Origin: a virus
Length of the DNA: 34,940 nt
Virus record (IMG/VR): IMGVR_UViG_3300020172_003232
Span: 1-34,940 of that record
Strand: one strand, 5' to 3'
Each line of letters starts with the position of its first letter. Positions within the stretch are counted from its first letter, which is position 1. Made by a program: the position numbers and the translations under genes. Positions 1 through 34,940 of this stretch are shown here, in pieces. The notes below the pieces were generated by a model. That model was not told where the DNA came from. It saw only the letters and a program-made list of their open reading frames with translations, and made no database searches.

Positions 1-1
1 C

Positions 2-340
2 GCCAAAATGTCCAACGCCACCCTGACCAACGCCAACTTGACCGACGCCAACTTTGATCGCGCCGTCGGGATCGTAGCGTGGCAGGGCGGCGCCTACGGC
101 CCAAGGCGCCGAATGGTCCGTGTCCTCGTGGTCGACGGCACGGTGACGGTCATGGCCGGGTGTCTGACCGGATCGGCCGAGGCGGTCGCCCACGGACTCG
201 CGCTGCGACTCAACGACTGGACTTTCGAACTCGGCGAAGATTCCGCTCGGCGAGAACTGGCCGACGCCCTCGACCTGATCAGTGTGGGCGTCGCCCATTG
301 CATCGCCCGCACCGGCGCACATCAGGCGCTGACGGGTTGA
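2..340 (+). CDS. Pentapeptide-repeat protein, 5'-truncated by the window edge
   Basis: The frame is open to the left edge, so the true start lies outside the window. From base 2 the translation falls into five-residue units (AKMSN, ATLTN, ANLTD, ANFDR), the A(N/D)LXX pattern of pentapeptide repeats, which fold as a right-handed quadrilateral beta-helix. The ATG at 8 lies inside a repeat and is unlikely to be the start. The remaining roughly 90 residues are not repetitive, and I do not recognise them. Some phage and bacterial pentapeptide proteins mimic DNA or bind gyrase, but nothing here shows that role. My base count for 61-300 gives 165 G+C of 240, clearly richer than the genes to the right, so this may be a recent acquisition. 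Confidence 0.7.
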   Translation, partial: AKMSNATLTNANLTDANFDRAVGIVAWQGGAYGPRRRMVRVLVVDGTVTVMAGCLTGSAEAVAHGLALRLNDWTFELGEDSARRELADALDLISVGVAHCIARTGAHQALTG

Positions 341-385
341 GTGCCACCTCGACCACCGAACAGCAGCCGGGAGTAGGGTGACAAT

Positions 386-907
386 ATGCAAAGTGTTGTC
401 ATCTTGCTCGAAGGTTTGAATCCCGAACCTTGGAAAGCGCCCGACGTTTTCCGTGGCCGGGGCGTCAAGAATGCTGATCTGCGCGCCTACCAAATGGCCA
501 TCGCTGAACTTCTCGAATCGGAGTTGAGCAAGATCGGCATCAGCGCCCCGGCCTTTCCCAAAGGCGAGCACCTCGATGTCTGTTTTTGGTTTTGGAGACA
601 TCTGGCCTCCTATCAGACGAAGACTGGTAGAAATTCGATGGCCAGGAGGGCCGATTCGACCAACATGCAGAAAAGCACCGAAGACGCCCTACAGAAAATC
701 ATTTTCGACAACGACAAAGACAATCGTTCGGTGTGCTCCCATTGGGTCGAGCAAGGGCCAGACGTTGAACCAGCCGTGCTCATTTCGATTCGCTCCTCTT
801 CGCTGGTAGATGGATTGCCTTCCATTTCGGAGGGGGTGTGGATGCGGAACAACTTGAGCAGCAGAAACCCTGGAGCGATGGTGACGGTTGAAGCAAGGGT
901 TGGGTGA
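386..907 (+). CDS. RusA-like Holliday junction resolvase
   Basis: The 173-residue product carries the RusA-type metal-binding pattern. Residues 90-100 read D-S-T-N-M-Q-K-S-T-E-D, matching the family's D-x-x-N-x-x-K-x-x-x-D, followed by an acidic turn at 108-112 (DNDKD) and a closing beta strand (AVLISI, 130-135). RusA enzymes are dimeric endonucleases that cut four-way DNA junctions during phage recombination and packaging. The length is somewhat above the usual 120-150 residues because of a C-terminal tail. The ATG at 386 is preceded by a purine-rich stretch but no perfect ribosome site. The stop overlaps the start region of the downstream methyltransferase, so the two are probably co-transcribed. 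Confidence 0.72.
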   Translation: MQSVVILLEGLNPEPWKAPDVFRGRGVKNADLRAYQMAIAELLESELSKIGISAPAFPKGEHLDVCFWFWRHLASYQTKTGRNSMARRADSTNMQKSTEDALQKIIFDNDKDNRSVCSHWVEQGPDVEPAVLISIRSSSLVDGLPSISEGVWMRNNLSSRNPGAMVTVEARVG

Positions 908-1766
908 AGCGGTGGAACCAAGTCTGGTAATTCACTCGGACAATCTTGTGGCGCTTTCGACCATGGAGGATGAATCTTTCCAGCTCATATACGTCGACCC
1001 CCCATTCAACACTGGGAAAGTTCAATCAAGGTCGATCATGAACGTCGAACGTGACGCTGAAGGTGGAAGGGTGGGATTCTCCGGGCAGAGATACAAAGCG
1101 ATTCAAGGAATGGCGCGCTCCTACAACGACTCCTTTGCCGACTACTGGGAGTTTCTGGAACCGAGGCTCGACCAAGCCCACCGCCTACTTGCCGATACCG
1201 GCACCCTCTACCTGCACCTCGATTACCGGGAAGTTCATTACGCCAAGGTTCTTCTAGACGTGATCTTCGGCAGGGAATGCTTTCTGAACGAGATCATCTG
1301 GGCATACGACTACGGCGCCAGATCCAAGAGGAAGTGGCCAGCCAAACACGACAATATTCTTGTCTACGTCAAAAATCCTGATGCCTATTGGTTCGACTCG
1401 CAGTCTGTGGATCGAGAGCCGTACATGGCCCCAGGCCTGGTTACGCCGGAGAAGGCGGCTCTAGGGAAATTGCCCACCGATGTCTGGTGGCATACAATCG
1501 TGTCTCCGACCGGCAAGGAGAAGACCGGTTACCCCACCCAGAAGCCGGAGGGGATCGTCAGGCGAATCGTTGCGGCCTCGTCCAGGCCAGGCGACTCGGT
1601 GCTCGACTTCTTCGCTGGCAGCGGCACACTCGGTGCTGTCGCGAAAACCATGTCGCGCCGATTTGTCTTGGTGGACAGCAACCCGGAGTCGATCGAAGTG
1701 ATCAAGCAAAGAATTGGCACGCTTGACCTCGACGGCAAAGAAATCGAATACAGAAAACTGGATTGA
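888..1766 (+). CDS. Beta-class DNA methyltransferase (N6-adenine or N4-cytosine), first copy
   Basis: The motif order is beta class: catalytic DPPFNTG (residues 37-43) comes near the N-terminus, and the S-adenosylmethionine-binding FAGSGT (242-247) near the C-terminus, after the typical YPTQKP (215-220). The middle, about 110-200, is the likely target-recognition region. Such enzymes methylate the exocyclic amino group of adenine or cytosine, and the sequence alone does not say which. The first possible start is TTG at 888, inside the end of the resolvase gene, just after an in-frame stop at 882-884. GTG at 912 is an alternative that would leave all motifs intact. No restriction endonuclease is adjacent, so this is probably an orphan methylase that protects phage DNA. 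Confidence 0.85.
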   Translation: MKQGLGEAVEPSLVIHSDNLVALSTMEDESFQLIYVDPPFNTGKVQSRSIMNVERDAEGGRVGFSGQRYKAIQGMARSYNDSFADYWEFLEPRLDQAHRLLADTGTLYLHLDYREVHYAKVLLDVIFGRECFLNEIIWAYDYGARSKRKWPAKHDNILVYVKNPDAYWFDSQSVDREPYMAPGLVTPEKAALGKLPTDVWWHTIVSPTGKEKTGYPTQKPEGIVRRIVAASSRPGDSVLDFFAGSGTLGAVAKTMSRRFVLVDSNPESIEVIKQRIGTLDLDGKEIEYRKLD

Positions 1767-1774
1767 GGGATTGT

Positions 1775-2017
1775 ATGGATAACCAAATGACCATGAAGCC
1801 ACGCGATCTGTTCGTGGCGGGATACACCATCGCGATGCACGATCAGGTGCAGGAAATTGTTTCGGTTCTCGACGAGGAATCGAAGACGACCTTCCTCAAG
1901 GCGATGATGCGATCAGCGGACAACCAGTGGAAGCAGTACCTTGAAGGCGTGGCGAAAGTCAGGAGCCTGCGCTCCGGTCAAGCCACAAGCTCCCCCAACA
2001 ACAAGAAGGACAATTGA
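1775..2017 (+). CDS. Small helical protein of unknown function
   Basis: An 80-residue product that I do not recognise. The middle (about residues 15-60) looks alpha-helical with mixed charge, and the tail is polar and probably disordered (SGQATSSPNNKKDN). The ATG at 1775 is chosen because GAGG at 1765-1768 sits 6 bases upstream. A longer TTG start at 1763 would overlap the methylase stop. The stop TGA overlaps the next gene's ATG in an ATGA junction, which suggests translational coupling within the plus-strand early operon. Confidence 0.6.
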   Translation: MDNQMTMKPRDLFVAGYTIAMHDQVQEIVSVLDEESKTTFLKAMMRSADNQWKQYLEGVAKVRSLRSGQATSSPNNKKDN

Positions 2018-2256
2018 TGAACGAAAACGCCAATACTGTGAAGCCCCCGGTGATTCTGTTCGGGGACGGTGTAACGCCAAAGGCGAGCGTCAAAAGCCCT
2101 AGCGATTACTACAGGGAGCTTTACGGGGAAGTAAGCAATGAGGGAAAGACCCCGGAACAAAGCGAAGATGATGTTGAAGTAGAATCGCAAAAGACTGAAG
2201 CACCCCCCACTCCTGACGAGAGCCAGGCGAAGCAGATGAGGGGTGCCAAGCCCTGA
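2017..2256 (+). CDS. Small acidic, Pro/Glu-rich protein of unknown function
   Basis: A 79-residue product starting at the ATG that overlaps the previous stop. A good ribosome site (AAGAAGGA) lies just upstream, inside the preceding gene. The N-terminal half contains a short hydrophobic strand (PPVILFGDG) and a DYYRELYGE segment; the C-terminal half is acidic and low complexity (SEDDVEVES, then a proline-rich run) and probably disordered. No family is recognised. Its place in the operon and its coupling to the upstream gene support it being a real gene. Confidence 0.6.
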   Translation: MNENANTVKPPVILFGDGVTPKASVKSPSDYYRELYGEVSNEGKTPEQSEDDVEVESQKTEAPPTPDESQAKQMRGAKP

Positions 2257-2273
2257 ATCAGGATGGAGACACG

Positions 2274-2483
2274 TTGTCGACGCCACAATGGTTCTCCGAA
2301 GCTGCGTGTCTAGGAATTGGAAACCACCTCTTCTTCCCCGGCAGGGGCAACAGCAATGGGCAGAGAGCAATAAAGCACTTCTGTGCCGTCTGTCCTGTTG
2401 TCGCCGAATGTGAGGAGTACGGCGAATTCGTCGGGGCAACTCACGGGGTCTGGGGTGGGAAATTGAAACGTAGAACCTATTGA
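2274..2483 (+). CDS. WhiB-family iron-sulfur regulator
   Basis: A 69-residue product with the complete WhiB signature: four cysteines at residues 12, 37, 40 and 46 (C-x24-C-x2-C-x5-C), which in this family bind a [4Fe-4S] cluster, followed by the GVWGG turn at 58-62 and a basic tail (KLKRRTY) that touches DNA. WhiB proteins bind the host sigma factor region 4 and tune transcription; they are essentially restricted to Actinobacteria and their phages. It is shorter than host WhiB proteins, as phage copies usually are. The start is TTG at 2274 with a purine-rich ribosome site (GGATGGAGA) upstream. It probably redirects host or phage transcription or prevents superinfection, as reported for some mycobacteriophage WhiB proteins. 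Confidence 0.9.
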   Translation: MSTPQWFSEAACLGIGNHLFFPGRGNSNGQRAIKHFCAVCPVVAECEEYGEFVGATHGVWGGKLKRRTY

Positions 2484-2501
2484 GATGGAAAGCTTTCACA
2501 G

Positions 2502-3650
2502 ATGAAACTTGTTTCGCTTAGCGCCTCGTCGGGTCAGGTTTACGAACTCTGCCCCAAACGATGGCAAGCCGAATACGAAGTCAGATCAGATTTCCCGGGC
2601 GGCGATGCTGCCAACCTCGGAACGGCGTGTCACGGGGCGATGGAGGAATGGGTTAAGAACGGACACCACGCCAGGGAATTGAGCGCGACCCAGAAGGGGG
2701 AGTTGATCTCGAAACTTTTCGACAGGCACTACGATCAACTGTTCTCCCATGAGGATCGCCGCTCGGAAGGTCGCGACCTTTGCGCCAAGTGGGCCAATCG
2801 AACCGACTTGAGCGGAGTTGAGGTTCTGTCCACGGAGCGCAAGCGCGAAATCATGCTTGCCACGAAACACGGGCATGTTCCTTTCAGGTTCATCATGGAC
2901 CTGGAGTTGCGGCACCCGAATGGAGACATCGAAATCGTCGACTACAAGTCCGTGGGTCGACCCATTCCGGTTACCGAGCTGAAGAACCGTCTCCAGGCCA
3001 GGTCCTACGCCGCCATGGCACACCTGATGTATCCAGATGCCCCCCGCATTTGGGTCACGTTCGACCTCTTGCGATTCGATCCGATCGGCGTCGTATTCAG
3101 CCGAGACGAATGCATCGAGACGCTCAATTACCTTGTCAGGTTGGCTGAGAGAATCCTTGAGGACGACGACCCCAAGGAAGTCATCAACAACGAATGTCGC
3201 TTCTGCATCCGCAAGAATTCCTGCCAGAAAATCCGCAACTACGAAATTGCGAAGGATGCCAATTCACCAACCGCCGACCTGTCCTCCCAGGCAAGGGCGT
3301 ATCTCGAATTGCAGCAGGCCAAGGGCGTGATTGACTCCCTGATGGCTGAACTCGAAATGCACATGACGAACAACGCCACGGCCATGCTTGAGGACGGAGA
3401 GAACTCGATTACCACCGACGACGGATTCGTGGTCATAATCTCCCAGTCGAGGCGGAGGGTGGTCGACCACGACGCCCTGCTCCAGATTCTCCAACCTGAA
3501 CAGATCGCAAGAATGGCTTCGGTGAGCGTGACCAAGCTGGATGAATTTCTTGAATCTGAAGAAGTCGACAGGGAGTCGGCAAGCAAGATCCGTCAGGCAG
3601 TTCGCTGGACCTATGGCAAGGCTTCGCTCAAGGTGAAGGAGGCGAAGTGA
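2502..3650 (+). CDS. PD-(D/E)XK nuclease, Cas4/RecB-type with iron-sulfur cysteines
   Basis: The 382-residue product carries the RecB-nuclease order: SASSGQVYELCPKRW (residues 7-21), GTACHGAMEE (40-49, with the metal-binding His 44), Asp133 in the FIMDLEL strand, D147-Y-K149 (the DxK catalytic core) and the QARSYA motif at 165-170. Cys17 together with Cys232, Cys235 and Cys241 forms the four-cysteine set that holds a [4Fe-4S] cluster in AddB and Cas4 proteins. The last 130 residues are helical and not recognised. A role in trimming or resecting double-strand ends during phage recombination is inferred. No Cas1/Cas2 or helicase partner is adjacent, so a CRISPR role is not supported. The stop overlaps the next gene's GTG. 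Confidence 0.85.
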   Translation: MKLVSLSASSGQVYELCPKRWQAEYEVRSDFPGGDAANLGTACHGAMEEWVKNGHHARELSATQKGELISKLFDRHYDQLFSHEDRRSEGRDLCAKWANRTDLSGVEVLSTERKREIMLATKHGHVPFRFIMDLELRHPNGDIEIVDYKSVGRPIPVTELKNRLQARSYAAMAHLMYPDAPRIWVTFDLLRFDPIGVVFSRDECIETLNYLVRLAERILEDDDPKEVINNECRFCIRKNSCQKIRNYEIAKDANSPTADLSSQARAYLELQQAKGVIDSLMAELEMHMTNNATAMLEDGENSITTDDGFVVIISQSRRRVVDHDALLQILQPEQIARMASVSVTKLDEFLESEEVDRESASKIRQAVRWTYGKASLKVKEAK

Positions 3651-3829
3651 CAGCATCGGTTCCCGCCACCGAAGTCGGGATGCAGCGGCCGTCAGCCGAT
3701 TACAACAGGTGCTGGGGCGATTCCTGCTACTGGCACAGGGGTCCACAGAGGCCGGTCCCGGAGAACGATTCTCTCGGCCTGTGCGCCGTGTGCCGAGAGG
3801 AAATCGTCAATCGGAGATTCGAGCGATGA
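3647..3829 (+). CDS. Four-cysteine mini-protein, probably zinc-binding
   Basis: A 60-residue product starting at a GTG that overlaps the nuclease stop (GTGA). Cysteines fall in two pairs: C22-x4-C27 (with His30 nearby) and C46-x2-C49. This is consistent with a small treble-clef or ribbon zinc site. It ends in an ATGA overlap with the second methyltransferase, so it is translationally coupled on both sides. A helper or regulator of the neighbouring nuclease or methylase is conceivable but only inferred from position. I know no named family for it. Confidence 0.62.
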   Translation: MTASVPATEVGMQRPSADYNRCWGDSCYWHRGPQRPVPENDSLGLCAVCREEIVNRRFER

Positions 3830-4611
3830 CTCACGACAGGTATGTGGTCAGCGCCATGAAGGCCGAGCTTGGACCGTCGGAAGAAATAACCGAACTGGCG
3901 AACAGGCACGGCGGAATTCAACTCATCTGGACTGACCCGCCATACGGAACCGGCAAAAGGCAGTCAAGGGCCAACAGGAATCATGTCGGCTATTCGGATC
4001 CGTCAGACATCGGTTACGTTCTCGATGGGATCTCTGCATGGATTCCATTTGTGGCCCCCAACGGGACGGTAGTGATCTGTTGCGACTATCGAGCCTGTTG
4101 GAAGATTTGCGCCAGGATGGATTCCGAAGGGTGGGATCTCAGGGGCGAAGTGATATGGACTTTCAATCTTGGGATGCCAAGAAAGTCCTGGTGGGCGGTC
4201 AGGCACAACACCATGCTGACATTCTCTCGCCCCGGAGAATCGCCGAAATTCAAACATGATTCGATCCCGCAGGTTGAACGATCTTCTGGCCCCATGACCA
4301 GAGTCGCCAACGGGAAGGTCTACGAATACGGTCCGACTCGGCCAATTGGTTCGGTATGGGACATGACCTTTTCCGGCAGCGACGGCGAGAGAGTTGATCA
4401 TCCCAATCAGAAGCCGATCAGGATCATCTCGCCTTTCATATCCGCCCACACCGACGAAGGTGACCTCATCGCTGACCCATTCATGGGGTCGGGTTCCACC
4501 GGGGTCGCGGCCCTTCGGCTGGGCAGAAATTTCGCAGGGAACGACACGCGTCAGTTTTCTGTCGATACAGCAGTATCGAGATTAGAAAAGGAATTGAACA
4601 GGGAAACTTGA
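3826..4611 (+). CDS. Beta-class DNA methyltransferase, second copy
   Basis: A 261-residue product with DPPYGTGK (residues 37-44) as catalytic motif IV, HPNQKP at 192-197 and DPFMGSGS (217-224) as the S-adenosylmethionine loop, again in beta-class order. The middle, about 105-185, would be the target-recognition part and differs clearly from that of the methylase at 888-1766, so the two probably modify different sites and are not a recent duplication. ATG at 3826 is preferred because of the ATGA junction with the upstream gene; a longer frame reaching back to 3709 would lie inside that gene. DPPY is more often seen in adenine-N6 enzymes, but the beta class includes both chemistries. Confidence 0.86.
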   Translation: MTHDRYVVSAMKAELGPSEEITELANRHGGIQLIWTDPPYGTGKRQSRANRNHVGYSDPSDIGYVLDGISAWIPFVAPNGTVVICCDYRACWKICARMDSEGWDLRGEVIWTFNLGMPRKSWWAVRHNTMLTFSRPGESPKFKHDSIPQVERSSGPMTRVANGKVYEYGPTRPIGSVWDMTFSGSDGERVDHPNQKPIRIISPFISAHTDEGDLIADPFMGSGSTGVAALRLGRNFAGNDTRQFSVDTAVSRLEKELNRET

Positions 4612-4612
4612 A

Positions 4613-4777
4613 ATGAATGGATTGTCGATAATCCTCATTGCCGTGTCAACATCTTGCCTGCTGGCACTCAGGGCCACGGACAAGCGTCTGGAAATGGAAG
4701 ACAGGGAAAGATTGAACAGGATAGAGATGGCAAAACGTGCGGCCAGGGACGCCAAAAGAATCAAATTCGGCGAATAG
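4613..4777 (+). CDS. 54-residue single-pass membrane peptide with charged helix
   Basis: The ATG at 4613 follows the methylase stop by one base and has AGGGAAA as its ribosome site. The product begins with a hydrophobic span (about residues 3-19, IILIAV...CLLAL) and continues as a highly charged helix rich in Lys, Arg and Glu to the end. This shape fits small phage membrane proteins of lysis or superinfection-exclusion type, but no specific family is recognised. It ends at TAG 4775-4777, three bases before the stop of an opposite-strand gene whose product has the same layout (N-terminal membrane span, then coiled coil). Confidence 0.6.
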   Translation: MNGLSIILIAVSTSCLLALRATDKRLEMEDRERLNRIEMAKRAARDAKRIKFGE

Positions 4778-4780
4778 TTA

Positions 4781-5125
4781 CTAATCGCCCTCAAGTGCGG
4801 CAGCATCGGCATCCTCATCCGGCGGAATTGGGATTCCGTTTTCGCGCAACGCCTTTTCGAGGATCCCAATCCGCCTCCAGAGCTTCCCATGGATAGCATC
4901 ACGCTCCGCCTGTTTGGACTCCAGCTTGTCGATGCGATCGAGAGCTTTGTCGAGCTGCGTGCTCAGTTGGGAAATCACCTTATCTGCCGATTGGATGCGC
5001 TTTTCTTCGACTGAAGCTGCATTTAAGCGCCTATTCGCCCAGGAGGTGACGGCGGCTACCCCGACACCACCGCCAAGAATGATGGTGACCCAAGCCACGA
5101 ATTGTGTGACAGGAATGAAATCCAT
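4781..5125 (-). CDS. Membrane plus coiled-coil protein, holin-like candidate
   Basis: A 114-residue product from ATG at 5125 (GTG at 5134 would add three residues). It has one clear membrane span near the N-terminus (about residues 9-28, with a GGGVGV core), a long heptad-patterned coiled coil (about 45-92) and an acidic C-terminal tail (PPDEDADAAALEGD). Single-span phage proteins with charged tails include some holins and spanin-like proteins. No endolysin is next to it, so the lysis assignment is only a suggestion. It lies on the minus strand between two plus-strand genes, so it needs its own promoter, which would have to be in the AT-rich 5126-5179. Confidence 0.6.
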   Translation of the reverse strand: MDFIPVTQFVAWVTIILGGGVGVAAVTSWANRRLNAASVEEKRIQSADKVISQLSTQLDKALDRIDKLESKQAERDAIHGKLWRRIGILEKALRENGIPIPPDEDADAAALEGD

Positions 5126-5224
5126 AGCTAACACAATCGTGCCATCTCAATCGAATTTCTTAAAGCAAATCAACAAGAAATGAAGTCGGATACGATGAAG
5201 ATTCAGCCTGGAACAGAAGGACTC

Positions 5225-5467
5225 ATGTTCAGCGTGAATTGCCTCAAATGTGGGGAATTGACGCGCCAACTCGCTGGCGGTAATCCGAAACCACATCACA
5301 CGCAGGCCGTCATGGAATGCACCGAATGTGGACGCGAGTACCTTATTACCGTGCAGATGAGACCAGTAGAAGCCCTGGTCAGGAACGATTCAATGCTTGA
5401 AGTTCCCAACTGGACAAGAATCAGGGCCAAGAATTCAATCCACGGGAATGACGACGCAAATGGATGA
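5225..5467 (+). CDS. Small zinc-ribbon protein
   Basis: An 80-residue product with two CxxC knuckles, C6-L-K-C9 and C32-T-E-C35, the second followed by GREYLITV, a layout typical of small phage zinc ribbons. The ATG at 5225 is chosen because AGAAGG lies just 5 bases upstream. An ATG at 5180 in the same frame would add 15 residues but has only a weak AAGAA before it. The C-terminal part is not recognised. The stop lies inside the start of the next gene, so the pair is probably co-transcribed from a promoter in 5135-5224, divergent from the membrane protein. Confidence 0.65.
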   Translation: MFSVNCLKCGELTRQLAGGNPKPHHTQAVMECTECGREYLITVQMRPVEALVRNDSMLEVPNWTRIRAKNSIHGNDDANG

Positions 5468-6131
5468 ACGGTTCAAGAGGCTCACCAAGCAGCAAGGCGA
5501 ATGCCTCATCTGGACGGGCAAGAGGGATTCGGCTGGGTGGGGCACGCTTTCCACGCCTGTTGGCCTCAGGCCGTATTACGGTCCGGTCGAAAGAAGGGCT
5601 GCTTCTTGGGTCGCGGCATGGGATGCTGGCCTCGAACACCCAGATGAACTGGACAAAGACAACTTGGTTCTTCCCTCATGCGGGAACAAGCTCTGCGTCT
5701 CCATTGAGCACGTCCTCCGCCCCACCAGTAGGCACGCCTCGGAAGAAGCCCCAGCGCCGCCCCCTCGCCTGGCTGTGGTCCCCCAAACCGCCGACGAAGC
5801 GCCCAAGCCAAAGCCGCAGACGAGAACCAGACGCACGGGCTGCATCTCGGGGCATCCGTACTCGGAGTTTGGCGTTCTTCGTTCAGATGGTTACTACAGG
5901 TGCAAGGTGTGCCATCGCGAAGCAAACAACAGGTACAAGCGCGAAGGCGTCAAGCTTGGACCCAAAGACCCATGCATGAACGGCCACGGGACCGAATTCA
6001 AACGCGAAGCAAGGAACGGCGAAAAGGTCTACACGTATTGTTCCGAATGCAAATCGGAATCAACCAAGAAGCGAAACGCTATTCTCGCCTGGCGTCATGC
6101 GGATCGCCCTGAACCCGAGACAGTGAGTTGA
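5460..6131 (+). CDS. HNH_3-like protein with two C-terminal zinc-knuckle repeats
   Basis: A 223-residue product. Residues 12-92 match the phage HNH_3 layout: GECLIWTGKRDSAGWG, then RAASWVAAWDAG, then a cysteine-rich HNH core (LPSCGNKLCV, SIEHVLRPT, 71-89). In active members the residue before the core cysteine is a His; here it is Ser73, so the first catalytic His appears to be missing, while His84 remains. After a proline-rich linker (95-125) come two similar units, C128-x3-H132 with C148-x2-C151, and C172-x3-H176 with C194-x2-C197, each probably a zinc knuckle that binds DNA. It may be a degenerate homing endonuclease or a DNA-binding protein. Confidence 0.75.
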   Translation: MDERFKRLTKQQGECLIWTGKRDSAGWGTLSTPVGLRPYYGPVERRAASWVAAWDAGLEHPDELDKDNLVLPSCGNKLCVSIEHVLRPTSRHASEEAPAPPPRLAVVPQTADEAPKPKPQTRTRRTGCISGHPYSEFGVLRSDGYYRCKVCHREANNRYKREGVKLGPKDPCMNGHGTEFKREARNGEKVYTYCSECKSESTKKRNAILAWRHADRPEPETVS

Positions 6132-6234
6132 CGGCAACCTTCAATTTCGCATTCTCAAGAACAAGCTTCTTGATCTCTTCAAGAAGTTGATCAATCAAAT
6201 CGACGTGCTGTATTTGCACCTCGGACACGGTCAC
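6079..6234 (-). CDS. Small coiled-coil protein at the end of the tail operon
   Basis: A GTG at 6234 overlaps the stop of the upstream tail gene in a GTGA junction. The roughly 51-residue product has a leucine-zipper-like stretch (VDLIDQLLEEIKKLVLENA and on) of about 30 residues and a charged tail. Its 3' end overlaps the last 53 bases of the opposite-strand HNH-like gene. The heptad pattern and coupling favour a real gene, but the short length and antisense overlap leave doubt. A GTG at 6219 is another possible start. No family is recognised. Confidence 0.45.
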   Translation of the reverse strand: MTVSEVQIQHVDLIDQLLEEIKKLVLENAKLKVAVNSLSRVQGDPHDARRE

Positions 6235-7256
6235 CACCCAACGGCCACATAATCGACCCACACCGGGCCGCCACCTGGCCCACCGACCGGCCCAGGGGGT
6301 CCGTCCAGATATCCGTCGTACGCCTGAAATCCGCTGAGCGTTGCCTGGGTGACGGAGCTGCCCAATGTCGGCCTGTGGGCAATGATGAACCTTTCAAGCT
6401 CTGACGTGGCCACAACGCAGAGGAGACCATTCGGGAAGGCCGTCGCGAATGTCAACGTTCCAGAACCGGCAGTGAACGTCACATTTTGCCTGCCAGCCTG
6501 GATCTTGAACCCAGGGCTTGTTGCCGTGACCGCCGGGACTGATCCGACGGCCGCATTCTGCACGTTGAACAATGGAGCCAGCGGATAGCCATTGGCGCGG
6601 ACCGCTCCGCCCTGCGGATTCAGCTCAAGAATATCCACGGCTCCAGCATTCAGGGCCTGCTGACCACGGGCAGTGAACGCCATGCGGTAGTTGCTCGCCG
6701 CGGTGGATGCGGACCCGATAAAGAAGGGGAATGTCGAGCTGACCCCAGTCTGTGGGAGCACGTTGCCGCCGTCGGACGTGACCACCTTGACGTTGGTGGT
6801 CGAACCCGTAGCGCCGAACTCGACGACTCCGCCGAAAGAGGAATCAAATTTGAGGGTGCCGCCAGCCCCGGCGTCGATGGAAAGATTCGTGGAAGTCGCG
6901 GAGATCACAGCGGAAGCGGTTACCGTCGTAATGGTCGCAGCGGTCGCCGCCATGGTGTTGGCATTTAAATAGGTTGCCGAACCAGCGGCCGGAGAGTCGA
7001 CCCTTCTGTCCTGCGCCACGCCGACAACCCTGACGTAGGTCCCAGTTGACTGCGGCTGGATGGCGCCCATAGGGAGCGTGATGGTGGTGGATTCACCAGG
7101 GAAGGTGATGTCGCAAGTGCCGCCAACCCTGTCAATTGCCTGGACGGTGGCGTAGACATCCGACGGCCTATCGTTCCTGATCGCCTGCTTCGAGATTGAA
7201 GCAATAACATCCCTGACGCGAGTTGCCTTGTCGAGGTCGCCGAATCCATTACTCAT
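6231..7256 (-). CDS. Tail fibre / minor tail protein
   Basis: A 341-residue product that follows the tail hub gene by one base. The N-terminal 75 residues form a small beta domain (VYATVQAIDRVGG, ITLPMGAI) that probably attaches to the hub. The middle is rich in Ala, Thr and Ser, as in fibre shafts. Near residue 260-310 there is a strand pattern (TFTAGSGTLTFATAFPNG) like the C-terminal tip domain of many phage fibres. The end is a glycine/proline run (GPPGPVGGPGGGP) before a short aromatic tail. It is likely part of the host-recognition tip. Placement at the end of the tail cluster supports this; the exact receptor cannot be read from the sequence. Confidence 0.7.
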   Translation of the reverse strand: MSNGFGDLDKATRVRDVIASISKQAIRNDRPSDVYATVQAIDRVGGTCDITFPGESTTITLPMGAIQPQSTGTYVRVVGVAQDRRVDSPAAGSATYLNANTMAATAATITTVTASAVISATSTNLSIDAGAGGTLKFDSSFGGVVEFGATGSTTNVKVVTSDGGNVLPQTGVSSTFPFFIGSASTAASNYRMAFTARGQQALNAGAVDILELNPQGGAVRANGYPLAPLFNVQNAAVGSVPAVTATSPGFKIQAGRQNVTFTAGSGTLTFATAFPNGLLCVVATSELERFIIAHRPTLGSSVTQATLSGFQAYDGYLDGPPGPVGGPGGGPVWVDYVAVGW

Positions 7257-7257
7257 A

Positions 7258-8391
7258 TCAGGAAGCCTTCACCAGGGTTACTCGCTTCGCCGTGGCGTTC
7301 ATTGTCGCTCCGGGCGTCAGGGGAATATTCAATGAAGTCAAGAGAAATTTCGTCGGAGAGTTGAGGGTCGGGTCCGGGTCGTTGAAGGTGATCGCCACCC
7401 CGACATCGAGCCATGGCGCCACAAGAGATTCCAAGTTTATTTCATAACTCTCCAACGCCATGATTCTGAGCATCGAATCGGCAAGATCCTGCGCCTGAGT
7501 GGAGGTGAGCACCAACTTGGAATCGTAGTTGTAGGTCCTTCTGCCAATCTTCGAGATATTTGTCGGAGATGAAGGTTCGTTATTCTCTGCCTGCGCCCAG
7601 ACCGGGATCGTGTCCGTGTTTCCGCCCTTGACGAGAATGTGGTTGTAGATGTTCGAATCGTTCGTCGACTTGGAGAAACTGGCAAGATTGCCATCCGAGC
7701 CGGTGTAGAAAGTGAATTGCGACGGAGCGGTCGTGGGGTCGACGTATTTACGCATCGTCAACACGCCGAAACGGTCGAAGAATACTTCCTGGTTGTAGGA
7801 ATTCGCGAGAGAAGAAATCGCATCCCATCTCGGCGAACCAGACTCCCACAGAACTTGAGACGCGAGCACCACCCCGGTCTGCTCGAAACTTGTGGTCGTG
7901 ATGCCAGAGTTGGTAGCGATAGCGCCGACGATGTTCTCAATGGACTGTCCGGCGGCGTAAGCTGTCGCCTCGCTGAACTTCGCCAGAATCATCTTCTTGG
8001 TGGCATCTCTGCCATTGACCGAAACCGAATTTGGGAAGTTATTCTCAGAGATTGAGTCGATGTAGAACGTCCCGACCGAATACATCTGAGTCGAACCGCT
8101 GTCGTCCCTGACGCCTCGATACACCTTCAGAACCTTGTCATACCAAAATCCATCAGGATCGGAAGAAAAGGATCCGTCGCTGTTGGCGAATGTAACGCTA
8201 ATCGTGCGGCGCTCGGCCCTTGAATAATCGACAGAGATCGACCCCTCGACCACCGGAGCATCAGCAACCCACACGGCACCGCCAGCGTCCAGGATGTCGA
8301 CCTTCACGGCCACCGTGCCGCTGCCGCCGAAGAACGATGAATCCGGGTCAGCAACGGAACCAATTCCGGTCGGAACCAAGTTCAAGCTCAT
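7258..8391 (-). CDS. Tail hub-like minor tail protein
   Basis: A 377-residue product. The order of beta domains (VEGSISVDYSRAERRTISVTF, a VYRGV...YSVGTFYIDSI strand pair, then NSVSVNGRDATKKM) is that of phage baseplate hub proteins related to gp27/Tal, which form the trimeric ring at the tail tip. A middle helical part (ENIVGAIATNSGI) and the final beta domain (PWLDVGVAITF, FLLTSLNIPL) complete the usual hub layout. I see no peptidase motif, so no cell-wall-degrading domain is supported. The ATG at 8391 overlaps the previous stop by ATGA. Confidence 0.7.
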   Translation of the reverse strand: MSLNLVPTGIGSVADPDSSFFGGSGTVAVKVDILDAGGAVWVADAPVVEGSISVDYSRAERRTISVTFANSDGSFSSDPDGFWYDKVLKVYRGVRDDSGSTQMYSVGTFYIDSISENNFPNSVSVNGRDATKKMILAKFSEATAYAAGQSIENIVGAIATNSGITTTSFEQTGVVLASQVLWESGSPRWDAISSLANSYNQEVFFDRFGVLTMRKYVDPTTAPSQFTFYTGSDGNLASFSKSTNDSNIYNHILVKGGNTDTIPVWAQAENNEPSSPTNISKIGRRTYNYDSKLVLTSTQAQDLADSMLRIMALESYEINLESLVAPWLDVGVAITFNDPDPTLNSPTKFLLTSLNIPLTPGATMNATAKRVTLVKAS

Positions 8392-10901
8392 CAGTCGGAC
8401 ACCTCCGAATACGGGATGGTTACCTCAAAGTATTCATTGGTTCCGACTCCAGCGATTCGATTGATCTGGATATCGCCCATCGCCACATCCCAGATGTCCC
8501 CGAATGGAGTGCGAAGTTTGCAAGTCACCGAACCCGCCCTCATGTCCTCCAGGGCAATTCGCTGCTGCGCCGCCGTCAACCCGGTCACGTCATAGACCTT
8601 CGCCTGCAAAGACCCCTTTACGCCGAAGCGAGTTCCTCTTTCGACCCTACGCCCCCGACCGATGAGCTGGATTTCCTCTTGCTCCCATTCCTCCGAGAAA
8701 GAATCGGAATTCACGGAAGAAAGTCTCAATGTTGTTGAATCGGAGATCAAGTAGTAATGGGTGCTGGTCAGCGTTAGCGTCGTGGGCGACGGGATGGATT
8801 CAACAGGGATTCCGAACCGATAAGCGGTCTGCGTCACGGCAATATGCACCGGGGTGTTCGCCGGGATGGCTGACGAAGTCAAGGTGTAGGTCGAGCCGGT
8901 AGACACCGTCGTGCTGTTGAGAAGCGTGTAGACGGAATCTGTAGTTTTCTTGTAGTAGAGCTTGTAAGAGATGAATGCCGAATCGCGATTCTGGTTCCAT
9001 GAAACAGACAGAGCGCCTGTGCTGCTGTCGTAGTTCGTCTGGCTCACCGTGATCGTTGGATTCGCCGGAGCATTCCAAGTCGTGGTGAAATTCACCGACA
9101 CAGAATTTTCCAGATTGTACAAATCCCTGACCTGCATCGTCACGGTGTACGCACTGGAATTCAAAAGCGGGATAGCCGGAACATAGGAAGCGACGGAACC
9201 AGTCTTCCAATTCGAATCGTCATGCGTGACGCCGCTTGATGTGTATTTGGTCAGGAATCTGTACTGGGAAATAGTTCTATTCGAAGTAAATGAATAGGTG
9301 GGACTCGGGTTGTCGAGTACCTGACTGGCCGTCGGGAGAACGGCGGTGATCGTCGGCAATGCCCTTACATAGAATTGAGAGTTGGCGCTATATGCGCTGA
9401 CGACATCATCGGAGTCGTATACCCTCACCCGCCAGCGAAGAAGAACGTTCTCGTAGGTGCTTGAGATAGTCCCCGTGTGACTGGTGGCAGAAGCCGTCCA
9501 CTTGCCGGTGTCGAGAATTGGAACCCCGTCAGAGTTTCTTTCAACGATAATCTGGTAAGCAGTCAGGTAGTCATATGGCGAACTATCGGAAAATCCAAAG
9601 GAGAATGTGACGTTTCCGCTTTGCCTTGAAGACTGACCGGAAGGCGACGTGGCCAACGCTGTCGGGGTGTGAGCCACCGTGAAAGTCTGAGAGGCCGACC
9701 AAGAACCGGCGACACCATTCGAATCGACTTCACGGCATCGGATGTACCAAGTTCCCTGGAATAGTTCCGCGGCAGCATCGCAGACTTTCGTTACGACTCC
9801 GCTTGTCACAAACTCAGTATCCGCCTGGATCAACGACCTCACACTGAGGGTGAACCCGGCATCGCGAGCCAATTGCCATTCAGCCTTTACGGTTGTTCCA
9901 CTTACCGAAGATGCGCCGAGGGTCGCGCCGAGCGTAGGCCTATCGGTGGTTTGCGTCGAACCGGCCACGGGTTTGATTGCTGTCGGAATCGGCGGAGCAG
10001 CAAGAGAGATGGTGAATTGCGAATATTGAGTAGCACCAAGTGCGGTGAGAGTGGTGCCGTCAACGGTTTCATGGCGATATCCGCTGAGACTGAGGCTCTG
10101 ACCCGCCATGACGTAGGCCCGATATGTGGTCCCGTTAGTCAAGCTTGTCGGCGGGACGTAATAGGTGTTAGTCGAATCCACCCAGTCGGAGTCAACAGTT
10201 GCCGTGCTGGTCTGCGGATTGAAGCCGCCAGCGCCGTATTGAGCGGCAGTAAAGATTCTCACCTTGTAGGCGGATTGCGGGAAATCGCCGGAGAAAGTCC
10301 AGTTGATGGTTGGTCTCGCCGTAGTCGTGACGGACGCGCCTGGTCCCGTTACCGCAAGGGTCGGCCTGGGATAAGTACCGAGAACTACCCCGAATCCACC
10401 AATTTGACTTACGTAAGTTGTCGCCCCGGCACCGCGATAACCCTCGAATTTGACTCTGAGGTTGTTAACGTCGCTACGGAAATCGAATCCCTGCCCGCGA
10501 GCAACGGACCCCATTGTCACCGGAAGCGGAGATTGATAAGGCTGGATCCAGTAGATCGTGTCCTGGTTGGACGAACCGGACAGCAAGACCTTGATGATCG
10601 TTTCGGACGACGCATCGTAAGCGATGTTTGGAATCGCCGGGCGGATGTATCCAATTGCGACACCCGAGGCGAGGGTTGGATTCGCCATCTCCATCAAGAG
10701 GGAACCAGAGTAGTATTGGTTCGTGCCGTCCCAAGCGAGATCGAGATAGGTGTTCGTAAAGCCATCGCCTGCCCAGGCGGTGTTGCTTATGTTTGGAGCG
10801 TTCTCCCTCGTCCCGTTCAGGTAAACGCTGCACTGAGACTGATGTGTACTCTTCGGGGTGACGTAGTCGCTGGGATAGATAGTGACTTCTGTTACTGCCA
10901 T
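8391..10901 (-). CDS. Large minor tail protein with Ig/FN3-like modules and distal-tail-like C-terminus
   Basis: An 836-residue product. Residues 1-175 form a beta-sandwich-like domain with aromatic residues (AWAGDGF, WDGTNQYYSGSL) that could bind carbohydrate. About five repeated modules of roughly 100 residues follow between 180 and 715, each with FN3/Ig-like marks (ARPTINWTFSGD, DRPTLGATLG, NVTFSFGFSDSSP, NPSPTYSFTSNR, GALSVSWNQN). The last 120 residues (QIELIGRGRR-like segment, then TPFGDIWDVAMGDIQ) resemble the domain of distal tail proteins that touch the tube end. It therefore looks like a distal tail protein carrying a long adhesive arm. It starts one base inside the tape measure stop (TAATG). 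Confidence 0.75.
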   Translation of the reverse strand: MAVTEVTIYPSDYVTPKSTHQSQCSVYLNGTRENAPNISNTAWAGDGFTNTYLDLAWDGTNQYYSGSLLMEMANPTLASGVAIGYIRPAIPNIAYDASSETIIKVLLSGSSNQDTIYWIQPYQSPLPVTMGSVARGQGFDFRSDVNNLRVKFEGYRGAGATTYVSQIGGFGVVLGTYPRPTLAVTGPGASVTTTARPTINWTFSGDFPQSAYKVRIFTAAQYGAGGFNPQTSTATVDSDWVDSTNTYYVPPTSLTNGTTYRAYVMAGQSLSLSGYRHETVDGTTLTALGATQYSQFTISLAAPPIPTAIKPVAGSTQTTDRPTLGATLGASSVSGTTVKAEWQLARDAGFTLSVRSLIQADTEFVTSGVVTKVCDAAAELFQGTWYIRCREVDSNGVAGSWSASQTFTVAHTPTALATSPSGQSSRQSGNVTFSFGFSDSSPYDYLTAYQIIVERNSDGVPILDTGKWTASATSHTGTISSTYENVLLRWRVRVYDSDDVVSAYSANSQFYVRALPTITAVLPTASQVLDNPSPTYSFTSNRTISQYRFLTKYTSSGVTHDDSNWKTGSVASYVPAIPLLNSSAYTVTMQVRDLYNLENSVSVNFTTTWNAPANPTITVSQTNYDSSTGALSVSWNQNRDSAFISYKLYYKKTTDSVYTLLNSTTVSTGSTYTLTSSAIPANTPVHIAVTQTAYRFGIPVESIPSPTTLTLTSTHYYLISDSTTLRLSSVNSDSFSEEWEQEEIQLIGRGRRVERGTRFGVKGSLQAKVYDVTGLTAAQQRIALEDMRAGSVTCKLRTPFGDIWDVAMGDIQINRIAGVGTNEYFEVTIPYSEVSD

Positions 10902-13900
10902 TATGATGCCGCCATTGCTTCGAGGTTCCTGATGAACTGCTCAGCGTCATCAGAATTACTGATGTTCGGGAATGATAGATCCCCGTAGAAGTTGATGGTC
11001 TTGCCGCTGGAAGAATCCGAGGCCATCGACTGTTCCGGCGCAGAAATCGCTTTGTCAATGAGGCGCATCATCTTGATGGAGAGAACGCCTTCACCGGCCT
11101 GAAGAACTGCCGGTACGTCCGAGCCAAGAACGCCAGGCACAATGCCCCCGGTGTGCAGGGAGCCAGCGGAAGTTCCATATGTGGGATCAATCTCCATCGG
11201 GATTGAAGGACGCTGGAAATTCACACTCGATCCAATCGTGCCAAAAACACTTTCAAAGGCGGATCGCGCCCAGGGGGGCAATATCGCAAGCAACAATTTT
11301 CCCAGTTCGCTTGCCAATCGCGTGGCCCCGTCCCACAGGCCGCTTATCATTCCCCAAATCAAGCTGCCCGACAAACGCATTCCCAGATAAACTAGCCCAG
11401 ACCCCAATGCCACCAAGCCCGTAAGCAAGTCGAAAGATGCCTTCAACATCAACGGGATTCCATCAGTAATCACCCACCTGGCGTAACTCCCAGCCCAGGC
11501 CGCAAGCTTCACCAACAATCCATCTTTCTCCCCTGGTTCGAGGAACCCAAGGAATGCCGCCATCATCTCATTGCTCTTGACGATCAAATCTGGAATTGCT
11601 CTGCTTGTTATCCAATTCCCAAAATCTGTTGCCCACTTTTCGAGCTTCTCGCGAGTTTTGGGCCACGATTCAGTAACCCAATTGATAAATCTATCTTTCA
11701 ACTTGGTAATTGCATCTCCAGCAACATCGAGTTTCTTCGAAATAAATTCACCTACGCCATAGAGTCCGTTCTTATCCCAAGCATCAGTGATGCCTTCCCA
11801 CATTTTCTCGGCTTTCTCTCTTACGTCATCAACAAATTTTCCAATAATTGTCCTACGTTCAGCGTAATGCTCCATAACGTCAGCGGAGCCGAGAAGTTCA
11901 CCCTTGTCGCTCCTGGGCATGTATCCGCCAAGAATCTTCTCCTTGAGAGTTTTCATCCCGTCGCCGATATTGCCGAATACGTTAAGTACGTCATCCTTGA
12001 ATTTGCTCAATTTGTCGCGAACCGGATCGAAATCGAACATGGCTTTCAATGAAGTCTTGAAATCGTCTATGATTTTCTGGAAAACTTTGTCGATGTCCAT
12101 ATCCTCAATGTTCTTTTTGAGGTCCTCCTCCCAGTCCCCAGTGGCAAGTTCATCCATTGCGCCACCGGCAGCGCCAGCAGCATCGGACATTGCATCAAGA
12201 TCGCCAATTATGGATTCGATCGCGCTATTGATATCGCCGTACATGGACTTGAGTCCGTCGTATGCACCCTGCAAATCGTCGAGTTTGCCTTTCTCGACAT
12301 CCAGCGTGAATCCAAGGTCATCATGCGCCGTCTTGAGGATGTTCACAGCATCTCGCTGGGTCTTGGCCGCCGCTTCAGCCTCGCTGAGTCTTGGCGTCAA
12401 TTCGTCGATCTTCACCCTGGCAGCCGCCATGCCAGCAATGATCTCCTCGAACGTCGCCTCTCTTGTGGCGTTCGCCAGCTCCTCAATTTGACGCTTCATG
12501 GGGTCGAATTGAATTGCTCCTTGCAAGTCAAGACGTTCGGCCTCACGCTGGAGACGCTTGAGTTCTTCTTCAAGTTTGGAAATCTGACTACCGCCGGTGC
12601 CGGAAGCCAACGCCGCACTCTCCGCCCTGAGCTGGGCGATCTTCTGCTGAATCGGATCTGTGATTTCAGACCCAGCACCAGATTCCCGAAGATTAGTTTG
12701 GAGCGCCTGGAGCTGCTCGATCTCGCCAGCGAGTAGCGCCATCTTGTTCTTTACGTCGTCGATGCTTCCGTAAGTATCTTCGATTCTCATTATTTCAAGT
12801 CGAAGACGCTTTTGGGCCATTTCGTTCTCGAACAAAGCGTCAGACAGTTGCTTGGAACCCTGAATTGGCCTATTCGCCCAATCGGACAATTCAGATTTCG
12901 CCGCCTCCATCTGCTCTTTGAGTGAAGATGAAGTCTCCTCCAGCTTCTTCAATTTGAATTCGGCGTCATCGAGTGCCCTGCCGAGCCTCTTGTATTCAGC
13001 CTCAAGCCCGGCGACCACCTTCGACTGGGCATCAATTTCGATCTGCACCGACTCCATGGCGGCGGAAAGCTGATCCATGCTCACCCACAGCGATTCAACC
13101 GCTGGCATGAGCTGCGGCTGTTGAGAGCCGATCTGTTCGCGCTGCTTGTCTCGCTTGACCCCGATCGCACCTTGGCTTATCGACTTTGTCGCTTCGCCGA
13201 ATTCACGGAGTTTGGCGGCGGCTTCAGCGTAGATATTCCCGATGCCGCTGAGCCTGGCGTACTGCCGGGCGATCTCGGTAACGCCAGCGGTGACATTGTC
13301 GACCAACGACGGAGAGTGCCGTTGGAATGGATTCAGATACTTGAGCATGTCAACGATTGCCTTGACCGCAGAACTAACAATTCTGAACAGCGCCAAGAGT
13401 GCATTTTTGACCGGCGCAGGCAGAGCATTGAAGACTCGCACGATGAATCTGCCGACAGCCTGGAATGCCTTCATCGTCCAGTCGATTGCGGGCTTGAGGG
13501 CTTTGTAAATATCGTCCCTGAATACCCAGAGCAAAGCGATGACAGCCACGACCGCCGCGGCAAGCGCAATATATCCGAGAATCGGGGCGGAACTCGCAGC
13601 GGCGCCGGATGAAGCGGCTGCACCTTGGGCGCCGATAAGCCCCTTGGTTACACCAATCGCAGCCTTGGTCGCCGAGATGAGCGCCTTGAATCCGCCAAAC
13701 ACCCACCCGAAGGCCTTGCCGATCAGCATGAAAGAACCAAGAATCCTCGCCATCGGACCAAGAACGGCGAGGAATACCAGGCCGATGACAAGCATCTTCT
13801 TGCTTCGATCACTGAGGCCATTTATGGCCTCGGCAATCACTTCGATGATCCCCAACACCCTAAGAATAACTGGCAGCAATTGAGCAAAGATGTCATTGCC

Positions 13901-16819
13901 GATGTTCTTGATTTTGGTCTTGACGATGTCGATCTGGCCCGGAGTGGATGCGAGCATTGTTGCGATTTCGTCCTTGTAGGTCTTCATCGCATCGGTGCCA
14001 CCTTCCATCGCCCCGGCGGTAGCATCAATAACCTTTGCGTAAGTGGACTGCTTGCGAGTCACTGGATCCAGGGAAAGCGCGATGTCTTCAAACAGCAAAG
14101 ATGCCTTATTGAGCTGATACCTTCCGATAAGTAACGTATTCAATTGATTCTTCTGAGCATCGTCGAGGTTCATAAACGCTGCGGCAAGGGCTTCCATACG
14201 TTGCGTCGCCGTCATGCTGTTCATCGTCTGGTTCCAAACGATCCCAACTTCGGCAAGTTCTTCCTTGAACTTTTGGGTCGGATTCATGACGCGACTGATC
14301 ACGGCCCTGAGACCGTTGCCGACATTTTCGGCAGTGCCAGCCGCAGGAGTGAGAGTTGCCAACATCCCGGCGAGTTGTTCAATCTTGATTCCAGCTTGGC
14401 TGGCCACTGAAGCACTTCGAGCGAACCCGTCGGTCAAGTCCTTAAAGGACGCCGCCGTGATGTTCTCGGTCTTGTTGAGTATTGCCAGAGCGCGAGTGGT
14501 TTGCTCAAGGGAAAGCCCGTAACCCTGCTGCACCTGGATCAGGGCCTTGAACGCATCGTCGGCATCTTCAATGTCGCCGACCTTCATGGCCTCCATGGAC
14601 ATTCTTGTCGCCGCGAGGAGAGCGCCACCCTGATATCCAGCCGCAGCCCACTTGGCGGCGAGTTCCTCAACTTGGTCGATTTGAACGCCCATGCCGTCCG
14701 ACAGGTATCTGAATCCCTTACCAAGCTTGTAAGAGACAGTTTCCTGAGATGCGCCTACTTTGGTGAGGCTCTTGCCAAGCGCATATTGAGATTGGTTGAA
14801 TGAATCCGCAGCGTTGGTGGCATCACCATAGACCTTCGCTATCCTGGTGACCTGGATAGCGCTCTGCTTCTGTAATTCATAAAGGGCCTTGCCAGCCCTC
14901 ACCATTGGCAAAGTGAACGTGTATTCGAGCTGCCTGCCCGTCCACATCATGTTCTTGCCAACATCAACGAGGGAGCGTCGCTGGGTGGTCAAAGAGCCGT
15001 TCAAGGCGCTGCCAGCGTCCGTGGCGCGCTTCATCGCATCGCCAATTCGCTTGTATTCGGACGCAGCCTGGACGTTGACTTTGGAACCGGCCGGATGCAT
15101 TGAACCAATGGCCGATACCTGCTTCTGCGCTTCCCCCATGGGAATCTGGCCAACGGCAGCACGCTTGCGAATGAGGAGCAACTCATTCATGTGCTGTTCC
15201 ACCAGGCGACGCTCTTCAGTGTTTCGCATCTTCAATCTGGCGATTGACAGATCGTCAGCGATCTTCTGCGCCGACAATCCAGAATTCAAATAATTCTTTT
15301 CGATCTTGTTGATTTCGTCATTGGCCTGAGCGAATGAAATCAACCTGGAGTAGTGCCTTTGGCGAATACCCTCAATCTGCTTGACGGTATCGCCATGAAT
15401 TTTCACCTCTCTCGCCTGAGTGAGGTTCAGCATGGACTGATCTGCGGCCTTCTTGATCGCCGGAGTTGAATTCAGTCCAGTCTTGATAGCGCCTGCGGCC
15501 AGCAAGGACTTCTGGTAACCGACCTTGCCCTTGATGAAATCCTGCTCGATCTTCCTGAGCTGATCGGTAGCAGACTTCTCGTTCCTGATATTGATCGCAT
15601 TGAGGGCGTCGGAGGCCCTGGTTCGCGCTTGCGCCTGCTTGATCGAGTTGGTTGTGTGTGTATTGTCGATGCCCTCACGCACCTTGGCGATTTGGGCTTG
15701 AGCGTCAGTGAAGCTGATCTTCTGCTGCCTGAATCTCGCCTCGATGCCAGCGGCCTGCTGGGTGAATGCCTTCAGCCGGTCGATTGAAGCCTTCTGGATA
15801 TTCGCTTCAGCAGCGGCCCTCACCTCAGGATTGCCCGACGCTCCAGCGTTGTATCGGGTCCTGGTGACCATCTGGGAGTATGCAATCTGCCCGTTCGCAT
15901 ATTCCTTGCTGATCTTGTTCAGGTAATCAATTTCGTCTTTCTTGATTGCCTTTATTCTTGCGCTTTCGATCTTCGCCAAATTGATTTTGGCTTGACGAGA
16001 AACCTCTCCACCTTGAGCAATTTTGTTTTGGATGGAAGGATCAGCATTTGGCTTTTGCCAAATGCCCTTGATCCTCTTCGAAGCCGCCTCGGCGTCGATC
16101 AACCCGCTGTTGAATTCCTTCATAGCGTTGGACATCTCGGTCTTCATGGACCTGATGGAAGCTTCGAGGCGCTTCTGATCGTCCCTTTGAACCTTGGATG
16201 TGCGTGCGATTTCCCTTGCGTCAAGCGCCCTGTACGCCCTCGCCTTCTGAATGTCCACAGCGGAACCAGGGGCCGCACCTTCGCCAAGCCTGGAAATCCC
16301 GCGACGAGCAGCAAAGGAGCGAATCCGGCCCGTTTCCTCCTGGGCGAGAATTCTCTTGATGCTGCGGATTTTCTCGGCTTCTTCTTCCCTTATCTTCTGT
16401 CTCGCAATTTTCCCAATCGCATCAAGCTGCCTGCGCTGGGCGACCACAACGTCAGGCGTCTGAGCCATGAATCGGCCCTTAGGGTCGCGGCGTTTGGCAC
16501 CCAAGGCCTCAACCCGCTTGGCCGCTTCTTCGGCAGAAATCATGTTCCGCTTGAATTGCTCAACAACATTCTTCATGTTGCCGATAATCGTTCTTGATGC
16601 GGTCTCGATTGCCTTCTGGTTTGCAAGCACTTTCTTCTGGGCTTCTTCAACGCCCTTGGCTTGCTTCGCTGTCTGCTTCACGGCGTCAGCGACAGCCTTG
16701 AGGCCAGAGGCAGAACTCCTACCCTTGGCCCCAAGGCCCTCAATGGTCTTGACCAGGGCGGCCAGTTCCTGAGCCTGCTTCACTGCGATCTCGATCGTGA
16801 TCCGCAAAAGGCTGTTCAC
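10901..16819 (-). CDS. Tape measure protein
   Basis: At 1972 residues this is the longest gene. It contains the TP901-type tape measure core at roughly residues 640-860 (RAGKALYELQK, then AAKWAAAGYQGG and LTPAAGTAENVGNG), two hydrophobic segments near 1005 and 1085 (LVIGLVFLAVLGP; YIALAAAVVAVIALLWVF) and very long coiled-coil stretches before and after. Tape measures set tail length by spanning the tube; using the rule of about 1.5 angstrom per residue, a tail of near 300 nm is expected. No lytic transglycosylase or peptidase motif is seen. The GTG start at 16819 has AGGGGG a few bases upstream, embedded at the end of the tail chaperone frameshift extension. Confidence 0.95.
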   Translation of the reverse strand: MNSLLRITIEIAVKQAQELAALVKTIEGLGAKGRSSASGLKAVADAVKQTAKQAKGVEEAQKKVLANQKAIETASRTIIGNMKNVVEQFKRNMISAEEAAKRVEALGAKRRDPKGRFMAQTPDVVVAQRRQLDAIGKIARQKIREEEAEKIRSIKRILAQEETGRIRSFAARRGISRLGEGAAPGSAVDIQKARAYRALDAREIARTSKVQRDDQKRLEASIRSMKTEMSNAMKEFNSGLIDAEAASKRIKGIWQKPNADPSIQNKIAQGGEVSRQAKINLAKIESARIKAIKKDEIDYLNKISKEYANGQIAYSQMVTRTRYNAGASGNPEVRAAAEANIQKASIDRLKAFTQQAAGIEARFRQQKISFTDAQAQIAKVREGIDNTHTTNSIKQAQARTRASDALNAINIRNEKSATDQLRKIEQDFIKGKVGYQKSLLAAGAIKTGLNSTPAIKKAADQSMLNLTQAREVKIHGDTVKQIEGIRQRHYSRLISFAQANDEINKIEKNYLNSGLSAQKIADDLSIARLKMRNTEERRLVEQHMNELLLIRKRAAVGQIPMGEAQKQVSAIGSMHPAGSKVNVQAASEYKRIGDAMKRATDAGSALNGSLTTQRRSLVDVGKNMMWTGRQLEYTFTLPMVRAGKALYELQKQSAIQVTRIAKVYGDATNAADSFNQSQYALGKSLTKVGASQETVSYKLGKGFRYLSDGMGVQIDQVEELAAKWAAAGYQGGALLAATRMSMEAMKVGDIEDADDAFKALIQVQQGYGLSLEQTTRALAILNKTENITAASFKDLTDGFARSASVASQAGIKIEQLAGMLATLTPAAGTAENVGNGLRAVISRVMNPTQKFKEELAEVGIVWNQTMNSMTATQRMEALAAAFMNLDDAQKNQLNTLLIGRYQLNKASLLFEDIALSLDPVTRKQSTYAKVIDATAGAMEGGTDAMKTYKDEIATMLASTPGQIDIVKTKIKNIGNDIFAQLLPVILRVLGIIEVIAEAINGLSDRSKKMLVIGLVFLAVLGPMARILGSFMLIGKAFGWVFGGFKALISATKAAIGVTKGLIGAQGAAASSGAAASSAPILGYIALAAAVVAVIALLWVFRDDIYKALKPAIDWTMKAFQAVGRFIVRVFNALPAPVKNALLALFRIVSSAVKAIVDMLKYLNPFQRHSPSLVDNVTAGVTEIARQYARLSGIGNIYAEAAAKLREFGEATKSISQGAIGVKRDKQREQIGSQQPQLMPAVESLWVSMDQLSAAMESVQIEIDAQSKVVAGLEAEYKRLGRALDDAEFKLKKLEETSSSLKEQMEAAKSELSDWANRPIQGSKQLSDALFENEMAQKRLRLEIMRIEDTYGSIDDVKNKMALLAGEIEQLQALQTNLRESGAGSEITDPIQQKIAQLRAESAALASGTGGSQISKLEEELKRLQREAERLDLQGAIQFDPMKRQIEELANATREATFEEIIAGMAAARVKIDELTPRLSEAEAAAKTQRDAVNILKTAHDDLGFTLDVEKGKLDDLQGAYDGLKSMYGDINSAIESIIGDLDAMSDAAGAAGGAMDELATGDWEEDLKKNIEDMDIDKVFQKIIDDFKTSLKAMFDFDPVRDKLSKFKDDVLNVFGNIGDGMKTLKEKILGGYMPRSDKGELLGSADVMEHYAERRTIIGKFVDDVREKAEKMWEGITDAWDKNGLYGVGEFISKKLDVAGDAITKLKDRFINWVTESWPKTREKLEKWATDFGNWITSRAIPDLIVKSNEMMAAFLGFLEPGEKDGLLVKLAAWAGSYARWVITDGIPLMLKASFDLLTGLVALGSGLVYLGMRLSGSLIWGMISGLWDGATRLASELGKLLLAILPPWARSAFESVFGTIGSSVNFQRPSIPMEIDPTYGTSAGSLHTGGIVPGVLGSDVPAVLQAGEGVLSIKMMRLIDKAISAPEQSMASDSSSGKTINFYGDLSFPNISNSDDAEQFIRNLEAMAAS

Positions 16820-16827
16820 TGATCCCC

Positions 16828-17564
16828 CTAGCGAGTGCGACGATTTCGCATTTCAGCTTCTCGGCGCTTCTGGTCTTCTTCTTCTTTTTGCGATCTTCTC
16901 GCAAATATTCTTACAAAATCCTCGATCAGTTCCGGGTCCTGGTCAAGCAATCCGCCACGAACAGGGAGCACACTCCACTTCATGGCGCTGCATAACATCC
17001 AAAGCCTCAAGGACTCATGGATGTTGCCGATTATCTCTCGCCCGCGAACCCAGCTTTCTAGCTGTTCGAGGAGAAGATTTTTCCCTCTTCTTCACGGATC
17101 TTGACCTGCTTCATTTCCTCAAGCGAGTCAATCTCCGCCTGGATCTGCTCCACCGTCATTTCGCCAAGCAGCCACGGGTTGAACTTGCGGACCTCCTTCT
17201 CGATCAAATCGACCACGGTCGGGTCGGTTCGCGAGAGGAACATCTCAACGGCCTGCTGCGTAAACGGAACCATGTTGCCGCCCTGGGTGAGGTTCCAGCC
17301 GATGATGCTGGCCTTCATCAGGGCGTGCCGATCATCGCCGGGAGCAAGGCGCACCTTGGCGTCTCCGCCGCGAGAAGCAAGGGCGATCTCGCGATTGGTG
17401 GCGTTCTGGTACTTCTTTCGATCGCCTTCGTTCAGCTTCTTGATGGTCACGTAGCTGACGCCGTCGGGAAGGACGACATTCTGGCTCTGGGAATAGCTGA
17501 AGTAATCGACCTGCATTTGCACGGACTGAACCGGAGCAATGAGGGATTCTTGCATTTCGTCCAT
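16828..17564 (-). CDS. Tail assembly chaperone, long form made by -1 frameshift
   Basis: Ribosomes that slip one base back at 17079-17085 read on from AAT at 17079 in the -1 frame. I traced this frame from the slip site to TAG 16828-16830 with no intervening stop: it adds 83 residues (NLLLEQLESW..., then WMLCSAMKW and a basic Lys/Arg/Glu tail), giving about 245 residues. This matches the lambda gpGT arrangement, in which a minority product with the T extension binds the tape measure. The extension has no good start of its own; the apparent start at 17010 is a TTG without a ribosome site. Confidence 0.85.
17058..17564 (-). CDS. Tail assembly chaperone, short (unshifted) form
   Basis: A 168-residue product from ATG at 17564, chosen because GGAGG lies 5 bases upstream; an ATG at 17576 is possible but has no ribosome site and would itself contain that GGAGG. 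The position between the tail tube gene and the tape measure, the acidic C-terminus and the frameshift site near its end identify it as the lambda gpG equivalent. It keeps the tape measure soluble and recruits tail tube subunits. Translation ends at TAG 17058-17060, seven codons past the slip site. Confidence 0.88.
   Translation of the reverse strand: MDEMQESLIAPVQSVQMQVDYFSYSQSQNVVLPDGVSYVTIKKLNEGDRKKYQNATNREIALASRGGDAKVRLAPGDDRHALMKASIIGWNLTQGGNMVPFTQQAVEMFLSRTDPTVVDLIEKEVRKFNPWLLGEMTVEQIQAEIDSLEEMKQVKIREEEGKIFSSNS
17079..17085 (-). other. Programmed -1 frameshift slip site G-GGA-AAA
   Basis: On the minus strand the heptamer GGGAAAA lies in the reading frame as G GGA AAA (GAG|GGA|AAA|ATC), the X XXY YYZ form that lets both tRNAs re-pair one base back. 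It sits 24 bases before the zero-frame stop of the chaperone gene, and the -1 frame beyond it stays open for 83 codons. Confidence 0.88.
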
Positions 17565-17653
17565 TTGAGCCTCCATTGTGCTCTTGCTATTCGATTGGCG
17601 TCGCCGAATGACAACGCACAGACAAATCTACACCTAACGCAGAAAGCAATAAA

Positions 17654-17683
17654 GCGGGGCCTGGCACGATTGCCAAGCCCCGC
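17654..17683 (-). terminator. Rho-independent terminator between tail tube and chaperone genes
   Basis: A 7-bp GC stem (GCGGGGC with GCCCCGC) is extended by a 5-bp stem (TGGCA with TGCCA), with one C/A mismatch between them, around a 4-base loop. On the minus strand it is followed by a T-rich run (TTTATTGCTTTC). It starts 14 bases after the tail tube stop. It would reduce read-through from the abundant head and tube genes into the chaperone and tape measure genes, which are needed in smaller amounts. Confidence 0.8.
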
Positions 17684-17697
17684 CCCATTGACGACGA

Positions 17698-19005
17698 TCA
17701 GGTAGCGGTGGCCAAATCGTCGATGACGGTCGCGGTCACTGCCGGGACGACGGGATCGTTGCGGAGAACCGTGAATTCGACATCGTGCTCGATCGCGTCT
17801 TCACCACTCGGAGACATTTCGAATGGGCTCATGGCCGCAGTCGGGATGTCGAGTCGGAAGGTGTAGGGCGAAGTAGCGCCCTGCACATCCTCGTAGGTGG
17901 TGCAAACCAACGTGAGGGAACCATAGGAAGCCACTCCAGCTCGCGGGCTGGTAAGAGCACTTCCGCCGTAGGTCGCCTCACGCCAAAGTGCCGAAGTCTC
18001 GGGACGGATGGTGCAACCAAGCTTGAACATGCGCCGACGCTCGGTAATGTCGCCCAAGGTGAAGGACCCGAGACGGAAATCGTCGTCCTCCATGTTGTTG
18101 GTGATCTCGAAGTTGAAGCTCTTTGCCGGGAGGGCGATGCCGTTCCAATACACCGTGATCAAGGAACCCTGGAACATCGGCGAAAGGTCGTAGTTCGGGT
18201 TGGCCTGAGCGGTGAAGTTGGCGACCTGGGTCATGGCCACAAGGTCGGCGGAACCCATCATGTAACCACCGGCATCGGACTCAACCTTGACCCGGGACAC
18301 CTTCGCGTCGGTGTATCGGAAAGATTCGAGGTTGTAGGAAATACGCTCCTCAACCGAAAGCCACGGCAAGGTGGAATCGGAGGGGGTGATGACATGCGTG
18401 CCCTTGACCGGATGACCGCCAGTGGCTTCAACAACGGTCACCGATGGGTTGGTGCCGCCGGTGAGACTGGAGGACGCCGTCAAGAGGTACGCATTGGTAG
18501 CAGCGAGGGAGCCAGCGAAAGTGACCGTGTATGGCCCTCCAGTCGACCCCGACACCGTAACGTTGCTAGCGCCGATGGTCGTAAGGGCCTGGAGGGCGCC
18601 TTGGACAGCGCCACTTGCAGCGTTGTGGTTGATCGCAGTCGTGGTCTGCCCACGATACGTCAAGGTGAAAGTGCCGCCGGTTGGCGAACCGCTGAGAGTG
18701 ACGGTCTGGACTTCGGCCGTCCCGGCGACGGTGGTGCTGGAGACGGAACCAAAAGCTCCACGAAGAAGAATGGCAAGCGTCTCGGCCCGAGCATAGAATT
18801 CGTAACCGCCCGAGAAGCTGATCGGGCCGAGGTACGCCTGAGGCACGTCTCGGTTGCCACCGATTTCAGGATCGGGGATCAACAATTCTCGCTTCGGCGC
18901 GAGAGCACCACTTCGCATACGGACGAATCGGGTGGCGGCAACTGCCGTCCCCTTCGCCCCCTGAATGCCGAACCCAACCTGACCCTGCTGGCTGGTGTAT
19001 CCCAT
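17698..19005 (-). CDS. Major tail (tube) protein with inserted beta domain
   Basis: A 435-residue product from ATG at 19005, preceded by GAGGAG at 6-7 bases. The N-terminal part (SQQGQVGFGIQGAKGTAVA, then PEIGGNRDVPQ and FSGGYEFYA) and the C-terminal part (NFEITNNMEDDDFRLGSFTLGDI in part; a final EHDVEFTVLRND) are those of siphovirus tube proteins. Residues about 97-197 are an extra module rich in Gly/Thr (SPTGGTFTLTYRGQ, VTFAGSLAA, SLTGGTNPSVTV) also found in the decoration protein at 21756-22538. Many subunits stack to form the tube, so the module would be displayed in rings along the tail. The position before the chaperones supports the call. Confidence 0.88.
   Translation of the reverse strand: MGYTSQQGQVGFGIQGAKGTAVAATRFVRMRSGALAPKRELLIPDPEIGGNRDVPQAYLGPISFSGGYEFYARAETLAILLRGAFGSVSSTTVAGTAEVQTVTLSGSPTGGTFTLTYRGQTTTAINHNAASGAVQGALQALTTIGASNVTVSGSTGGPYTVTFAGSLAATNAYLLTASSSLTGGTNPSVTVVEATGGHPVKGTHVITPSDSTLPWLSVEERISYNLESFRYTDAKVSRVKVESDAGGYMMGSADLVAMTQVANFTAQANPNYDLSPMFQGSLITVYWNGIALPAKSFNFEITNNMEDDDFRLGSFTLGDITERRRMFKLGCTIRPETSALWREATYGGSALTSPRAGVASYGSLTLVCTTYEDVQGATSPYTFRLDIPTAAMSPFEMSPSGEDAIEHDVEFTVLRNDPVVPAVTATVIDDLATAT
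18415..18717 (-). repeat. Shared beta-domain module, copy in the tail tube protein
   Basis: About 100 codons (EVQTVTLSGSPTGGTF to VVEATGG) that match, with the same order of strands, a module in the capsid decoration gene at 21990-22304. At the DNA level the two share at least GTGAAAGTGCCGCCGGT on the plus strand. Confidence 0.8.
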
Positions 19006-19021
19006 CAAGAACTCCTCTGAA

Positions 19022-19513
19022 TCAGGCGATCTCGGTCGTTACTCGAAAATCTGTTGAAGACATGAACGCGAATCCACCTTTGAATGCAGTGTCGACGCAC
19101 TCCTGGCGGTCGACGCGAATTCTGATGACACGTTCATGCAGCTCTCCGCTCAACACGGAAATCGAATACAATGATATTCGCAAATCTTGATCGCGATACA
19201 GCATTCGACGCAGACGATTTGCAAGAACGGCGCCGAGATGTTCGCCGTCCTCACGCTTTGTATGTTTGATAAGGCTTTGGATTGCGAAAGAATAGGTTGC
19301 CATCGCTGGCTCCCAGCCGGAGATGTTGGCGCTTTCCTGCGGCTCCCAACCGGAGAACGTAACCCCAATGCTGATGTTCGGATCGGCACCGTCGAGCGCC
19401 CTCTTGAAGATTCTTGGAGAAAACTCGACGCCATAGTCGGTGAAATCAATTCCACCGAAAGCATCACACAGGGCGTCGATGACAAGAAGTTCAATCGCCG
19501 GAACAGCCGTCAT
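19022..19513 (-). CDS. Probable tail terminator / tail completion protein
   Basis: A 163-residue alpha/beta product (PAIELLVIDALCDAFG helix, then TYSFAIQSLI and RISLYSISVL strands) located directly before the tail tube gene, where siphoviruses encode the gpU-like ring that caps the tail. No unique motif is visible, so the call rests on gene order and size. The ATG overlaps the previous stop (ATGA). Confidence 0.6.
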   Translation of the reverse strand: MTAVPAIELLVIDALCDAFGGIDFTDYGVEFSPRIFKRALDGADPNISIGVTFSGWEPQESANISGWEPAMATYSFAIQSLIKHTKREDGEHLGAVLANRLRRMLYRDQDLRISLYSISVLSGELHERVIRIRVDRQECVDTAFKGGFAFMSSTDFRVTTEIA

Positions 19514-20052
19514 TTGCCGCGCATCCCATCAAATATCCATTTGATTGCAAGAAGTTCAATATCGTCTTGGTCTTTTGAGTTCATACCCAAAACCGGACGG
19601 GCTGGAACATTGCGCTTCTGATCTCCAACCTGAGCCACCTGGAGCTTCTTCCTCATTGAATCCACGGACGCCGCCATCTGCCCCATCCCGACGGGACCGG
19701 GGATCGTCAACTTGGCGACACCGGAAGGGGAGGCGAAAGAATGAGAATTCATCAAATGATCGAACATTGCGAACGATCTAATGTTTATCGGCTCGGAAGG
19801 TCTAATCCTGAACCCGTAATTCCTGATGTCCATTTCGCGATAACGAATGGTTGAATCCTTGAGCGGCTTCCAAGGGCCGGACACGTCATCGCCCTGAGAA
19901 CCGAATCGGTGCCCAATTCTCCCCCTGGCATATGGATACACGTCGCGCTTGAGGAATTCAGATCGCCCCTTGGTGGAAATCTTTTCATTGAGTCCGTTCA
20001 GGATTGAATTGATATTCTTCAAATCGGACTGATTGATCTCGACGGAGAGCAT
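19510..20052 (-). CDS. Neck / virion morphogenesis protein (gp10- or gpG-like)
   Basis: A 180-residue product with a basic middle and the C-terminal element VPARPVLGMNSKDQDDIELLA in part (about residues 148-165); the RP-x-L-G followed by a D-rich helix is the mark of the phage virion morphogenesis / HK97 gp10-like family that joins head and tail. The N-terminal helix-rich part (SDLKNINSILNGLNEKI) is also typical. It starts at an ATG overlapping the connector stop. Confidence 0.7.
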   Translation of the reverse strand: MLSVEINQSDLKNINSILNGLNEKISTKGRSEFLKRDVYPYARGRIGHRFGSQGDDVSGPWKPLKDSTIRYREMDIRNYGFRIRPSEPINIRSFAMFDHLMNSHSFASPSGVAKLTIPGPVGMGQMAASVDSMRKKLQVAQVGDQKRNVPARPVLGMNSKDQDDIELLAIKWIFDGMRGK

Positions 20053-20522
20053 CAGATATTCGGCCTCCAGAGCTTGGCCGTCCCATTTGTCACGTTGTCG
20101 TAGAATACGTCAAACGCTGAAGCACTGTCCTGGTAAATGACCGTCGGGGCATTGCCGGTATCAGCCACGGAAGTGTCTCCGGTTGGGGGCAGGAGCGTCG
20201 CCCCGATGAGGTTCATGTCGCCGCTCTTGATGTCGTCGAGAATGGCTTTTGCCTCGCTCAGCAAATACATCCCGTAAGCGTTTGGGGTCGTATCCTCGGA
20301 GGCTACGGAATTCGCCATCACCAATCGGCCGGTGGCCAACAATACGCATACACGTTTCAGCAGATTGTATGAAGCTGATCCAGCCGCAAGGCCGACAGGA
20401 ATCACATATCGCATCCCGATGATTGCGTCGATTTCATCACCGGCAGCATTGATAAATTTCTCGGAGTCGTCGGCGCTGATCGGAAGATCGCCGAGAAGAA
20501 GATCCTCATGTTCACAGTACAT
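20052..20522 (-). CDS. Head-tail connector / adaptor protein
   Basis: A 156-residue product located immediately after the major capsid gene. The N-terminal half (EHEDLLLGDLPIS, then AAGDEIDAIIGMRY, then LLKRVCVLLATGRLVM) shows the helix pattern of gp6/gp15-type connector rings, which bind below the portal. The C-terminal part is polar. AAGGAG lies 6 bases before the ATG at 20522. The call is from gene order and helix pattern, without a specific motif. Confidence 0.65.
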   Translation of the reverse strand: MYCEHEDLLLGDLPISADDSEKFINAAGDEIDAIIGMRYVIPVGLAAGSASYNLLKRVCVLLATGRLVMANSVASEDTTPNAYGMYLLSEAKAILDDIKSGDMNLIGATLLPPTGDTSVADTGNAPTVIYQDSASAFDVFYDNVTNGTAKLWRPNI

Positions 20523-20539
20523 TCCAACTCCTTTTCAAA

Positions 20540-20583
20540 GTGGCGAGGCTCGCCACAAGTCAAGCAGACTCGCGGCGAGCCTC
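20540..20583 (-). promoter_or_regulatory. Overlapping inverted repeats after the capsid gene (attenuator or processing site)
   Basis: Two mutually exclusive hairpins can form in the 88-base gap between the capsid and connector genes. The first pairs GTGGCGA with TCGCCAC (20540-20556, 3-base loop); the second pairs GAGGCTCGCC (20545-20554) with GGCGAGCCTC (20574-20583), 10 bp and perfect. On the minus strand the first hairpin is followed by TTTGAAAAGGAG, so it could act as a weak terminator right before the connector's ribosome site. Confidence 0.55.
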
Positions 20584-20610
20584 AAAGACTCATGCCAAGT
20601 ATTCGCCCGA

Positions 20611-21717
20611 TCAGGGGGCGAGGACCTGCATCGTGTAGCTCTTGTCGAGGTGCGGCATGACCGGGAAACCCTTGCAGCCCGAACCAACGTCGTAACCCCA
20701 GGGGTCGACGGTGGAACGCTCCCACTCATAATAACCGCTCTGGAAGTTGCCCTCCGGGTGCGGCGAGGTGAGGGTCTTGCCAAAGCCGATCATGTCGTCA
20801 AGGGCGGCGATGTCGGCCTGCGACGGAATGAAGTAAGCCTTCTTGGGATCGAGGAACTTCGTGTTGACCGTCGAGTTCGAGCCAAGCGCGCGAGTGCGAT
20901 AGACCGAGTCGTAGACAAGGAAGTTGATCCCGGTCTGGTTCTCGATAACCTGCCGAGCGGCATCGGGACCCCAGCCCGCCACCGAATACAACGGGTTGCT
21001 GCCGATGAGGGAATTGGTGAACTTGTCGCTCTTGTAAAGGTTGCGAACGATCTCGGACGAGATGATCACGGTCCCCATGCGACAGCCGTAGGTGTCATAC
21101 ATGTAATCATCGACCGACATGATGTCGCCGATGGGGTCGGCGGTGGCCGAAGACCAGTACTGACCGGAGGGGCAAGCCTCGTCGGTCTGGTTGGCAGGCC
21201 GACCGAAATCAACGGTGAAGATGATCTTGCCGTCGTTGTAGGTGATGCCGCCAGTCTCAAGTGCCTCGGTGATCATCCACTCGAACCGGTTGTCGAGCAT
21301 CCGGCGACGACGGCGAGCATCGCGCGCCAGCTTGGTCTGCCACTCATCGGTCATCGAGCGGATTGCAAGCGGGAAATTCTCGGCACCGGCAATATCGCCA
21401 AGGGCAAGAGCCTCCCGATACCGGGTCACATCCGAAGCCGAATAGTGATCCTTGATCGCCCAGTCGATAATGGCGGCACGGCCGGTGCCAACCGAATCGT
21501 CCTTACCGGCCATTTCGGATTCGGCATCCTCGGCTCGCGCCGGGGCGAGGCCAGCAGTGAAGCCTCGGGTGTAATCGAAAATTACATCGTCACTTGCGAC
21601 TGCCTGGAATGGGGCCAGCAGCCGAAGCCCGATATGGTCCTGGGGAGGCTCGAATTCGCGAATGACGCCAAGGGCGACTTCCTTGCGAACGAGACGATCC
21701 TGCGAGAGCGACGGCAT
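20611..21717 (-). CDS. Major capsid protein, lambda gpE-like
   Basis: A 368-residue product. The segment at about 135-175 (ARRRRRMLDNRFEWMITEALETG, then ITYNDGKIIFTVDFGRP in part) is characteristic of the lambda gpE-type capsid family (HK97 fold), as is the later YGCRMGTVIISSEIV helix-strand pair and the C-terminal beta part (GYYEWERSTVDPWG). Hundreds of copies build the icosahedral head. The ATG at 21717 has AAGGAG 5 bases upstream. The gene follows the decoration protein as in lambda (D then E). The N-terminus has no obvious scaffold domain; scaffold comes from the protease gene. Confidence 0.92.
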   Translation of the reverse strand: MPSLSQDRLVRKEVALGVIREFEPPQDHIGLRLLAPFQAVASDDVIFDYTRGFTAGLAPARAEDAESEMAGKDDSVGTGRAAIIDWAIKDHYSASDVTRYREALALGDIAGAENFPLAIRSMTDEWQTKLARDARRRRRMLDNRFEWMITEALETGGITYNDGKIIFTVDFGRPANQTDEACPSGQYWSSATADPIGDIMSVDDYMYDTYGCRMGTVIISSEIVRNLYKSDKFTNSLIGSNPLYSVAGWGPDAARQVIENQTGINFLVYDSVYRTRALGSNSTVNTKFLDPKKAYFIPSQADIAALDDMIGFGKTLTSPHPEGNFQSGYYEWERSTVDPWGYDVGSGCKGFPVMPHLDKSYTMQVLAP

Positions 21718-21755
21718 TTGTGCTCCTTGATACGATTCTTGGTCTGGAAATGCCG

Positions 21756-22538
21756 TCAGACGGCAAAGTGGATGTCGAGGTTCTTCTTACCGAACATCTG
21801 ACCGGCAGTGGTGTCAGTCAGAGCAATTCGCGCACCAGCAGCATTCAGCTCGTAGCAGCGATCCTGGTACACGTCGGCCTCGTAGATAACCGAAACCTCA
21901 CGGTCGCCCTCAATGAGCTGCCACGGGAGGAAGGTCATGCAAATCCCGACGATGTTCGAAGTCGTCTGACGCCCGTCGGTCGCTCCGGCGACGCCAGTAG
22001 TCGTCTGGGTGACAGCAATCGCCGGAGTCGTACCACCGGTGAAGGAGCCAGTCGCCGTGATGGCGGGCTGGTCCTGACCACCCTCCTGCGAGCCGACGAA
22101 AGTCACCACATAGGGGGTGCCGGGGCCGGGGCCACCGGTAACGGTGACATCATCGGCAGTCAGGTCCGTGGAGGCGTCCACCAGGGCGGTCTTTACCGCG
22201 GCGGCGGTGGCGTTGTAAGCAATCGCGGCGGTGGTCTCGCCCTGGAAAGTCAGGGTGAAAGTGCCGCCGGTCGGCGTGCCGGTGATCGTGATGGTCTGCA
22301 CCTCGTTGGTGCCAGCCGCCTGGAAGGGACCGATCTTGCCGGAATCAGGCCCGGACGTGATGACCGCCATGACCGTGCCAGGCTGAAGGACCTTCTGCCC
22401 GGTGTATCCGTCGATGGTCTCCGACGGAATCGTCGAAGCCGCAACGGTGCGGGAAATGGTCTTAATATCCTGCGTGGATCGCAGGAACTCGTTCTTGCCG
22501 AACGGAGTTGCGAAGGAATCCTTGCGGTACAGGGGCAT
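21756..22538 (-). CDS. Capsid decoration protein, lambda gpD-like, with inserted beta domain
   Basis: A 260-residue product, about twice the usual length for the family. The decoration fold is split: residues 50-77 (VLQPGTVMAVITSGPDSGK in part, then GPFQAAG) and 188-245 (DGRQTTSNIVGICMTFL, VIYEADVY) match gpD-type proteins, which form trimers that clamp the capsid. Between them, residues about 79-183 are a Gly/Thr-rich module (TPTGGTFTLTFQGETTAA, VTGGPGPGTPYVVTF) that also occurs in the tail tube protein. The insertion lies in a loop, so it probably projects outward. CGGAG precedes the ATG, which lies one base before the upstream stop. Confidence 0.82.
   Translation of the reverse strand: MPLYRKDSFATPFGKNEFLRSTQDIKTISRTVAASTIPSETIDGYTGQKVLQPGTVMAVITSGPDSGKIGPFQAAGTNEVQTITITGTPTGGTFTLTFQGETTAAIAYNATAAAVKTALVDASTDLTADDVTVTGGPGPGTPYVVTFVGSQEGGQDQPAITATGSFTGGTTPAIAVTQTTTGVAGATDGRQTTSNIVGICMTFLPWQLIEGDREVSVIYEADVYQDRCYELNAAGARIALTDTTAGQMFGKKNLDIHFAV
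21990..22304 (-). repeat. Shared beta-domain module, copy in the decoration protein
   Basis: About 105 codons (EVQTITITGTPTGGTF to QTTTGVAG) matching the module at 18415-18717 in strand order and key residues (PTGGTFTLT, a T-A-x-x-x-x-N-A core, a TFxGS strand and a TGGTxP turn). The copies differ enough to exclude a very recent duplication. Confidence 0.8.
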
Positions 22539-22539
22539 C

Positions 22540-23958
22540 TCAGGCTCCGGTCTTGATGGCGATAAGCTTCTTATGGGTTCCGGTGTTCTTGATCTCGTCC
22601 TCGCTCATGCCAGCCTTACGCAGGTTGTCAAGAACTGCCTCGAAATCAGCGACCTTCGACGCGACTTCATTTGCGCCGTGGTCCCCGCCGGGATTGGTCA
22701 CGCCGTTTCCGTGATCGCCAAGAATTGAAAGCACAGGAGCGGCGTCGTAGCTCGCAGCGAATGCAGCGAACTGCTCTTCGGAGAGGCTCTTCGCCAAGGC
22801 GGTAAGCGACTCAACCTGAGGAGCGGCAATCTTCTTTGCCTCGGCAAGGCTGGAGACGAATTCCGCTCGACGAGCAGAAGCGTATTCAGCAATTGCCTCA
22901 TTGAGGGAGCAATTCGTGCGATCGAGTTCCTCGTTACGCTGCTTGAGCGAACCATTCTCCGACTCAAGGGCGGAGACATAATTCTGCACAACGGCATAAT
23001 CGGTGGTCGCACCAACGCCAGCGAGGGTGAACGCGAACGACTTATCCTCGTTGCCCTGATTGTGGGTTGCGGGCATCAAGCCCTCCTTGTCGAATTCGAA
23101 ACTGTCATCTTCGTGATTCGCCATTTTGGCATCCTCGCGCTCAACAATGCGATCGGCCCAAGTTTTGCCAGGGTCCCCACCCCACAAGGCCCAGGCAATG
23201 CGCCCAGCAGACGGCCAACCATCTTCGCCCTGCGACCAACCCGAAGCCTGCTTATCCACCTCATGCCTGGCGAAGAACGAACGCATCCTGCGAACGGTTT
23301 CGATTGGCAGGTTGCTTCCGTTTGCGATATCGCGAGCGCGAGCGACGCCCACGGCGGTCCCGCCACGGTTGTACTCCCCGCGCCACTCCAGCCCGCGTCG
23401 GGCCTCAGCACGCATGGATGCAGTTGGGGTATAACCTTCGGTGGCATAAAGTTCGATGTCATCGTCGAACTTCGAATGAAGTCCTTCGACTGCCGGGAGA
23501 TCGACGAATGCCAGACCGGCGACAACGGGCCAGTGGACGACCTGATCGTTGTCCTCATATGCCCGAATCTCGATGGACCTCGACCTCAAGGTGCCCGATG
23601 CGTACATCGCCATGGCATTTTGATCAGTGAACTCAATATCCGCCAGGAGCTTGTCGCCGATAGCGCTCAGATCAGCGATGTAACCGACGACATCGCGAAC
23701 CGACCGAGAATGATCAAGGCGAACCGGGACATTGGGCAACTTGTCGGAATCGCGAAGAATTCGGAAATTGTCGACCATCGCTTGAAGCTGAGGGACAGTC
23801 CAGGTTTGCAGTTCGCCCGTCGAATCCTTGAACGTTCCCGCCTTGAAGATTTCGACAGCGCGAAGAAGTCCATTGCTCTCCTTGAGGGCAATGTTTCGAC
23901 CGTCGATGGCGGTGTTGAAGAATCTTGAGTTCCCGAAATCGGAATGGTTAGATTCCAT
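22540..23958 (-). CDS. Head maturation protease fused to scaffold
   Basis: A 472-residue product. Residues 30-160 resemble phage prohead proteases: PVRLDHSRSVRDVVGYIADL (H83 in the catalytic position), then GTLRSRSIEI (Ser126/Ser128 as the nucleophile candidate) and AGLAFVDLPAVEG. Residues 176-272 are a distinct module (ARRGLEWRGEYNRGGTAVG, FFARHEVDKQ, AGRIAWALWGGDPG). The last 150 residues are coiled coil (SALESENGSLKQRNEELDR) and acidic, as in the scaffold half of Mu gpI-type proteins, where cleavage frees the scaffold before DNA packaging. The ATG at 23958 lacks a clear ribosome site. Confidence 0.8.
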   Translation of the reverse strand: MESNHSDFGNSRFFNTAIDGRNIALKESNGLLRAVEIFKAGTFKDSTGELQTWTVPQLQAMVDNFRILRDSDKLPNVPVRLDHSRSVRDVVGYIADLSAIGDKLLADIEFTDQNAMAMYASGTLRSRSIEIRAYEDNDQVVHWPVVAGLAFVDLPAVEGLHSKFDDDIELYATEGYTPTASMRAEARRGLEWRGEYNRGGTAVGVARARDIANGSNLPIETVRRMRSFFARHEVDKQASGWSQGEDGWPSAGRIAWALWGGDPGKTWADRIVEREDAKMANHEDDSFEFDKEGLMPATHNQGNEDKSFAFTLAGVGATTDYAVVQNYVSALESENGSLKQRNEELDRTNCSLNEAIAEYASARRAEFVSSLAEAKKIAAPQVESLTALAKSLSEEQFAAFAASYDAAPVLSILGDHGNGVTNPGGDHGANEVASKVADFEAVLDNLRKAGMSEDEIKNTGTHKKLIAIKTGA

Positions 23959-24000
23959 CAGAATTTCAAGTTACAGAAAAACACCAGCGCGTGGCAAACA

Positions 24001-24288
24001 TCAAATAGATTTTGATGAAGAAACATCTTGATGAGTCATATAGTCAGGCAAATCTTCCGGCCCGAATCTATGACGATCCTTTCTTACCTGCAAAGAAAAC
24101 CACCTTGAGCAGCTTCGGCAACGCATCCTGACCAGGCCATATTCAATTATGAATTCACCATAGACGCGCTTCTGCTTGTATATCTTTACGTGAACAAACC
24201 TGTTCCCACGATCGTCGACGCGCAAAATGGAAAGTATCGGAGCGGCGGCGCAAGTGCATCTTACGACCAGATCACTCGATCGGTTCAC
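24001..24288 (-). CDS. Com-like zinc-binding protein
   Basis: A 95-residue product with C11-T-C13 near the N-terminus and C57-R-S-C60 followed by SRWFSLQVRK, with a basic, aromatic middle (VHVKIYKQKRVYGEF). The two cysteine pairs and basic surroundings resemble the Mu Com protein, a zinc-binding RNA-binding activator of translation of the Mu DNA-modification gene. The match is by pattern only. It starts at GTG overlapping the portal stop (GTGA) and sits between portal and protease. The tail is polar and probably disordered. Confidence 0.6.
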   Translation of the reverse strand: MNRSSDLVVRCTCAAAPILSILRVDDRGNRFVHVKIYKQKRVYGEFIIEYGLVRMRCRSCSRWFSLQVRKDRHRFGPEDLPDYMTHQDVSSSKSI

Positions 24289-26033
24289 GCAAGGACTGCG
24301 TCCCTGAGGGCGTTCTCGGCAACCGACCCAAGCACGTCGCGGAATCTTTCCGGGGTTGCGACTGCTTTGGCAATTTCTGGAATCGCCGAATCAACCGACC
24401 TCTTGAATTTATCGCAAATAATGGCTGCCGTGTTCACGTCGGCCCCAACCTCGACAAGCGCACGCTGCAAGCGAATTCCGTAACCAAAATTATTGACGGT
24501 GTTGCCGTTCAGATGCGCTCGATAAGCGCGCTCAACGCCTTGAGCAATAATAGAATAAGCCGAAGAAAGAGAAGTCGGAGCTGAAGCGACAACGTCTCCA
24601 GCAGAGTCACCATTGTCTTCGGCAACTGGACGCGGCGGGGTTGCGTCGCCCGGATTCTGAGCAACTCCGTCATCCGACGTTGAGGTGAGGGTTTCGACCG
24701 CTGATAGGGGGATACCAATAGCCAACCCGAGTTCATCGAGGTCCGGCATGACGCTCCCGTTCGCAACAAGCGCCTGAAGCATTTGCGACAAGATTTGAGT
24801 GTCATCCTTGCCCAGTTTCCTATACTCCCAAGTCGCCCTGGGACTTTTCTTGCCGAAATTGAATTCCCGCAGCCTGTCGACAACGAAGTGCTGCAAGTAA
24901 TTCTTGATGTCGCCAGCAACACTATTGAGCATCCAGAGGAAAATCTTCATGTGTTGCTGGCCGAGGTTGTAACTCCCCACGTCAGCAGTCCTGAAAAGAA
25001 GCATGGGCGTGAACACGGCAAGAGACATCTCCTCATCGAGGCGTCCCAAGTATCGTTCGAAGTCGACCCCACGCATCTGGCTCTCCATGAAGGAGAGGTC
25101 GTAGTCGTAACCCTTGGTGACCGGGTCCCTGTCGGAAGGCAAGACGACGACCGACCTGGAGCGCAGATTGACCATGATGTCTTCCATGGCCTGTTTGCCG
25201 GAGATGTATGTCGAATTGCCGACATCGACTCGATCGTCGAAGTTGGCGCGACCGATCGCCGTGGGTTCACCGAATCGCTCGTAATAACGATTTGCGAAAA
25301 GGTGAATGATCTGCGAGAAATACCATGCCGGAAAGGCCGGACGAAGAAGTTTGCGTCCGTAGTAATCGCCGTTCTCCCGCATCACCGGCCACCAGAGAGT
25401 GTTCTCCGGGGGGATGGTCACCGAAGCTGAAGCCCCAGTGTTCCCGTAGGCTCCGCCCGAGGTGTAATACCTGCCGAACGGGGTCTGGTCGATGCCGTCA
25501 TAACTCAACATCACCGGAGGAACGCGACCGGGAGGAGCGTATCCCGGCGTCTCCTTCCAGTGGACCCGGCATTCCTCCGGCACCAAATCCTTGATCTCGG
25601 TGATTTTCAAATACCCGTCGACATTCTCCCAATTGAGAACATTCGGACTATAACCAGCCCAAAAACCCTGAGATAGTGCCCGAATCATGTCGGTCCAAAG
25701 ATTCTCGATTACATCCGTAATCAAGTCGGCAATCTCTGGATCTTCGCAGTCGATATGCCAGTCGATCTGATGAAGGATGAAAGAAAGAACACTGAGCGAA
25801 GCGTTGATCTGGTAGTGGTCCCTCATGGACCTGAAATCCGCAAGCGTCAACGCTCCCAGATCGAACTGCAACATCGCCCCGCCGGGAAGCGCCCCGTAGC
25901 TCATGTCGCGTCCCGCCCAGGCACCGAATTGGTCGCCGAGGATGGGCGCGTTCCTCGTCGGAACGCGTCGGTAGTCGCCACCCCGAGACGACTCCAGGAC
26001 CAGAGGGTGGCCGTGTCGATCGAGAAGAGCCAT
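24285..26033 (-). CDS. Portal protein (DUF935/Mu gp29-like)
   Basis: A 582-residue product from ATG at 26033, chosen because GGAGG lies 7 bases upstream; the frame extends further but only into the terminase gene. Residues about 80-140 (LADFRSMRDHYQINASLS in part) are the portal clip/stem region; WWPVMRENGDYYGRKLLRPA, YYERFGEPTAIGR and LGRLDEEMSLAVFTP match the DUF935-type portals that include Mu gp29. A dodecamer forms the DNA entry vertex. The C-terminal 130 residues are helical and rich in Ala/Val. Confidence 0.88.
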   Translation of the reverse strand: MALLDRHGHPLVLESSRGGDYRRVPTRNAPILGDQFGAWAGRDMSYGALPGGAMLQFDLGALTLADFRSMRDHYQINASLSVLSFILHQIDWHIDCEDPEIADLITDVIENLWTDMIRALSQGFWAGYSPNVLNWENVDGYLKITEIKDLVPEECRVHWKETPGYAPPGRVPPVMLSYDGIDQTPFGRYYTSGGAYGNTGASASVTIPPENTLWWPVMRENGDYYGRKLLRPAFPAWYFSQIIHLFANRYYERFGEPTAIGRANFDDRVDVGNSTYISGKQAMEDIMVNLRSRSVVVLPSDRDPVTKGYDYDLSFMESQMRGVDFERYLGRLDEEMSLAVFTPMLLFRTADVGSYNLGQQHMKIFLWMLNSVAGDIKNYLQHFVVDRLREFNFGKKSPRATWEYRKLGKDDTQILSQMLQALVANGSVMPDLDELGLAIGIPLSAVETLTSTSDDGVAQNPGDATPPRPVAEDNGDSAGDVVASAPTSLSSAYSIIAQGVERAYRAHLNGNTVNNFGYGIRLQRALVEVGADVNTAAIICDKFKRSVDSAIPEIAKAVATPERFRDVLGSVAENALRDAVLA

Positions 26034-26037
26034 TTCT

Positions 26038-27819
26038 TTACCTCCGATGGTGGTGGGGGAGCAGGGGCTTGCCCTGGTCGCCCAGCACGGCAGGATGATG
26101 CCGAATTGCCAATCTACCACTAGGAGAGGAAAGATTCATCGGCTGGGAAAGACTCAGGGTCCTCCTGCCGTAGCGGCGATCACCCATCAGAGTGTGAACC
26201 ACGCCAGCAATTGCATCGGTAACGTCTTTGCTGCCCTGATCTGGGTGGTCAACCTTGGTGCCCAGGTCAACGAGTTCCGACAACTCTTTGACAATAATCT
26301 CCACGTTCCCGTGGACTCCGTCCTGTTCGCTTCGGATGTAGTACGGAGGGAAATTGATACGCCTGTCGTAGATTGCGTCCCGCAAATCGCTGTATGGAAG
26401 AAGCTGCCTATCGACCGATAGATACTCAACAGCGAATCTCTTGCGCTGGAACTGCTGCATTGAGTCGGTGCTCTGGAATCCATCGCAGGTAATCGTGGTC
26501 AGATTGAATCCGCGCTCGTCGCGCAGCGAGTAGATGAGCTGCCTAACGTCAGAAAGGAAAATCTCCGATCCCGGCATAGCCTTGATTCGGATCGCCATGT
26601 CGATAACAATCAACGGCTTCAGCTCGCCGTCAACCTCGATCATTTCCCTGATGTGACCCATGGCAAAACCCAAAGCATCGCCATCTCCGCTATAAGCGAT
26701 GTCAAGATGCCCAACGCGCTGCAATTTGTCGGTCGCCCTGAACCATTGACCGATTCTCCCATCAGCGCCAACCGGCGACTCGGAACCGAACATGGCGACC
26801 CAACGATCCCTGCATTCAGTGATTCGGTCGACGAGGGAGATGTAGGGGTTGCCGGTCAGGGGAGGGATCCCGGCGAGATCCCGCAACGCCTTTTCTGGGT
26901 TCTGTTCAAATTGCTTGCGATAGAGTTCCGGCACCTCGATCAGGTGGCTCGGGCTTCCCATGATTGAGGCGATGCTGCCGGGAATGATCAAGCGACGCAG
27001 CGTGTCGTAGGTGAACACCTGGCCGCCGTCTTTGTCCTTGTAGAAATCCTTGCCCATCGACTCCCAGATTGAGAGCCGAACCGCGTAACAATCATCACGC
27101 CGAGAGAATTCGTTGTACTTGCGAGCCATGAACCCGTTGGCTCGCTTCATCTGCCCGATGACCAGCAGAAACCCACGATCTTGGAATCGACTGGTTATAC
27201 GTGAGGAAATCGTCGTATAACCAACCTCGGCGTAGTCCTTGTTCTTGGTTACCTGATGTGAATCACCTTCGTCGAGGATCCCGCCGAGGATGTTGTATCC
27301 CTCGAACGTAGTTTCCTTGCTGTCGCCTGGGATGATCCAAATGTCCTTGGGGAACCTGATCTGGTTCTTGAACTTCTGATCGTGTTCGTATCTGGTCTTG
27401 AACCAAGGCGAGTGATTGATTCTCGCCTTCACGTCACCAAACACAACCTCAAGGGCCTGAGATTCGCTGGTGCTCATCATCATGAACGCGATTCGCGAAC
27501 CGGGCAGGAGGTTGAAGAACCTTTGAGGATCCTTCAAGCAAAGGACCCAATGGGCCATATATGGGAGTACGACCGAGGCGATCGTGGTCTTGCCGATCCC
27601 GATTCCGCCGGTTACCAATCCCTCGGAAAATTGAGCGATCCTGAACCCGTCGACCTCGGATCCAAACATCTGTTTCATCTCTTGAAGGATTCTGGGGCGC
27701 AGCATTCCTTCGATGTCGAGGTATTCAGCGCCCAGGAATTCCTCGAATGTTGCCGGACGCTCTTCGAAGTCTGGATGGTTCTTGAGCCATTCAAGTTCGT
27801 CGTAGAGCGTCAATCTCAT
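26038..27819 (-). CDS. Terminase large subunit
   Basis: A 593-residue DNA packaging motor. Walker A is GGIGIGKT (71-78) and Walker B is ILGGILDEGD with D183-E184, followed by the coupling stretch VIGQMKRANG. The C-terminal RNase-H-like nuclease has its acids in HLDIAYSGDGDALG (D373, D381), TITCDGFQSTD (D446) and KDVTDAIAG (D532, D535). The order of the two domains is normal. The extreme C-terminus is His/Arg-rich (LLPHHHRR). The ATG at 27819 overlaps the stop of the upstream gene. Confidence 0.93.
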   Translation of the reverse strand: MRLTLYDELEWLKNHPDFEERPATFEEFLGAEYLDIEGMLRPRILQEMKQMFGSEVDGFRIAQFSEGLVTGGIGIGKTTIASVVLPYMAHWVLCLKDPQRFFNLLPGSRIAFMMMSTSESQALEVVFGDVKARINHSPWFKTRYEHDQKFKNQIRFPKDIWIIPGDSKETTFEGYNILGGILDEGDSHQVTKNKDYAEVGYTTISSRITSRFQDRGFLLVIGQMKRANGFMARKYNEFSRRDDCYAVRLSIWESMGKDFYKDKDGGQVFTYDTLRRLIIPGSIASIMGSPSHLIEVPELYRKQFEQNPEKALRDLAGIPPLTGNPYISLVDRITECRDRWVAMFGSESPVGADGRIGQWFRATDKLQRVGHLDIAYSGDGDALGFAMGHIREMIEVDGELKPLIVIDMAIRIKAMPGSEIFLSDVRQLIYSLRDERGFNLTTITCDGFQSTDSMQQFQRKRFAVEYLSVDRQLLPYSDLRDAIYDRRINFPPYYIRSEQDGVHGNVEIIVKELSELVDLGTKVDHPDQGSKDVTDAIAGVVHTLMGDRRYGRRTLSLSQPMNLSSPSGRLAIRHHPAVLGDQGKPLLPHHHRR

Positions 27820-29144
27820 TCAACAACCTCTGCGTCCAAGATTTCATTTGGCTCGGGGATTTCGGGCTTTGCTCCGGTTAGCTGCATCATCACCATGTCT
27901 GGCGTGATGTCGCTTCGAGGAATGCCACGATTCTCAAGCTCCTTGACGGCATTCGCCATCATGACCTTCATGTTCGGGGCCACAACCGCAGTAGATCCGC
28001 TGCCCTGGTTAATCTGCAAAGCAATTTTGGGCGAGGAGAGAGAAGGGTCGATAAGCTTCGCCAGCTTCTCTCCGCCCTCGGCCATGGCCTTGAGAACCTT
28101 CGTCAGTTCGGGATCGAGTTTCTCGGTCTCCTGTTCCCAGCCGATGGCGGCTTCAGCCCTCTGCGCCTGGGCACTCAACACCGCACCGAGTCCGTCGATA
28201 ATTTTGTCGGCGTCCCTAGTCTTGAAGTAATTAGCAAGATCCACAGTTTCAGCCTCCGGCAGGGTGCATACCCCACCATCGCGTGCCATTTTGCAAGAAT
28301 CAAACAATGAACAGTAATCGCAGGCGATTTTGTCGCCGATCTTCGCTTTCGTCCGCTTACTGAACTTTGCCTTGGAGTCCGTAAGGCCAGACTTTGAATT
28401 TATAAACTCATCCGAATCCCAATTATTGGCGGCCCACGCCAACGAGCGAATGCCGAATCTGATTCGATCATCAGTGTTAGATTTCGCATCCGTTACGGAA
28501 ACGCCGAGGGAATCAAACCAAATTCGATTCGTGATGAAGTTGGAAGAATGACATCTCTTGCCGTTGGGCAATACGACTTCGCTCATTCTCGCCCTGATGC
28601 AGGCATCGAAATCGAACGACCTGACCTTCGTGCTCAATGGCGATTTGTAACTCCCGGCCTCGAACAGATGCATTATCGCATGAGGGTTCATCTCTTGGAC
28701 CTCCCCGATGACGCTCAGCACCCTGCGGCCCAACAGCGACTTCCTGTCTGGCACATTGATGATCACGATTCGATGCTCCTGGCCGACTCTGGGCCTGAAG
28801 AACGGGTCGACCGAATCGTCGTTCAGTTCCGAATCGACTTCAGCGACATTGCGCTCCGCAAACATTTCGAGATCCTCAATCGGGTCACCAAGATGCCAGA
28901 CCGGGTAACAAGCCTTCGCGTCCTTGGGACCGGAACTCGTATGGTCATACTCGACGGCACCCTGCACCCCCACGACCATCGCTCGCCAGGGCAGGCCCGG
29001 CGGCGAGTGGTGCTGATGGAATGCGACCGGATTGACCGAATTCTTGATGATGGTGCCGCGATGCCAGACGTAGTTGCGGACACCTTCCTCGATGAAGACG
29101 TTGATGTTTCTGCGAAAATTGCGGAACCAAACTTCTGTTTCCAT
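27816..29144 (-). CDS. Putative terminase small subunit with four-cysteine cluster
   Basis: A 442-residue product from ATG at 29144; the open frame continues upstream but only through the divergent promoter region and the opposite-strand primase gene. C275-x2-C278-x5-C284-x8-C293 is probably a metal site. The part after 298 (VDLANYFKTRDADKIIDGLG in part, then ELTKVLKAMAEGG, AKLIDPSL) is helical and resembles the C-terminal half of small-terminase-like genes next to large terminases in actinophages, but the N-terminal 270 residues are not recognised. No strong ribosome site is seen, so translation may be leaderless, common in Actinobacteria. The assignment is from position and pattern. Confidence 0.55.
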   Translation of the reverse strand: METEVWFRNFRRNINVFIEEGVRNYVWHRGTIIKNSVNPVAFHQHHSPPGLPWRAMVVGVQGAVEYDHTSSGPKDAKACYPVWHLGDPIEDLEMFAERNVAEVDSELNDDSVDPFFRPRVGQEHRIVIINVPDRKSLLGRRVLSVIGEVQEMNPHAIMHLFEAGSYKSPLSTKVRSFDFDACIRARMSEVVLPNGKRCHSSNFITNRIWFDSLGVSVTDAKSNTDDRIRFGIRSLAWAANNWDSDEFINSKSGLTDSKAKFSKRTKAKIGDKIACDYCSLFDSCKMARDGGVCTLPEAETVDLANYFKTRDADKIIDGLGAVLSAQAQRAEAAIGWEQETEKLDPELTKVLKAMAEGGEKLAKLIDPSLSSPKIALQINQGSGSTAVVAPNMKVMMANAVKELENRGIPRSDITPDMVMMQLTGAKPEIPEPNEILDAEVVE

Positions 29145-29298
29145 GCCAAGGGAAGATAGTCGCGCCGAGCGCCCGATCGCGACGGGAGAAGCGACCCGAC
29201 CAGTTCTGGCTAGCCCTGAGGCCGTCGTGGTACGATGTCGCCTCCCGAGGCAATCCCCTGGGGAGCGCCCGCCCGCGCAGCAGCACAGGAGGTGGCAT
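29145..29298 (+). promoter_or_regulatory. Divergent promoter region between the packaging and replication operons
   Basis: This 154-base gap separates the minus-strand virion operon from the plus-strand primase operon. TACGAT at 29231-29236 is a plausible plus-strand -10 box, though no good -35 is visible at 16-18 bases. Between it and the primase lie short inverted repeats (GCCTCCCGAGGC at 29240-29251 and CCCCTGGGG at 29255-29263) that could form 5' leader hairpins. AGGAGGT at 29287-29293 is a near-perfect ribosome site for the primase. Confidence 0.5.
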
Positions 29299-30066
29299 AT
29301 GCCAGTCACCCCGTCACGGACAGACGATGTGGCCAAGCAGATAGCCAGCAGATTCATCGCCCGCAAGGACGCCAAGGCGATCCAACGCAAGAATGGGAAT
29401 TACAGCCCGGTCAGGAAAGACCAATGGGATTCGAATAGTGAGTTGATCCCATGGACCATGGGCGACCTGCGGAAGCACCTTTCTGGTGAGTCTAGTTACG
29501 GACACTACCTGGTGTCAAAAGAAAATAAAGCGAAACTGTTCGCGTTCGACCTGGACTTGGACAAGACCGGCAAAGACGAAGACGGCAATGATGTCGCTCC
29601 GAGAGACATATGGAGCGGCCCTGAATCTGAACAGAAAATCCAATACCGCAAGCAGTTGAGGGCACTTGGTGAAGGCCTGGCCTGGAGGGCCAGGCGGCTC
29701 TTGGACATACCCATGGCGGTCGCCTACTCGGGCAATAAGGGTGTTCATGTATACGGATTCACCGGGGAGATGGACGCCGCCGAGATCAGGCAAGTCGCCA
29801 CGGAATTTCTATCAAGTTCAGTTTACGAACGCGTCAACGGCGAGAACTTCTGGAAGCACACTCACGCCTACCAGCACCTCACGATAGAAGTATTTCCAAA
29901 ACAGGGTTCCATCACTGGAGAAGGCTTCGGCAATCTGATGAGATTGCCGTTGGGCAAGAATGCCAAGGGCGGAGAATCATTCTTTCTTGATTCGCTGGCC
30001 CCGATCGAACAGATGCTGCCCATGGACCCCATGGAGGCACTCCTGAAAGGCACGCTCCGTGGGTGA
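29299..30066 (+). CDS. Archaeo-eukaryotic-type primase (AEP), stand-alone
   Basis: A 255-residue product. The catalytic acids are in FDLDLD (D84, D86, D88), followed by SGNKGVH (144-150), the nucleotide-binding sGxKGxH motif, and EVFPKQ (197-202) with NLMRLPLG (212-219), a set seen in AEP primases of phages and TOTE-type modules. No zinc finger or helicase is fused. It would make primers for phage replication. ATG at 29299 follows AGGAGGT. The stop overlaps the next gene's GTG, so primase and helicase are translationally coupled. Confidence 0.87.
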   Translation: MPVTPSRTDDVAKQIASRFIARKDAKAIQRKNGNYSPVRKDQWDSNSELIPWTMGDLRKHLSGESSYGHYLVSKENKAKLFAFDLDLDKTGKDEDGNDVAPRDIWSGPESEQKIQYRKQLRALGEGLAWRARRLLDIPMAVAYSGNKGVHVYGFTGEMDAAEIRQVATEFLSSSVYERVNGENFWKHTHAYQHLTIEVFPKQGSITGEGFGNLMRLPLGKNAKGGESFFLDSLAPIEQMLPMDPMEALLKGTLRG

Positions 30067-31987
30067 ACTTCTCGACAGACTGCATCGCAATTTGGGAACC
30101 CAAATCGAAAGCAACGAGGAGAAGCCAAAGACCTGGGATGACGAATGGCTCATCAAGCCGGAAGACATCAAATCCGATCAACAATTCAACGACATCACCG
30201 ATGAAATCAAATCGAGGATTGGGATCGTTGACGCTTACCGCTCTTGGTGCGGGAAAATGGAACCCAAGGGGAGCGGCAAGAGGACCGAATCCATCATGGT
30301 TTCGTGCCCCAACCCGGCACACCCGGACGCAAACCCAAGCGCATGGCTCAATTCCGATAAGAATGTTGGGAATTGCGCGACCTGCGGCGGGTTCGATGCG
30401 TTTGACATTTGGGCATGGAACAACGGGTTCAATGTCCCAAGCTACCGATCAAGCGAATTCAACAAAGTTGTAGAAGGCATCGCGCTTGAATTGGGGATGG
30501 AGATCCGCAGGTCCGGCGGGATCACCTACATCCACGAAGAATCAGAAGACGAAGACGGGGATGTTCTCACTCCCGCTCCCGCTCCCGCTCCCGCTCCCGC
30601 TCCCGCCGACGGGCCATCGAACGACGACCTCGCCGTCGAGCCATTGAAACTTGCGGAAGTCACTCCCATCGGGGTTGAGGAAGAGAAGCTGCTGAGCGAT
30701 TCACCGCCGATTGAATGGCGAAAGTTGCTAGGCGACGACTCAACTTTCTTGCTCGCCTGGATGAAGCAGTGCTGCGGAGATGACCTGCCGGAAGAATTTT
30801 ACTTCTGGCTTGGCCTCACGGCACTCGGATCGGCGCTCGGCAACAGTGTCCAGCTCAGCGATTTCACTCCGGTTCGCGGAAATCTGATGATCTGCCTGGT
30901 TGGCCCCTCCGGCATGGGGAAGAGTAGATCGACCAAGGTCATGAAGCGTCTCCTGAAGGAGACTTTCCCATGGGACCCGTCTCTCGGCGGAGTGAAGATG
31001 GTTGCCGAACCGGCCTCCGGGGAAGCCCTGGTCAGAGAATTCAATTGCCCTCAGCATGATCCGACCAACCCTTCGGTTGTGATTGGATACACGCCAGTTC
31101 GCGGCATGGTCCAAATCGACGAGCTGGCAGCCCTCACTGAACGATCATCGCGGCTTGGGTCGACGTTGAAGACCAGCATGATGCAGATGTTCGATACTGA
31201 CGAGGAGGTTGGTTCGGTTTCGATTACCGGAGGGTCGAACACGGCGCGAGATCACTTTCTGCAAGTCGTGGCCACCACCCAACCAAGGCTCGTCAGCTCT
31301 CTGCTCAGCAACCGAGACGCCATGTCCGGCTTTGTGAATAGGTGGGTGTTCATCACCGGGAAGCCCAAGAAGATGGTCGCGTGGGGTGGATACTCGGCGA
31401 ACGTCACGACACTGGTCCCGCTGCTGAAGGATGTGAGGGTATGGGGTGGCAACAAGAGGATCGGACTCGATGCTGACGCTCAAAGAATTTGGGCCGACTT
31501 CTTCCACGACGCACTAGTGCCGCTGAAACTTGACGAGGACAGCCCATCGTTCGGCCGCATCGACCTCCTGTTCAAGAAGTTGATGCTGCTATTTGCCGCC
31601 GACCAGAGGAAGCAGACGGTTGACGCGAGGATCATGAACCAGGTCCTGAGCCTTTGGCCCTACTTGAGGTACGTCTATCAATTTGTTGGCGAGCGGACTG
31701 AAATCTCCGACGACATCAGGTCACAAAAGGAACTAGAGCAAAAGCTCCTGACGATTGCCCGGCTCCATCGGAACCAGACGGGGAAAGACCCATCGTTCAG
31801 GGACATCTATTCAAGGATGGGCAGGAAGGACAGAAACGGAAACGCAAGAAAATCTTACATGGACGCAATCAAGGTCTTGATTCAGACTGGCGAGCTTGAG
31901 GAATGGCCAGACAGAAAGAATGGTGCTGGCAGGCCAACAATCAGATACGCCGTGACAATTCCAAAGAATGAAGTTATCGAACTGTAA
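30059..31987 (+). CDS. Replication protein: CHC2-like zinc finger fused to P-loop (DUF3987-type) helicase-like domain
   Basis: A 642-residue product. Residues 83-118 (C83, H88, C106, C109, with NPSAWLNSD between) have the layout of the CHC2 primase zinc finger, with four residues between the first Cys and His instead of two. An (Ala-Pro)n linker at 171-183 separates it from the P-loop part: Walker A GPSGMGKS (282-289), MVQIDEL as a Walker-B-like strand (about 362) and a long helical C-terminus ending in a winged-helix-like segment (SYMDAIKVLIQTGELEEW). DUF3987-type proteins are thought to act as replicative helicases. The zinc finger probably serves the neighbouring AEP primase, which has none. 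Confidence 0.8.
   Translation: MGELLDRLHRNLGTQIESNEEKPKTWDDEWLIKPEDIKSDQQFNDITDEIKSRIGIVDAYRSWCGKMEPKGSGKRTESIMVSCPNPAHPDANPSAWLNSDKNVGNCATCGGFDAFDIWAWNNGFNVPSYRSSEFNKVVEGIALELGMEIRRSGGITYIHEESEDEDGDVLTPAPAPAPAPAPADGPSNDDLAVEPLKLAEVTPIGVEEEKLLSDSPPIEWRKLLGDDSTFLLAWMKQCCGDDLPEEFYFWLGLTALGSALGNSVQLSDFTPVRGNLMICLVGPSGMGKSRSTKVMKRLLKETFPWDPSLGGVKMVAEPASGEALVREFNCPQHDPTNPSVVIGYTPVRGMVQIDELAALTERSSRLGSTLKTSMMQMFDTDEEVGSVSITGGSNTARDHFLQVVATTQPRLVSSLLSNRDAMSGFVNRWVFITGKPKKMVAWGGYSANVTTLVPLLKDVRVWGGNKRIGLDADAQRIWADFFHDALVPLKLDEDSPSFGRIDLLFKKLMLLFAADQRKQTVDARIMNQVLSLWPYLRYVYQFVGERTEISDDIRSQKELEQKLLTIARLHRNQTGKDPSFRDIYSRMGRKDRNGNARKSYMDAIKVLIQTGELEEWPDRKNGAGRPTIRYAVTIPKNEVIEL
30571..30606 (+). repeat. 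Hexanucleotide repeat, six copies of TCCCGC
   Basis: Six perfect tandem copies encode the Pro/Ala linker between zinc finger and helicase-like domain. Copy-number change would keep the frame and only alter linker length. Confidence 0.9.
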
Positions 31988-31996
31988 GGAGATTCA

Positions 31997-32185
31997 ATGA
32001 GAATGATGGACACCCCCGCCTACAAACAAAAAGGCAAGGCGACGCCGGGCCACATCCACGACAACCTGGATCCATTTGGTGAATCAACCTTCACAAGAGA
32101 ACAGTTGATGAGGATGAGGGAATCCGACACCCCGCCAGAAAACGGACTCCAGCGCGTGAAATCAATTTCTGGATTCAAAAACTGA
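31997..32185 (+). CDS. Small protein of unknown function
   Basis: A 62-residue product with AAGGAG 5 bases before its ATG, ending directly against the opposite-strand gene at 32186. It is rich in charged residues and Met (FTREQLMRMRESDTPPENG) and has a TPGHIHDNLDPFG element; no family is recognised. Being third in the primase operon, it may assist replication, which is inference from position only. Confidence 0.6.
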   Translation: MRMMDTPAYKQKGKATPGHIHDNLDPFGESTFTREQLMRMRESDTPPENGLQRVKSISGFKN

Positions 32186-32479
32186 TCAAGGATTCACGAA
32201 CGCCGTTGGGGTGCAACGAATCTTGATTTCGTCGGTAGCAAAAACGTCACCGAAAATCTTCCAACGGCGAACCCAGGTGCCCGGGACATCAAGCACGAAC
32301 GTGACTTCGTACTTTCCGACAGCAATCTTCACTGGGGTAATTTCGACTTCAAGACCGTTCGGGTTCTTTGTTTGCAAGACGATCTCGCTCGGGTCAAACA
32401 ACGAACCCGAACGGTCAATCACCTCAACACTGCAAGTAACGCCATCGCCGAGCTGATATGTCGCAAGCGACAGAGACAT
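32186..32479 (-). CDS. Small Ig-like structural protein
   Basis: A 97-residue product with AGGGG 6 bases before its ATG. It reads as a single beta sandwich (VTCSVEVIDRSGSLFDPS, GKYEVTFVLDVPGTWVRRW), a fold seen in phage neck and tail accessory proteins. It follows the repeat-rich surface protein by 9 bases, and the two are probably co-transcribed. The function is not known. Confidence 0.65.
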   Translation of the reverse strand: MSLSLATYQLGDGVTCSVEVIDRSGSLFDPSEIVLQTKNPNGLEVEITPVKIAVGKYEVTFVLDVPGTWVRRWKIFGDVFATDEIKIRCTPTAFVNP

Positions 32480-32488
32480 GCTGAACCC

Positions 32489-34940
32489 CTATTTCTGATT
32501 CGCTGCGACCAGCAGGCGCGATGGAAAATCCGTAGATTCGATTATGACCGAAGTGTCGTCCAGATGGTCAACAGTTCTGCTTGGTAGGTCCCAAACATTT
32601 ATCGAAATTGAGCATTGATCCGTCGTGGCGAGAATTGCTCGCACCGAATCGGTTGCAACAAGCTCGACCTCCAGCAGCGACGAAACCAAAGCCGAGCCAC
32701 TGATTGCAGCCGATAGTGGGCCAAGCGGGATGACAACATTCCCGCTATTGATTGGCAGGCCCGAAAAGTTTCCGGTAAGGCTTGCAAGTTGATTCTGGGA
32801 CTGACCAGCGATTCCCTGCTGGCCCGCAGACGAAGCCAATGCGCCGTCAAGTTGCCCAGACAGTGTTCCAGCGATTGTCGGAGCCACAAAAGTGCCCGAT
32901 GCGGAAGCTGATCCGTTTTCAAGCTGGCTGGCGAGAGAACCTTCAACCGCTACGCCACCACCGGAGGAAACCGAAACGCCGCCGAGGGAGCCGGAAAGAT
33001 TCCCAACGAAAATCTGATCACCGGACGCCGAAATTGACGGATTGTCAATTGCCGCCGATGCGATCCCGGACAATCGCTCGATTCCAACGATTGTCGTCGT
33101 GCAGCCGACCGTTGAAGTGAACTGACCTGGAATGTCCAGGGAGCCAGATGCGACGCACTGGATATCACCCAGCAATTCCGAGATTGAACCCTGGAAATAT
33201 TCAAATCCCGAAGAAGTAATCGTCGAGTCGCCGAGGGAGACCGCAACGGATCCAGAGATCGTTTGAGATCCAGAAGAAGTAATCGTTGAATCGCCGAGGG
33301 AGACCGCAACAGATCCAGAGATCGTTTGAGATCCAGAAGAAGTAATCGTCGAGTCGGCGAGGGAGACCGCAACGGATCCAGAGATCGTTTGGGATCCAGA
33401 AGAAGTAATCGTCGAGTCGCCGAGGGAGACCGCAATGGATCCAGAGATCGCTTGAGATCCAGAAGAAGTAACCGTCGAGTCGTCGAGGGAAACCGCAACG
33501 GATCCCGAGATCGTTTGAGATCCAGAAACTGTTGGACCGTTGTAATAAGAATAAATAATCGAAAGATCGGATGAAGAAAGAGCTGTTGCAAAAGTTGCAA
33601 CGGGCATTGGAGATTCGGCATCGAGATCAGTACCGGCAGCAAGGTTGGCACTGTTGCCAAATCGCAACGATGTCCCGGTCTCGTCGTTCCCGGTTCTAAG
33701 TGAAGTTGCCCCAAGGTTGACTCCCGAAGGAGTTACCGAAAATGCCCTTACCGTCGTTGGCGTGACGATTGCACCGACAAGGTTCAATGCGCCAGGAGTT
33801 ACCGACACCGAAGAAGTGGTTACCGATGACGTTCCATCGCTGACGACCACGCGAGCCGATGTTGTTCCGGCAAGCTCGACCTGTACGCCCTTTGTGGAAG
33901 AAGCGTCCCTGGTGGTAACCACCACATTGCCAGCGACCTGCGTCGCCCAGGGTCTGATAAGCGATGCAATGGTGCATGAATCCGATGCGCCAAGAGCCGG
34001 AGTGGTGGTCGAACTCGCGTAATCGTCGGTTCCGACAAGGATTGTCGGACTCCGAACGACAGCGGTCTTGATGCCAGACGTTGATCTTCCAATTGAATAC
34101 GTGGAACCAGAAATAGGGTCGACGTAGCCGGTTTGACCGCAATGAGACGCATCGAAAGTGATCGAAGGGGAACCATCAATCACTGATGCCATCTGAGCTG
34201 CTACGACATTGGTTCCCGCCTGCGACAAGTTGCCGCCGTTGTAATAAGATCCAATGCCGAATCCAGTTGTTATCGCCCAAACTGAGCGAGTATTGCCGGC
34301 GCTGGTTGTCCCAAGCTGAGTCCAGCCAGAATTCGATGCGACATCGGCAGCGGCGGTGGCGTAGGTCGTGGCCTTGGTAAAGAACTTCGCCTGACCCAAA
34401 GCCTTATCCCAGGTGGCTCGAACCGCCCACAAGGAGCCGTCGGCGAACCCCGTGGCGACACTGCTCGTTGGCGAAGCAAAGCCGACCCCGTCAGACCAAG
34501 TAAGGCGCAGTTGTCCGCCAGTGAGAACCTGCAAAGTCGAATGACCGTTTACGGCGGCGGACAGCCCCTTCGACAGGAGAATCATGTTGCCGCTCGGAGT
34601 CCAGTCGACAAGAGCGATTGCAATTCGATAATCAAATTGAATTGCAGAATCGAGCGCCGTTGTAGCTGAACCGGCGATATAGGAACTGGTGCCAGTGAAT
34701 CTTACTGAAGGCGAAATTGCATCCAGAAGGGTTGGCGAATTCGCACTCAGCCCAAATGAAAGCTGAGAAGCTACGGCGCTGGAGCTGTCGAATAGGCCCG
34801 TCTGGCTCGCCCCGGAGGCGACATCGAACCAAGAGGTTGGGGAATAGGCCGTCGGTGGGACAACCCCAACAGGACCAAGAGCTTTCGACAGGCTTCCAGA
34901 GATCGTCGGGGCGACGTGGGTGCCAGAGATCGTCTGGGAG
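32489..34940 (-). CDS. Large surface/tail protein with LamG-like domains and tandem repeats, 5'-truncated
   Basis: The frame is open past the right window edge: I read 118 further in-frame codons between the ATG at 34585 and the edge with no stop, so the true start lies outside. The visible 816 or so residues begin with SQTISGTHVAPTISGSLS, a partial version of the later repeat, then two concanavalin/LamG-like beta domains (FTGTSSYIAG... and VRSPTILVGTDDYAS...), five 21-residue repeats (SQTISGSVAVSLGDSTITS-type) and a run of decaying repeats to the C-terminus. LamG domains bind sugars or proteins, so receptor binding is likely. It lies convergent to the replication operon, apart from the main tail cluster. 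Confidence 0.75.
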   Translation of the reverse strand, partial: SQTISGTHVAPTISGSLSKALGPVGVVPPTAYSPTSWFDVASGASQTGLFDSSSAVASQLSFGLSANSPTLLDAISPSVRFTGTSSYIAGSATTALDSAIQFDYRIAIALVDWTPSGNMILLSKGLSAAVNGHSTLQVLTGGQLRLTWSDGVGFASPTSSVATGFADGSLWAVRATWDKALGQAKFFTKATTYATAAADVASNSGWTQLGTTSAGNTRSVWAITTGFGIGSYYNGGNLSQAGTNVVAAQMASVIDGSPSITFDASHCGQTGYVDPISGSTYSIGRSTSGIKTAVVRSPTILVGTDDYASSTTTPALGASDSCTIASLIRPWATQVAGNVVVTTRDASSTKGVQVELAGTTSARVVVSDGTSSVTTSSVSVTPGALNLVGAIVTPTTVRAFSVTPSGVNLGATSLRTGNDETGTSLRFGNSANLAAGTDLDAESPMPVATFATALSSSDLSIIYSYYNGPTVSGSQTISGSVAVSLDDSTVTSSGSQAISGSIAVSLGDSTITSSGSQTISGSVAVSLADSTITSSGSQTISGSVAVSLGDSTITSSGSQTISGSVAVSLGDSTITSSGFEYFQGSISELLGDIQCVASGSLDIPGQFTSTVGCTTTIVGIERLSGIASAAIDNPSISASGDQIFVGNLSGSLGGVSVSSGGGVAVEGSLASQLENGSASASGTFVAPTIAGTLSGQLDGALASSAGQQGIAGQSQNQLASLTGNFSGLPINSGNVVIPLGPLSAAISGSALVSSLLEVELVATDSVRAILATTDQCSISINVWDLPSRTVDHLDDTSVIIESTDFPSRLLVAANQK
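33211..33525 (-). repeat. 63-bp tandem repeat, five copies
   Basis: Five units start at 33211, 33274, 33337, 33400 and 33463, each exactly 63 bases and nearly identical, encoding a 21-residue unit. Degenerate versions of the unit continue beyond 33211 towards the gene's 3' end, which suggests successive expansions of one ancestral unit. Confidence 0.92.

Follow-up and report, generated by a model that had tools for sequence, protein, structure and literature searches.

The window analysed here is the whole 34,940-base stretch of a virus contig, IMGVR_UViG_3300020172_003232, which is possibly incomplete. Two of its genes each carry one copy of a protein module of about 100 residues, and two copies only were detected in the record. 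The features on which the analysis was based are given below.

10901..16819, minus strand: tape measure protein, 1972 aa (PhageMin_Tail 5.7e-28, PHROG 5448), used solely for the estimate of tail length
17698..19008, minus strand: tail tube protein, 436 aa as called (PHROG 290, relatives, fold match)
18415..18720, minus strand: module copy 2, aa 97-198 of the tube protein (module HMM, empty homologues, model)
20611..21717, minus strand: major capsid protein, without module (Phage_cap_E 4.9e-16, PHROG 29, tree), which served as the species-tree marker
21756..22538, minus strand: head decoration protein, 260 aa, with inserted module (PHROG 5455 1.2e-41)
21993..22310, minus strand: module copy 1, aa 77-182 of the decoration protein (module HMM, empty homologues, model)

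The decoration gene is flanked by the genes for the maturation protease and the major capsid protein and lies upstream of the latter. Its match to PHROG 5455 (head decoration) is split around the module and its annotated relatives are LamD-like capsid decoration proteins, and hence family match and gene position agree on a LamD-like head decoration protein. The tube reading frame was called from TTG, and the next codon, ATG, is probably the true start, as in relatives. Its cultured relatives are annotated as major tail protein and its model matches the tubes of P74-26, SH-Ab15497 and T5 (8ed0, E 3.1e-16; 8xan, TMt 0.79), which places it by fold with the T5 pb6 / P74-26-type tail tube proteins. 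Two further minus-strand reading frames of the window were recorded, an 836-aa minor tail protein (8391-10901) whose residues 430-512 match the Rha78A-like N-terminal immunoglobulin domain PF25788 at 1.7e-09, and a 698-aa frame (32489-34585) having no PHROGs or Pfam match at the thresholds used.

Homology, predicted fold and insertion sites

The original prediction held that the two genes carry the same module although the host proteins are unrelated, and both parts of this claim were borne out by alignment. The two modules reached a Smith-Waterman score of 241, far above all of 1000 shuffles (mean 52, sd 9, maximum 98), by which chance or low-complexity similarity is ruled out, and all three motifs quoted in the prediction (TGGTFTLT, TFxGS and TGGTxP) were found. 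The non-module remainders of the two proteins scored 39, which is within the shuffled range (maximum 52). Residues 77-182 of the decoration protein and 97-198 of the tube protein are homologous, and the similarity is confined to the modules.

Structures were predicted by AlphaFold from alignments of 56 (decoration) and 65 (tube) sequences, and both models were confident (pLDDT 92.6 and 92.4). Both modules have the topology beta-beta-alpha-beta-beta-beta-beta, in the order strand, strand, helix, strand, strand, short helix, strand, strand; the strands span 79-180 with the helix at 112-122 in the decoration model, and 100-194 with the helix at 132-140 in the tube model. Foldseek returned the Bxb1 tail tip, Patience gp22, the Bxb1 capsid and the Bxb1 tube in that order, followed by tail-sheath domains (Milano, 7-7-1, Mu) and flagellin/FliD domains. 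The Bxb1 capsid domain was matched by the decoration module at E 2.1e-05 (3.7 A over 106 columns) and by the tube module at E 0.022 (3.5 A over 102 columns). With this matching secondary structure and these common targets, the two modules are predicted to have one fold. That fold is not the Ig-like one which had been proposed: a helix lies between the second and third main strands of each module, no Ig family rose above the cut-off in family searches with the module, and the best solved matches are the Bxb1 and Patience virion domains. The module falls outside all Pfam and NCBIfam families, and PHROGs include it merely as part of larger families, mostly of tail proteins.

Relatives without the module exist for both genes, the decoration protein being then about 150 residues and the tube protein about 337 residues long; they align on both flanks of the module and skip the module itself. 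Six viral contigs of this kind were found initially, then dozens more, together with cultured Gordonia and Rhodococcus phages. Since these relatives lack the module at exactly the two sites, both copies are clean insertions, and the possibility that the module is an integral part of either carrier is ruled out. In the decoration protein, module 1 is inserted between GPFQAAG and VAGATDGRQT, and the site in most filled relatives reads GP(F/Y)QA.., module, (V)AGA.DGR, a few of them having additional residues as a linker. In the tube protein, module 2 interrupts a variable loop that follows helix 75-86 and strand 87-94; the site is bounded by this helix-strand unit, near ..GALG.., on one side and by ..H.(I/F).P.D on the other. 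The module had been predicted to split a gpD-like fold at an exposed loop; the empty homologues and the model uphold the insertion into a loop of the decoration fold. As for a solved gpD-type structure, the empty decoration homologues had no sequence match in the PDB, the PDB fold matches of the decoration model fall on the module, and BFVD gives a weak match to one head decoration protein.

Inserts of more than one type can be taken up by the decoration fold: in three members of this decoration family (L036:8001-8681, L038:8001-8681 and L039:812-1492), another insert, some 75 residues long (TATNRVLTSN...GTVTGG), occupies another loop, before the KILQPG motif.

These sites bear on a structural explanation, in which the decoration copy would strengthen the capsid and the tube copy would contact neighbouring subunits, like domain 2 of the YSD1 tube protein. 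In YSD1, this domain interrupts the tube protein between alpha1 and beta4 and lies against the adjacent subunit (PMC8718954), the tube insert of the window comes just after the helix-strand unit corresponding to that of YSD1, and decoration proteins of such kind cement capsids (PMC7602432). Against this, relatives assemble without the module, the tube linkers have blocks of pLDDT about 69 at both module ends, which suggests flexible attachment, and the two copies, sitting on different lattices, are unlikely to have a structural interface in common. We consider reinforcement of the particle quite improbable.

Repeated gain of the module in the phage group

Among 65 viral contigs having both genes, the module was absent from both in 52, present in both in nine and present in the decoration gene only in four (one of these four has just a 68-residue tube fragment), while no contig had it in the tube gene only. 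The co-occupancy of the two genes gave a Fisher p of 2e-8 over the 65 contigs, which is overstated as the contigs are related. In the tube tree, the filled tubes are split between the window and a clade of 11, and two changes are required by branches with good support; the window tube is a long branch whose exact placement is unsure. In the tree of the capsid protein, decoration occupancy requires at least six changes, again forced by well supported branches, and in the shorter decoration tree at least three. The module was thus gained repeatedly in this phage group, as judged from the minimum number of changes on these trees. A single filled ancestor followed by losses was rejected, since with at least six decoration changes forced it would need many more losses.

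Both independent tube gains fell on lineages whose decoration protein is filled. The chance of this is about 4% by our own estimate, which takes about a fifth of contigs as filled in the decoration gene and ignores the shape of the tree, and it suggests that the decoration protein was filled first and the tube later.

The origin of the two copies of the window was analyzed in a tree of the modules. They group with modules of cultured actinophages, apart from the modules that most other filled relatives carry, and are not sisters of each other, although support in that part of the tree is limited. This grouping supports a probable separate acquisition from a common pool in the window lineage and disfavours recent internal duplication. 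Modules of the same phage were barely more alike than random pairs (0.476 vs 0.447, permutation p 0.03), with one contig standing out at 0.66. In that contig, 3300044109_000001 (L018:4530-5303 and L141), the decoration module shares 66% identity with the tube module, which sets this pair apart from the others and may reflect copying from one gene to the other within the genome.

It could be asked whether the two genes acquired a common module independently and for different reasons, with the shared coat being coincidental. The separate branches of the window copies, the four decoration-only contigs and the slight likeness of same-phage pairs would fit with such unlinked insertions, but the absence of tube-only contigs and the background of both tube gains speak against them, as do the recurrence of head-plus-tail occupancy in the unrelated Bxb1, Philly, NTR1 and prophiT49-3 and the many viral contigs having two or more carriers. 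Unlinked insertion is held to be decidedly improbable.

The wider search found the module at 1506 places in cultured phages, in 975 of 50,697 phage records. The carriers are nearly all phages of actinobacterial hosts (mostly Mycobacterium, Gordonia and Rhodococcus) along with Microcystis, in a collection where actinophages are heavily sampled. The decoration module alone gave nothing by tblastn against phages, perhaps owing to low-complexity masking, and the tube module succeeded. Scans of collections used a consensus query, the module alignment being too diverse for them. In about two dozen of some 80 sampled viral contigs, two or more genes lying no further than about 6 kb from the match carried the module. 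Among the phages named above that carry the module on head and tail, the head carrier of NTR1 is annotated as tape measure and is, judging from its sequence and place, probably a capsid protein. In Planctomycetota genomes (L178, L180, L181, L188 and L189), open frames of about 2200-4100 aa have 3 to 11 copies of the module, some of them head to tail.

Candidate role on the virion surface

To the following reading we give an even chance: the diverged copies of this surface module of about 100 residues would work as a multivalent, weak surface adhesive. The self-contained and horizontally spreading module is inserted in loops of the decoration and tube proteins, and because both carriers occur in many copies on the exterior of a siphovirus, the head and the tail together would display hundreds of projecting modules. 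Each module would bind polymers of the host surface weakly, and those of the head and of the tail would jointly keep the particle on the cell while the tail tip has yet to meet its receptor.

The modules are predicted to face outward. An outward add-on is favoured by the relatives without the module, by the lower-confidence tube linkers and by the scant room which we judged to be left for extra 100-residue domains in the tube lumen or between the rings. The earlier proposal that one module coats head and tail alike is plausible and has a parallel in the capsid, tube and tail tip of Bxb1, and its tube half depends on the predicted outward projection. As a rough estimate, there may be about 420 decoration copies if a trimer sits at each local three-fold axis of a T=7 head (T being assumed). 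Scaling of the 1972-residue tape measure to T5 or lambda would roughly give 65-74 tube rings, and if each ring has three subunits, like those of T5-type tubes, the tube would carry perhaps about 200 module copies more.

The near confinement to actinobacterial phages fits a role tied to the host envelope, and the 3 to 11 copies in large Planctomycetota proteins are as expected of a surface module. The sticky or sugar-binding layer that had been suggested earlier may be such a role, by analogy with phage Douge; nothing in the analysis spoke for the immune-evading layer suggested with it. Glycines, along with residues of the helix or the core, make up most of the best conserved positions of the module, and neither an aromatic nor a charged conserved patch stood out; as these positions look structural, they argue against one conserved sugar site. 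The 52 contigs that do without both modules also count against adhesion.

Alternatively, a readily spreading module may simply land in permissive loops of actinophage structural genes and be tolerated there with little benefit to the virion. Several carriers and sites are known, including the unrelated insert that members of this decoration family have in another loop, most relatives have no module, no conserved functional site is seen, and the FN3 domain of the SPP1 tube is dispensable (PMC8718954). Long retention in the clade of 11 filled tubes, the recurrence of head-plus-tail occupancy and the near restriction to actinobacterial phages tell against such a hitchhiker, which we regard as unlikely.

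The order of filling leads to a bolder proposal, namely that whole-virion coating evolves as one trait: a mobile module would enter a preferred loop of the decoration protein first and, in lineages so filled, a preferred loop of the tube afterwards, and head and tail would thereby acquire a common adhesion to the host surface, in parallel in separate lineages. We put this forward tentatively, as possible and somewhat doubtful. Add-on domains of phage surfaces have long been regarded as promiscuous decorations with no clear use. A group in which phages have neither, one or both modules, with repeated parallel gains, offers a natural experiment for comparing adsorption, and a widespread module of actinobacterial phages, known from solved structures and lying outside the Pfam and NCBIfam families, is seen to spread through insertion into loops in addition to fusion at the C-terminus.

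Comparison with known virion domains

Among the closest known systems is the virion of mycobacteriophage Bxb1 (PDB 9d93, 9d94, 9d9w and 9d9x), for which our statements rest on the PDB entries and the HMM scan of this analysis. A related module is present on its capsid gp14, tail tube gp19 and tail tip gp23 (E 7.7e-47, 3.2e-11 and 6.6e-07, respectively, with a sequence profile of 18 modules); these are the Bxb1 chains that Foldseek returned as well. The capsid domain is also alike in fold, at 34-35% identity and 3.5-3.7 A over 106 columns. Sequence homology (9d93, 9d9w, Bxb1 gp19) and fold thus both place the module of the window with the virion surface module of Bxb1 and Patience. Bxb1 likewise bears it on both head and tail of one phage, but its capsid and tube domains lie near the C-terminus, whereas those of the window are loop insertions, and its head carrier is the capsid protein instead of a decoration protein. 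In gp23 (L277:18927-20984), the record note aligns the protein to D29 gp27 solely at residues 9-265 and 614-685; the module array fills the gap between these parts and looks like an insertion relative to D29.

In Patience, a related domain with a weak sequence match is found at aa 109-193 of the 232-residue minor capsid protein gp22 (PDB 8giu), and no module was found in the major tail protein. The gp22 protein sits at local three-fold axes and has a relative in Adjutor without one of its domains (PMC10635136); this missing "peanut-like" domain may be the related module.

Douge likewise has add-on domains on head and tube alike, which differ in being C-terminal and are described as Ig-like; its capsid and tube domains, 919 per particle, bind surface glycans of M. 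smegmatis, and its adsorption is slower on a host without surface arabinomannan (PMC13033339). None of the Douge chains was among the matches of the module profile in the PDB, so that the glycan-binding precedent serves as an analogy only.

Other decoration proteins have received the module as well. In the phrog_3583 group (L182:704-1453 and L225:5767-6501), a decoration family independent from that of the window, it is inserted at a site that looks equivalent, the gene lying immediately before that of the capsid protein, and likewise in the decoration protein L262:5767-6498; L182 has it also on the major tail protein, where it is C-terminal. In Microcystis phage Mae-JY24 (L011:5151-5879), it lies in a decoration-position protein between the protease and capsid genes, and the copies of this phage and of L222 occupy different loops from the decoration copy of the window. 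Sharing of the module by head and tail is therefore already known and recurrent, and what is new here is that loops of both carriers have received it, in a group where relatives with and without it occur together.
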